Translations under genes and position numbers: made by a program
The notes under the pieces: model-generated
Seen by the model: the letters and a program-made list of their open reading frames with translations, nothing else
Told to the model about the DNA's origin: nothing
Databases searched by the model: none
Assembly: GCA_021108035.1 (NCBI GenBank)
Contig: JAIORQ010000083.1
Coordinates: forward strand, 1 to 49,386
Length of the DNA stretch: 49,386 bases
Reading direction: 5' to 3'
Source of the DNA: Bacteroidales bacterium
Lineage (GTDB): Bacteria > Bacteroidota > Bacteroidia > Bacteroidales > JAADGE01
Shown: one piece after another, positions 1-49,386 of the stretch
Numbering within the stretch: position 1 is the stretch's first letter
How the letters are laid out: every line of letters starts with the position of its first letter

Positions 1-74
1 ATTGTTACATTGTTTAATTGCTACATTGCTGTTTTTTAACAATTTAACAATGCAACAGTTTAACAATGTAATAA
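1..74. repeat. Imperfect inverted repeat of CATTG / TTAAATTG words
   Basis: The first ~30 bases (ATTGTTACATTG...) are mirrored by the reverse complement of about 41-74, with a few mismatches, so the segment can fold into a long imperfect hairpin. The same vocabulary (CATTGCTGT, TAACAATTTAACA) recurs inverted in the atpF-atpH spacer at about 25053-25118. It probably lies downstream of a gene outside the window and may act as a terminator-like or REP-like element; I see no coding capacity. Confidence 0.5.
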
Positions 75-155
75 CTTACTAAAAAGATATGAAAATCTAT
101 ACTTAAAATATTCCGAAACATGTAATAAAAATACATTCAAATGAGCTATATTTTA

Positions 156-163
156 TATCTTTG
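156..163 (+). promoter_or_regulatory. -7 box TATCTTTG for hbd
   Basis: TATCTTTG matches the Bacteroidota sigma-ABfr -7 consensus TAnnTTTG exactly and lies 32 nt before the hbd start codon. No convincing TTTG -33 box is visible at 19-21 nt upstream. Consensus match plus position only. Confidence 0.5.
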
Positions 164-195
164 AAAATTATTAAAAAATCATAAAAAATTAAGAT

Positions 196-1086
196 ATGAA
201 AAAAATTGCAGTAATTGGTGCCGGAACAATGGGAAATGGTATTGCACATGTTTTTGCGCAATCAGGTTATGAAGTTTCTTTAATTGACATAAGCGAATCA
301 GCTTTGGAGAAAGCAATGTCAACAATTAAAAAAAATCTTGACAGGCTTTTGCAAAAAGAAAGAATTACCGAAGATGATAAGAATAATACAGTAAACAGAA
401 TCGAAATATTTACAAGTATTAAGAAAGGAGTTAAAGACGCAGATTTGGTAGTTGAAGCCGCAACTGAAAATGAAGAATTGAAACTGAAAATATTTAAGGA
501 AATTGATGAGGAAGCAAAAGCTGATGCAATTCTTGCAACGAATACATCTTCTATTTCAATTACAAAAATTGCCGCTGTTACAAAAAGACCTGGAAAAGTG
601 ATTGGAATGCACTTTATGAATCCGGTTCCGATTATGAAACTCGTGGAAATTATCAGAGGTTATAAAACATCGGATGAAGTAACAAATATAATTATGGAAA
701 CTTCTAAATCTCTCGGTAAAGTTCCCGTTGAGGTAAATGATGTTCCCGGTTTTGTTGCTAACCGTATTTTAATGCCTATGATAAATGAGGCAATTATTAC
801 TCTAAACAGAGGAGTTACAGGTGTTGAAGGAATTGATACGGTAATGAAATTAGGATTAGCTCATCCGATGGGCCCGCTTCAATTGGCTGATTTTATCGGT
901 TTAGATGTTTGTTTGGCAATTATGGATGTTCTTTATGAAGGTCTCGGTGAAGCAAAATATGCAGCTTGTCCTTTATTAAAAACAATGGTTGATGCCGGTA
1001 ACCTCGGAGTAAAATCAGGCGAAGGTTTCTATTCGTGGGGACACGGAACAAGAGACCTTATTGTTGCCGACAGGTTTAAAAAATAA
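196..1086 (+). CDS. hbd: 3-hydroxybutyryl-CoA dehydrogenase
   Basis: Cytoplasmic NAD(P)-dependent oxidoreductase interconverting 3-hydroxyacyl-CoA and 3-oxoacyl-CoA, used in butanoate/fatty-acid metabolism. The 296-residue length is usual for the stand-alone enzyme. An N-terminal Rossmann fold carries the GxGxxG loop GAGTMG (residues 8-13). The His-Glu dyad of the family is visible as H139 (GMHFMNPVP) and E151 (KLVEII), with the expected 12-residue spacing. NRILMPMINEAI near 189-200 begins the C-terminal helical domain, and the end has the usual KSGEGFYSW motif. It stands alone behind its own -7 box, with no thiolase or crotonase beside it, so the pathway direction cannot be told from context. 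The ATG follows an A-rich leader without Shine-Dalgarno, normal for this phylum. Confidence 0.93.
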   Translation: MKKIAVIGAGTMGNGIAHVFAQSGYEVSLIDISESALEKAMSTIKKNLDRLLQKERITEDDKNNTVNRIEIFTSIKKGVKDADLVVEAATENEELKLKIFKEIDEEAKADAILATNTSSISITKIAAVTKRPGKVIGMHFMNPVPIMKLVEIIRGYKTSDEVTNIIMETSKSLGKVPVEVNDVPGFVANRILMPMINEAIITLNRGVTGVEGIDTVMKLGLAHPMGPLQLADFIGLDVCLAIMDVLYEGLGEAKYAACPLLKTMVDAGNLGVKSGEGFYSWGHGTRDLIVADRFKK

Positions 1087-1243
1087 TAAATCCGTAAGTC
1101 AGCCGGTAGATTTTATAATAAAATAATAAGCTGTTTAATTTCAACTTATGTTATTATTTTGTTGTTTACATATTGGCTGTTATCAGATATTAGTTGAAAA
1201 CAGGCGAATTTTAAGTTAATCATAAAATATTGGTGTGAAATAT

Positions 1244-1251
1244 TAAATTTG
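1244..1251 (+). promoter_or_regulatory. -7 box TAAATTTG for the 82-residue protein
   Basis: TAAATTTG fits TAnnTTTG and ends 22 nt before the ATG at 1274. The -33 region shows no clear TTTG. Consensus match only. Confidence 0.4.
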
Positions 1252-1273
1252 AAAACTTATAACCTTATATGAA

Positions 1274-1522
1274 ATGAATGACACAACTCCTGAAATGAAA
1301 CAATATCAGTATAATTTGATAATGAATAAAACGCCTGCAGAACGTTTTATTATGGGACTTGAAATGTCAGATACAGGCAGAGAATTGATGATTGCAGGAA
1401 TTAAAGCACAAAACCCGAATATAAAAAATGAACAAATAATTCCTGAAATATTGAAGCGTCAACTATTGTATGATAAATCATTATCTTGGCTTAAATATGT
1501 TGTGCCGAAATTGAATAAATAA
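1274..1522 (+). CDS. Small protein of unknown function (82 residues)
   Basis: I do not recognise a named family. The sequence is polar, without signal peptide or membrane segment. The pattern R-x4-GLEMSDTGREL-x3-GIKAQNP followed by a short C-terminal helix resembles small bacterial proteins of the ERLxMALEMSexxREL type seen in many phyla with no assigned function; this is recalled resemblance, not a search result. The ATG at 1274 is preferred: an ATG five bases earlier meets a stop at once. It is followed 64 nt later by umuC in the same direction, but a promoter-like box lies between them, so co-transcription is uncertain. It is not a UmuD: there is no S24 Ser/Lys motif and it is too short. 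Confidence 0.6.
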   Translation: MNDTTPEMKQYQYNLIMNKTPAERFIMGLEMSDTGRELMIAGIKAQNPNIKNEQIIPEILKRQLLYDKSLSWLKYVVPKLNK

Positions 1523-1543
1523 TTGATTATATTAACTTTCATT

Positions 1544-1581
1544 AACCTGTTGTTTGTATCTTTGTATATAATAAACAGGTT
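1544..1581 (+). promoter_or_regulatory. Inverted repeat bracketing the umuC promoter
   Basis: A perfect 8-bp inverted repeat, AACCTGTT (1544-1551) and AACAGGTT (1574-1581), encloses a consensus -7 box TATCTTTG (1557-1564). Transcription would start near 1571, giving a leader of about 16 nt before the umuC ATG at 1587. The geometry suits an operator for a dimeric repressor over the promoter of a DNA-damage gene. Alternatively, the right arm followed by T7 could serve as a weak terminator for the upstream gene, although a 22-nt loop is long for that. Confidence 0.45.
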
Positions 1582-1586
1582 TTTTT

Positions 1587-2852
1587 ATGCATGCCTTGAT
1601 TGACATAAATAATTTTTACGCTTCTTGCGAAAGGGTTTTTAATCCTAAGTTAAGAAATAAACCTGTTGTTGTTTTATCAAATAACGACGGTTGTATTATT
1701 GCACGTTCAAATGAAGCAAAAGCACTCGGTATAAAAATGGGAGCTGCATATTTTGAACACGAAAAGTTTTTAAAAGAGAACGGTGTTGCCGTTTATTCGT
1801 CCAATTATCCGCTTTATGCTGATATGTCCGACAGAATGGTGAAAATATTGAGCGAAATTACAGATGATATAACCATTTATTCCATTGATGAGGTTTTTGC
1901 TGACTTGTCATCGCATCATCCTTCAGATTTGGAAGATATTGCCTGTGAAATAAAGGATAAGCTGTTGAAATACACAGGATTACCTGTTTCGGTGGGTGTG
2001 GCTCCTACTAAAACTCTGGCAAAAGTTGCTAATTATTATGCAAAAAGATATAAAAAGTTTTCAAATGTTTTAGTGTTTAAAGATGATGAAACAATTAAAG
2101 AAGCATTATCATTAATTGATGTGGGTGAAGTTTGGGGTATAGGCAGGCAATTTAAAAAATTCCTGAAAGGAAACGGTATAAAATCTGCTTTAGATTTACG
2201 AAAAGCAAATGAAACTTTTATCAGAAAACACATGACTGTTACCGGTTTAAGAACAGTAAAAGAACTTAAAGGATACTCTTGTATATCGGTTGACAGTATT
2301 AAAGAAGACAGAAAGAATATAACCCATTCAAGAACATTTAAAACCGCAATAACAAATATTACGGAGTTAAAAAAAGCGACAGCAACTTTTACGGTACGTG
2401 TCAGCGAAAAATTGAGATTTCAGAGATCAGCGGCAAACATCATTGGTGTTTTTATTGAAACAAGCCGATTTAATAATAAAAAATACAAGTATAAAAATTC
2501 AAAAGTAATTAATCTTCCTGTTCCTTCCGATAATACTTTTGAACTGATAAAATATGCCTTAAAAGCATTGGAAACAATTTATGTTAACGGGTTTCAATAT
2601 AAAAAAGCCGGTGTGATGTTGTTCGGATTACAGGATTCGGCAAATATGCAATATTCAATTTTTGATACTTATGACAGGCCTAAATATAAGAATGCTTTAA
2701 CAGTACTGGATAAAATCAACATAAAAATGGGCAGAGATACCGTAAGATATGCAATACAAGGACAGAATACCAAAATATCGGTTCAAGAAAGGCTTTCACC
2801 CCGATACACAACTTCGTGGAATCAAATAATAGATGTGAAGACAGAACAGTAG
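1587..2852 (+). CDS. umuC: Y-family DNA polymerase V catalytic subunit UmuC
   Basis: Error-prone translesion DNA polymerase. The N-terminal palm starts at once with [14 protein letters not shown]; metal-binding acidic residues are D6 and the SIDE pair D101/E102. The steric-gate/finger region [19 protein letters not shown] (31-49) is typical of UmuC rather than DinB. The thumb, little-finger domain and the UmuC-type C-terminal extension follow, giving 421 residues, a normal length. UmuC normally acts with processed UmuD' and RecA, and in this phylum umuD usually sits directly upstream. Here no umuD is visible; the upstream gene is an unrelated 82-residue protein. The inverted repeat around the promoter suggests SOS-like repression, but that is inference. 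Confidence 0.93.
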
Positions 2853-2859
2853 TTATCTT

Positions 2860-2873
2860 GTCTCATAAGAGAC
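2860..2873. terminator. Small hairpin between convergent umuC and folK
   Basis: GTCTC-ATAA-GAGAC forms a compact 5-bp hairpin in the 40-nt gap between the two convergent stop codons. It lacks a strong T tract on either side, so terminator function is only suggested by position. Confidence 0.3.
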
Positions 2874-2892
2874 TAAATATCGGTAAAAGAAC

Positions 2893-3396
2893 TTATAAAA
2901 ACAAGTCAACTTTACTTTTATCCTCACATTTTTCATATATTTCTTTAATTTTTTGTTTTAAAACCGGATGAAAAAAATCCGGAGCAATTTGCATCATGGG
3001 TTCTAACACAAAATTTCTTAAATGTAACTTAGGATGCGGAATAATTAAATCTTTTGTTTCAATTATTTCAGTATCACAAAATAAAATATCAATATCAATG
3101 GTTCTTGAAGAATATTGAGCTTCATTTTTATCATTATAAACAGTTTTAGTTTCTCTTCCCAGTTTCTTTTCAATATTTTGTGTAATTAAAAACACATCAT
3201 ATACAGGAAGTTCAGTTTCGACAATAATTACTGCATTTAAATATTTTTTATCTGTATAAGACCAAGATTCAGTTTCAAAAATATCTGATTCATGTGTAAT
3301 TGACCCTATTCTGTTTTTTATTTCCTTAACGGCCTTTTTTATGTAGAATAGTCTGTTTCCTTTATTACTGCCGAGAGACAGAAACACTTTATGCAT
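2893..3396 (-). CDS. folK: 6-hydroxymethyl-7,8-dihydropterin pyrophosphokinase (HPPK)
   Basis: Transfers pyrophosphate from ATP to 6-hydroxymethyl-7,8-dihydropterin in folate synthesis. At 167 residues it has the family size. It starts with the signature FLSLGSNKGNR, followed by YLNAV in the pterin pocket, the RTIDIDILF strand with the metal-binding DxD aspartates, and HPKLHLRNFVLEPM near residues 120-135. It is transcribed away from the tRNA-Gln gene and converges on umuC. No other folate gene is adjacent. Confidence 0.92.
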   Translation of the reverse strand: MHKVFLSLGSNKGNRLFYIKKAVKEIKNRIGSITHESDIFETESWSYTDKKYLNAVIIVETELPVYDVFLITQNIEKKLGRETKTVYNDKNEAQYSSRTIDIDILFCDTEIIETKDLIIPHPKLHLRNFVLEPMMQIAPDFFHPVLKQKIKEIYEKCEDKSKVDLFL

Positions 3397-3451
3397 TTTT
3401 TATTGTGTATTTTTCTATAAAGATAAACTTTTATGAAAAATTTATAAAATT

Positions 3452-3484
3452 TTTGCATAAATAAAAAAAAATATAATAATTTTG
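3452..3484 (+). promoter_or_regulatory. Promoter of tRNA-Gln
   Basis: TTTG (3452-3455), a 21-nt spacer and TAATTTTG (3477-3484) give a full match to the Bacteroidota TTTG-N19-21-TAnnTTTG promoter. The predicted start of transcription lies just before the tRNA at 3499. This is one of the clearest complete promoters in the window. Confidence 0.75.
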
Positions 3485-3498
3485 CACACCTTGAATAA

Positions 3499-3569
3499 TG
3501 ACCGATGGTGTAACGGTAGCACATCTGGTTTTGGTCCAGACAGCCAAGGTTCGAATCCTTGTCGGTCAG
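3499..3569 (+). tRNA. tRNA-Gln (anticodon TTG)
   Basis: Acceptor arms TGACCGA (3499-3505) and TCGGTCA (3562-3568) pair perfectly. The anticodon stem TCTGG/CCAGA encloses the loop TTTTGGT, placing TTG at 3531-3533. The T-arm contains GGTTCGAATCC. The discriminator base is G3569, and CCA is not encoded. The identity is glutamine from the anticodon and the overall Gln-like sequence. It has its own promoter and terminator, so it is an independent unit. Confidence 0.96.
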
Positions 3570-3574
3570 CAAAA

Positions 3575-3605
3575 AATCTCGAAAATTTGTTTCGGGATTT
3601 TTTTT
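3575..3605 (+). terminator. Intrinsic terminator of tRNA-Gln
   Basis: AATCTCGAAA and TTTCGGGATT form a 10-bp stem with one G-T wobble and a 5-nt loop, followed by T8. It is placed 6 nt after the tRNA. Confidence 0.85.
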
Positions 3606-3661
3606 ATATTTATTTTTTTCATAAATTAGCATTCAATTAGAGAATTAAAAACAATAAAAAT

Positions 3662-4567
3662 ATGAAAATGAAGACACATTTTAAATTTATTAAATTCGGA
3701 ATCGTGCTAAGTATGTTAATTTATTTTTCTGCATGCGAGAACGATAACGGAAATAACGGAAACGAGACTGATTCTTTAAGTGGAAATGTCATTGAAATTA
3801 ATGAAGACAATTTAATTACTTATTTGATTCCTTCACCGAAAGATATGTTTGCTTTTACCAAAGACGGTAATTTGGAATATTCTGATATAGTTTTAAATAA
3901 AAAGGAAAATGCAGATAAATTTCTTGATACCAAATCAAAAGAAGTGGGGTTTGGAGTATATTCTGCTGATTTGGCATATGCTGCCGCCTTTAATCAAACA
4001 AGTACTGCCGGGGAATATTTAAAGATTGTTGAAAGTTTAAGTGATAAAATCGGATTAGGTTCAGTATTTACCGAAAAACTTATCGGACGATTTAAAGAGG
4101 TTGGAAGTAAAGATTCTTTGTTAAAAGTTACTAATGATACATATTATGATATTGTTAAGTATTTAGAAGAATCCGGTCGTAATACTTCATTATCTTTGAT
4201 CTCTGTGGGCGGTTGGGTTGAAAGTTTATATATCGTTACTGTATTACAAGGTAAATTCGAAGAAGATAATAACATTATACAATTGATTGCAGATCAAAAA
4301 AATATTTTTGAAAATTTGATCTTATCACTTGAGCAAAAAAAAAGTGATCCGAATATCAGTGAAATATTAAATGATCTTAAACCTATTAAAAAAGTTTATG
4401 ATGAATTGGAAGTAATAAAAATTGAAAATCCTACTGATTATAATCCTACGGGCAGTCAGATAATGGTTGGCGGCACTACAAAAATTGTTATTACGGAAGA
4501 GCAATTTATAAAATTAAAAAAATCTATCGCTGAAGTCAGAAATAATTTGGCAGGCTCAAGCGTTTAA
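3662..4567 (+). CDS. Lipoprotein of unknown function (301 residues)
   Basis: The N-terminus has a basic start, a hydrophobic stretch and the lipobox YFSAC with C25, followed by a Glu/Asn/Gly-rich spacer (ENDNGNNGNETD). It should be a lipoprotein exported and anchored in the outer or inner membrane; the acidic residue right after the cysteine would favour surface display in this phylum. The mature part is predicted mostly helical and soluble, with a conserved-looking block YLIPSPKDMFAF near 50-61 and alternating helices to the end. I do not recognise a named family. The next gene starts 31 nt downstream in the same direction and is also exported, so the two probably form a small operon ending at the hairpin at 5167. 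Confidence 0.8.
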   Translation: MKMKTHFKFIKFGIVLSMLIYFSACENDNGNNGNETDSLSGNVIEINEDNLITYLIPSPKDMFAFTKDGNLEYSDIVLNKKENADKFLDTKSKEVGFGVYSADLAYAAAFNQTSTAGEYLKIVESLSDKIGLGSVFTEKLIGRFKEVGSKDSLLKVTNDTYYDIVKYLEESGRNTSLSLISVGGWVESLYIVTVLQGKFEEDNNIIQLIADQKNIFENLILSLEQKKSDPNISEILNDLKPIKKVYDELEVIKIENPTDYNPTGSQIMVGGTTKIVITEEQFIKLKKSIAEVRNNLAGSSV

Positions 4568-4598
4568 TAAAAAATTGAAAATTTAAAACAGAAGAATT

Positions 4599-5144
4599 AT
4601 GAAATCAAAATTTATACATATTATAGTAATCCTGCTTTTATTACCTTTATTTTCAGATGCTCAAGCTAAATGTTCTGATTTTTTTAAATACAGAAGGCCT
4701 GAAGCTCCATATGAATATAATGACCAATCAAGCAGCGCGGTATGTGTTACCGGACAAACATATGAGTTTATTTTACCTTTAACAAAAGGAAAAGATTACA
4801 GATTAAAGTTCTATGCTGCTGCTGTTTTTAACAACAGAATCAATTTCAAAATAATTGATCAGAGTAATCATGAAACAGTTCTTGATCTTCCCGGTGAGAG
4901 TGGTTCAAGAGAAGAAGGTTCATGTGTTTTAGCAGATTTTTGGAACGATGATACCGGAAAAGCCAAACATCCGTATTTTGATTTCTATCCGGTTACTTCA
5001 ACTACTTTAAAAATTATTATTGAAGTATTACCTACTCCCCAAGGAGAAAGTTCTGATCCTAATGTTAAAAAACAAATTAAAATGAACAGAGGTTGTGTAA
5101 CAGTTGTTGTTTTAGATAAAAAGGCAGATAATACTTCTTTCTGA
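4599..5144 (+). CDS. Exported protein of unknown function (181 residues)
   Basis: A Sec signal peptide (hydrophobic LLLLPLF, likely cleavage after DAQA near residue 23) is followed by a small, beta-rich domain with three cysteines in the mature part. Repeated Y/F-rich strands such as YEFILPLTKGKDYRLKFY suggest a beta-sandwich like those binding ligands outside the cell. No family is recognised. It follows the lipoprotein gene at 3662 by 31 nt and precedes a strong terminator, so it is probably the second gene of a two-gene unit. Confidence 0.78.
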   Translation: MKSKFIHIIVILLLLPLFSDAQAKCSDFFKYRRPEAPYEYNDQSSSAVCVTGQTYEFILPLTKGKDYRLKFYAAAVFNNRINFKIIDQSNHETVLDLPGESGSREEGSCVLADFWNDDTGKAKHPYFDFYPVTSTTLKIIIEVLPTPQGESSDPNVKKQIKMNRGCVTVVVLDKKADNTSF

Positions 5145-5166
5145 TAAAATTTAATAAACTATTTTC

Positions 5167-5197
5167 AAAAAAGGCTGTAATTTTTGCAGCCTTTTTT
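5167..5197 (+). terminator. Intrinsic terminator
   Basis: AAAAAAGGCTG and CAGCCTTTTTT form an 11-bp stem including the A/T tracts, around a 9-nt loop, ending in T6. It closes the 3662-5144 gene pair and stands 15 nt before waaA. Confidence 0.85.
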
Positions 5198-5211
5198 ATT
5201 TCTTTGTATGT

Positions 5212-6435
5212 ATGAAGATAATTTATTCAATAGCTGTCAAGTTGTATTCCGTTATAGTTGCATTGGTTTCTTTATTCAATAAAAAAGCTTCTTACAGGTA
5301 TAAAGGAGTTAAAGAAACTTTTAAGAAAATAAAAAACTTTTCGTCATCTGAAACGATATGGATACATTGTGCATCTCTTGGTGAATTTGAACAGGGCAGA
5401 AGTTTAATTGAAGAAATAAAAAAAAAATACCCGAATTATAAAATAGCATTAAGTTTTTTTTCACCTTCCGGATATGAAATCATAAAAAATTATGAGCATG
5501 CTGACCTTATTTTTTACTTACCTTCTGATTCTCGAAAAAATGCAAAAAAGTTAATTTCATTATTAAAACCCAAGATTGTATTTTTTGTTAAGTATGAATT
5601 TTGGTATTGGTACATTAATGAAACTAATAAGAATAATATTCCGATTTATTTAATTTCCGGAATTTTTAGAAAAAACCAGATTTTTTTTAAATTTTACGGA
5701 AAATTTTTCAGAAAAATTTTAAAGAAATTCACTCATATTTTTGTACAAAACAAAGAATCAGAAATACTTGCAAAACAAATCAATATTCCTAATGTTTCAG
5801 TAACCGGAGATACACGGTTTGACCGAGTATTTGAGATTTCACAAAACAGAAAAAAATTTGAAATAATTGATGCATTTACAGAGAATAAATTGACATTTAT
5901 TGCCGGCAGTACATGGAAACCTGATGAAGATATTCTTTTTGAATTTATTAATAAATCTGATCAAAAATTAAAATATATTATTGCTCCCCATGAGGTAAAA
6001 AAAGATAATATTGCCGGAATTTTAAAGCTTTCAAAAAAGAATGTAATTAAATATTCAGAAGCAACTGTTAATTCTGTTAAAAATGCAGATGTGATGATTA
6101 TTGATAACATAGGTATGCTTTCTTCTTTATATTCTTATGCCGATATTGCATATATCGGAGGCGGATTTGGTGCAGGCATACATAATACACTTGAAGCTGC
6201 TGTGTTTGGTGTCCCGATTATTTTCGGGCCGAAGTATCAAAAATTTGATGAGGCGAGAGAGTTGATTAAGAGAAAAGCCGGCTTTTCAATATTTGGGAAA
6301 GATGATTTTTTTCAAATTGCCGAAAAACTTATTAATGATCTCAAATTTTGTGAACTCTCCGGGAAAAATTCAAAAGTTTATGTACATGAAAATGTTGGTG
6401 CTGTTGATCGGATATTAGATTTAATTAATTTTTAG
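5212..6435 (+). CDS. waaA: 3-deoxy-D-manno-octulosonic acid transferase
   Basis: Inner-membrane-associated GT30 glycosyltransferase that adds Kdo from CMP-Kdo to the lipid A precursor, an essential step of LPS inner-core synthesis. A short hydrophobic N-terminal helix is followed by the N-lobe signature IHCASLGEFEQG, with E58 at the position of the catalytic glutamate in the family. The C-lobe has GDTRFDRV and the nucleotide-sugar-binding block IGGGFG...GIHNTLEAA...FGP at about residues 315-340. At 407 residues it has the usual length. It stands alone between two hairpins, the normal arrangement when LPS core genes are scattered. Confidence 0.93.
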   Translation: MKIIYSIAVKLYSVIVALVSLFNKKASYRYKGVKETFKKIKNFSSSETIWIHCASLGEFEQGRSLIEEIKKKYPNYKIALSFFSPSGYEIIKNYEHADLIFYLPSDSRKNAKKLISLLKPKIVFFVKYEFWYWYINETNKNNIPIYLISGIFRKNQIFFKFYGKFFRKILKKFTHIFVQNKESEILAKQINIPNVSVTGDTRFDRVFEISQNRKKFEIIDAFTENKLTFIAGSTWKPDEDILFEFINKSDQKLKYIIAPHEVKKDNIAGILKLSKKNVIKYSEATVNSVKNADVMIIDNIGMLSSLYSYADIAYIGGGFGAGIHNTLEAAVFGVPIIFGPKYQKFDEARELIKRKAGFSIFGKDDFFQIAEKLINDLKFCELSGKNSKVYVHENVGAVDRILDLINF

Positions 6436-6461
6436 AACTTACCCAGTTGTTAAATTGTAAA

Positions 6462-6488
6462 AACGTGCCGCTTATTAAACGGCACGTT
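6462..6488. terminator. Bidirectional hairpin between convergent genes
   Basis: AACGTGCCG and CGGCACGTT form a perfect 9-bp stem with a 9-nt loop between the stop codons of waaA and the minus-strand lipoprotein gene. The T tract is better on the minus strand (TTTTT directly after the stem) than on the plus strand. Confidence 0.75.
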
Positions 6489-6499
6489 ATCAAACTTTT

Positions 6500-7804
6500 T
6501 TAATTTAGAGATGTAGGACCTTCAATATATTCAAATGTTCCCACATCCGTACATTTAAATCGCATTTTGTAAAAATAATCTCCCGGTTCATAAGTCGCAT
6601 AATACACTTCGTAATATACTTGGACTCCGTTTGAAACAGGTTCGGCATCCGGAAATCTTAACTCCAAGAAAATACCTATACCTTCTTTTAATCTGCCTGT
6701 AAGTTCAGTTTTTATCTCATCATCACTCATGCCTTCTAATAAGCCAAGCGGATCATTATCTTGACGTTTATATATTCGCATATCGAAATTGTCGTAATAA
6801 GAACTTGCTCCGTAATAGTATTCAGTGTTTAAATAAGTCTGATCTAAATATCCGTTGTATATAGTATGATTTGCTATATATTCAACCAAAATTGCATAAT
6901 CATTTTTAACCATGCTGTAATGAACCGTAGGGTCAAAAACCCATTCTGTTCCGTTTTGAATGAATTGATCTGTTTTTTGAATTTTATTAACCCAATTTTC
7001 ATTGTTAAAGTAATACCCGTCCATTCTTATGTGTGTACCGGATGAGTAATATTTATAAATAATAAAATAAACATCTTCTTCATTTGCATAAGCGAATTTG
7101 TTCGATAAAAATATCGGTAAATAATGTTCCGGAGGATCTGAATCGGAGAAATTATGATAATTACCCGGTGAACCCATGGATTCATAATCTGCATCTGTTA
7201 ATATATAAAAATTGTCAGGTGTTTGCCAACTTCCGTCAATATAGGTATATACCAAACCGGTATCTGTTAAAGTTGTATCATTTTCCCAATAGTCACAAGT
7301 AACATAATAAACATAACCGGTTGTAGTATCTATACTTGCCAAATAAGCAGGCAGATATGATCCCGGAAGTTCGTTATAAGTAAAAGCTGAACTGTCGGCA
7401 ACAACTCCGCCTATAGCTGTATAATCCTCTTCACTAAGAGTAAATGCTGCTATACTGTCAAATTCATTAACACTGTAATTGTATTTAACTTGTACTATTG
7501 ACGTACTGTCAGGAGCAATATATTCCTCATCCAAGAATGCTCCTGCGTATAAATTTGCCGGGGCTTGTAATGAAAAACATAAATTTTCAGCAATTGATTC
7601 TGCGTTTGCAATTTCTTCATCAGTTACTGCATCATCAAGAGCCAATTCCGAAATTGTTTCATAGTTATCATTTGTCAGTGTAATTCCAAATTCAGTGTGA
7701 TAGTCATCTGCATTGTCTTTGATATTTTCATAAATATCTTTATTCGGATTACATGCTGAAAATAATAATCCGAATATGATTGTATATAATATATATTTTT
7801 TCAT
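6500..7804 (-). CDS. Lipoprotein partner of TonB-dependent receptor
   Basis: The signal sequence ends in the lipobox LFSAC with C18, so this 434-residue protein should sit on the outer membrane. The mature part is very rich in Tyr and Asp. It holds an internal duplication: FTLSEEDYTAIG...YLPAYL (about 122-160) and YILTDADYESMG...HYLPIFL (about 200-235), each followed by a Y/W-rich strand. A separate C-terminal domain begins near WVFDPTVHYSM and ends GTFEYIEGP. I do not know an assigned function; similar proteins are found with TonB receptors in Bacteroidota. It starts 18 nt after the receptor gene at 7823-10588 and is certainly its operon partner; a substrate-capturing surface component, analogous to but not homologous with SusD, is the most natural inference. 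Confidence 0.8.
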   Translation of the reverse strand: MKKYILYTIIFGLLFSACNPNKDIYENIKDNADDYHTEFGITLTNDNYETISELALDDAVTDEEIANAESIAENLCFSLQAPANLYAGAFLDEEYIAPDSTSIVQVKYNYSVNEFDSIAAFTLSEEDYTAIGGVVADSSAFTYNELPGSYLPAYLASIDTTTGYVYYVTCDYWENDTTLTDTGLVYTYIDGSWQTPDNFYILTDADYESMGSPGNYHNFSDSDPPEHYLPIFLSNKFAYANEEDVYFIIYKYYSSGTHIRMDGYYFNNENWVNKIQKTDQFIQNGTEWVFDPTVHYSMVKNDYAILVEYIANHTIYNGYLDQTYLNTEYYYGASSYYDNFDMRIYKRQDNDPLGLLEGMSDDEIKTELTGRLKEGIGIFLELRFPDAEPVSNGVQVYYEVYYATYEPGDYFYKMRFKCTDVGTFEYIEGPTSLN

Positions 7805-7822
7805 TTTGTTAATTTTTAAAAA

Positions 7823-10588
7823 TTAAAATCTGATTTTTAATGCTAATGACCAAGTTCGGCCGAAGCCGAAAAACACAGGTGAATTTGATTCGTTTCCGTA
7901 TTTCACAACACCATCATACAATGTATTATCACTTGCATCGGCAATATACTCAGTATTAAGCACATTATTAATTTTTCCGTAAAGTGATGTTTTTAATTTT
8001 CCAATTTTAAAATCGTATTTAATATTCACATCAAACAAATGATAGTCGGGGAGTTCCCAGGCATCAATACCGCTGAGTTCCGGTTTGGTCCTGCCTTCAA
8101 TATCAAATTGACCGAAAAGTCTGTTATAATAGTTATAATCTGCACCTATTTTTAATTTCGGTAAGACTTCATAATTGATACCGATTGCTCCTGTTGTTTG
8201 TGCGGCATCACTCACATGTATATCTTTTGAATATATATATAAAGAGTCAACAAATTCTTGATTTTCGTCAAACAATGCAGCATCTACATCACTTTCCCAT
8301 CGCCAATCTCCCGTTGAGAACATAAGCCTTATATCAAGTTTTTTGGTTGGGAATATTCTTAATTCAGCCTCTATACCTTGATGTACAGCATTTAAACCTG
8401 TAATATTTGCAGTTTCTTGTCCAACAGATCTTGTTATGGTTTTATCCATCCAAGACGTTCTGTATAGTGTTAAATCTCCGCTTATTAAAGAGGTTCTGTA
8501 TCCGTATCCTAACTCTGTTGATAATACTTTCTGAGGTTTAGCATCTGAATTTATATTATTTGAATAATTCAAAAATACGGCATTTGCAAAAGGAGCTCTT
8601 GTAAAATATCCGCCGTTCAGAAATACATTATGTTCCTTATTTATATTATAATTAACACCACCTTTAACACTGTAGCCCAAAAAATTGACTTTATCAGAAA
8701 CTTGATATATATGATCAATATCAAAAGAGTTTTTGTTTGCCAGATATAAATCACGTTCTTGTGTCTCACTTAATTCTTCAACTCCTAAGTTATTAATTTC
8801 ATCAGCAACTAATTGATCCCATAATTGAATATAAGAAGAGTCTGCATCTGAATATTTAATGCTTTTAATATCTTCAATTTCTTGTTTAGTATAATCATCG
8901 TAATATTTAAAATAATCTGTCCTTTTGTATGTAGTATTTGATACAGCAGCTGAAATAAATGCTGAAAAGTTATTAACACTGTATTCTGCTTGCAGGAATA
9001 TGCCTGCCCACATTACATCCGTTAAATTATAATACGATATTTTATCACCCTTATATAAAGTTGTACCTGGATCACGGTTTACATTTAGATTATCTAAAAA
9101 ATATTCGCCTCCCAAGAGATCATCAATTTCTGTATAGTGATATCCTCTGTAATATCTTCCGTCAAGTCCGGCAGTAATACTTAAATTTTCAATTTCTTTA
9201 TTTAATGTAGATAAAAAGCCGTACCAATCATGTGAGTTTGTTGACATTGATATTACAGCTTCAGAACCGGTTAAAGAATTGCTGTTAATATCGGCAACCG
9301 CATCGTAATCTAAATAACCTTCCGGTGTTAATTTAGTGCTGTCTTTCGGTGTACCGTTAGGATAATTAAATTGTAAATAATCAGCATTATTCCCGGAAGC
9401 TCGTCTTCCGCCTCCTTTTGCCAATGATGCATAAATTGCTGTTGACAGAAAAGTTTTACTGTTAAAATTTACAGTATGATTTAACGATATTTGAGGTTTG
9501 TGATATTTATTATAAGCATGATCTCCGCCATAAATTTTACCGTTTCTGTATCCGTAATTTGTATTAAATTTAAATCCTTCAGGATGGTTTAAATATTTTT
9601 CAACTAAATGTGAAGAATTTCTTTGGTTGTGCCATTGGGGTGCTCCGAATGCAGTTAACGAGATTTGTTGTTTTGCTGAAAGACGTTTTGAAACATTCAT
9701 AAAGTATGACCATCCTTCAAAATCGGTCCCCAAAATATAACCGTCTCCTACAGTTCTGCTTCCGCTTACTGTAACTGCCCATCCGTTATCAGTTAAACCG
9801 GTTGATAAAGTCAGTCCTGTTTTATTATATCCGTTATTCCCTATAGCATAATATACTGAACCGCCTTGTTTAACATCAGTTGTATTTGTTATTATGTTTA
9901 ATGTACCGCCTATAGATGAGATAGCAAGTTTTGAAGCACCGAGACCTCTTTGAATTTGCATTACTCTGGTAACATCAGAAAGTCCTGCCCAATTTGACCA
10001 ATATACTTTCCCGTTTTCCATATCGTTAACAGGAACACCGTTTATTAAAACACCTATATTATTAGAATCAAAACCTCTTAAATTAAACCTTCCGTCTCCG
10101 TATCCTCCGCCTCTCTTAGTGGCGTAAACACTCGGTGTTGATTTCAATATTTCAGGAAACTCTTGTGTCCCAAGCTTTTCGATAATCATTTCCGGATCAA
10201 TATTTGAAATAGCAACCGGTGTTTTTCTGTCTTTTGCAAAGGAAGCAACAATAAATATTTCTGTTATACCTATAGCATCAGGTTCGAGTTCAAGCTTTCC
10301 GAGATCTTTTGTCTCACCTGCTTTTAGATCTAAATCAGATAAATAATCTAAAAATCCTACATAAGTAATCCTTAAATCAGATTTTCCTTGTTCAACTTTT
10401 AAGCTGAATGATCCGTTTAACAATGTAACAGTTCCGGTAGTTGTACCTTCAATCATAACAGTTGCACCGGGGAGCGGTTCTCCTGTTGATTTATCATAAA
10501 CCGTTCCGGTAACAGACTGACTGTATGATTTAAGACTAATTCCGAAAAGAATTAACATTATTAATAATGTAATTTTTTTTTCTCTCAT
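7823..10588 (-). CDS. TonB-dependent receptor with CarboxypepD-reg domain
   Basis: Outer-membrane active transporter of 921 residues. A Sec signal peptide (to SYS-Q near 24) is followed by a carboxypeptidase-regulatory-like beta domain (VTGTVYDKSTGEPLPGATV... about 25-110). A TonB-box-like EIFIVAS comes next, then the plug with GRFNLRGFDS, VLINGVPVNDMENG and IGGTLNIIT (about 115-235), and a long beta-barrel ending in the aromatic GRTWSLALKIRF. It is closely related to the divergently transcribed receptor at 10766; the plug motifs match nearly residue for residue. It carries a dedicated lipoprotein partner downstream. No SusD homologue or sugar hydrolase is near, so a glycan substrate is not indicated; the ligand is unknown. 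Confidence 0.93.
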   Translation of the reverse strand: MREKKITLLIMLILFGISLKSYSQSVTGTVYDKSTGEPLPGATVMIEGTTTGTVTLLNGSFSLKVEQGKSDLRITYVGFLDYLSDLDLKAGETKDLGKLELEPDAIGITEIFIVASFAKDRKTPVAISNIDPEMIIEKLGTQEFPEILKSTPSVYATKRGGGYGDGRFNLRGFDSNNIGVLINGVPVNDMENGKVYWSNWAGLSDVTRVMQIQRGLGASKLAISSIGGTLNIITNTTDVKQGGSVYYAIGNNGYNKTGLTLSTGLTDNGWAVTVSGSRTVGDGYILGTDFEGWSYFMNVSKRLSAKQQISLTAFGAPQWHNQRNSSHLVEKYLNHPEGFKFNTNYGYRNGKIYGGDHAYNKYHKPQISLNHTVNFNSKTFLSTAIYASLAKGGGRRASGNNADYLQFNYPNGTPKDSTKLTPEGYLDYDAVADINSNSLTGSEAVISMSTNSHDWYGFLSTLNKEIENLSITAGLDGRYYRGYHYTEIDDLLGGEYFLDNLNVNRDPGTTLYKGDKISYYNLTDVMWAGIFLQAEYSVNNFSAFISAAVSNTTYKRTDYFKYYDDYTKQEIEDIKSIKYSDADSSYIQLWDQLVADEINNLGVEELSETQERDLYLANKNSFDIDHIYQVSDKVNFLGYSVKGGVNYNINKEHNVFLNGGYFTRAPFANAVFLNYSNNINSDAKPQKVLSTELGYGYRTSLISGDLTLYRTSWMDKTITRSVGQETANITGLNAVHQGIEAELRIFPTKKLDIRLMFSTGDWRWESDVDAALFDENQEFVDSLYIYSKDIHVSDAAQTTGAIGINYEVLPKLKIGADYNYYNRLFGQFDIEGRTKPELSGIDAWELPDYHLFDVNIKYDFKIGKLKTSLYGKINNVLNTEYIADASDNTLYDGVVKYGNESNSPVFFGFGRTWSLALKIRF

Positions 10589-10626
10589 AAAAACAAATAT
10601 TAATTATTAAAAAATAAAAAGGACTT

Positions 10627-10634
10627 CAAATTTA
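10627..10634 (-). promoter_or_regulatory. -7 box TAAATTTG for the minus-strand TonB operon
   Basis: The minus strand reads TAAATTTG about 38 nt ahead of the receptor start. The 177-nt divergent spacer must also carry the promoter of the plus-strand receptor, for which only a degraded TATATTGC is seen near 10730. No inverted-repeat operator is obvious. Confidence 0.45.
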
Positions 10635-10765
10635 CAAATTTTAATTATGTAATCCTATATTGTTAAAAATTTAATAATAAGTTAATGCTGTTTTTTTTCT
10701 TTTCTGTATAATAAATATCTATATTGCATAGCTAAATTAATTATCACACTAAAAATTATTTAATT

Positions 10766-13477
10766 ATGAGAAATTTAAACAAAATTTTTTTATTATTAAT
10801 TTTTGTTGCGTTTACGGCATTTGCCTTTGGGCAAACAAGTATTACCGGAACAGTAACAAATAAAGATGACGGTTCGACACTTCCGGGAGTAACAGTTGTG
10901 GTAAAGGGAACAACTGTCGGAACTGTAACAGACATGAATGGTAAATACTCTATTGAAGCTCCGGCAGGTGCTCAATTTTTAGTATTTTCTTATATTGGTT
11001 TTGAAACTCAAGAAATTCAAATTGTAAGCGGAACAATCAATGTTTCAATGGTTGTTCATAGTTCTGAACTGTCTGAAATTGTAATTATAGGTGTAGCTGA
11101 TATTGCAAAGGACAGACGAACACCTGTTTCGGTATCTACTATGATGGCTTCTGATATTGAAAATGTAATCGGAACAAAAGAATTACCGGAAGTACTGAAC
11201 TTCACTCCTTCTGTTTATGCAACTAAATCAGGTGGTGCTTTTGGTGATTCAAGAATCAATATTCGCGGTTTTGATCAGAGAAATACGGCTGTTATGATTA
11301 ATGGTATGCCTGTTAATGATATGGAGAACGGTTGGGTATATTGGTCAAACTGGGCAGGTTTGTCTGATGTTACTACAGCTATGCAAGTCCAAAGAGGATT
11401 AGGATCTTCTAAACTTGCAATATCTTCTGTCGGAGGAACTATCAATATAATAACCAAAGCAACAGAAAATGAGCAAGGTGGATCAGTTACTGCTTTATAC
11501 GGACATGATAATTATTTAAAAACCGTTGCTTCTTATTCTACAGGAAAATTTGAAAACGGTTTTGCTGCTTCTCTTTTATTTGGAAGAACAGCCGGTAACG
11601 GATATGTTCAAGGTACATCATTTGAAGGATATAATTACTATTTAGCCTTAGGTTATGATAAAGGCGGTCATAATTTACAACTTACAGTAACCGGTGCTCC
11701 TCAAATTCACAACCAAAGAACAACCAGTTTTTATAACATGGCAACTCTTGAAAACTATGAAGAATATGGTCACACGTATAACTACAATCACGGAGAATTA
11801 GACGGAGAAGAGTTTAACTGGAGAAAAAACTTTTACCACAAACCGATTGCTTCTTTAAATTGGGATTGGAAATTCAATAAAAAAAGTAAGCTTGCAACTG
11901 TTTTATATGCATCTGTCGGTAGAGGCGGAGGAACCGGTGATATTGGTGTTGGTGATGGTTATGGTTTTGCAAGCAGCAGCAGATACAGAAATCCTACAAC
12001 CGGAGAGGTTGATTGGGATAGAATTGTAAGCTTAAACAGCGGAGAAGCTGTCACATTTTACGATGATAATACCTATCAAATCACTCCTACGGACGGGAAA
12101 AACATTATTTCCAATTGGGGAGACGGTCTTGTAAGAAGAGCTTCTATGAACTCTCATAACTGGTTTGGTATGATATCTAACTTCAACCATAAATTAACTG
12201 ATAATCTGACTTTTGATGTCGGTATTGATTTAAGATCTTACAAAGGGATTCATTACAGAAGATTGGATAACTTATTAGGTGCAGACGGTTATATAGATAA
12301 TGATGATATCAATAATCCTGATCGAATTTTGACAAATACTTATTCTTCTGATTTGGGTTCATTATGGAATGTATTCAAGAGTGTTGAAGATGAAGAAAAA
12401 ATAGACTATTATAATGACGGATTAGTAAATTGGATGGGTGCTTTTACTCAATTAGAATACAGTAACGGTACAATATCTGCATTTATACAAGGTGCAGTAT
12501 CAAGACAAGGGTATAAAAGAATTGATTATTTTAACTACGAACCGGCAGAACAAGAATCTGATTGGGAAAATATTTTAGGCGGAAATATTAAAGGTGGTGC
12601 TAATTATAATATTAATGAGTTCCACAATATATTTGTGAATGCCGGTTATTATTCAAAGCAACCATTATTTGACGGTGTATGGATCAACTATGTAAATGAT
12701 TTAAATGAAGATTACAGAAATGAAAAAATATTAGGTTTTGAAGCAGGATATGGTTTAAGAACAAAATATTTAAGAGCGAACTTAAATCTTTACAGAACAT
12801 CTTGGAAAGACAGATTTATTACTATTGAGAAATCTTTTGATGTCAATAACACACCTGGTGACGATAGTGATGATGTAGAAGGCATAGGTAATTTATCAGG
12901 TGTTGAACAAGTTCATATCGGAGTAGAATTTGATGCTGAATATAGATTATCTACCATGCTTAGAGTTAATGCCATGCTTTCAGTCGGGAATTGGGAATAT
13001 GCAGGTGATGTTACAGGATCATTTTTTGATGATAACCAAGTTTTACTTGGAGAAGGGACTCTTTATTTAGATGGTGTTAAAGTTGGAGATGCTGCTCAAA
13101 TGACAGGTGCTTTAGGTGTAATTGTTACTCCTGTAAAAGGTTTATCAATAAATGTAAACGGAAGACATGCTAATATTCTTTATGCTAATATTAGTGCTGA
13201 AGATTTTGATGATCCTGATCATAAAGGTTCTTTAGAATTACCTTCGTTCACATTAATGGATGCAGGAATAAGATATAAATTTACTTTCGGTAAAGACCTT
13301 GCTTTAAGTCTTATGTTTAATATGAATAATGTATTAGATACTGAATATATTTCTGAATCAATAACAAATTATCATGAAGAAGACGATGTAGATAATTATG
13401 CAGAAATTAATCAAGAGAACAAAGCTTTCTTTGGTTGGGGCAGAACTTGGAATGTCGGTCTTAAATTTGATTTCTAA
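10766..13477 (+). CDS. TonB-dependent receptor with CarboxypepD-reg domain (paralogue)
   Basis: A 903-residue outer-membrane transporter built like the receptor at 7823: signal peptide ending AFG-Q, CarboxypepD-reg domain (SITGTVTNKDDGSTLPGV..., about 24-105), TonB-box-like EIVIIGV, plug with SRINIRGFDQ, VMINGMPVNDMENG and VGGTINIIT, and a barrel ending GRTWNVGLKFDF. The two receptors are divergent paralogues sharing motifs across plug and barrel, including the unusual VKV/IHVSDAAQ-type GDAAQMTGALG segment in the barrel. This one has no lipoprotein gene after it; a strong terminator follows at once. The ligand is unknown. Arrangement suggests an inverted duplication followed by divergence or a matched pair with related ligands. 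Confidence 0.93.
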   Translation: MRNLNKIFLLLIFVAFTAFAFGQTSITGTVTNKDDGSTLPGVTVVVKGTTVGTVTDMNGKYSIEAPAGAQFLVFSYIGFETQEIQIVSGTINVSMVVHSSELSEIVIIGVADIAKDRRTPVSVSTMMASDIENVIGTKELPEVLNFTPSVYATKSGGAFGDSRINIRGFDQRNTAVMINGMPVNDMENGWVYWSNWAGLSDVTTAMQVQRGLGSSKLAISSVGGTINIITKATENEQGGSVTALYGHDNYLKTVASYSTGKFENGFAASLLFGRTAGNGYVQGTSFEGYNYYLALGYDKGGHNLQLTVTGAPQIHNQRTTSFYNMATLENYEEYGHTYNYNHGELDGEEFNWRKNFYHKPIASLNWDWKFNKKSKLATVLYASVGRGGGTGDIGVGDGYGFASSSRYRNPTTGEVDWDRIVSLNSGEAVTFYDDNTYQITPTDGKNIISNWGDGLVRRASMNSHNWFGMISNFNHKLTDNLTFDVGIDLRSYKGIHYRRLDNLLGADGYIDNDDINNPDRILTNTYSSDLGSLWNVFKSVEDEEKIDYYNDGLVNWMGAFTQLEYSNGTISAFIQGAVSRQGYKRIDYFNYEPAEQESDWENILGGNIKGGANYNINEFHNIFVNAGYYSKQPLFDGVWINYVNDLNEDYRNEKILGFEAGYGLRTKYLRANLNLYRTSWKDRFITIEKSFDVNNTPGDDSDDVEGIGNLSGVEQVHIGVEFDAEYRLSTMLRVNAMLSVGNWEYAGDVTGSFFDDNQVLLGEGTLYLDGVKVGDAAQMTGALGVIVTPVKGLSINVNGRHANILYANISAEDFDDPDHKGSLELPSFTLMDAGIRYKFTFGKDLALSLMFNMNNVLDTEYISESITNYHEEDDVDNYAEINQENKAFFGWGRTWNVGLKFDF

Positions 13478-13498
13478 GAATAAGACAATTAAGAATTT

Positions 13499-13525
13499 AA
13501 AAGCTGCCAATCGGCAGCTTTTTTT
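13499..13525 (+). terminator. Intrinsic terminator of the plus-strand TonB receptor
   Basis: AAAAGCTGCC-AATC-GGCAGCTTTTTTT: a 10-bp stem counting the A/T pairs, with a tetraloop and T7, 22 nt after the stop codon. Confidence 0.9.
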
Positions 13526-13528
13526 ATT

Positions 13529-14058
13529 TTAATTACTTTCAAAAAGCAAATCAAGATATGAATCTATTTTATGAATTAAATAAAAAGGAAGATTCAATAA
13601 ATAAAATGTTTTTCCGGAGATAGTTTTTTCTTGTTGAATATTCAATATTCCGTCATAAATTCTTACAGCAAAAGGATGTTCGACGGAATTAATAAAATTG
13701 AATAATGAGCGAAGTCGTCCGGTTTTGCCTGATTTTACTTCAACAGGAATTATTAATCCTTTGTAAAGATATACATAATCAATTTCAGCTTGTGAGTTTT
13801 TTTTGTCTTTTACCCAGACTTAATATGTTAATATCCTTCTTCTTAATACATGTATCAATTATTCCGGGCATTCCGCCTATTAGTGTATAAGTTTTAAATA
13901 AATTGGATAATTTATAATGTGCAAATTCAGGAATCGGTATAATGTTCAGAAGTTCAATGCTTTGCTTTTCACCTGAAGCGATTAGAAATTCTTGAAAATT
14001 TACAGGATGAAGATAATAATATTCTACTCGACCCACAGGAAAACTTATTTTTATGCAG
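13529..14058 (-). pseudogene. Remnant of AAA ATPase with DUF4143 domain
   Basis: On the minus strand two pieces of one protein family are seen in different frames. From about 14058 the reading begins SFPVGRVEYYYLHPVNFQEF and runs to the GGMPGIIDTCIKK motif typical of the middle of AAA/DUF4143 ATPases. After a frameshift and internal loss near 13800-13830 it resumes as WVKDKKNSQAEIDYVYLYKG, then IIPVEVKSGKTGRLRSL, the characteristic C-terminal nuclease-fold-like end of DUF4143, to a stop at 13529. The N-terminal P-loop half is missing. The gene is clearly dead: truncated 5', internally deleted and frameshifted. Intact members are stand-alone ATPases, often on mobile or variable loci, with roles that are mostly unknown. 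Confidence 0.8.
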
Positions 14059-14069
14059 ATATAATTAAT

Positions 14070-14122
14070 TTGTAACAAAACCAAACATAAATTTGCAATA
14101 TCTTGTAACAAAACCAAACATA
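14070..14122. repeat. Two direct 20-bp repeats, 33-bp period
   Basis: TTGTAACAAAACC-AAACATA occurs at 14070-14089 and exactly again at 14103-14122. The minus strand reads ATGTTTGGTTTTGTTACAA twice; because the period is 33 bp, both copies are in one frame and give the repeated peptide MFGFVT within an 18-codon reading frame ending just ahead of the DUF4143 remnant. Directly beyond lies a palindrome, TGACAA-T-TTGTCA (14135-14147). These look like operator or iteron-type sites attached to the decayed gene rather than coding sequence. Confidence 0.6.
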
Positions 14123-14310
14123 TTTTTTTTATTTTGACAATTTGTCATAATAGTATTTTGTATCTGTAAATTAGCTGTCTTTTTTTCACACATTTCTTAC
14201 CGGCACAAGACTTGTAAAAGCGTGATTAAATTATAATTTGATTTTATGATACAAATAGATTCTTTTACAGATATGAAATAGAAAAGTAAAGGAAAAGATA
14301 ATTAAATTTA

Positions 14311-14318
14311 TATTTTTG
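14311..14318 (+). promoter_or_regulatory. -7 box TATTTTTG for the groES-like gene
   Basis: TATTTTTG matches TAnnTTTG and is 36 nt before the ATG at 14355. The stretch 14148-14310 otherwise holds no recognisable gene; no CIRCE-type inverted repeat (TTAGCACTC) is present, so HrcA control is not indicated. Confidence 0.5.
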
Positions 14319-14354
14319 CAAATATTTCAAAAAACAATTTAAAATTGATATAAA

Positions 14355-14627
14355 ATGAGAGAGTTACAACCAATAAATGAAAATGTTTTGCTTGAGTTAG
14401 AAGAAAAAACAGGTGAGCAAAAAACAGCAAGCGGAATAATTATTCCTGATTCTGCAAAGGAAAAAGAAGCTACCGGAAAAGTTATTGCATTAGGGGATAT
14501 CGAAAAGCCCGGAATTTCTGTTGGAGATACAGTATTATATAAAGAGTATTCAGGAAATAAACTTGAATTCGACGGTAAAAAATATTTGATTATTCCTTAC
14601 GAAGATGTATTGGCAAAAGTTGTTTAA
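14355..14627 (+). CDS. groS: GroES-family co-chaperonin without adjacent groEL
   Basis: A 90-residue chaperonin-10 fold protein. LQPINENVLLELEE forms the first strands; the mobile loop that docks GroEL is GEQKTASGIIIPDSA (about 20-34) with the hydrophobic III tripeptide intact. GKVIALG, VGDTVLYKEYSG and DGKKYLIIPYEDVLAKV complete the barrel. Unlike the standard operon, no groEL follows: the next gene, nadB, is on the other strand. Many Bacteroidota carry a second, diverged GroES-like protein, and this is probably such a copy; the charged substitutions and short roof loop fit that. Its client or partner is unknown from context. Confidence 0.85.
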   Translation: MRELQPINENVLLELEEKTGEQKTASGIIIPDSAKEKEATGKVIALGDIEKPGISVGDTVLYKEYSGNKLEFDGKKYLIIPYEDVLAKVV

Positions 14628-14640
14628 AACAGAAGACTTA

Positions 14641-14673
14641 AGACTTTCCAAGTTTTAAAAACTTGGAAAGTCT
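14641..14673. terminator. 33-bp perfect palindrome between convergent genes
   Basis: AGACTTTCCAAGTTTT (14641-14656) and AAAACTTGGAAAGTCT (14658-14673) are perfectly complementary 16-bp arms around a single A. It lies between the stops of groS and nadB and could terminate both ways, but has no real T tract outside the stem. Its length and perfection are more like a dispersed REP-type palindrome re-used as a terminator. Confidence 0.6.
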
Positions 14674-14678
14674 GTAAT

Positions 14679-16253
14679 CTATAATATCTTTCCTTTTTCC
14701 GGATAATCTAAAGTATAATGCAAGCCTCTGCTTTCTTTTCTTTTCTTAGCCATTTTTATAATTAAATAGGCAATATTAATAGAATTTCTTAATTGGCAAA
14801 TTTCTTTAGATACTTTTGAATGGTCATACAATCTTCTTGTTTCATTATATAAAATGTCTAATCTGGACAATGCTCTGTTAAGCCTTAAATTAGAGCGAAC
14901 AATACCAACATAACATGTCATGATTTGCTGCAGTTCTCTGAATTCTTGTGTTATAAGAATCATCTCTTCCGGATGTGTTGTGCCTTCATCTTGCCATTCA
15001 GGAATTTCTTCTTGAATACTAATATCTTTAATAAGTTTTGAAGATGTTTCCGCAGCTTTATCTGCAAATACCAATGCCTCCAATAAAGAGTTTGATGCTA
15101 ATCTGTTTGCACCGTGTAGTCCTGTCGAAGAACATTCACCGGCAGCATACAGGTGTTTTATTGATGTTCTGCCTTCTGTGTCAACTTTAATCCCTCCTAC
15201 TAAATAATGTGCAGCAGGAGCAACGGGAATCATGTTTTTTGTAATATCAATATCAATTGTTAAGCATTTTTTATAAATATTCGGGAAATGTGATTTTAAT
15301 TCTTCCGAATCAAGTTGCGTACAATCCAAACATACATATTCATCCCCGCTGATCTTCATTTCTGTATCAATTGCTCTTGCTACAATATCTCTTGGTGCAA
15401 GTTCTTTACGCTCATCATATTTATACATAAATTCTTCACCTGATTTGTTTTTCAGTTTTGCCCCAAACCCTCTTAATGCTTCCGTTATTAAAAATGAAGG
15501 CCGTTCTTTCTTGTTATATAAAGCTGTAGGATGAAATTGTACAAATTCCATATCCGTAATTAATGCTTTAGCTCTGTATGCCATTGCAATTCCGTCTCCG
15601 GTTGCTACTTGCGGATTAGTTGTAATATCATATATACTCCCGAGTCCGCCTGTTGCCGCAAAAGTTATTTTAGATAAAATTCTTTCAATTTTTTGTGTGC
15701 CGGTGTTTAAAACATAAGCCCCATAGCATTCTATATCACTTTTATTTCTTATTACAGTATATCCGAGATGATGTTGAGTAATAATGTCAATTGCAAAAAA
15801 ATCTTCATAGACTTCAATATTTTTGTTTCTCAAAACTTCTTCCGTAAGTGCTCTTTGAATTTCAGCTCCTGTATTATCTTTATGATGAAATATCCTGTTT
15901 TCTGAATGACCGCCTTCTCTTCCGAGGTTATAAGTTCCGTCAGAATTTTTATCAAACATTGCACCCGCTTCAATCAATTCTTTTATCATCTCAGGCCCTT
16001 CGGTAATAACTTTTCTTACTACCTGTTCATTACATAATCCGTCTCCGGCAATTAAAGTATCCTGAACATGTTTTTCATATGAATCAGGTTTGTTATTTAC
16101 AGAAGCAATTCCGCCTTGTGCTTTATTTGTATTTGTGTCTGTTATTTTACTTTTTGTTATGACTATTACCTTTCCGTATTTTGAAACTTTTAATGCATAC
16201 ATAAGTCCGGCAAGGCCTGAACCGATAACTAAAAAGTCTGTTATTTTTTTCAT
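14679..16253 (-). CDS. nadB: L-aspartate oxidase
   Basis: Cytoplasmic FAD enzyme oxidising L-aspartate to iminoaspartate, first step of de novo NAD synthesis (partner NadA). The ATG at 16253 is chosen because the FAD-binding fold begins at once (IGSGLAGL, residues 10-17); an in-frame ATG 27 nt upstream would add nine atypical residues. Motifs: NKAQGGIASV, GREGGHSENRIFHHKDNTG, the catalytic-arginine block PRDIVARAID, HPTALY, AAHYLVGGIKVD and GECSSTGLHGANRLASNSLLE, the last binding FAD in the C-terminal lobe. At 524 residues it has normal length, including the helical C-terminal domain. nadA and nadC are not in the window. Confidence 0.94.
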   Translation of the reverse strand: MKKITDFLVIGSGLAGLMYALKVSKYGKVIVITKSKITDTNTNKAQGGIASVNNKPDSYEKHVQDTLIAGDGLCNEQVVRKVITEGPEMIKELIEAGAMFDKNSDGTYNLGREGGHSENRIFHHKDNTGAEIQRALTEEVLRNKNIEVYEDFFAIDIITQHHLGYTVIRNKSDIECYGAYVLNTGTQKIERILSKITFAATGGLGSIYDITTNPQVATGDGIAMAYRAKALITDMEFVQFHPTALYNKKERPSFLITEALRGFGAKLKNKSGEEFMYKYDERKELAPRDIVARAIDTEMKISGDEYVCLDCTQLDSEELKSHFPNIYKKCLTIDIDITKNMIPVAPAAHYLVGGIKVDTEGRTSIKHLYAAGECSSTGLHGANRLASNSLLEALVFADKAAETSSKLIKDISIQEEIPEWQDEGTTHPEEMILITQEFRELQQIMTCYVGIVRSNLRLNRALSRLDILYNETRRLYDHSKVSKEICQLRNSINIAYLIIKMAKKRKESRGLHYTLDYPEKGKIL

Positions 16254-16319
16254 GTCGATATATATTGTAGAAAGCTGCAAAATTACATAATTAATTTAAG
16301 ATAAAAATGACTTTTGTAA

Positions 16320-16350
16320 TTGGTTAGGAAAATAATTTTAAATAGTTTTG
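16320..16350 (+). promoter_or_regulatory. Promoter of rfbB
   Basis: TTG at 16320-16322, a 20-nt spacer and TAGTTTTG at 16343-16350 form a TAnnTTTG-type promoter. A TTG start at 16348 would fall inside the -7 box, so translation must begin later, at the ATG at 16366. Confidence 0.6.
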
Positions 16351-16365
16351 TCAAAAATTTATATT

Positions 16366-17421
16366 ATGACAAAATCAATTTTAATTACCGGAGGTGCCGG
16401 ATTTATCGGTTCACATGTAATAAGATTATTTATAAATAAATATTCTGAATACAAAATAATTAATCTTGACAAACTGACATATGCAGGAAATCTTGAAAAT
16501 TTAAAAGATATTTCCGATAAACCAAACTATGTATTTGAAAAAGGTGATATTACAGACAATCAACTTGTTTCAGAATTATTTGAAAAGTATAAATTTTCCG
16601 GTATTATTCATCTTGCTGCAGAATCACATGTTGATCGTTCAATATCTGACCCCGGAGCATTTATAAATACCAATATTCTCGGAACAGTTAACTTGTTAAA
16701 TGCAGCAAGAAGTTTTTGGAAAGATGACTTTGAAGGAAAACTTTTTTATCATATTTCAACTGATGAAGTTTACGGATCATTGGGAGAAACCGGATACTTT
16801 ACGGAAGAAACAGCATATGACCCGCGAAGTCCGTACTCTGCCTCCAAAGCAAGTTCAGATCATTTGGTAAGAGCATATATGCATACATATAAGTTGCCGA
16901 TTGTAATATCCAATTGTTCAAACAATTACGGCGCGAATCAGTTTCCTGAAAAATTAATTCCCCTTGCTGTTAATAATATAAAAAACAACAAGCAAATTCC
17001 GATTTACGGAAAAGGAGAAAACATAAGAGATTGGTTGTTTGTAAATGATCACGCAAGTGCCATTGATTTGGTATATCATAAAGGGAATAACGGAGAGACA
17101 TATAATATTGGAGGTAATAATGAATGGACAAATATTGATTTGATTCATGAGCTTTGCAAAATTATGGATAGCAAGTTAGGTCGAAAACAGGGCGAATCTG
17201 CTGAATTAATCACATTTGTAAAAGACAGAGCCGGGCATGATATGCGATATGCTGTTGATTCTTCAAAAATTCAAAATGAATTAGGATGGAAACCGTCTTT
17301 ACAATTTGAAGAAGGACTTGAAAAAACAGTTGATTGGTATTTGGAAAATGAAACATGGTTAAATAATATTCTTTCAGGTAAGTATGAGCAATATTATGAT
17401 GAGCAATATCATAAAAGGTAA
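16366..17421 (+). CDS. rfbB: dTDP-glucose 4,6-dehydratase
   Basis: Extended short-chain dehydrogenase (351 residues) converting dTDP-D-glucose to dTDP-4-keto-6-deoxyglucose, for rhamnose and other deoxysugars of surface glycans. The NAD loop is TGGAGFIGSH (G9-x-x-G12-x-x-G15). STDEVYGS supplies the catalytic Thr-Asp-Glu, and YSASK gives Y157/K161. Further motifs: HLAAESHVDRSI, SNNYGANQFPEKLIPL and the substrate-binding GENIRDWLFVNDH. The ATG at 16366 lies 16 nt after the -7 box. rfbA, rfbC and rfbD are not adjacent, so the gene is transcribed alone. Confidence 0.93.
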   Translation: MTKSILITGGAGFIGSHVIRLFINKYSEYKIINLDKLTYAGNLENLKDISDKPNYVFEKGDITDNQLVSELFEKYKFSGIIHLAAESHVDRSISDPGAFINTNILGTVNLLNAARSFWKDDFEGKLFYHISTDEVYGSLGETGYFTEETAYDPRSPYSASKASSDHLVRAYMHTYKLPIVISNCSNNYGANQFPEKLIPLAVNNIKNNKQIPIYGKGENIRDWLFVNDHASAIDLVYHKGNNGETYNIGGNNEWTNIDLIHELCKIMDSKLGRKQGESAELITFVKDRAGHDMRYAVDSSKIQNELGWKPSLQFEEGLEKTVDWYLENETWLNNILSGKYEQYYDEQYHKR

Positions 17422-17442
17422 AATAATTATATCTGCTTTTTT

Positions 17443-17458
17443 AGCGGATCGCACCGCT
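17443..17458. terminator. Weak hairpin between convergent genes
   Basis: AGCGG-ATCGCA-CCGCT, flanked by TTTTTT on the left and TAAAA on the right, lies between the convergent stops of rfbB and the ATPase-TPR gene. It reads better as a terminator on the minus strand, where the stem is followed by an A/T-rich T6 stretch. Confidence 0.4.
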
Positions 17459-17492
17459 TAAAAGCTATTAATACAATTGTTCTAAACTATAC

Positions 17493-19925
17493 CTATAAGT
17501 TAGCTTCTTTAACTATTGCTTCTATCGCAATAGCCGTATCAGGGTCTAATTTTTCCAAATATTTTTCATCCTTTCCGCTTTCAATATATTTTACACTGTG
17601 CATTGCTGCATTGATAATTAGTTGTGTGTCTTTTTCAGGAAATATATATAATGCTTCTTCGCATATATCTATGAAAAGATTTTTTGAGATATCATCATTT
17701 AATAATTTTGCAAAAAGATAACTGATTGTAATATTTACATTTAAAATATCTTTTTTATCTTTAATAAGATTCAGTAGACGATTACCAACTTCAAAAGCTT
17801 TTGAAATACCTGTGTTTTTTTTCGTGAAATTAATTGCACCGCCAAATCCTTTTATTATTTGTTCGTTTTCTTCAAAATCAGGTTTTAATAATTCAATTGC
17901 TTTATTCCATTTGTTTAACAAAATGTAATTTTCGCCAATGTGCCCAAGATTCCATGCTTGCTCATCGATGTTGTTTGTTTGCTTATTTAATTCATAAGCT
18001 TTTTTAATATATTCAATAGCTTCTTTATGTTTTTTTAGTTTTTTAAAACTTCGAGCAATTAGAACCAAATCAAAAGATTGTCCAGATATTCTATTTTCTA
18101 GTATATTTAAATTATAAGCTTTTTTACAGAAATCAATCGCTTTATTATGTTCATTTAGATAGTCATAGTTAATACCAATTAGTTCCAAATTCCATACTTT
18201 TAGATGAAAATTATTTTCTTGATTGTACAATTCAAATGATTTTTTATGATATTCTATTGCCTTTCTATATTCTTTTAATTCTCTATAGTTTAATCCTATT
18301 TCATATAAACTCCATGCTTGTTCAGGAATGTTTTTTTTCTGTTTTCTTAATTCATATATTTTAAATTGATATTCAATAGCTTCTTTGTGTTTTTTCAATT
18401 CCCTTAAATCCATTGCTATACGGCTCAAATAAAATATTTGTTCATAAACGTTCTTATCTTTCTTGTATTTTTTAAGCATTAGTTTATTGAGTATTATTGT
18501 TTCCTCAATACTTTTTAATTCTTTTGGTTCAGATTTAGTATCTTTCAGATTCTGAAATTCTTTAATATATTCCAACCAATCTTCCGATTTTTCAAAATCA
18601 GGCAATTGCTCTTCTTTGTATAATCCTGCCGACATTAAATACACTTTTGCTATATCATTTGCTTCTCCGCCGGGTTGTTCTGTTAAATATTTATTTGCAT
18701 AGCTGTGAAGTTCGTTTTCCTGATAAAACGCTACCAAAAAATCTGATAATAACCAAATGGGTGTTATCTTTTTGTTATGGTGTATTTCTCGAAGTTGATA
18801 GTATAAAACATGAATTCTGTCTGCCACTTTATATGAAAATGCCGGGCTGTTCATTCGTTTTTTTCCGATAATATATCCGTTGTATTTTAACCAAAGAAAA
18901 GCTTTGGAAACTTTGCTTTGTGTTGCACCTACCATTTTTGCCAATTCACTTTGCGATAGGTTTTCTCCTTTTCGTATCAAGGTATCAAACAATATTTTGC
19001 TTTTAGGCGGAATGCTTTTCGTTAAGTCTTGATAATAAGGTGTTAAATCATCTATTAAACCAAATAATGTTTTTACGGTAGAAATCAGGTCATCATCTAA
19101 TAGGAGGTTAGTCAAAACAACAGCCATTCGCGGACTTCCGCCGGTAAATTGACTTAATGCTTTCAGTTTTGCTTTCATTAAAGCTGTTTGTTCTTTTGAA
19201 AATGTTACTCCTTGCTCTTCAATTTTTACATTCTTTCGTCTTTCAAAATACTTGGAATAATCATCTTCTGTCCAAGTTCTTAATTTGTATTTTTTAAAAG
19301 CATGAAAAAGCCTGCTGTTATAGTCACCATCTGTTGCTTCTGATTCAATTACGGGTGTAGCACCTATTACCGTAAAATATTTAATCTTTTCTAATAAGTG
19401 CCTGAAACGAGATTCATAAAGTTTTTCGGTTTTTTTTTCAGATTTTATATTTCTTAAAAAATCATTAAGATTTTCTATTACAACAACCAACATATAGTTA
19501 TTATGCAATTTTTTCTTTTCAGAAATATATTTTTTTAGTTTGGATAATTCATTTTGCCAAACATCTTCCGGTTCTTCCCAAAGAGATGTTATTTTTTCTC
19601 CGGAATGACCTTTTGCCTGATTTAAAATTAACTTAATTAAATCGGAAGGAGAATTAATATTGTTTTGTTCTTCCGGGAGAAGTAAGAAATCACAATTCTT
19701 GAATTTTTCCGTATTGTTAAAATTAATTTGCAAGTATTTTAAGAAAAAAGATTTTCCCATTCCTCTCGGTCCTCTGATTACAAAATGCTGTGCAACAGAT
19801 GATGTTTCTAAATTATCTGTTAAAGTTCCCAAAACTTGATTTAATAAATATTTTCTGCCTGTTGCGACAGCAAGTATGGTCTCGTTATCCATACTGTAAG
19901 GATTGAATTTTGCAATATAACTCAT
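17493..19925 (-). CDS. AAA ATPase with winged helix and C-terminal TPR repeats
   Basis: Large 810-residue cytoplasmic regulator-like protein. Domain order: P-loop NTPase with Walker A GPRGMGKS (52-59), Walker B-like LVVVIEN (about 146-152), sensor-1 strand YFTVIGATP, and GGSPR (262-266) in the sensor-2 region, as in archaeal-type/ORC-like AAA ATPases. A winged helix follows (about 300-365), with a recognition helix around SELAKMVGATQSKVSKAFLWL. A linker leads to about five TPR repeats of exactly 40 residues (about 496-700), each with a KAIEY-type motif, and a helical C-terminus. The layout resembles STAND-type signalling ATPases, in which repeats sense and the ATPase switches. Its start overlaps the stop of the preceding ATPase gene by 4 nt (ATGA), so the pair is translationally coupled. 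Function is unknown; a conflict or regulatory role is inference. Confidence 0.85.
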   Translation of the reverse strand: MSYIAKFNPYSMDNETILAVATGRKYLLNQVLGTLTDNLETSSVAQHFVIRGPRGMGKSFFLKYLQINFNNTEKFKNCDFLLLPEEQNNINSPSDLIKLILNQAKGHSGEKITSLWEEPEDVWQNELSKLKKYISEKKKLHNNYMLVVVIENLNDFLRNIKSEKKTEKLYESRFRHLLEKIKYFTVIGATPVIESEATDGDYNSRLFHAFKKYKLRTWTEDDYSKYFERRKNVKIEEQGVTFSKEQTALMKAKLKALSQFTGGSPRMAVVLTNLLLDDDLISTVKTLFGLIDDLTPYYQDLTKSIPPKSKILFDTLIRKGENLSQSELAKMVGATQSKVSKAFLWLKYNGYIIGKKRMNSPAFSYKVADRIHVLYYQLREIHHNKKITPIWLLSDFLVAFYQENELHSYANKYLTEQPGGEANDIAKVYLMSAGLYKEEQLPDFEKSEDWLEYIKEFQNLKDTKSEPKELKSIEETIILNKLMLKKYKKDKNVYEQIFYLSRIAMDLRELKKHKEAIEYQFKIYELRKQKKNIPEQAWSLYEIGLNYRELKEYRKAIEYHKKSFELYNQENNFHLKVWNLELIGINYDYLNEHNKAIDFCKKAYNLNILENRISGQSFDLVLIARSFKKLKKHKEAIEYIKKAYELNKQTNNIDEQAWNLGHIGENYILLNKWNKAIELLKPDFEENEQIIKGFGGAINFTKKNTGISKAFEVGNRLLNLIKDKKDILNVNITISYLFAKLLNDDISKNLFIDICEEALYIFPEKDTQLIINAAMHSVKYIESGKDEKYLEKLDPDTAIAIEAIVKEANL

Positions 19926-21094
19926 TTCTTTTTATTTAAAACTCGTTTAGTAATCCACCAATTTCTGATAATCTTTAAAGTAAAACTATATTCTTGATTC
20001 CCGGATAGTTTTATATACTCATAGTCTATTAATTTTATCAAAATTTCATAGTTAAATTTTCTGCCGAATTTTTCTTGAAGTTTTATTATATTAACATCTT
20101 CGTTAATCGCAATAAAATCTAAAAGAGACATTGCTGTTTTTAAGTCATTTCCTTTAAAAACAGTTAAGCGTTCATCAAACTGATAAGTAAAATCTTTAAA
20201 AAGTCCCGGCATAATTTCATTATGAAATACTTCTTCCACTTCTTTTTTGTTTTTACATTCATAAACAGCAACTTCGTTATAAGAGAATTGCAGGAAATAT
20301 GGGATAAAATCCGGTAACAGCTCTAACAGTTTTTCGGTTATTTCATCTGTCCACCATTTATATTTGTCATTTACTAAAAGTTCATTTATAAATGATTTGC
20401 TTTCTTCATAAGTGAACTGAGACAATTCAATAGTGTTTAAACCTGCCAATAGTTTTCGACTTATTCCGAGAGATTCCAGTTGTTGATGCAAATTTAACGA
20501 ACCTGTTATACCAATGGGCAAACCTGCATGTCGCCAACTTCTGATGTTAGTAAGAATTTGGGTTATTTCATCTGTTTTATTTGTTTTTGCTTTAATGTTT
20601 TCAAAGAAAAAAGGAAGCTCATCAAGAAATAAATATACATTTTTCTTTTTCTTAAAGAATGCAGCTACTAATTCCTCAAAAGGTTTGCTGTAATTCATCA
20701 GCTTGTCCTGAAAATTCACTTTTGAACCTAAAATTTCTACGGAATCGAAAATATCAGTAATAAAATCAACCAGTTTTTTAGGTAACTGCTTGCTTTCACT
20801 TAAAAACTTTTTAAACATGGTTTGCATTGATTTGGGCATTTCATTATAAAGCCCTTTGTAGAAATCAAGAATGCTGTTAAAAGTTTGACAATCTAATTCA
20901 ATACAAATATCCTTTTCACTTTCTTTTCTCAGTAAATATGCCGTATGTTGCAGAAAAGAACTTTTACCGGTTCTTCTGATACCCAGAATCAGAAAACTGT
21001 TACCATTTTTTAAATATCGCAAAGCTTTACGTAATCTTTTTTCACGGTTTCTGAAATTTTCTCCCGATACAGGAGGCCCAACTGTATTTTTCAT
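19922..21094 (-). CDS. Archaeal-type AAA ATPase (ATPase_2-like)
   Basis: A 390-residue P-loop ATPase, first gene of the two-ATPase operon. The N-terminus VGPPVSGENFRNRE is the usual lead-in of this family. Walker A is GIRRTGKS (38-45), Walker B is LFLDEL with D158/E159, and GITGSLNLHQQLE is the sensor-1 region. The C-terminal third (from about 310, MSLLDFIAINEDVNIIKLQEK) looks like a degenerate winged helix. Members are widespread in archaea and Bacteroidota, often beside other ATPases, with no settled function. The promoter region carries a duplicated operator-like sequence, suggesting autoregulation by one of the two proteins. Confidence 0.85.
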   Translation of the reverse strand: MKNTVGPPVSGENFRNREKRLRKALRYLKNGNSFLILGIRRTGKSSFLQHTAYLLRKESEKDICIELDCQTFNSILDFYKGLYNEMPKSMQTMFKKFLSESKQLPKKLVDFITDIFDSVEILGSKVNFQDKLMNYSKPFEELVAAFFKKKKNVYLFLDELPFFFENIKAKTNKTDEITQILTNIRSWRHAGLPIGITGSLNLHQQLESLGISRKLLAGLNTIELSQFTYEESKSFINELLVNDKYKWWTDEITEKLLELLPDFIPYFLQFSYNEVAVYECKNKKEVEEVFHNEIMPGLFKDFTYQFDERLTVFKGNDLKTAMSLLDFIAINEDVNIIKLQEKFGRKFNYEILIKLIDYEYIKLSGNQEYSFTLKIIRNWWITKRVLNKKK

Positions 21095-21115
21095 TTTTTT
21101 GTTTTATGATTTAGT

Positions 21116-21187
21116 ATTCATATGAATTCTTATTCATACATTGCAAATATATGACATCTATTTCATATGAACAAATATTCATACATT
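21116..21187 (-). promoter_or_regulatory. Promoter of the ATPase pair bracketed by two 27-bp repeats
   Basis: A complete minus-strand promoter is seen: TTTG (21172-21175), 20-nt spacer, TATATTTG (21144-21151). Two imperfect 27-bp direct repeats enclose it: 21116-21142 and 21161-21187. Each has the 10-bp palindrome TTCATATGAA, five variable bases and ATTCATACATT. The upstream copy covers the -33 box and the other covers the predicted transcription start. This is the expected layout for cooperative repression. Confidence 0.7.
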
Positions 21188-21283
21188 AAATTTTAATATT
21201 TATTGTTACATGTTTAAACCTTCCCGGTTATTAACTGTCAAAGATGCAAACAAAAACAATTATTAATTTTTAAATTAAACGAT

Positions 21284-21724
21284 ATGAAAACAAGAAGTAT
21301 AATAATTATTGCTTTAATGATATTTGTATCAGGAAGCATTTTTGCACAGGGAAATCCTAATGCAAATAACAAAAAAGCTGATCGCCCTTTTATGAATATA
21401 CCTGATCTTACTGAAGATCAAAAAGATCAAATAAAGGAAATGAGAATCATGCACATGAAAGAAGTTATGCCCTTAAAAAATGAGTTAAATGAAAAAGAAG
21501 CTCATTTGCAAACAATATCTACCGGCGAGAATGTTGATTTGAATAAAGTTTATACTGTTATTGACGAGATAGCTGAAATAAGGGTTAATACGGCAAAAAA
21601 ACGAGCTGCTTTCAGACAAGAAGTAAGAAAAGTCTTAACAGAAGATCAGCGTGTATTTTTTGATATGCATTCAGGGCATAAGAAGAATAAGCATATGATG
21701 CACAAACCTCACCATAGAGGGTAA
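21284..21724 (+). CDS. Spy/CpxP-like periplasmic protein
   Basis: A signal peptide (MKTRSIIIIALMIFVSG... cleaved near FA-Q22) precedes a small all-helical domain with the two LTxxQ motifs of the Spy/CpxP/ZraP superfamily: LTEDQKDQI and LTEDQRVFF. These periplasmic proteins act as ATP-independent chaperones or metal/stress sensors. The C-terminus is rich in His, Lys and Met (HSGHKKNKHMMHKPHHRG), suggesting metal binding as in ZraP. At 146 residues it is typical. It is a single-gene unit, closed by a strong terminator; no two-component system is adjacent. Confidence 0.85.
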   Translation: MKTRSIIIIALMIFVSGSIFAQGNPNANNKKADRPFMNIPDLTEDQKDQIKEMRIMHMKEVMPLKNELNEKEAHLQTISTGENVDLNKVYTVIDEIAEIRVNTAKKRAAFRQEVRKVLTEDQRVFFDMHSGHKKNKHMMHKPHHRG

Positions 21725-21748
21725 AAATGAGATAAATATCTAAAAAAC

Positions 21749-21786
21749 CTCCGGATGTCAGTTTTCTGACTCCGGAGCGTTTTTTA
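21749..21786 (+). terminator. Intrinsic terminator of the Spy-like gene
   Basis: CTCCGGA...TCAG-TTTT-CTGA...TCCGGAG forms an interrupted 11-bp stem (21749-21777) followed by TTTTTT from 21780. Confidence 0.88.
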
Positions 21787-21790
21787 TTTA

Positions 21791-21923
21791 TGAGTTTGGT
21801 TTAAAAAGGTACAAAACTGCTCAAAAGGTGCATAGCAACTTTTATAATCAGATGTAAATAAGCATGATGTCTTATTCGTATTTTGCAAAATCAGTTGCTT
21901 TGCACCTTTTTAAACTGCACTCG
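21791..21923. repeat. MITE-like element with imperfect terminal inverted repeats
   Basis: The left end (21792-21819, GAGTTTGGTTTAAAAAGGT...) matches the reverse complement of the right end (21892-21922) with few differences (shared core GTTTAAAAAGGT-x-CAAA...CTG). A second pairing joins AAAAGGTGCATAGCAACT (21823-21840) to the right arm with one mismatch, so the element holds three copies of one ~20-bp word. About 133 bp, no coding capacity, no clear target duplication. A small non-autonomous element or an insertion-sequence end is the best guess. Confidence 0.45.
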
Positions 21924-21950
21924 TTTAACAAATATCATTAACAAGCTAAA

Positions 21951-22964
21951 TTATCGAAACAAACCCTCCGTACAATTTTTACAAATGTCAATTTGTTTTC
22001 GTCCTGAGTTTAACATCTTTCTGAACATTAAAGCAGATGAGTTATTGTTTAATTTTTTAAAAGAGGTTTCTTTTAAGTTTCCGTATGAATAATCTGCATT
22101 TTTATCAAAACAACAGTGTAATACATCGCCCGTATTTGTTATAACAGAAGATTCCCACATACGTTTACATCTGTTTTTTAATTTGTTTTTAATGATGTAT
22201 TTACCTGTTTCGGCTTTTTTATATCTGGAATATTTATCATTTGTAGGTATAAAAGTTGTGTCATTTTCAAAATTATATATCTGTGCTGATTTTAATTCAA
22301 ATTTGTCTGCTCCCAATTTCTTACTCAATAGTTTTATATCATTAATTTGATGTTCATTAAATTTAAAAACGAGAAATTGTAAAACTATTTGCGGAGTTTT
22401 TGATTTGAGTTTCTTTTTCCAATGAACAATATTTTTAATCCCTTCTGTTACTTTGTTCAAATCACCTTTCTTTCTATATTGCTCGTAAACTTCTTGTGTT
22501 GTACCGTCAACAGAGATAATCAATCGGTCTAATCCTGATCGAATTGTTTTTTCTGCATTTTCTTCATTCAAATAATGACCGTTGGTTGAACTTGTTGTAA
22601 ATACTTTTTTTTCTTTTGCAGAATATTCAATCAGCTTGAAGATTTCTTTATTTAAATATGGTTCACCTTGAAAATACAGTATTAAATTCAACAAATAAGG
22701 TGAAAACTCATCAATGATCTTTCGATACAAACCGAAATCAATATTACCGTTAAATCTTGTAAGTTCCTTTTTCCCGGCAGGACATTCAGGACATTCAAGA
22801 TTGCAAAAAGATGTTGGTTCAACGGAAATACTGACAGGATATCCTCGTCTGATTTTTGTCTTAAAAACAATGAAAAGCAAATAACTTAAATATAACTTAA
22901 TCGCATTAACAATTTTTCTTAAAGTTAATTTTCTTAATATGATATAAGATTCAAATATTTTCAT
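21951..22964 (-). CDS. Radical SAM/SPASM domain protein
   Basis: A 337-residue cytoplasmic iron-sulfur enzyme. The radical SAM cluster motif CNLECPEC (CX3CX2C) lies near residues 55-62, followed by strands of the partial TIM barrel (LYFQGEPYLN, STNGHYL, IISVDGTTQEVYEQYR). The C-terminal SPASM region has cysteines in CKRMWES, LHCCFD and ICKNCTEG for auxiliary Fe-S clusters. SPASM proteins modify peptides, or other substrates; no small precursor peptide is seen nearby, so the substrate is unknown. I chose the ATG at 22964: a -7 box lies at 22985-22992, inside the longer reading frame starting at 23021, and the ATG is 20 nt behind it. Confidence 0.85.
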   Translation of the reverse strand: MKIFESYIILRKLTLRKIVNAIKLYLSYLLFIVFKTKIRRGYPVSISVEPTSFCNLECPECPAGKKELTRFNGNIDFGLYRKIIDEFSPYLLNLILYFQGEPYLNKEIFKLIEYSAKEKKVFTTSSTNGHYLNEENAEKTIRSGLDRLIISVDGTTQEVYEQYRKKGDLNKVTEGIKNIVHWKKKLKSKTPQIVLQFLVFKFNEHQINDIKLLSKKLGADKFELKSAQIYNFENDTTFIPTNDKYSRYKKAETGKYIIKNKLKNRCKRMWESSVITNTGDVLHCCFDKNADYSYGNLKETSFKKLNNNSSALMFRKMLNSGRKQIDICKNCTEGLFR

Positions 22965-22984
22965 CTTTATACTTAAGTTATCAA

Positions 22985-22992
22985 CAAAAGTA
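22985..22992 (-). promoter_or_regulatory. -7 box TACTTTTG for the radical SAM gene
   Basis: Minus strand TACTTTTG matches TAnnTTTG; transcription would begin near 22978, about 14 nt before the chosen ATG. It argues against a start at 23021. Confidence 0.5.
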
Positions 22993-23006
22993 ATATTATT
23001 TTTTCT

Positions 23007-23037
23007 TATGTTTTTTAACAAAAAATAATTATTTTTG
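23007..23037 (+). promoter_or_regulatory. Promoter of the atpB operon
   Basis: TATG (23007-23010, near TTTG), 19-nt spacer and TATTTTTG (23030-23037). The predicted start of transcription is about 11 nt ahead of the atpB ATG, so the leader is very short. Confidence 0.55.
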
Positions 23038-23054
23038 TAATCGTCTTAAATAAG

Positions 23055-24170
23055 ATGGAAAAAAATAAGTTCATGCTTAAAAATATTAAAGTTGTATTAA
23101 TCTTTGCTTTTAGCTTAGCTCTTATATTTTCTGCAAATTATGCATATTCTCAACATGGCGAAGATCATCATGGAGAAAACGGTGATGAGAAGAAGTTTAA
23201 TCCGGGAGAAATGATAATGGGACATATTGGGGATGAATATGGTTGGCATATCATGACAATAGGAGAGAAACACATTACCATTTCTTTACCGATAATTGTT
23301 TACAGCAAGCATTCCGGACTTTCTGTTTTTATGTCTTCAAAATTTCATCACGGTCATTCTTCATACAAAGGATTCCATATTGCAGAGGGAGAAGATAATC
23401 CGAATAAAGGAAAAGTTGTTGAATTTGTAGGCGAAACAGAAGTAAGGCCTTATGATATTTCAATTACAAAAAATACATTATCTCTTTTTTTCAGCATTAT
23501 AATAATATTATGGATTTTTATTTCTGTGGCTAAAGAATATCAGAGAAGAGAGGGACAAGCTCCGAAAGGATTGCAATCGTTTCTTGAACCGTTGATTTTA
23601 TTCGTAAGAGATGATATTGCAAAACCGGCGATAGGAAAGAAAAAATATATAAAATATACACCTTTTTTATTAAGTATTTTTTTCTTTATTCTTCTTAATA
23701 ACTTATTGGGATTAGTTCCGTTCTTTCCGGGTGGTGCTAATTTAACCGGTAATATTGCCGTTACAATGGTTTTGGCAATGTTTACATTTGTAATTACAAC
23801 CATCAACGGTAACAGGAATTATTGGAAACATATTTTTAATACACCCGGAGTACCGTGGTGGTTAAAACTTCCGGTTCCGTTAATGCCTTTAATTGAATTT
23901 ATGAGTATCTTTATTAAACCTTTTGTGCTTATGATACGTTTGTTTGCAAATATAACAGCCGGACATATTGTTGCACTTGGGTTTTTCAGTTTGATTTTTA
24001 TTTTCGGAGAGATGGGAGGTGTAGGAGCAGGTATCGGAGGCGGAGTATTTTCAGTTGTATTTACAATATTTTTAACATTTCTTGAATTATTGGTGGCATT
24101 AATTCAAGCATATGTTTTTACGCTTTTGTCTGCCTTATATCTCGGTATGGCTACGGAAGAGCACCATTAA
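23055..24170 (+). CDS. atpB: F0F1 ATP synthase subunit a
   Basis: Membrane subunit forming the proton half-channels against the c-ring. The 371-residue protein has the long Bacteroidota N-terminus: a signal-peptide-like helix (about 9-31) and a His/Glu/Gly-rich, probably periplasmic, region (GEDHHGENGDE, FHHGHSSYKGFH). Five or so membrane helices follow from residue 140. The essential arginine is R295 in VLMIRLFANITAGHI, and the last helix has the conserved LLVALIQAYVFTLLSALYLG. First gene of atpB-E-F-H-A-G. In related genomes it usually follows bactofilin-atpZ-4TM protein genes; here these are at 38.4-39.5 kb on the other strand. Confidence 0.95.
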   Translation: MEKNKFMLKNIKVVLIFAFSLALIFSANYAYSQHGEDHHGENGDEKKFNPGEMIMGHIGDEYGWHIMTIGEKHITISLPIIVYSKHSGLSVFMSSKFHHGHSSYKGFHIAEGEDNPNKGKVVEFVGETEVRPYDISITKNTLSLFFSIIIILWIFISVAKEYQRREGQAPKGLQSFLEPLILFVRDDIAKPAIGKKKYIKYTPFLLSIFFFILLNNLLGLVPFFPGGANLTGNIAVTMVLAMFTFVITTINGNRNYWKHIFNTPGVPWWLKLPVPLMPLIEFMSIFIKPFVLMIRLFANITAGHIVALGFFSLIFIFGEMGGVGAGIGGGVFSVVFTIFLTFLELLVALIQAYVFTLLSALYLGMATEEHH

Positions 24171-24206
24171 TGTTTTTTATTTTTTAAACCCTAATATATT
24201 TTTTTC

Positions 24207-24455
24207 ATGGAATTATTATTAGTCTTATTACAAGCAGTTGCTGATTATTCAGCAATTGGAGCAGGTTTAGGAGCTGCTGTTGCGGTTGTTGGTGCAGGCA
24301 TCGGAATCGGGAATATCGGCGGCAAAGCAATGGATGCAATTGCACGTCAACCTGAAGCAGCCGGTGACATAAGATCAAATATGATCGTTGCTGCCGCACT
24401 TATTGAAGGTGTTGCTTTCTTTGCGGTTGTGGTCTGCTTGTTGATTGTTCTTTAA
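24207..24455 (+). CDS. atpE: F0F1 ATP synthase subunit c
   Basis: An 82-residue two-helix hairpin proteolipid forming the rotor ring. Helix 1 is glycine-rich (AGIGIGNIGG); the polar loop is the classic RQPEA; helix 2 carries the ion-binding carboxylate E67 in AALIEGVAFFAVV. The Gln and Ser/Thr ligands of sodium-type rings are not present around it, so proton coupling is expected. It lies 36 nt after atpB and is followed by an intrinsic terminator. Confidence 0.96.
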   Translation: MELLLVLLQAVADYSAIGAGLGAAVAVVGAGIGIGNIGGKAMDAIARQPEAAGDIRSNMIVAAALIEGVAFFAVVVCLLIVL

Positions 24456-24469
24456 TCAACCGAACTGTT

Positions 24470-24508
24470 GAGTGAGATAAGCGATTGGCTTATCTTCACT
24501 CTTTTTTT
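24470..24508 (+). terminator. Intrinsic terminator/attenuator between atpE and atpF
   Basis: GAGTG-A-GATAAGC and GCTTATC-TT-CACTC form a 12-bp stem with a small internal mismatch and a 5-nt loop, followed by T7. It has full intrinsic-terminator form yet sits inside the operon, so it should act as a partial terminator lowering expression of b, delta, alpha and gamma relative to a and c. Confidence 0.75.
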
Positions 24509-24557
24509 AATTCTTTGTTGTTAGTAATTCTAATTTCAAAAATCTAATTTTAAAACT

Positions 24558-25052
24558 ATGGGTATAGTAACTCCTGATTTCGGATTAATTTTTTGGATGA
24601 CTTTATCTTTCATTTTAGTATTGTACATTCTAAAAAAATATGCATGGAAACCTATCTTAAAATCGCTTAAAGCAAGAGAAAAATCAATTGATGATGCTTT
24701 AAAATCAGCTGAGCGAGCTAAGGATGAAATGGACGGATTAAGGGCTGAAAATGAAAAAATATTGCAGGAAGCAAGAGAAGAAAGAGAAAAACTTTTAAGA
24801 GATGCAAGAGAAGTAAAAGACAGAATTTTAGCTGATGCAAAAGTTGATGCAAAAGCTGAAGCAGATAAATTGATTAGTGTTGCAAGAGTTCAAATTGAAA
24901 ATGAAAAACTTTCTGCAATTCACGAGATAAAAGAAACAGTTGTATCAATTTCAGTTGAAATTGCCGAAAAAGTAATAAAGAATTCATTGGATTCAGTAGA
25001 AAAACAAAAAAAATATGCAGATTCTTTATTAAAGAAAATTGAATTGAACTAA
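24558..25052 (+). CDS. atpF: F0F1 ATP synthase subunit b
   Basis: Peripheral stalk subunit, 164 residues: an N-terminal membrane helix (LIFWMTLSFILVLYILKKYAW, about 9-29 in part) and a long charged helix rich in Glu/Lys/Ala heptads (about 35-150), which dimerises and binds delta. KKYAWKPILKSLKAREKSI is the typical junction. It begins about 50 nt after the internal terminator and precedes atpH by 66 nt; the spacer contains a CATTG/TTAAATTG repeat element. Confidence 0.94.
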   Translation: MGIVTPDFGLIFWMTLSFILVLYILKKYAWKPILKSLKAREKSIDDALKSAERAKDEMDGLRAENEKILQEAREEREKLLRDAREVKDRILADAKVDAKAEADKLISVARVQIENEKLSAIHEIKETVVSISVEIAEKVIKNSLDSVEKQKKYADSLLKKIELN

Positions 25053-25118
25053 ACTGTTAAATTGTTACAGCAATGCAATAATGAAACAATATGTCGTATC
25101 AATGAAACAATGTAAAAG
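25053..25118. repeat. CATTG/TTAAATTG repeat words in atpF-atpH spacer
   Basis: The spacer is built of short repeated words (AACTGTTAAATTGTTACAGCA, then two copies of ATGAAACAAT). Reverse-complemented, its first part resembles the inverted repeat at positions 1-74. No gene or strong hairpin. Confidence 0.35.
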
Positions 25119-25661
25119 ATGAATACAAACAGAATATCAGTAAGATACGCTAAAGCTTTATTTGAACTTGCTTTGGAAGAGAATAAAGCTGAAAAAGTTA
25201 ATAATGATATGCATTTATTTTCTGAAGTATCAAATAATACTGATTTTAGAAGTTTTTTGGAAAATCCTGTAATATTTCCGTCAAAGAAACAAGAAGTTTT
25301 CAATAAAATATTTAAGAATAAAGTTGAGGAACTCAGTTTAAAATTTTTTAAACTTTTATCAATCAATAAACGTGAATTATTTTTAAAAGCAATTGCAAGA
25401 AATTACAGAAATTTTTACAGAAAACATTTCGGAATAAAATCTGTAGAATTGATTACACCATTTCCGGCAGATAAAAAATTAAAAAATGATGTAGCTGATA
25501 TAATTGCAACTGAATTTAATACAAAAATTGAAATGGCAGATAAAGTTGATCCGGAAATTATAGGAGGGTTTATTATAACAGTTGAATGGATGCAATATGA
25601 TGCAAGTGTTTCCTCAAAACTGAAAGATATTAAAAAAGAGATGATGGAAGCAACTGATTAA
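25119..25661 (+). CDS. atpH: F0F1 ATP synthase subunit delta
   Basis: Joins the peripheral stalk to the top of F1. The 180-residue protein has the usual two parts: N-terminal six-helix bundle (ISVRYAKALFELALEENKAE..., 1-105) and the C-terminal beta/helix domain with VELITPFPADKK and the signature DPEIIGGFIITVEWMQYDASV. Its stop codon TAA (25659-25661) touches the first base of a 103-bp-family repeat, followed by an inserted four-helix-bundle gene rather than by atpA. Confidence 0.94.
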   Translation: MNTNRISVRYAKALFELALEENKAEKVNNDMHLFSEVSNNTDFRSFLENPVIFPSKKQEVFNKIFKNKVEELSLKFFKLLSINKRELFLKAIARNYRNFYRKHFGIKSVELITPFPADKKLKNDVADIIATEFNTKIEMADKVDPEIIGGFIITVEWMQYDASVSSKLKDIKKEMMEATD

Positions 25662-25749
25662 ATAAATCTAAAATCAAAAATCGTTAATCCTTGTTCGATA
25701 TTCAAAATGATTTAAGAACAAGGAATTTCGATTAACGATTTAAGAAGTA
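25661..25749. repeat. Copy 0 of the atp hairpin repeat, upstream of the inserted gene
   Basis: These 89 bp are identical to 26116-26204. The sequence folds: AAATCGTTAATC (25678-25689) pairs with GATTAACGATTT (25730-25741) over 12 bp, and inner CTTGTTC pairs with GAACAAG over 7 bp, with a 7-nt bulge. It starts on the last base of atpH and ends 6 nt before the ATG of the four-helix-bundle gene. Confidence 0.9.
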
Positions 25750-25755
25750 TAAAAA

Positions 25756-26142
25756 ATGAATAAATTTGATTTAGAAGACAGGTTAATAGATTTTGCTGTT
25801 TTAATTATTGAAATTACTAATGAGTTGTCAAATTCGAAAGCAGGGAATCACATGCAAGGTCAATTGGTTCGTTCCGGTACGTCACCTGCATTAAATTATG
25901 GTGAAGCACAAAGTGGCGAATCAAGAAAAGATTTTATTCATAAAATTAAAATTGTTTTAAAAGAATTAAGAGAGACACATGTAGGATTGAAGATTATTTA
26001 CAGAGCTAAATTGTATAAAGTAGAATCAAAAATAAATTATGCGATAAAAGAAAGTAATGAATTAATTTCAATCTTTGTAAAAAGTGTAGAGACAGCTCAA
26101 AAAAACATGAAATTAAATAAATCTAAAATCAAAAATCGTTAA
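25756..26142 (+). CDS. Four helix bundle protein (23S rRNA IVS-type, TIGR02436-like)
   Basis: A 128-residue all-helical protein with the family pattern: LEDRLIDFAVLIIEI, then QLVRSGTSPALNYGEAQSGES, and KDFIHKIKIVLKELRETHVGLKII. Members were first met as the protein encoded by intervening sequences in 23S rRNA genes, and relatives include the Avd accessory protein of diversity-generating retroelements. They form small oligomers that bind nucleic acid; their role is unknown. Here it lies inside the ATP synthase operon. Two identical 89-bp hairpin repeats flank it: one ends 6 nt before the ATG, and the other begins inside the gene, so the last residues (NKSKIKNR) and stop codon are read from the repeat. 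It has no promoter of its own that I can see. Confidence 0.88.
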   Translation: MNKFDLEDRLIDFAVLIIEITNELSNSKAGNHMQGQLVRSGTSPALNYGEAQSGESRKDFIHKIKIVLKELRETHVGLKIIYRAKLYKVESKINYAIKESNELISIFVKSVETAQKNMKLNKSKIKNR

Positions 26143-26624
26143 TCCTTGTTCGATATTCAAAATGATTTAAGAACAAGGAATTTCGATTAACGATTTAAGA
26201 AGTAATAAAAGTGAAAGGAATAAATCTAAAATCTAAGATCGTTAATTCTTGTTCGATATTCAAAATGATTTAAGAACAAGGAATTTCGATTAACGATTTA
26301 AGAAGTAATAAAAGTGAAAGGAATAAATCTAAAATCTAAGATCGTTAATTCTTGTTCGATATTCAAAATGATTTAAGAACAAGGAATTTCGATTAACGAT
26401 TTAAGAAGTAATAAAAGTGAAAGGAATAAATCTAAAATCTAAGATCGTTAATTCTTGTTCGATATTCAAAATGATTTAAGAACAAGGAATTTCGATTAAC
26501 GATTTAAGAAGTAATAAAAGTGAAAGGAATAAATCTAAAATCTAAGATCGTTAATTCTTGTTCGATATTCAAAATGATTTAAGAACAAAGAACACCGATT
26601 AACAATTTATAAAGTAGTAAAATA
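26116..26624. repeat. Array of five 103-bp tandem hairpin repeats before atpA
   Basis: Copies start at 26116, 26219, 26322, 26425 and 26528, a constant 103-bp period; the last diverges after about 60 bp and ends near 26624. Each can fold as described for copy 0. Copy 1 is identical to copy 0 over 89 bp. Copies 2-5 share two changes in the outer 5' arm (AAATCGTTAATC to AGATCGTTAATT); both change a Watson-Crick pair into a G-U type wobble, so the RNA fold is kept. Units 1-4 end in AATAAAAGTGAAAGG. There is no coding capacity and no spacer variation. Confidence 0.92.
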
Positions 26625-26646
26625 AATAATTTAAAAATACATTACT

Positions 26647-28211
26647 ATGACAGGTATAAACCCCGCAGAAGTATCTGAAATTTTAAAACAGCAACTTAAA
26701 GGAATCAGTACAGCAACAGAATTTCAAGAAGTTGGAACTGTTATTGAAGTTGGTGACGGTATTGCGCGTATATACGGTTTACAAGGTGTTAAATATAATG
26801 AAATGATTGAATTCCAAAATGGAGTGCAAGGTATTGCTCTAAACTTGGAAGAAGACAATGTAGGAGCAGTATTATTAGGTCCTTCAGCAGGAATAGGTGA
26901 AGGCGATACTGTTAAAAGATTGAATAAGATTGCTTCAATCAATGTGAGTGAAGGTATGCTCGGCAGAGTTATAAACACACTTGGAGAAGCTGTTGACGGT
27001 AAAGGTGCAATTACAGGTGAAAAATTTAATATGCCTATAGAGCGTAAAGCTCCGGGTGTTATTTACCGTCAACCTGTAAACGAACCTCTTCAAACAGGTA
27101 TCAAAGCAATTGATTCAATGATTCCTATCGGCAGAGGTCAACGTGAACTTATCATTGGTGATCGCCAAACAGGTAAGTCTGCAATTGCAATTGATACAAT
27201 TATAAATCAGAGAGAATTTTATGATAAAGGAGAACCTGTTTATTGTATTTATGTAGCAATCGGGCAAAAAGGATCAACGGTTGCTAATATTGCAAAAACA
27301 CTTGAAGAAAACGGTGCTATGGTATATACTGTAATCGTTTCTGCAACAGCAGCTGATCCCGCGGCACTTCAATTTTATGCACCGTATTCAGGTGCTGCAA
27401 TCGGCGAGTATTTCAGAGATACCGGACGACCTGCATTAATTATTTATGATGATCTTTCAAAGCAAGCAGTTTCATATCGTGAAGTTTCTCTTCTTTTAAG
27501 AAGACCTCCGGGTCGAGAAGCATATCCGGGCGATGTATTCTATTTACATTCAAGATTGCTGGAAAGAGCTGCAAAGATTATTGATGATGATAAAATTGCA
27601 AAACAAATGAATGATGTTCCGGATTCTTTAAAAGGTAAAATAAAAGGTGGAGGTTCTCTAACTGCATTACCGATTATTGAGACTCAAGAAGGTGATGTAG
27701 CAGCATATATCCCGACAAATGTAATTTCTATTACTGACGGTCAAATCTTCTTGGATTCTAATTTATTCAATTCAGGTATCAGACCTGCAATCAATGTTGG
27801 TATTTCAGTTTCCAGAGTAGGGGGGAATGCACAAATAAAATCAATGAAAGAAGTTGCAGGGACATTAAAATTGGATCAAGCACAATTCAGAGAACTTGAA
27901 GCGTTTTTGATGCTGTTACACTTGCTGTTCTTGAAAAAGGAAGCAGAAATGTTGAAATTTTGAAACAAGGGCAATTTGAACCGTACAGAGTAGAAGATCA
28001 AATCGCTATTCTGTTTGTCGGCACTAAAGGATTATTAAGAGATGTTCCGGAAAATAAAGTTAAAGATTTTGAAAAAGAATATCTTGATTATATGAAAACT
28101 AAACATGCAGATGTTCTTGAATCATTATCCAAAGGTATTTATACAGATACTGAAATTAAAGTTATGGAAGAAGTTGCTAAAAACATATCTTCCGGTTATA
28201 TGAGAAATTAG
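26647..28211 (+). pseudogene. atpA: F0F1 ATP synthase subunit alpha, frameshifted
   Basis: Non-catalytic nucleotide-binding F1 subunit. From the ATG at 26647 the reading is normal: beta-barrel domain, Walker A GDRQTGKS (171-178), and the arginine-finger motif SRVGG near 395. At F420 (RELEAF, codon 27904-27906) the expected seven residues corresponding to S-x-F-x-S-D-L, followed by D, are missing. Only two T remain before GAT at 27909, from where the sequence continues correctly in another frame ([21 protein letters not shown]... to GYMRN) up to 28211. That equals a 19-nt deletion; restoring it would give 527 residues, the normal length. The uninterrupted frame stops at 27963 after 438 residues. 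The gene is either truly broken or the assembly is wrong here. An alpha subunit ending at 438 with a scrambled tail would lack the C-terminal helical domain. Confidence 0.9.
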
Positions 28212-28212
28212 A

Positions 28213-28304
28213 AATTATTATGCAATGTCGTTTAGTTGAAACCCTGTCAGAGGTTAAGTTTTCTAATAAAAAGTATCATAACTAAACGACATTGAATTAT
28301 TATG
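28213..28304. mobile_element. 72-bp palindromic MITE with 10-bp target-site duplication
   Basis: The element spans 28223-28294. Its ends are perfect 15-bp inverted repeats, CAATGTCGTTTAGTT (28223-28237) and AACTAAACGACATTG (28280-28294). The 42-bp middle holds the near-palindrome AACCCTGTCAGAGGTT. Directly outside, with no gap, AATTATTATG stands on both sides (28213-28222 and 28295-28304), as expected for a target duplication. The right copy includes the atpG ATG; the left copy contains the original ATG, which now opens a 21-codon reading frame across the element, ending at 28285. No transposase is in the window. Confidence 0.85.
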
Positions 28305-29174
28305 GCAAATTTAAAAGAAATAAGAACGAGAATAAAATCTGTTAAATCAACAAAACAGATAACTAATGCTATGAAAATGGTGGCTGCATCAAATTTGAGA
28401 AAAGCTCAAAATGCAATTATTCAATTAAGGCCGTATGCAAATAAATTAAATGAGATATTAAGTAGGTTAAGTGAGGTTAAAGGTGCCGGTTCAGATAATA
28501 TATATACAGAAAAAAGAAAAGAAGAAAATGTTTTGCTGATCGCTGTCAGTTCAAACAGAGGACTATGCGGACCGTTCAATTCAAATGTTGCTAAAAAAGT
28601 TATGGAATTGTCTGAAGGACAGTATTCAGAACAATATAATAAAGGAAAATTGACCATTTATACAATGGGTGCGAAAAGCGGTCAAATTCTTAATTCTAAA
28701 GGATATTGGATTGCAAAGAATTTCGATAAGGTATATGATAATCTTACATATGAAAATATATCAGGCATTACTGCCGGCTTAATGTCAGAATTCGCAAATA
28801 AAAATTTCGACAAAATTGAAATTATTTATAATCGATTTAAAAATGCTGTCGTTCAAATATTAACCCAAGAGCAATTTTTGCCTGTTAAGCATAATGATAA
28901 TACTCATGATAATAATGATTATATCTTTGAACCTACTCAACAATACATATTTGAAACCTTAATTCCGGATTCTTTAAAAACACAACTTTTTACTGCACTC
29001 ACTGATTCTTATGCTGCTGAACAAGGAGCCAGAATGACAGCTATGCACCAAGCAACTGATAATGCTACAGAAATGATACGCTCATTAACTATAACATATA
29101 ATAAAGCAAGACAAGCAGAAATTACTAAAGAGATTAATGAGATTACCGGAGGTGCGGAAGCTTTGAAGGGTTAA
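28302..29174 (+). CDS. atpG: F0F1 ATP synthase subunit gamma
   Basis: Central rotating shaft of F1, 290 residues. The N-terminal coiled-coil helix is typical (LKEIRTRIKSVKSTKQITNAMKM in part; MVAASNLRKAQ), the Rossmann-like middle has SNRGLCGPFNSNV, and the C-terminal helix ends with ARMTAMHQATDNATEMI and RQAEITKEINEI. The start codon lies within the duplicated 10-bp target of the small element just upstream, so the gene itself was kept whole. It ends the operon: the next gene is on the other strand, and atpD/atpC are not in the window. Confidence 0.95.
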   Translation: MANLKEIRTRIKSVKSTKQITNAMKMVAASNLRKAQNAIIQLRPYANKLNEILSRLSEVKGAGSDNIYTEKRKEENVLLIAVSSNRGLCGPFNSNVAKKVMELSEGQYSEQYNKGKLTIYTMGAKSGQILNSKGYWIAKNFDKVYDNLTYENISGITAGLMSEFANKNFDKIEIIYNRFKNAVVQILTQEQFLPVKHNDNTHDNNDYIFEPTQQYIFETLIPDSLKTQLFTALTDSYAAEQGARMTAMHQATDNATEMIRSLTITYNKARQAEITKEINEITGGAEALKG

Positions 29175-29226
29175 ATATTGGTAAAACACAAACTGATTAG
29201 TTACAATTATTCTAAACAGCAACTTG

Positions 29227-29997
29227 TTATTTGTAAAATTTAAAATTCCATTTTGACATATTTAATGTTGATTCAATTTTCTTTTCAACATCATCCTCCA
29301 AAGCAGGGAAAAAATCTAATCCTGTTGCATTTTCAACTTCATCAATACTTACAGCATAATTTTTAAAGGTATCTTCGATATCTTCATTAGGCATAATAAA
29401 ACCTATACCTTTTTGTTCATCAAGGTCTAATATTACTTTATAAAATTTATCGGGAACACTAACATTATTAGCTCCTATGGTTGATAAACCGGATGTTAGT
29501 ATGCCTCCGGTAACAACATAAACACCGTCATAAATTTCAGCCCAATTTCTAACTTCCATTTCAAGATACATCCATTTTCCGCTGTTAAATTCATGAAGCA
29601 TAGGCGACATATTACTCATATAGAAACTTTCTGACATGGCAGTTTCAGACCATTTAAAATCTGCTGCAGGAGCGAAATGCCCTCTTGCATAAGTTGATTG
29701 CGTCGGTTCGTAATCGCTTAATTGAGCACTGCCGTCTTTTACTTCATTATCAGACCTGAAATCATCTGTTCTTTCATAATCATCAGATAATGCTTCTTCT
29801 TTTGTCAATTCATAAGCTACCCAATCGGCTTGTTCGTGGTCTTCATTGTATGATAATGTATAAGCATAATGAGCAATAATTTGATGATTACCAACGGCTG
29901 CCGGCAGTTCAACATTATCGGGAATTGTTAATTTTTTTTTGCAAGAACTTATATTTAAAATTAAAAATATCGACAAGCAAGTTATAAAGTATTTCAT
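29227..29997 (-). CDS. DNA/RNA non-specific endonuclease, lipoprotein
   Basis: A secreted NUC-family (beta-beta-alpha-metal) nuclease of 256 residues. The signal sequence ends in lipobox ISSC (C19), so it is lipid-anchored outside the cytoplasm. The catalytic motif reads YARGHFAPAADF with H107 as general base; the usual DRGH has Ala104 instead of Asp here. The Mg-binding asparagine region is SNMSPMLHEFNSGKW, with N138 and the following E146. Downstream strands (YVVTGGIL, VPDKFYKVIL, IGFIMPNE) match the fold. Likely role: extracellular nucleic acid degradation for nutrition. It stands alone, converging on atpG. Confidence 0.88.
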   Translation of the reverse strand: MKYFITCLSIFLILNISSCKKKLTIPDNVELPAAVGNHQIIAHYAYTLSYNEDHEQADWVAYELTKEEALSDDYERTDDFRSDNEVKDGSAQLSDYEPTQSTYARGHFAPAADFKWSETAMSESFYMSNMSPMLHEFNSGKWMYLEMEVRNWAEIYDGVYVVTGGILTSGLSTIGANNVSVPDKFYKVILDLDEQKGIGFIMPNEDIEDTFKNYAVSIDEVENATGLDFFPALEDDVEKKIESTLNMSKWNFKFYK

Positions 29998-30441
29998 TTT
30001 TACAATATCTGTGTTTACAAATTTACAAACAATTTATTAATTTTTTATTAGTGTATCTGTGTTGAATTATTTATAATTCGCATTCATAACGTTATCTTCT
30101 GATTGTATGTAACTTAAATGTTTTATAAAAAATATAAATAAAGATTTTTTCAAAAAATTATCACTTAGCCCGGTTATAATTTCTTCTTCAAAGTTATTAA
30201 ACTATAAAGTGAAATTATTAATTAATTTATTATAATTTATAAAAAACTTATTGTTTCAAGATACATGCCTAAGTCTTCACTTAAAGCAAAAATGTCGGTA
30301 AAAAGAATTTGTTGATCAAATGTTAAATAAATTCTAATATCTAACTACTAATTTCAACCAATGAAAAACAAACTACCCAAACCCGACACATAACTTAAAA
30401 ATCATTAACTTTATACTATTAAAATTCTAAAAATTATTCTT
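29998..30441. other. 444-bp leader region without a full gene
   Basis: Very AT-rich, containing no full gene. At 30361 a short reading frame, MKNKLPKPDT-stop, begins with ATGAAAAACAAACTA, identical to the first 15 bases of the paralogue at 31423. It looks like the leftover start of another member of the tandem family. No consensus -7 box with good spacing is visible ahead of 30442. Confidence 0.5.
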
Positions 30442-31368
30442 ATGAGAAATATTGGAATTATTTTATTACTGCTTTTTACCTGCAACATACAAACAAAAGC
30501 ACAGAAATACGAAGAACCGCAATGGAAAATACCCCTATACTTTGAAGATGCAACAGGTGCAAAAGATACTATTTGGATAGGGTACGACCCGGATGCAACA
30601 AGCGGAATTGACCCGCAATTTGATGAAGGATGGATGTGGATTGATACTACTGAATTTAATTTATATCAGTGGGCATACCCAAATACTTTACCGTTGTACG
30701 GTCCTATTGATACCGATTCAGTAAGAAAAACAGATATAAGCGAAGATATTGCAAACGGAGGCGGACGGGGAGGTTTTGTAAAAGGTGTTTTGCCTGTAAC
30801 ACTCACTTGGGATGAGGAAAAATTAAACAGTCCTGATTTACCCGAAGAATGGTTTCCTGATATATCACCAAGGCCGAGAGCAAGGATTGAACTATGGTTT
30901 GACCCTTTACCCGGACATACAGACCCTGATTGCGTTGTAATAAGTGATAAGCCTACGCTTGTTTTATCATCATATCCGGAAGGTTTGGAAATGTATCCTT
31001 GTGTTAAATCTAATCAAGCTGTTTTTGATAACTCAAATACAAATATACCTAATATGGCTTTTATGATTGCTCAAATTGTAATAAAACCTCACGATTATTC
31101 TTATGTTTCGGTTAATACAATAGGAAATAATATGATAGACGTATTTCCTAATATTTTCAGCAATATATTCTTTATTACAAATAAATCAAATGAATTATTA
31201 AATTTTGAAATATTTACTGTAAGCGGAAAGAAAATATTAAAGGGAAAAATAAAAGCCGGACAAGTAAAACAAAACATAAATATGGCTTTATACCCGCAAG
31301 GTATATATTTTATTAAATTTTCAAACAATACAAATAATTTTACTTCCAAACTTTTAAAAACTCAATAA
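30442..31368 (+). CDS. T9SS-sorted secreted protein, tandem paralogue 1
   Basis: The 308-residue protein has a signal peptide cut after TKA (residue 20). The mature region opens with KYEEPQWKIPLYFEDATGA and holds repeated Trp/Asp-rich strands (DTIWIGYDP, GWMWIDTTEFN, LPVTLTWDEEKLNSPDLP, PRPRARIE). The last ~75 residues are a type A T9SS sorting domain: VFPNIFSNIFFITN, a central VSGKKI and the closing YPQGIYFIKF...KLLKTQ. The usual PNP motif has become PNIF. Transport across the outer membrane by the type IX system is expected. The function of the body is unknown; a beta-sandwich adhesive or binding module is likely. First of three tandem copies leading into a 1681-residue T9SS protein. Confidence 0.82.
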   Translation: MRNIGIILLLLFTCNIQTKAQKYEEPQWKIPLYFEDATGAKDTIWIGYDPDATSGIDPQFDEGWMWIDTTEFNLYQWAYPNTLPLYGPIDTDSVRKTDISEDIANGGGRGGFVKGVLPVTLTWDEEKLNSPDLPEEWFPDISPRPRARIELWFDPLPGHTDPDCVVISDKPTLVLSSYPEGLEMYPCVKSNQAVFDNSNTNIPNMAFMIAQIVIKPHDYSYVSVNTIGNNMIDVFPNIFSNIFFITNKSNELLNFEIFTVSGKKILKGKIKAGQVKQNINMALYPQGIYFIKFSNNTNNFTSKLLKTQ

Positions 31369-31422
31369 TTATGAAGAAATATTATTTAAATTTGGGCTTT
31401 TAATTCTTAAAACAATAAAAAC
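31369..31422 (+). repeat. Duplicated spacer between paralogues 1 and 2
   Basis: This 54-nt spacer recurs at 32350-32403 with a single difference. It starts TTATGAAGAAATATTATTT; the ATGAAGAAAT resembles the beginning of the large gene at 33328 (ATGAAGAAATTTTGTTTATTT), so it is probably a decayed copy of that start carried along in the duplication. It encodes only the mini-frame MKKYYLNLGF. Confidence 0.8.
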
Positions 31423-32349
31423 ATGAAAAACAAACTAATTATTTTATTACTGCTCTTTACCTGCAATATACAAACAAAAGCACAGAAATACGAAGAACCG
31501 CAATGGAAAATACCTTTGTATTTTGAAGATGCAACAGGTGCAAAAGATACAATATGGATAGGATATGACCCAAATGCTGACGATCATTTTGAAACTATTG
31601 ATCCACAGTTTGACGAAGATTGGATATGGATAGATACAACAAAATTTAACGCTTATATTTGGCATTATCCAAATTGCTCCCCAACCTATCCCATTGATAC
31701 GGACTCTGTTAGAAAAACAACCATAGCATCGTGGATTTTTCCTTATTCAGAACTTGGGTTTGTAAAAGGAGAAATGCCTGTTACTATAACTTGGGATGAG
31801 CATAAATTAAACAGCCCTGATTTGCCGGATAATTTTCCGGATATCTCACCAAGACCAAGAGCAAGAATTGATATGACTTTTGATTTTGGACCTGGTATTA
31901 CTGATCCGGATTGTTTAGTTATTTATGACGGACCAACTGTTGTACTTACATCTAATACTGAAGGTCTTGGAATGTATCCGTGTATTAAAACAGAAAATTT
32001 AATTTTTAACAGCACTTATGAAGTTGAGCCTGGAGCTGCTTTTTTTAATTTCTTTATTCAGATAATGCCTCACGATTATTCATATGTTTCAATAAACGAA
32101 ATAGATGAAAAGGTTGTAGAAGTTTTTCCGAATATCTTTAAAGATGAATTCTTTATTTCAAATAAATCAGCTAAAGATTTTCATTATAAAGTATTTTCAA
32201 TAAGCGAAAAAAAGATTTTAACCGGAAACATTTTTTCGGGACAAAAAAATCAAAACATAAATATGTCTATATATCCTCAAGGTGTATATTTTATTAAATT
32301 TTTTAACAATACAAATAATTTTACTTCCAAACTTTTAAAAACACAATAA
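31423..32349 (+). CDS. T9SS-sorted secreted protein, tandem paralogue 2
   Basis: A 308-residue paralogue with nearly the same signal peptide and opening (QKYEEPQWKIPLYFEDATGA) as its neighbours, but the most diverged middle: FETIDPQFDEDWIWIDTTKF, then HYPNCSPTYPIDTDSVRK. PDISPRPRARID is followed by MTFDFGPGITDPD where the other copies have WFDP-PGHTDPD. The sorting tail (VFPNIFKDEFFISN ... YPQGVYFIKF ... KLLKTQ) is nearly the copy 1 tail. It thus joins conserved ends to a diverged core, which suggests selection for variation or gene conversion at the ends. T9SS export is expected; function unknown. Confidence 0.82.
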   Translation: MKNKLIILLLLFTCNIQTKAQKYEEPQWKIPLYFEDATGAKDTIWIGYDPNADDHFETIDPQFDEDWIWIDTTKFNAYIWHYPNCSPTYPIDTDSVRKTTIASWIFPYSELGFVKGEMPVTITWDEHKLNSPDLPDNFPDISPRPRARIDMTFDFGPGITDPDCLVIYDGPTVVLTSNTEGLGMYPCIKTENLIFNSTYEVEPGAAFFNFFIQIMPHDYSYVSINEIDEKVVEVFPNIFKDEFFISNKSAKDFHYKVFSISEKKILTGNIFSGQKNQNINMSIYPQGVYFIKFFNNTNNFTSKLLKTQ

Positions 32350-32403
32350 TTATGAAGAAATATTATTTAAATTTGGGCTTTTAATTCTTAAAACAATAAA
32401 ATC
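32350..32403 (+). repeat. Duplicated spacer between paralogues 2 and 3
   Basis: Second copy of the 54-nt spacer at 31369-31422, one base different near the end. It confirms that the duplicated unit was gene plus spacer (about 0.98 kb). Confidence 0.8.
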
Positions 32404-33324
32404 ATGAAAAACAGACTAATTATTTTATTACTGCTCTTTACCTGCAACATACAAACAAAAGCACAAAAATACCAAGAACCGCAATGGAAAATACCCCTGT
32501 ACTTTGAGGATGCAACAGGTGCAAAAGACACAATATGGATAGGGTATGACCCAAGTGCCACAAGTTCAATTGACCCGCAATTTGATGAAAGTTGGATGTG
32601 GATTGATACAACTGAATTTAATGTTTATCAAATGTGGTATCCGCAGAATGCACCTATATACGGCCCGATTGACACAGATTCTGTCAGAAAAACAAATATA
32701 AGAAATTGTTGTTCGTTTGTAGGTGGTATGGGCTTTGTAAAAGGTGTTTTACCGGTAACACTTACTTGGGATGAGGAAAAATTAAACAGTCCTGATTTAC
32801 CCGAAGAATGGTTTCCGGATATATCACCAAGGCCGAGAGCAAGAATTGAAATGTGGTTTGATCCTGTTCCCGGCCATACAGACCCTGATTGCGTAATTAT
32901 TAGTGACAAGCCTACACTTGTTTTATCATCATATACAGAAGGTTTGGAAATGTATCCTTGTGTTAAATCTCATAATGCTGTTTTTGATAATTCAAATACT
33001 AATGAACCTAATATGGCTTTTATTGCTGAAATTGTTATTATGCCACATAATTATTCTTATGTTTCTGTTAATACAATAAAAGGTGGGACAATAGAAGTAT
33101 TTCCCAATATATTTAACAATGAATTTTTTATTTCAAATAAATCAAATGAGGTTTTGCATTATCAAATATATTCAATAAGCGGAAAGAAAGTTTTCTGTGG
33201 CAATATCAATACAGAACAGGCAAAACAACAAATCAACATGTCTCATTTTACATCAGGTATATATTTTATTAAATTTTTTAACAATACAAATAATTTTACT
33301 TATAAACTTTTTAAAACACATTAA
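32404..33324 (+). CDS. T9SS-sorted secreted protein, tandem paralogue 3
   Basis: A 306-residue paralogue. The core matches copy 1 (SIDPQFDESWMWIDTTEFN, WFDPVPGHTDPDCV, LVLSSYTEGLEMYPCVKS), but the sorting tail differs more (NIFNNEFFISN ... SISGKKVFCGNIN ... FTSGIYFIKF) and ends YKLFKTH. Signal peptide as in the others. The stop is 3 nt before the start of the 1681-residue gene, so they are translated from one message and probably work together on the cell surface. Body function unknown. Confidence 0.82.
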   Translation: MKNRLIILLLLFTCNIQTKAQKYQEPQWKIPLYFEDATGAKDTIWIGYDPSATSSIDPQFDESWMWIDTTEFNVYQMWYPQNAPIYGPIDTDSVRKTNIRNCCSFVGGMGFVKGVLPVTLTWDEEKLNSPDLPEEWFPDISPRPRARIEMWFDPVPGHTDPDCVIISDKPTLVLSSYTEGLEMYPCVKSHNAVFDNSNTNEPNMAFIAEIVIMPHNYSYVSVNTIKGGTIEVFPNIFNNEFFISNKSNEVLHYQIYSISGKKVFCGNINTEQAKQQINMSHFTSGIYFIKFFNNTNNFTYKLFKTH

Positions 33325-33327
33325 ATC

Positions 33328-36300
33328 ATGAAGAAATTTTGTTTATTTATTATTGCTTTTATATTCATTTTTTCATTGAATGTTAAAGCACAAAGTAACA
33401 GTTCAGATACATACCACATGCCCGACTATGATACTTTAAGAGTATTTCTTGTTTTTGCAGAATTAACCGGAGACCCGCAATATGATGATTATCACAATAA
33501 TTGGTTACCGGGGCAATTACCATATAACCCGAATGATTATTTTGATACTGAATTTAACGGTGCCGAAAACATTAATTCATATAATACAAAGTATTACTAT
33601 CAAGCATCTTTCGGTGATTTTGTTGTTCTTGGTGATTATTATCCCGAATTGGTTCAAATAGATATTTCACAAGGATACGGAAAAAGGTTAAATGAAGTTA
33701 TTGATTATTTACATAATCTTCCCGGGAGTGATATTATTACTGCGCACGGAAAATCTGTTAATTCAAATTATTTTGATGAGTGGGAAACGCCGACAGGCAG
33801 AGGTACACCTGAAGTTGGTATCACAAATGAAAGAATTGATGTTTTAATGATATTATGGAGGGTAAATTCAAATGTTAATACCACTACAGGCGGATCTATA
33901 TTTACAGGACCCTATACAAGACAATTAAAAAATAAAATCGGTTTTGATGAGGTAATAGTTTTTAGAAATAAATATTCAAGCATTAATAAAGGATTCCAAC
34001 ATGAATATGCGCACAGTCTTTTAGGCAATAATTTATTTCATACTGCCGGAAATGTAATGGGGAATTGGCATTTCATTACCGGTATGGGCGGTTACAGTTC
34101 ATTATGTTATTCCGCCAGTATTGATAAATGTTATTCTGCTTATGAAAGAAGAAGATTAGACTGGATACCCGACGGTGCAACTAACATAATAAGAGCTGTA
34201 AATCCGCAAAACGGAAATGAAGTTAATGCCGATTTAATATACGGAGATGCTTTACCGGTTACAAACGGTGAATTTTTAATAAGAGATTTTGTAAGTACCG
34301 GAGATGCAATACGAATAAAACTTCCCTATCTGCAAACAGAAAATCCGGATGCACTTGACCAATGGCTTTGGATTGAGAACAGACAAAAGAAAGAAGAAAA
34401 TATTGATGTTAACGGGGTAAGCCCGAAAGGAATATACGCATACATTCAAGTAGGAAAAGAAACCTTGACAGGGAGTTCATCTGATGTATATTACAGCAAC
34501 GGAAAAGCAAATTATGCCTATTTTTTACATCCGTACGGGAATTACGATTTTCATATCAGTAATTTAAAATCGCCTAAAAACGGAGCAGATTCTATGGCAT
34601 TATTTGGGCAAGATATTGAAGCATTTATAAATAACAGCAAATCCGGTACAATCTCTTTTAATACAGCAGATGATATAAATCCTTTTACAGGCTATAACTT
34701 TTATGAAGAAGGTGCTTTTAATCTTGTTGACCCAAATGGTAGTGATTATGATGAAATATACAGAAATGAAATTTTGTTGCCGAATGAGGTTATTGTAAAC
34801 GGCTCGCCCCTACCTCCTGAAGATTTGGATTATCAAGGCTATACAGTATTCGGTACTGCATATGATGCATTTACAATTGACGGAAACAAAAAAATAAGCA
34901 TAGGCAGTAATCCGGCTTCAAATCCGGTAATGACATATCAAACTGGTTATGGTCATACAACCCCGCCTTATGATAATCCACAAACTCATGACAACCGCAA
35001 AATATATTTAAACGGTTTATCTGTAGAATTGCTTGAACAATACGGCAACGGAGATATAAAAGTAAAAATAAAATATAATGATTTTGATGTAGCAAATGAT
35101 ACACGTTGGTGTTCTGATATTGTATTAAACGAAAAAGTAAATTTATTATCGGATAACACAATTTTAATAGACCAAGGCTTAATGGCTACACGCCCCGTTA
35201 ATCCCATAGTTTTTAGCGGCGAAAAAATATTTGCTTCACCTACAGTGTTTACCTGTAATGACGGTTCTGAATTTATTCAAAATGAAAATTCAACTGTCAT
35301 TGTTGATAACGGCAGTACATTGCACTTAAAAGGAGGGAGTAAATACATTATTAAAGAAGGAGCTGAATTGATTATAAAACCGGGAGAACATCTAAAAATT
35401 GATGCATGCGCGGAAATAGTCATTGAAGGAACAGGGAAGCTTATTACTCAAGAAGGCGTTAAACTCGAAATTGAAGACGGTGCAATACTGGCATTTGAAA
35501 ATGCTCTGCAGAACATACAAATACATGCATCGGTAAATATTCCTGCAGGATACATTGATCCGAGAGTTATTTTACCGCCCGCTTATATCATAAGCTCTTC
35601 TAATGAACAATGGAATAATAAAAACTATAAAATATACAGCAATATAGTTATTGAGAACGGAGCTGATTTGGATATAATCAACTCCTCCATATCTGTTCAT
35701 CATGAAAAAGATATAATTATCAATACCGGCGGTAAATTAATAATAGACAATAGTACTGTAACTGCGTTAACAGACTGCGGGTGTACAGACCTATGGAAAG
35801 GGATCACCGTTCTCGGCAACTCCGAACTACCACAATGGAGCGAAAGCAACCAAGGAGTTCTTGAAATAATGAATAATGCAGTAATAGAACATGCCGAATA
35901 TGCTGTTACAGTAGGAAGCCTTTTTTTCAATCCTAACAACGGTATAAACGGCGGAATTGTAAAACTTAGCAATGTAACTTTCAAAGATAATGAAAGGGCT
36001 GTTTATTTCTACGAATACCAAAACTATGCATTTAATAATCCTGAATTGGAACAACCAAACGCAAGTTATATTAGCAACTGCACTTTTGAAACAACAGATT
36101 ATCTTGCAAATATCGGCAAATATCCAAAAAGTTTTGTAACATTATACGGAGTTGACGGTGTAACAACTTATCAGTCTTCATTTACTAATTCAAATCCTGA
36201 AGCCTATTCCGACAATGAAAAAGGGAAAGGAGTTAAATTAATTTCTGCAAATTCATCTGTTATACAAAGTAATTTTCAAAATTTAAGATACGGAATATTT

Positions 36301-38373
36301 ACACAAGGTACAAGCGATTATTATGTATTAAACATTAAAGAAAACAGCTTTACCGACAATATTACCGGAATTTATGCCGAAGCTGCAGGGAATTATACTG
36401 TTTATGATAACGATTTTGAAATACCGGGAACATATGCATCAACCGGTATTGAAGCCTATTATAATACTGAAACATTTACTATTGAAGAAAACAGATTTAC
36501 GAGTTATTACGGCGGAAATGAAACAGGTATTTATGCTGCAGAAAACAGTGCAAATCTGAATTTATATAAAAATACATTCTCCGGTATAAAGGGTGGTATT
36601 GTTTTATACAACAACCCTAATCTGCAAGTTGAATGTAATGAATTTACTGATTGCTATTACGGTGTTTATTTTAATGAAGAAGGAGGATATTGGGCACAAG
36701 GGACAATCAGATACCCTGCCGGAAATAAATTTTCAAATAATTTCAACTATCATTTATATGCTTGGGAAGATGCTTATTCATATTTTCATGATAGTGATTT
36801 GTCAAATCCTTTACATGCAACACTTACAAACGATTATGTAACTCTAATTGAAGTACATCCGGATTATTACGGCATTAATGAATGTCTTTCGCACTTCGGT
36901 GGTGGCGGTGGTGGTGGCATCAGTATTGAAATGCTTGCCGGAATAGATGAAGAAATAAATGAAAATGAAATAATACTTGCTTCAATTACCGATGGTGGTG
37001 ATACCGAAGGAACAGTTGAAGATGTTGAAAATGCCGAACCGGATGAAGCTCTTAAATTAAGAAACAAATTACTGGAGAAATCACCGAATTTATCAGATAC
37101 TGTAATGATTAACGCAACAACAACAGAAGATGTTTTACCGAGTATTATGCTTACACAAGTTTTATCGGAAAATCCGCAAGCAGCAAAATCCGGAGATATA
37201 AAAGATGCTCTTGACAACAGAGCAAACCAATTGCCTTATTATATGCGTGATGCAATTGATATGGGAAGATTTTCAACTTCACTGAAAGAAGATATCGAAA
37301 GTGAAATAGCAATATTAAAAACCGAAAGAGCAAGAATATATTCTGCTTTACTTGCAAAATATTCAAGTGATACAACGCAAACTTCACAAGACAGCTTGTT
37401 ATTGTTAATGCAAAATGAAACTGACTTGAGAGATCAATACAGGCTTATGTCATACTATATGTCAAAGAAAGACAGGGTAAATGCACAAAATGTTTTTAAT
37501 TCAATACCCGATAATTTTGAATTATCAGCAAAAGAAGAAAATGAATATAATGCTATGACTGAATTGAATAATGTGCTGTTTAATTTAATTGATGAAGAAA
37601 AAAGCCTGTTCGGAGCAGACAGCTCACAAGTACAAATTTTCAGAACACTTTCAGAAGATACAATTACTTATGCAGGAGCTTATGCCAGAGGGATAATGAC
37701 CTTAATTGATACAGTTGATCATATATCAGTATTTCCAATGCCGGAAGAAGGCGGAGACAAAGGAGGAAATCCTGATCCGATTTTTTATCCTGAAACTTTT
37801 GCTGTTTACCCGAACCCGGCAAACGATTATTTCATAATTGAATATGCTTTGTCTGAAAAGGAAAGTGTTAAAGACATAAGCATAGCACTTTTTGATAATG
37901 CAGGAACAGAACTTATGAATTTTGATGTCAAAACACAGGCAAATCAATTTTTGGCAGAATGTGAACATCTGAAAGAAGGTATATATTGGTGCAGGAAATT
38001 CAATAAAGGAAAAGTTATTGAAGAAGAAAAGGTGATAATTGGCAGAGGAGGAACCGCTTCAGTTTCCAACAGATATTCCGGTTCAGATAATACAACCGGC
38101 TATGAACTTGTTAATAATAACAACAATTTCAAAATTTATCCTAACCCTGCAAAAGATTATTTCTTTATAACATACAATTTAAATGAAATACAAACAGAAG
38201 AAATAATTATTCAAATAACTGACAGCAAGGGTGTTGTAATCAAAGAAATCAGACTTGATAAAAGTTCAAATAAACAAACTATTTCAAGTTCCGATTGGGT
38301 TAAAGGTGTTTATAACATAAGTTTAAGGATTGATGATGATATTGTTGAAACGAATAAGTTAATAATAAAATAG
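33328..38373 (+). CDS. Giant T9SS protein: metalloprotease-like head, beta-helix, two sorting tails
   Basis: A 1681-residue secreted protein. Signal peptide to about A21. The head (about 30-420) contains GFQHEYAHSLLGNNLFH: HEYAH (225-229) is a zinc HExxH motif with E226 as base and H238 a possible third ligand, followed by GNVMGNW and GGYSSL, as in M6-like proteases of this phylum. Residues about 640-1180 are short repeated strands (VIVDNGSTLHLKGGSKYII, ANSSVIQSNFQNLRYGIF) typical of right-handed beta-helices. A Gly7 linker (1191-1197) leads to a helical, Glu/Asp-rich region (about 1200-1470). Two type A sorting domains end it: FAVYPNPANDYFII from 1491 and FKIYPNPAKDYFFI from 1601. Likely a surface or released hydrolase; the substrate is unknown. 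It follows three T9SS paralogues in one operon. Confidence 0.85.
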   Translation: MKKFCLFIIAFIFIFSLNVKAQSNSSDTYHMPDYDTLRVFLVFAELTGDPQYDDYHNNWLPGQLPYNPNDYFDTEFNGAENINSYNTKYYYQASFGDFVVLGDYYPELVQIDISQGYGKRLNEVIDYLHNLPGSDIITAHGKSVNSNYFDEWETPTGRGTPEVGITNERIDVLMILWRVNSNVNTTTGGSIFTGPYTRQLKNKIGFDEVIVFRNKYSSINKGFQHEYAHSLLGNNLFHTAGNVMGNWHFITGMGGYSSLCYSASIDKCYSAYERRRLDWIPDGATNIIRAVNPQNGNEVNADLIYGDALPVTNGEFLIRDFVSTGDAIRIKLPYLQTENPDALDQWLWIENRQKKEENIDVNGVSPKGIYAYIQVGKETLTGSSSDVYYSNGKANYAYFLHPYGNYDFHISNLKSPKNGADSMALFGQDIEAFINNSKSGTISFNTADDINPFTGYNFYEEGAFNLVDPNGSDYDEIYRNEILLPNEVIVNGSPLPPEDLDYQGYTVFGTAYDAFTIDGNKKISIGSNPASNPVMTYQTGYGHTTPPYDNPQTHDNRKIYLNGLSVELLEQYGNGDIKVKIKYNDFDVANDTRWCSDIVLNEKVNLLSDNTILIDQGLMATRPVNPIVFSGEKIFASPTVFTCNDGSEFIQNENSTVIVDNGSTLHLKGGSKYIIKEGAELIIKPGEHLKIDACAEIVIEGTGKLITQEGVKLEIEDGAILAFENALQNIQIHASVNIPAGYIDPRVILPPAYIISSSNEQWNNKNYKIYSNIVIENGADLDIINSSISVHHEKDIIINTGGKLIIDNSTVTALTDCGCTDLWKGITVLGNSELPQWSESNQGVLEIMNNAVIEHAEYAVTVGSLFFNPNNGINGGIVKLSNVTFKDNERAVYFYEYQNYAFNNPELEQPNASYISNCTFETTDYLANIGKYPKSFVTLYGVDGVTTYQSSFTNSNPEAYSDNEKGKGVKLISANSSVIQSNFQNLRYGIFTQGTSDYYVLNIKENSFTDNITGIYAEAAGNYTVYDNDFEIPGTYASTGIEAYYNTETFTIEENRFTSYYGGNETGIYAAENSANLNLYKNTFSGIKGGIVLYNNPNLQVECNEFTDCYYGVYFNEEGGYWAQGTIRYPAGNKFSNNFNYHLYAWEDAYSYFHDSDLSNPLHATLTNDYVTLIEVHPDYYGINECLSHFGGGGGGGISIEMLAGIDEEINENEIILASITDGGDTEGTVEDVENAEPDEALKLRNKLLEKSPNLSDTVMINATTTEDVLPSIMLTQVLSENPQAAKSGDIKDALDNRANQLPYYMRDAIDMGRFSTSLKEDIESEIAILKTERARIYSALLAKYSSDTTQTSQDSLLLLMQNETDLRDQYRLMSYYMSKKDRVNAQNVFNSIPDNFELSAKEENEYNAMTELNNVLFNLIDEEKSLFGADSSQVQIFRTLSEDTITYAGAYARGIMTLIDTVDHISVFPMPEEGGDKGGNPDPIFYPETFAVYPNPANDYFIIEYALSEKESVKDISIALFDNAGTELMNFDVKTQANQFLAECEHLKEGIYWCRKFNKGKVIEEEKVIIGRGGTASVSNRYSGSDNTTGYELVNNNNNFKIYPNPAKDYFFITYNLNEIQTEEIIIQITDSKGVVIKEIRLDKSSNKQTISSSDWVKGVYNISLRIDDDIVETNKLIIK

Positions 38374-38400
38374 GAAGTTTGTTTTGTTTTTCATGTTACA

Positions 38401-38427
38401 GCAAAGCCGATTTAAAATCGGCTTTGC
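38401..38427. terminator. Palindromic bidirectional terminator
   Basis: GCAAAGCCGATTT-A-AAATCGGCTTTGC: perfect 13-bp arms around one base, between the convergent stops of the giant T9SS gene and the 4-TM gene; TTTT follows on the plus strand. Confidence 0.82.
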
Positions 38428-38457
38428 TTTTGAATAAGAATTTCCACATAAAATAAA

Positions 38458-38859
38458 TCAAGACTTTTTATCAATATCTAACCTCTTCATATCATCAAGT
38501 ATTTTTTTTACGTCAAAAACAGTATATACAAGATAAAAGAGAAGTATCGTAATCACAAAAGAGGATTTATGATCTTGTTCCAGCGAAATAATTGTTGCCG
38601 ATATTGCTAAATAGATAAGCAACTTCAAAATAAAACTCAACATAAAAACAATATTAAATCGGGCTAAGGATTTTTCGGATGCTTTAAGCAGTTGAATATG
38701 AATAACTGAAGATACTAAAGGAAACAGAATCAATAAGAACGGGAATGTATCAAAATATTCATCGGGCAACAGGAACCGGAACACAGCACCACTGATAATT
38801 CCTAAAATCACTGTAAGAAAGATAATCTTAATTATAAAGTTGCGGATCAATTTTGTCAT
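38458..38859 (-). CDS. 4-TM membrane protein of the bactofilin-AtpZ-atpB locus
   Basis: A 133-residue protein with four hydrophobic segments (ILTVILGIISGAVF-like at 11-30, FPFLLILFPLVSSVIHI 39-55, FMLSFILKLLIYLAISAT 72-89, SSFVITILLFYLVYTVF 98-114) and a charged C-terminus. Proteins of this size and topology lie between atpZ and atpB in many Bacteroidota and are usually annotated hypothetical; they may help F0 assembly, like AtpI. Here it follows the atpZ remnant by 11 nt and the bactofilin gene, but atpB is missing downstream, being 15 kb away in the opposite direction. The family assignment rests on context and topology. Confidence 0.75.
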   Translation of the reverse strand: MTKLIRNFIIKIIFLTVILGIISGAVFRFLLPDEYFDTFPFLLILFPLVSSVIHIQLLKASEKSLARFNIVFMLSFILKLLIYLAISATIISLEQDHKSSFVITILLFYLVYTVFDVKKILDDMKRLDIDKKS

Positions 38860-38870
38860 AGAAGTTATTT

Positions 38871-39076
38871 TTAAATAAAGTCTTTAACAGCAGTATAAAT
38901 TGCCAAAAAAACCGAGAGGGCAGATAAAATTAAAGTTAAAAATGGTTTTAGAAATTGAAATAATTATCCAATTCATAAGCTCTCCAAGTTCTCGGAAAAA
39001 TAATTGCAGCCGATTGAAAAGCTAAACCCGAATATTTGGCACAGCTTTTAAACTTATTATTTAACTTATCTTTTTG
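38871..39076 (-). pseudogene. atpZ: Remnant of AtpZ/AtpI-family protein
   Basis: The minus strand between bactofilin and the 4-TM gene reads KFKSCAKYSGLAFQSAAII, then FPRTWRAYELDNYFNF and a stop. In another frame it continues KPFLTLILSALSVFLAIYTA, VKDFI and a stop at 38871. Joined, this is an AtpZ protein (KYSGLAFQM-type helix 1, G-x-W-G-G-Y-x-L-D turn, LTLILxLLSVFxAIY helix 2). Lesions: no start codon in frame after the preceding TAG, a shift of frame at a TAAAA run after NYFNF, and loss of the conserved glycines of the turn (GxWGG has become RTWRA). An assembly error could explain one shift, but not all three. Confidence 0.8.
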
Positions 39077-39077
39077 T

Positions 39078-39461
39078 TTATTTTTTGTCTAAGAATGATC
39101 CTTCTGCATGTTTATTTTCATCCATTTTGCATGATCCGTTGAAAACAGCACTTGGTTCAATGATCAATTTATTGGTTGTGATCTCTCCGGAATAATTTGC
39201 GGTTGATTTTAAAGTTAAACTGTTTTTAATAGTCAGCTTTCCTTTTACCGTACCTTCAATATCACAAAATGAACATTTAATGTCACCGGTAATTTTACCT
39301 GTTGCTCCAATAATAATTTTCCCTTTAACATCAATATTTCCGTTAACAATTCCGTCGATCCTGGCATCACTTTCTGATGCAAGATCACCGTTAATTATTG
39401 TACCTTTTTTCAATTGATTGGTCATGCCGGGTTCCGAAATAATATTATTTTGCTTTTTCAT
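39078..39461 (-). CDS. Bactofilin (polymer-forming cytoskeletal protein)
   Basis: A 127-residue bactofilin: the core from about 22 to 105 is a right-handed beta-helix of short repeats with Gly and hydrophobic residues (ARIDGIVNGNIDVKGKIII, GKITGDIKCSFCDIEGTVKG, LTIKNSLTLKSTANYSGEI). The short unstructured ends include N-terminal IISEPGMTNQLKKGT. Bactofilins form filaments and help place cell-envelope machinery. In Bacteroidota it is commonly the first gene of the ATP synthase region (bactofilin-atpZ-4TM-atpB...). Here it heads the detached part. Confidence 0.9.
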   Translation of the reverse strand: MKKQNNIISEPGMTNQLKKGTIINGDLASESDARIDGIVNGNIDVKGKIIIGATGKITGDIKCSFCDIEGTVKGKLTIKNSLTLKSTANYSGEITTNKLIIEPSAVFNGSCKMDENKHAEGSFLDKK

Positions 39462-39514
39462 CAGTATATATTTATATTATTTAATTGGTATGAGTAATTT
39501 GTTTATTTCAAAGA

Positions 39515-40852
39515 TTAAATCATTTTAAAAGTTTCCATAAATTTTGTTGTATATTCTCCGCTCACAAATTTTTCATCTTTCATTAGTTGTATATGAAACG
39601 GAATTGTTGTTTTTATACCTTCAATCACAAATTCATCTAAAGCTCGTCTCATTTTTTTAATAGCATCTTCTCTTGTTCTTGCAGTAACTATCAATTTTGC
39701 AATCATTGAATCATAATGCGGCGGAACGGTATAACCTGCATAAGCATGAGTATCAACACGTACACCATGTCCTCCCGGAGTATGCATAGTAATAATTTTT
39801 CCGGGTGAAGGTCTGAAGTCATTATAAGGATCTTCTGCGTTTATACGGCATTCAATGGCATGCCTTTTGGGAAAATAATTATCCCCGCTGATTGCAATTC
39901 CTGCTGCAACCTTAATTTGTTCTTTAATTAAGTCAAAATTAATAACTTCTTCCGTAATAGGATGCTCAACTTGGATTCTGGTATTCATTTCCATAAAATA
40001 GAAGCTGCGCTTGTCATCAACTAAAAATTCTACTGTCCCGACACCTTCATATTTAATAGATGTTGCTGCTAATACTGCTGCATCTCCCATTTTTTCTCTT
40101 AATTCGTCAGTCATAAAAGGTGAAGGCGTTTCCTCTGTCAATTTTTGATGTCGTCTTTGAACAGAACAATCCCTTTCAGAAAGATGACAAGCTTTTCCTA
40201 ATTGATCTCCAACAATTTGAATTTCAATATGTCGAGGATTTTCTATGAATTTTTCCATATATAAACCGTCATTTCCGAATGCAGCAGCGGATTCTTGCTT
40301 TGCGGAATCCCAATTTGCTTGAAACTCATCTTCGCTTCTCACTATTCTCATTCCTTTTCCGCCGCCTCCTGCAGTTGCTTTCAGAATTACAGGATAGCCC
40401 ATTTCGTTTGACAATTTAATTCCTTCTTTGACCGTTTCAATTATATCTTTAGATCCCGGAATTGTAGGGACACCTGCTTTTCGCATTGTTTTTTTTGCGG
40501 TAGCTTTATCTCCCATCATATTTATCATGTCAGCTGAGGGACCTATGAATTTTATTTCATGTTTTTCACAAATTTCAGAGAATTTTGCATTTTCCGCCAA
40601 GAAACCGTAACCGGGATGAATTGCATCGGCATCTGTAATTTCGGCAGCTGCAATTATCTTAGGTATTTCGAGGTAAGACTGATTTCCGGGAGGAGGTCCT
40701 ATACAAACTGCTTCATCTGCAAATCGAACATGTAAACTTTCTTTATCAGCTGTAGAATATACGGCAACTGTTTTTATACCCATTTCTTTACAAGTTCTGA
40801 TGATACGCAGAGCAATTTCTCCTCTGTTTGCTATTAGTATTTTTTTAAACAT
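39515..40852 (-). CDS. accC: Acetyl-CoA carboxylase, biotin carboxylase subunit
   Basis: ATP-grasp enzyme that carboxylates biotin on AccB, the first half of malonyl-CoA formation. Sequence: [20 protein letters not shown] start, [14 protein letters not shown]-binding [32 protein letters not shown], catalytic [16 protein letters not shown], and the C-terminal [12 protein letters not shown] and DSMIAKLI motifs. At 445 residues it has the length of the stand-alone subunit. It is the last gene of fabH-accB-accC, 59 nt after accB. The carboxyltransferase subunits accA/accD are not in the window. Confidence 0.95.
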
Positions 40853-40911
40853 ATTATTAAGAAATAATTTAAGTTTTATAAAATAACAAATCTTTTATTA
40901 ATCAACGCAGA

Positions 40912-41424
40912 TTAGCTGGGATCAACCAAGAATAAAGGTTGTTCAAATTCAATAGGGCTTGAATCGTCAACAAGAATTTTTACTATCTTGCCGGAAACTT
41001 CAGCTTCAATTTCGTTGAATAATTTCATTGCTTCAACAATGCAAACAATCGTATTTTCATTGATATTATCACCTACATTAACGAAAGGGTCTTTATCAGG
41101 AGACGGTTTTCTGTAGAAAGTACCTACCATAGGAGATTTGATTGTAATATAATTTGAGTCCTCAGTTTTGTCTTCCTTTTCAGTTGTTTCAACAGGAACT
41201 TGTGTTTGCGTCTGAAGGTTTTGTAAAGGTTGTTGCAATATTGTACCTGTAGCAAGAGGAGTATGAACCGGAACTTGTTGAATGATTGTTTCAGTATGAA
41301 TTGCTTTGTTACTTTCAGAATTAACTTTTATTGAAAGTTTCATCTCATCAGTTTTAATATCTACTTCATTAACTCCTGATTTTGCAACAGCTTTTATAAA
41401 ATCTTTAAGTTCTTTGTAATCCAT
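40912..41424 (-). CDS. accB: Acetyl-CoA carboxylase biotin carboxyl carrier protein
   Basis: A 170-residue biotin carrier. An N-terminal helical segment ([18 protein letters not shown]) and a Gln/Thr/Pro-rich linker (about 55-88) precede the biotinyl domain (about 92-170), with [16 protein letters not shown], and the attachment motif [14 protein letters not shown]134 being the biotinylated lysine. It is a partner of AccC encoded directly downstream and lies 92 nt after fabH. Confidence 0.95.
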
Positions 41425-41516
41425 ATGACTATTTTTTAGTTAAATTTTTGTAAATATATAGAAATATCTATTTTTTTTGGATTCTCTGACAGTTAAAAAA
41501 TGTTAAAATAATATTG

Positions 41517-42512
41517 TTATGAGTTATATGCCCATTTAACATATATTGCTCCCCAAGTAAATCCTGCACCGAAAGCTGCAAAGATCAATTTGTCACCTTT
41601 TTTCAGCTTGTCTTCCCATTCCCACAGTAAAAGCGGTAATGTAGCATCGGTTGTATTACCGTATTTTTCAATATTGATCATTACTTTTTCAGGAACTAAA
41701 TTCATTCTTTGTGCAGTTGCTGTAATGATACGCATATTTGCTTGGTGAGGAACCAACCAAGTAATATCTTCAGAAGTTAAATTATGTTTTTCCATCATTC
41801 CAATAGAAATATCTGCCATTCCTTTCACTGCATTTTTAAAAACTTGTTGTCCTTCTTGATAAATGAAATGTTCTTTTGCATTAATGGTTTCGTGTGATGC
41901 CGGTTTAACAGAACCTCCTGCTTTTTGATGCAAATGTTTTCTGCCGGCACCGTCAACATGAAGGTCTTCATCAATAATACCGACATCTTCAGTTGTAGGT
42001 TCGAATAAAACAGCTCCGGCAGCGTCACCAAATATCGGACTTGTAGTTCTGTCAGAATAATCAACAATTGAAGACATTTTATCGGCACCTACTAATACAA
42101 TTTTTTTGTATTGCCCTGATTTAATGAATTTTGCAGCGGTTGACATCCCAAATAAAAAGCCTGAACATCCGGCATTAAGATCAAAACTGAAAGCATTTTT
42201 TATACCTGCTTTATCACTGATTATGTTTGCCGTTGCAGGGAATTGCATATCGGGTGTAACGGTTGTACAAATTAAAAGATCAACTTCATCGGGAGATGTA
42301 TCGGTTTTTTTAAGAAGTTGATTTACAGCTTTGAAACCCATATCTGATGTTCCCATCATTTCTCCTTTAAGGATTCTCCTTTCTTTAATCCCAATTCTGG
42401 TCATAATCCATTCATCTGAAGTATCAACCATTGTAGATAATTCATGATTATCTAATACATATTCAGGGACATATCCTGCTACTCCGGTAATCGCTGCATT
42501 TAGTTTTGTCAT
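41517..42512 (-). CDS. fabH: Beta-ketoacyl-ACP synthase III
   Basis: Condenses acetyl-CoA (or a branched primer) with malonyl-ACP to start fatty-acid synthesis. The 331-residue thiolase-fold enzyme has the full catalytic triad: C116 in DLNAGCSGFLFG, H256 in VPHQANMRI and N286 in YGNTTDATLPL. ICTTVTPDMQFPATA and the GAGFTWGA loop near the C-terminus are typical. It is followed by accB and accC. The 356-nt leader to rpmF contains interlocking inverted repeats. Confidence 0.95.
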   Translation of the reverse strand: MTKLNAAITGVAGYVPEYVLDNHELSTMVDTSDEWIMTRIGIKERRILKGEMMGTSDMGFKAVNQLLKKTDTSPDEVDLLICTTVTPDMQFPATANIISDKAGIKNAFSFDLNAGCSGFLFGMSTAAKFIKSGQYKKIVLVGADKMSSIVDYSDRTTSPIFGDAAGAVLFEPTTEDVGIIDEDLHVDGAGRKHLHQKAGGSVKPASHETINAKEHFIYQEGQQVFKNAVKGMADISIGMMEKHNLTSEDITWLVPHQANMRIITATAQRMNLVPEKVMINIEKYGNTTDATLPLLLWEWEDKLKKGDKLIFAAFGAGFTWGAIYVKWAYNS

Positions 42513-42634
42513 ATTATGGCTTTTATTCGAAATTAAATGCGAAATTAAGTTTTAGTTTAAAGTAAACAAAATAATTTCACCTAAATTGAGCGATTATGTT
42601 CAAAAAGAAGTGCCAATGCTTTGAGATGAAAATG

Positions 42635-42700
42635 TTTATAAAAAAAGTAAAAATACCTTTTGGTCTTTGAGCCTTTTTTTATAAATTATTTTGGCTCAAA
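42635..42700 (-). promoter_or_regulatory. Interlocking inverted repeats upstream of fabH
   Basis: Two perfect inverted repeats interleave. TTTATAAAAAAAG (42635-42647) pairs with CTTTTTTTATAAA (42673-42685), and TTTGAGCC (42666-42673) pairs with GGCTCAAA (42693-42700). In the fabH-sense RNA the order A-B-C-D pairs A with C and B with D, which is either a pseudoknot or two competing hairpins. They lie 123-188 nt before the fabH start. No known riboswitch or FapR-type operator is recognised. The rest of 42513-42868 holds only the terminator after rpmF. Confidence 0.4.
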
Positions 42701-42797
42701 TGATTGGTGCTTATTGAAGAAGATAATAGCTCATTTTAGGTTTCAGTTAAAAAATGTTATATAATTGAGAGATAATTATTCCATACTTCATATGTAA

Positions 42798-42825
42798 AAA
42801 CCGGTATTGATACAAATACCGGTTT
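42798..42825 (-). terminator. Terminator after rpmF
   Basis: AAACCGGTATT and AATACCGGTTT form a perfect 11-bp stem with a 6-nt loop; on the minus strand T5 follows. It separates DUF177-rpmF from fabH-accB-accC, although some read-through may occur. Confidence 0.75.
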
Positions 42826-42868
42826 ATTTTTTAAATACAACAGAAAATTTGTTTTACTTTCTCAAAAA

Positions 42869-43054
42869 TTATAAAGCATTCTCAGATTCTATAGCAAGTT
42901 TGCCTCTGTAAAATCCGCATTCAGGACAAACCCGATGATATTTAACGGTTACTCCGCAGTTAGAACAAGTTGCTAATTGTTGAGTAGTAGCTTTAATATG
43001 TGTTCTGCGTTTATCTCTTCTTTGTTTAGATATTTTTCTTTTAGGATGTGCCAT
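42869..43054 (-). CDS. rpmF: 50S ribosomal protein L32
   Basis: A 61-residue basic protein: MAHPKRKISKQRRDKRR start (Bacteroidota version of AVPKRKTSKSRRDKRR) and an intact zinc ribbon CSNC...CPEC (C30, C33, C43, C46). The zinc-binding form rather than the C-minus form. It follows the DUF177 gene by 26 nt, as in most bacteria. Confidence 0.95.
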   Translation of the reverse strand: MAHPKRKISKQRRDKRRTHIKATTQQLATCSNCGVTVKYHRVCPECGFYRGKLAIESENAL

Positions 43055-43080
43055 TTTTCCTTATTTTATTTGTTTCTAAC

Positions 43081-43599
43081 CTAATTATATAAATCTTTTA
43101 ATTTATCCCATCTGGGATCAGTTTCTTGCTTTATATCAGAATTTATTTCTTCTAATTTGTTGATCATTTCAATATTGCAAGTTGAACTTCCGTTTTTACT
43201 TTTAGGATGTATTCTTTGATACGGAAGACTCAAATGAATATAATCATATATATGTTTATCAAGAACTATCTCATTCTCATTATTGCTCAATACAATCTTT
43301 TTGTCAGCATCAGAAAGATCAGAATTATCATCACCAAACTCAACATAAAGTTCTGTTTGATAATTAATTTCTTGCCAAAAATAATCCAAGCACCTGTCAC
43401 ATTGAACACTAATTTTTCCTTGTATGATAAAATTAAATGTTATAAGATCTTTTGCAATGATCATTTCTGCTTCAACATCTGCTTCTGCTTTTTTTATATC
43501 AGTTTCTTTGAAACCGGCAAAAAAGCTTTCATCAATTTTAAAATGATAATTATATCTTCCTTCCTTTAAACCTTTGAACTGTATTCTTATCCGGTTCAT
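43081..43599 (-). CDS. DUF177 (YceD-family) protein
   Basis: A cytoplasmic protein conserved upstream of rpmF and linked to 23S rRNA/50S metabolism in bacteria and plastids. The 172-residue protein carries the CDRCLD motif (C-x-x-C) in the middle, the DKHIYDYIHLSLPYQRIHP strand with the conserved L-P, and the closing DPRWDKLKDLY. The ATG at 43599 is chosen: a longer frame from 43632 would begin inside a -7 box. Operon with rpmF. Confidence 0.88.
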   Translation of the reverse strand: MNRIRIQFKGLKEGRYNYHFKIDESFFAGFKETDIKKAEADVEAEMIIAKDLITFNFIIQGKISVQCDRCLDYFWQEINYQTELYVEFGDDNSDLSDADKKIVLSNNENEIVLDKHIYDYIHLSLPYQRIHPKSKNGSSTCNIEMINKLEEINSDIKQETDPRWDKLKDLYN

Positions 43600-43629
43600 T
43601 TTTATCCGGCTTTTCTTTATATGAGCATG

Positions 43630-43637
43630 CAAAATTA
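43630..43637 (-). promoter_or_regulatory. -7 box TAATTTTG for DUF177-rpmF
   Basis: Minus strand TAATTTTG fits TAnnTTTG; transcription from about 43623 gives a leader of ~24 nt to the ATG at 43599. It rules out translation from 43632. Confidence 0.6.
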
Positions 43638-43801
43638 TACTTTTTTTTTAAAATAAAAAGAAAGTAAATGTTTATTTCATTTTGATAACGAACTACATTT
43701 TGAAGAAACGACTGATACAGAGGCTTTTGAGAAAGAATGTTTAAGGAAAACACTATTTGTTTTACATTTAAAGATTATCTTTTTTTTTCGGTTTATTGTA
43801 G

Positions 43802-43809
43802 TAGTTTTG
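43802..43809 (+). promoter_or_regulatory. -7 box TAGTTTTG for kbl
   Basis: TAGTTTTG matches TAnnTTTG, 34 nt before the kbl ATG at 43844. No good TTTG -33 box; a T-rich run stands there. Confidence 0.5.
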
Positions 43810-43843
43810 CAGCAAAATTTTAATACATCTAAAATATAATATA

Positions 43844-45067
43844 ATGTACGGCAAAATTAAAGATCATTTGACAACTGAAATTCAAGGCATTGAAGAATCA
43901 GGCTTATTTAAAAGAGCACGTATTATTACTTCTTCTCAAGATGCTGAGATTACTCTAAATACAGGACAAAAAGTTTTAAATTTTTGTGCCAATAATTATC
44001 TCGGTTTATCATCACATCCTAAAATATTAGCTGCAGCAAAAAAAGCATTGGATGAATATGGTTACGGAATGTCATCTGTAAGATTTATCTGCGGAACTCA
44101 AGATATTCACAAAGAGTTAGAAGCAACAATTGCTGAATTTTTCGGTATGGAAAGGACAATCCTTTATGCAGCTGCTTTTGATGCTAACGGAGGGGTGTTT
44201 GAACCTTTATTTTCAAAAGAAGATGCAATAATTTCTGATGAGCTGAATCACGCATCTATCATTGATGGTGTTCGTTTATCTAAAGCAGCAAGATATCGCT
44301 ATAAGCATAGTGATCCGGAAGATCTCGAAAATCAATTGAAACTTGCTCAAGCTCAAAGATTCAGAATTATTGTTACCGATGGTGTATTTTCTATGGATGG
44401 TGATATTGCCAAGTTAGATAAGATATGTGATCTGGCTGAAAAATATGATGCTCTTGTTATGGTTGATGACAGCCATGCTTCCGGATTCATCGGAAAAACA
44501 GGCAGAGGCACACCCGAGTATCATAATGTTACGGACAGGGTTGATATTATTACGGGAACTCTCGGAAAAGCACTTGGTGGAGCAATGGGCGGTTTCACAA
44601 CCGGGAAGAAGGAAATCATTGATGTTCTTCGTCAAAGATCAAGACCGTATTTGTTTTCTAATTCTTTGTCTCCTGTTATTGTTGGTGCTGCTCTTGAAGT
44701 TTTTAATTTATTAAGTTCATCAACTGAATTAAGAGATAAAGTAATGAACAATGCAATATACTTTAAAGACAGACTTAATACTGCCGGCTTCATTCTAAAA
44801 CCTACAAATTCTGCAATTGTTGCATTAATGCTGTTTGAAGCAAAATTGTCGCAAAAATTTGCAGCAAAATTATTAGAGGAAGGGATATTTGTAACAGGCT
44901 TCAATTATCCGGTTGTAGCAAAAGGACAAGCCCGTATACGAATTCAACTTTCGGCGGCACATACAAAAGAACATTTGGATAAAGCTGTTGATGCTTTTAT
45001 TAAAATCGGTAAAGATTGCGATATTCTCGGAAAAACAAAAGAAGAAATACTCAAGAAGTATATGTAG
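43844..45067 (+). CDS. kbl: Glycine C-acetyltransferase (2-amino-3-ketobutyrate CoA ligase)
   Basis: PLP-dependent alpha-oxoamine synthase that with threonine dehydrogenase turns threonine into glycine and acetyl-CoA. The 407 residues align along the whole E. coli Kbl: [67 protein letters not shown], the cofactor residues D208 and H211 (VDDSHASGF) and the PLP lysine K242 in [22 protein letters not shown] and the C-terminal [18 protein letters not shown] support Kbl over serine palmitoyltransferase or KBL-like BioF. No tdh is adjacent. It has its own promoter. Confidence 0.92.
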
Positions 45068-45152
45068 CATCAGTACAAACAAAAATAAAAGCTGTTCAAA
45101 AATAATTTGTAAGGACACAAATTTTTTTGACATTATTGTTTATTATTTTACA

Positions 45153-46250
45153 TCAAACTTTAATTCCGAAAATCAAAATATCATCAGTTTGTTCAAGGCC
45201 GTTCTTCCATTTAACAAGGAATTTATCTAAAATATTTTTTTGTTCCTGCATTGATTTGTCTTGCATCTTCAAAAGTCCGGCTTTAAACCGTTTGTTTAAT
45301 AATTTTTTTCCCTGTTCCCCACCCATTTGGTCAGCAAAACCATCTGAAAAGATATACAGAGTATCATCTTTTTGAAATTCAAATTTGTAATTATTGAAAG
45401 GTTTTGATACCGGGTAAATACCAATGGGCATTTTATCGGGTTTAAAATGAAATAATTCGTAGTTACCGGATTTTATTTTTTCTACATCCCCAAACTTTTC
45501 AAAATCATTACTTCCTTCTTTTCTAATGAGAAAAAGCGGATTGTTTGCACCTGAAAATTGAACCGTCCTGTTTTTTTTATCAATAATAATCAAAGCCAGA
45601 TCCATACCGGCTTCAGCAATAATTTGACCTTTGCTCTTTTTTAATGATGTTGTTACACGATCTCTCAGTATATTCAATATCTCATCGGCATTCAAATCTT
45701 TTTCATATTCAGTAATAATATCATTTAAAGAAGTTATTCCTAATATACTCATAAAAGCACCGGGAACACCGTGTCCGGTACAATCAGCTGCTACAATGAT
45801 CAATTTTTCATTTTTTTCAGTAAACCAATAATAATCTCCGCTTACAATATCTTTAGGTTTGTAAAAAATAAAATAATCCGGACCTTCAGGCAGCTTATCT
45901 TCTGAAGGTAAAAGTGCTTCTTGTATTCGGCTTGCGTATATTATACTTTGAGTAATTTCTTGATTTTGATATTCTATTTTTCCTTTTTGCTTTTCATTGA
46001 TTTTAAGTTGTTTACTAATGAATTTATTCAAATAATATTGTGTTTCAACTACAACAAAAAAACTAATTGCAAGGGTAATATATTTCAAATACTTCACATG
46101 AAACAGAATTAGAGGATCTTCCACATATTCAGGAAAATCATAAGCAAAGAAAAATATTGTCAATAAGAAGAAAAATGAGAAAAAGATAGTCTCAAATATA
46201 ATGAACTGATTTTTGGTAATAGGAATGAAACCCATGATTTTCATTCTCAT
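45153..46250 (-). CDS. Membrane-anchored SpoIIE/PP2C-type phosphatase (copy A)
   Basis: A 365-residue signalling protein. Two membrane helices (about 14-36 and 52-69) are followed by a short coiled coil (KFISKQLKINEKQKGKIEYQNQ in part, about 70-95), then the SpoIIE-type phosphatase domain (about 110-365). Metal-binding acidic residues are in DIVSGDYYW, AADCTGHGVPGAFMS, SDGFADQMGGE and the final QTDDILIFGIKV. Such enzymes usually dephosphorylate anti-sigma antagonists or similar partners (partner-switching). No sensor domain other than the membrane part. Its paralogue lies just upstream (46419) in the same direction; no STAS or anti-sigma gene is nearby. Confidence 0.88.
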   Translation of the reverse strand: MRMKIMGFIPITKNQFIIFETIFFSFFFLLTIFFFAYDFPEYVEDPLILFHVKYLKYITLAISFFVVVETQYYLNKFISKQLKINEKQKGKIEYQNQEITQSIIYASRIQEALLPSEDKLPEGPDYFIFYKPKDIVSGDYYWFTEKNEKLIIVAADCTGHGVPGAFMSILGITSLNDIITEYEKDLNADEILNILRDRVTTSLKKSKGQIIAEAGMDLALIIIDKKNRTVQFSGANNPLFLIRKEGSNDFEKFGDVEKIKSGNYELFHFKPDKMPIGIYPVSKPFNNYKFEFQKDDTLYIFSDGFADQMGGEQGKKLLNKRFKAGLLKMQDKSMQEQKNILDKFLVKWKNGLEQTDDILIFGIKV

Positions 46251-46336
46251 AGCAAGTGTTTTTACCGGTTATTTAATAAAACCTAAATTTAGGCAGAATT
46301 ATTTTTGGTGAAAATAATTTCGTAATTTGTATATAG

Positions 46337-46344
46337 CAAATTTA
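46337..46344 (-). promoter_or_regulatory. -7 box TAAATTTG ahead of phosphatase copy A
   Basis: Minus strand TAAATTTG lies 86 nt before the start at 46250, in the 168-nt gap between the two phosphatase genes, so copy A can be transcribed separately from copy B. Confidence 0.4.
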
Positions 46345-46418
46345 CAATAAAATTAATTTTATTATAGATTTTTTGTAAAAAAATCAGAAAAAGATAAAAT
46401 TTGGGAAGTTCAATTTCA

Positions 46419-47519
46419 TCAAATTTTAATCCCGAAAATCAAGATGTCATCAGTTTGTTGAGTCCCGTTCATCCATTTTTCTAAAAAAGTCTCTAAAAAA
46501 TCTTTTTGTTCATGCATTGATTTATCTTGTATATGCAACAGTACGTCTTTTAAACGTTTGTTCATTAATTTTCTTCCTTGTTCACCGCCCATTTGGTCAA
46601 CAAAGCCATCTGAAAAAATATATAGAGCATCATTTTTTTGAAAATCAAATTGTTGTGATTTAAATGGTTTTATAACAGGATAGAAACCAATTGGCATCCT
46701 GTCAGGTTTTATATAGTTTAGTTCATAAAGTCCTGAAATCATTTTTTGAACCCTGTCAACATTGATAGTGCTTTGTTCGTTATTTGTTTTTCTGATAACA
46801 ATTAAAGGATTGTTTGCTCCTGAAAACTGAACTGTTTTTTTTTCTTTATCAATAATGATCAGAGCCATATCCATGCCGCCACTGGAAATAATATCACCTT
46901 TCTTTTTCTTTAATGATGCTGTTACACGGTCTCTGAGTATATTTAATATTTCATTGGCATGTATATCATCATCCGTTTCTGAAATGATTTCATTTAGAGA
47001 GGATATTCCCAAAATACTCATGAAAGCACCGGGGACTCCATGTCCTGTACAATCTGCCGCAACAAGAATAAGCTTGTTGTTTTTTTCTGCAAACCAATAA
47101 TAATCACCGCTGACAATATCTCTGGGTTTGTAAAAAATGAAATAATCCAAATTGTTTGCTAATTTATCTTTAGAAGGTAAAAGTGCGTCTTGTATTCGAC
47201 TTGCGTATTTTATACTTTGAGTAATATTTTTATTTTGACGCTCAATTTTTTTCTTTTGTTTTTCTATGATCTTCAATTGTTTACCGATTAATTTATTTAG
47301 GTAATATTGCGCTTCAATTACAATCAAAAAACTAAATATCAATGTAATATATTTTAGATATTTTGCATGAAATAAAATAATTGGATTATCAACATAATCC
47401 GGAAAACTATATGAAAAGAAAAAGATTGTCAACAAAAAAAAGAATGAGAAGAATATAGTCTCAAATATTATGAATTGATTTTTTGTGATAAGGATAAATC
47501 CAAAAACTTTCAGACGCAT
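46419..47519 (-). CDS. Membrane-anchored SpoIIE/PP2C-type phosphatase (copy B)
   Basis: A 366-residue tandem paralogue of the gene at 45153, alike from the first residues (GFILITKNQFIIFETIFFSF versus GFIPITKNQFIIFETIFFSF) to the end (QQTDDILIFGIKI). The same two helices, coiled coil and phosphatase domain are present with all metal motifs (DIVSGDYYWF, AADCTGHGVPGAFMS, SDGFVDQMGGEQ). Differences cluster in the linker and in the segment around residues 245-260 (ERKTNNEQSTINVDRV-like). The pair arose by tandem duplication and both copies appear active, so they may answer different signals or partners. Divergent from the SH3b protein gene. Confidence 0.88.
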   Translation of the reverse strand: MRLKVFGFILITKNQFIIFETIFFSFFFLLTIFFFSYSFPDYVDNPIILFHAKYLKYITLIFSFLIVIEAQYYLNKLIGKQLKIIEKQKKKIERQNKNITQSIKYASRIQDALLPSKDKLANNLDYFIFYKPRDIVSGDYYWFAEKNNKLILVAADCTGHGVPGAFMSILGISSLNEIISETDDDIHANEILNILRDRVTASLKKKKGDIISSGGMDMALIIIDKEKKTVQFSGANNPLIVIRKTNNEQSTINVDRVQKMISGLYELNYIKPDRMPIGFYPVIKPFKSQQFDFQKNDALYIFSDGFVDQMGGEQGRKLMNKRLKDVLLHIQDKSMHEQKDFLETFLEKWMNGTQQTDDILIFGIKI

Positions 47520-47605
47520 AGTTAGATTTATTAGATTAAATTAGTTTTGTTAAAAATAATTATAATTTGTATATTAGACAAAATTTTTTTAATAAAAAAT
47601 ATCTA

Positions 47606-48523
47606 ATGAGTTTATTTAATAAAAAAAAACACAGTAGTAAAGAATCGAAGAAAAGTAATATAAAAAGTAAAGCAATTTTTGTTGGCGGGATTTTATTTGG
47701 AATCATTCCGTTTATGTTTATTGTGTATTTATTACTTGGACCCTTAGTAGAAGTCATTCAAAAAGATTTTTCTTCACAAAAGATGATGGTGATAAGTGAA
47801 GAGTTAAACATACGTTCAGATAAAATGAAAAATTCATATGTGATAGGTTCATATCCGTACGGAACAGAGGTTAATGTTTATGAAGTTTTTGATAATGATT
47901 GGGCTGAAGTTTCTATTGAAGAAAAGAAAGGTTTTATGTCTTTTGAATACTTGGTATTGCCTGAAACCTTTTACATTATTGACGGAATGTACGGAAATGA
48001 AAATGCAAAAGAGATGATTTCTTCAACAAAATACAGGAAAGCAATTTCTACATATTTGACAAATAATAATTTTACATCAAAAATCCCGATCACAGAAAGA
48101 GAAAAGTTGTATGGCAAAGATGACCGGAAAGAAGTTTGGCAAATATTTGCAGAAAGCAGAAAATCTCGTTTTAATACATTTTGTTACGGTGATTATAACG
48201 GCGATAAAAAAAATGATGCTGCATTTATTATTACCAATATCAAAACAGGTAACAGAAAATTAATTGTTTTAAATATTGAAACAGAAATAACTGAAAAATA
48301 CGGTGAATTAATCACTTTTAAAGATTTAGAGGAGGATTATAAATTTATAAAACATGTTTCTGACCGAACAAAGATGATCATTAACGATTCTCTCCAAAGA
48401 ACGGGTGTTGATGCGATTTTGTTAGGAACCAATCGTGATAAAAGCCTAAAAGATATTCCGGAACTAATTATTTATAACGGAAAAACTTTTGATTTTTATT
48501 TGCAAGAAAAAAAGGAAGAATAA
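47606..48523 (+). CDS. SH3b-domain membrane protein
   Basis: A 305-residue protein with a Lys/Ser-rich cytoplasmic N-terminus, one membrane helix (about residues 23-50) and a bacterial SH3-like domain (SEELNIRSDK...YPYGTEVNVYEVFDNDWAEV, about 65-120). The C-terminal region has a calcium-loop-like DYNGDKKNDAAF, as in FG-GAP/dockerin-like repeats, and a stretch DAILLGTNRDKSLKDIPEL. The ATG at 47606 is preferred over a TTG at 47567, which falls in a TAATTTG promoter-like sequence. SH3b domains often bind peptidoglycan or Pro-rich partners. The gene is divergent from the phosphatase pair; a functional link is possible but unproven. Confidence 0.75.
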   Translation: MSLFNKKKHSSKESKKSNIKSKAIFVGGILFGIIPFMFIVYLLLGPLVEVIQKDFSSQKMMVISEELNIRSDKMKNSYVIGSYPYGTEVNVYEVFDNDWAEVSIEEKKGFMSFEYLVLPETFYIIDGMYGNENAKEMISSTKYRKAISTYLTNNNFTSKIPITEREKLYGKDDRKEVWQIFAESRKSRFNTFCYGDYNGDKKNDAAFIITNIKTGNRKLIVLNIETEITEKYGELITFKDLEEDYKFIKHVSDRTKMIINDSLQRTGVDAILLGTNRDKSLKDIPELIIYNGKTFDFYLQEKKEE

Positions 48524-48565
48524 TTTAGGTTTGATAAAAAGTTGCATATCTGTTGAATTAATAAT

Positions 48566-49240
48566 TTGAAAAATATCTCCAAATATCTCAAAAACATATT
48601 TTACAGTATCCTTATTTTGATTGCAGCTTACTTTCTCATTTCAATTCTTTTATCCGGAATTCCCGTAAACAATAATTTCCGAGAACCTTTGAATTCAGAT
48701 AATGAAATTTGGATAAAATCAAACGGTGTTCATCTTGATATTGCTCTTCCTATAAAAAATAATTATACTGATTGGAATAATATTTTATTAATTCCGGATA
48801 ATATTAAAAATGAAGTTGAATTTGTCGGATTCGGATGGGGTGATAAAGAGTTTTATATAAATACACCGGAATGGTCTGATCTCAAATTCTCAACTGCATT
48901 CAGAGCATTGTTCATAAGAACGGATGCAGCAATGCATGTTACTTATTACAAAAGCTTAACAGAGAATGATCAAAGTATAAAACTTTTTGTGAATGAACAA
49001 CAATTTATAGACCTTCAATCTTTCATTCTGAAAAGTTTTAAAACAATAAATGGTCGAGTGATGCCCATAAAAAACATTGAATACGGAATTTATGATCGTT
49101 TTTATGATGCAAATTATTCCTATACATTATTTTATACATGTAACACTTGGACTAATGAAGCATTAAAGAAAGCCGGATTACCTGCCTGTGTTTGGACACC
49201 TTTTGATAAAGGCATTTTGTTTCAATACAGAAGATTTTAA
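48566..49240 (+). CDS. DUF2459 / TIGR02117-family protein
   Basis: A 224-residue membrane-anchored protein of a family first noted near urease genes in some proteobacteria; function unknown. A membrane helix (about 11-31) precedes the conserved domain: IWIKSNGVHLDIALPI, DWNNI, GFGWGDKEFYINTPEWSDL, AMHVTYYKS, and FYTCNTWTNEALKKAGLP with the final TPFDKGI. Conserved His, Cys-Asn-Thr and Asp positions recall a NlpC/P60-like fold. The only possible start before the membrane helix is TTG at 48566 (a stop lies four codons upstream), so a non-ATG start is used. 42 nt after the SH3b gene, probably one operon. Confidence 0.82.
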   Translation: MKNISKYLKNIFYSILILIAAYFLISILLSGIPVNNNFREPLNSDNEIWIKSNGVHLDIALPIKNNYTDWNNILLIPDNIKNEVEFVGFGWGDKEFYINTPEWSDLKFSTAFRALFIRTDAAMHVTYYKSLTENDQSIKLFVNEQQFIDLQSFILKSFKTINGRVMPIKNIEYGIYDRFYDANYSYTLFYTCNTWTNEALKKAGLPACVWTPFDKGILFQYRRF

Positions 49241-49293
49241 AAATTAAAATATTCTTTTGCAGTCTAATTATAATCGTAAATTTCAATGATTTA

Positions 49294-49386
49294 TTATTTT
49301 TTATATAAAATCAGCGGAAAGTCTTGTCCGTAACCAAAACTTGTGGGATATTGCGGTGTGCCTCTTAACTTCTCGGAATATTCAGG
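49294..49386 (-). CDS. C-terminal end of an unidentified gene (partial)
   Basis: The minus strand is open from the window edge to a TAA at 49294-49296. The visible 30 residues include KLRGTPQYPTSFGYGQDFPL and end in LILYKK. Codon use and the sensible C-terminus suggest a true gene, converging on the DUF2459 gene. I do not recognise the family from this short end. Confidence 0.55.
   Translation of the reverse strand, partial: PEYSEKLRGTPQYPTSFGYGQDFPLILYKK

Follow-up and report, generated by a model that had tools for sequence, protein, structure and literature searches.

The spacer between the ATP synthase genes atpH and atpA in the Bacteroidales genome analyzed here holds a gene of the 23S rRNA intervening sequence protein (IVP, S23) family together with six copies of a 103-bp hairpin repeat. 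This case is part of a much wider pattern: in relatives and in named genomes, IVP genes mostly have the same orientation as both neighbours and often lie between complementary flanks built of 7-bp words. We propose that such a locus is an IVP element, i.e. a single-gene guest of co-oriented operon spacers consisting of the ORF and two complementary arms of 7-bp words. The proposal includes putative pairing of the arms, binding by the IVP protein and cleavage by an RNase; taken as a whole it is tentative and in our estimation falls slightly short of an even chance.

The window, i.e. the whole stretch of 49,386 bp that was analyzed, is one entire contig (C83) of a draft genome of 4.96 Mb in 116 contigs. 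The locus is composed of the following features.

25119..25661, plus strand: upstream host gene, which we take to be atpH (ATP synthase delta subunit) from gene order; from the ORF list and the junctions in relatives

25661..25749, plus strand: repeat copy 0, a hairpin identical to 26116-26204; fold z -5.5, identity at lag 7 of 0.56

25756..26142, plus strand: IVP gene for a four-helix-bundle protein of 128 aa, 23S rRNA IVP / S23 family; PF05635 2.3e-11, TIGR02436 1.6e-20, predicted structure

26116..26218, plus strand: repeat unit 1; from tandem-repeat and sequence comparison

26219..26527, plus strand: repeat units 2-4 (starts 26219, 26322, 26425), with three common substitutions relative to unit 1

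26528..26622, plus strand: repeat unit 5, 3' half diverged, a poor hairpin; differs from unit 1 at 17 of 103 positions, fold z -1.6

26647..27963, plus strand: downstream host gene atpA (ATP synthase alpha subunit), whose frame is broken shortly before its end when set against relatives; from the match to relatives

The original prediction of hairpin repeats and a four-helix gene of the IVS type between atpH and atpA was confirmed by both family matches and by the six repeat copies. Equally, there is no difference between copies 0 and 1 over 89 bp, and the last eight codons and the stop of the gene (26116-26142) are part of copy 1, as had been claimed. The tandem units start at 26116, 26219, 26322, 26425 and 26528 with a period of 103 bp. 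Copies 2-5 had been regarded as alike and as differing from the first two by two changes that keep wobble pairing. By reading the sequence, the substitutions at unit positions 19 and 29 indeed preserve a G-U pair; however, units 2-4 carry three substitutions each (positions 16, 19 and 29, the same in each), and the 17 differences of unit 5, located mainly in its 3' half, had been missed. Copies 0-4 fold better than first-order Markov shuffles (z -5.5 to -3.3), which is not clearly the case for the last copy.

Within the 103-bp repeat a 7-bp period was found (identity 0.56 at lag 7 and 0.51 at lag 14; 0/1000 shuffles). Each repeat is made up of two arms, a C-type and a G-type one. The IVP gene is flanked upstream by a G-type arm (about 25707-25749, the second half of copy 0) and downstream by a C-type arm (26116-26158, the first half of unit 1), and these arms are complementary (inverted score 29, 0/60 shuffles). 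An alternative reading of the array is a tandem series of arm-loop-arm units with the IVP gene in the loop of the first one.

The complete 103-mer has its sole site in the genome at this locus. Pieces of it, 36-45 nt long with 84-92% identity, occur at several other sites without a nearby IVP match; at L010, L011, L012 and L018 (around 1501) such pieces belong to gene-less repeats with alike surroundings. A classical MITE or simple transposon was rejected, as the 103-mer is found only here and the other IVP loci of the genome use other words. A CRISPR-like array was rejected as well, given that the entire 103-bp period is repeated and there are no unique spacers, and so was a known cis-regulatory RNA, with only sub-gathering-score matches to nuoG and a snoRNA.

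Some further observations concern the surroundings. Repeated words (aatgaaacaat) are likewise present in the spacer before atpH (window 25053-25118), and a second junction of the ATP synthase operon may therefore carry a related array. The atpA frame is open for 438 aa. Relatives match residues 1-421 of it and, when full-length, have frames of about 526-538 aa; another ORF lies behind it in a different frame (window 26647-28211), and the cause is either real decay or a sequence error. At window 30442-33324 three paralogous genes of 306-308 aa follow each other in tandem, and their starts are nearly identical. Spacers with period-8 word arrays (such as taatttactaaataac) were found at window 1-75 and in L196 from 11717.

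Both family matches of the IVP protein, to Pfam and NCBIfam respectively, lie above the cut-off. Its AlphaFold2 model (pLDDT 92.5) is a four-helix bundle, and the closest structures in Foldseek are 2rld (E 1e-5) and 2gsc, entries which name no function. A similar fold is that of Avd of the diversity-generating retroelements (4dwl, TM 0.71, 9% identity, E 0.29). Residues Q36, N47 and E73 show little or no variation. Values of dN/dS were 0.05-0.24 in 23 IVP pairs and at most 0.15 in all but one of them, with some of the dS values above 1 and saturated. Hence the IVP protein is under purifying selection, i.e. it is maintained. IVP genes were present in 88 of the 118 sampled Bacteroidota genomes with up to 16 per genome.

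To place the locus in this wider context, three sets of IVP loci were used. Set D comprised 81 of 146 TIGR02436 matches, representing 80 regions of this genome and of relatives plus the window; 68 loci had both neighbours and 66 had usable flanks. Set E contained the best 80 of 585 confirmed loci in named genomes, with a query that biases it toward the fad-type subfamily, and overlaps with set D by one locus (L110 = L197). The third set contained 29 phylum-wide loci. As controls served 20 stretches of 20 kb that were chosen away from IVP loci and not at random. Genes were called by a simple longest-ORF method, which was the same for loci and controls.

IVP genes were co-oriented with both neighbours at 63/68 loci of set D, 67/76 of set E and 20/25 of the third set, compared with 172/280 control genes, although the sets span many genomes and the control regions come from this genome only (Fisher 1e-7 for set D and 4e-6 for set E). 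Among control genes of at most 200 aa, 46/84 were co-oriented on both sides. In this genome alone the same holds for 10 of the 11 IVP loci with both neighbours. Co-orientation could be the product of a process at the RNA level, or simply reflect that a gene lacking its own promoter has to be transcribed.

Complementary flanks were found at 50/66 loci of set D (47/66 on rerun), 44/62 of set E and 15/27 of the third set, against 6 of 81 control trios, again from one genome. In set D the own flanks beat those of other loci in 39/66 cases. Five of the six control trios were read and resemble other guest genes. A presumed DUF559-like endonuclease and two genes that we take to be RAYT-like were seen in the control regions, each within its own palindromic repeat (L193 6120, L193 9903, L196 2071). 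The arms of IVP loci with an arm score of at least 14 fill the spacer, starting at a median of 4-5 nt after the upstream stop and ending 7-16 nt before the next start.

The genome itself has 14 IVP matches. For five of them the distance to a contig end is at most about 1.3 kb, compared with 0.85 expected (P 0.001), which might suggest that repeats interrupted the assembly. By eye, the flanks of most of these loci are runs of short words that differ by locus. Other junctions that carry IVP genes in this genome include murD-ftsW, serC-serA, pyrG-yidC, the position before guaA and an epimerase-carboxyltransferase pair, some of these gene names being presumptive.

The 7-bp period, with its multiples 14 and 21, recurs in the flanks of all three sets. 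Autocorrelation in set D peaks at 7, 14, 21 and 28, with a weaker series at 8, 16 and 24. The identity at lag 7 was 0.442 upstream and 0.511 downstream in set D (shuffles about 0.34), 0.451 and 0.488 in set E, and 0.36 and 0.35 in the third set (versus 0.29 and 0.28). For 122 control spacers it was 0.331, and the five that were individually periodic were all so at lag 8. The degenerate consensus word in the G-rich orientation is NYNAGWW, based on 158 of 195 arms after omission of 29 with more C than G and 8 without skew. A common heptad phase fitted 157 arms, the doubled locus removed, with -1152.3; under the same fitting, 20 column-permuted nulls gave -1194.9 to -1189.7. Among loci with an arm score of at least 14 (61 in set D and 43 in set E), the 5' arm was G-rich in 49/58 and 41/42 of those with a skew, respectively. 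No array of any period from 5 to 11 was detected within 330 bp at 21 of the 81 relatives' loci (threshold 0.55).

Nine records of set E are titled outside the Bacteroidota, the labels being those of draft-genome records. Five of them showed significant lag 7 in a flank (one Ignavibacteriae, one Betaproteobacteria, two Clostridia and one Ruminococcus), and two of these five loci were not co-oriented on both sides according to the simple gene calls. The other four had no significant lag 7 or too little flank.

To separate the IVP-specific features from those of guest genes in general, GxxExxY genes (29 of 30 loci) and Y1 transposase genes (25 of 30 loci) were compared in the same 40 genomes. GxxExxY genes were co-oriented in 22/26 cases and had direct repeats in 15/22 and complementary flanks in 13/22. 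For Y1 genes the respective numbers were 12/17, 11/22 and 13/22. At neither type of locus was the lag-7 period present. Repeat bracketing is therefore common to several guest genes, and the heptad is the mark of the IVP gene among those examined. One GxxExxY gene, in L186 (reverse strand, about 14287), adjoins a direct array of ~41 bp (gacgctgattttcgctgatt...).

REP hairpins with their RAYT (Y1) genes resemble the IVP loci as far as short hairpins bracket one small gene in spacers. Y1 genes are present in this genome. However, the IVP protein is not a Y1 transposase, and a REP/RAYT identity was rejected since the gene matches only IVP/four-helix families in Pfam and NCBIfam and the flanks of Y1 genes are without the 7-bp period.

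Heptad arrays are not confined to IVP genes. In this genome the consensus pattern matches 28 times, at 17 sites, compared with 6 times for the backward pattern, and none of the 17 sites has an IVP match within 10 kb on the same contig. We therefore rejected the view that the arrays are exclusive to IVP loci. Of 18 inspected matches, 15 begin no more than 24 nt from where a called ORF ends; the runs at these sites (L343-L370) are short TTAGAAA/TTAGATA heptads, mostly a few bases from a gene end. A strict scan of 400 kb at a threshold of 0.60 gave no period-7 and four period-8 arrays; it misses short arrays and is an unfair measure of exclusivity.

Such arrays without an IVP gene would be expected if the heptamers had a passive origin in polymerase slippage and IVP genes merely sat in slippage-prone spacers. 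In the part of PMC4679880 available to us, which relates Mrazek 2007, heptamers outnumber all other classes of long simple repeats in most genomes, and slippage is proposed as the cause. Slippage alone, however, would not be expected to give complementarity on two sides with a fixed strand asymmetry, to give a shared heptad phase or to leave other guest genes without the period. We regard this origin as quite improbable.

The original prediction tied the repeat to the four-helix gene. Complementary heptad flanks are far above controls, and as an anatomical rule the link is well supported. It does not extend to the 17 arrays and the repeat pieces that lie without a nearby IVP gene, and complementarity as such is also found at GxxExxY and Y1 loci.

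Next to the anatomy, the movement of gene and arms was analyzed. At the fadJ|fadA (n=21) and fadA|acd (n=17) junctions the own arm pairs were more complementary than swapped ones (0/2000 permutations at either junction; 21 of 26 and 17 of 21 listed loci, with L166 of another IVP subfamily at fadJ|fadA omitted). IVPs with at least 60% identity and no detected shared neighbour had an arm score of at least 22 in 33% of 66 pairs from different genomes and in 40% of 10 pairs within one genome, although short contigs may conceal shared neighbours. This score was reached by 10% of pairs with 45-60% identity and by 3-5% of those below 45%. Arms thus tend to travel with related IVPs, and a mobile cassette of gene and repeat, as had been proposed, is fairly supported as a travelling unit. 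The window itself gives a weaker signal. Its arms score 23, 22 and 18 against those of its IVP relatives L163, L107 and L105 (median of 77 loci 13), which rank third, fifth and about ninth, but the top two matches (score 23) come from IVPs that are not closely similar to that of the window.

Close IVP relatives tend to keep to one operon but to change the junction. Pairs with 75-100% identity shared the operon in 59/78 cases, 12 of these at another junction, compared with 36/86 for pairs with 65-75% identity and 57/4463 for pairs without a BLAST match. In set E the fad operon holds 43/80 loci (23 between fadJ and fadA, 16 between fadA and a presumed acyl-CoA dehydrogenase gene, 4 elsewhere), a number inflated by the fad-type query; in set D it holds 10/81. 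The gene names are best family matches and not all are above curated cut-offs. Additionally, related IVPs were found at different junctions of a presumed purine operon. In an ABC-exporter operon, CAGTAGG-type word arrays are present at most junctions, and in genome G013 an intact IVP gene and two decayed pieces were read between its successive genes. The near and far arrays of one operon matched best in only 5 of 12 loci.

This fidelity would fit a regulator bound to its operon. Here, an IVP protein useful to the host would bind heptads at junctions within its own operon and act on translation, stability or mRNA processing, and movement would be a by-product. The shared operon of close relatives, the different fad junctions occupied and the same type of array at several ABC-exporter junctions all point in this direction, as does purifying selection on the IVP similar to that on homologous neighbour genes. 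On the other hand, the patchy presence of IVP genes and the existence of copies with internal stops look like a guest, the fad count carries the bias described above with only 1 of the 29 loci of the third set adjoining a fad gene, and the atpH-atpA junction is free of IVP genes in 10 same-genus genomes. We consider such a regulator unlikely.

The latter junction was analyzed in 13 genomes of the same genus, 10 of which had an atpA match. None of these 10 carries an IVP gene before atpA; empty junctions, which the original prediction had proposed to look for, do exist. The spacer is short in eight of them, with 13-55 bp in seven and ~57 bp in G003, where it was measured by eye because the automatic ORF call ended early. 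G013, which has the most similar atpA, has an arm-like stretch without a gene in a spacer of 81 bp, and G006 a gene-less hairpin in one of 107 bp. At the order level, G032 has a spacer of 216 bp with a different word repeat and no IVP. The IVP element at this site looks recent, and after its arrival the arm-loop-arm unit may have been amplified in tandem.

The single hairpins fold well as RNA. The arm mismatches, however, showed no preference for G-U over A-C in sense RNA (83 v 139 and 48 v 65 for sets D and E, loci with an arm score of at least 14; 78 v 107 in the swapped-locus control). Moreover, the antisense duplex was lower in energy than the sense duplex in 86 of 137 loci (sense 51). Both tests of sense-RNA structure were negative, and consequently they give pairing in the sense transcript no advantage over a role at the DNA level. 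RNA folding or processing, which had been offered as the reason why an essential operon tolerates the insertion, is therefore unsupported by these tests.

The missing wobble signal would rather suit a mobile element at the DNA level, with the arms as terminal inverted repeats or iterons that are read as DNA by the IVP protein or by an enzyme in trans. Co-orientation would then be an outcome of selection, as a promoterless guest is expressed only inside a co-oriented operon. The fixed strand asymmetry, the tendency of gene and arms to travel together and the gene-less arms at junctions that are occupied by an IVP in other species are also consistent with such an element. It is at odds with the arm words, which vary by locus and by species at one junction unlike known transposon ends, and with the locus, which encodes no transposase recognised in Pfam or NCBIfam. 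We judge it improbable, though slightly less so than the regulator.

In the IVP element that we favour, the host transcript would be the operon mRNA, with the ORF in a loop between complementary ends. The arms may pair in this transcript and the IVP protein may bind the paired arms. A double-strand RNase could then cut the stem, separating the flanking cistrons without loss of either product.

This plan resembles that of the 23S rRNA IVS, which has the same protein family (PF05635, TIGR02436) and likewise an ORF between complementary ends. For Coxiella, the part of PMC4990558 that was accessible describes an S23p ORF within a stem that RNase III cuts, three GACAGAT and one GACAGAA just upstream of the ORF, and reductive evolution of the ORF. 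Both of these heptamers fit NNNAGAW. Heptamers beside the ORF are a likeness to the Coxiella IVS in particular. Excision of an IVS is by RNase III, and the rRNA ends are not religated. The loci analyzed here differ in that the host is a spacer of a protein operon and not an rRNA gene (no rRNA match was present in window 24000-28500), that heptad words occur on both sides and differ by locus, and that the ORF is under purifying selection. The plan of the IVP element is that of the 23S rRNA IVS transferred to protein operons. IVPs were found in rRNA insertions of CPR too, as stated in a section of PMC11270868.

Orphan heptamers may be a further counterpart. The sections of PMC4679880 at hand describe intergenic TAACTGA heptamers without a known partner, with other proteins as candidate binders; this text has 0 occurrences of S23, intervening and four helix. 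In excerpts of PMC4692102, over-represented heptamers are noted with little detailed study, among them GGGAATC in Xanthomonas with some inverted arrangements. As far as these excerpts go, both TAACTGA and GGGAATC are direct repeats of 7 nt that occur in spacers, and some lie near start codons within operons. Of the two, TAACTGA fits NYNAGWW when rotated on the other strand, whereas GGGAATC does not. No account of heptad-flanked IVP genes in operons was found in the open-access literature searched, a scope outside of which lie most subscription papers and all preprints.

Taken further, IVP elements could be widespread operon guests with complementary 7-bp arms as an address that is read by an IVP ring. 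They would walk along and between operons and leave heptad arrays behind, thus being a source of orphan heptamers, and the 23S rRNA IVS would be the member that landed in rRNA. We consider this extended picture possible but rather doubtful. For the IVP family, represented by the structures 2rld and 2gsc, the heptad arms bracketing its gene are a candidate partner. They could also help to explain why 7-nt repeats are in excess in bacterial spacers and may extend the rRNA IVS plan to protein operons, with guest genes that live between essential operon genes.
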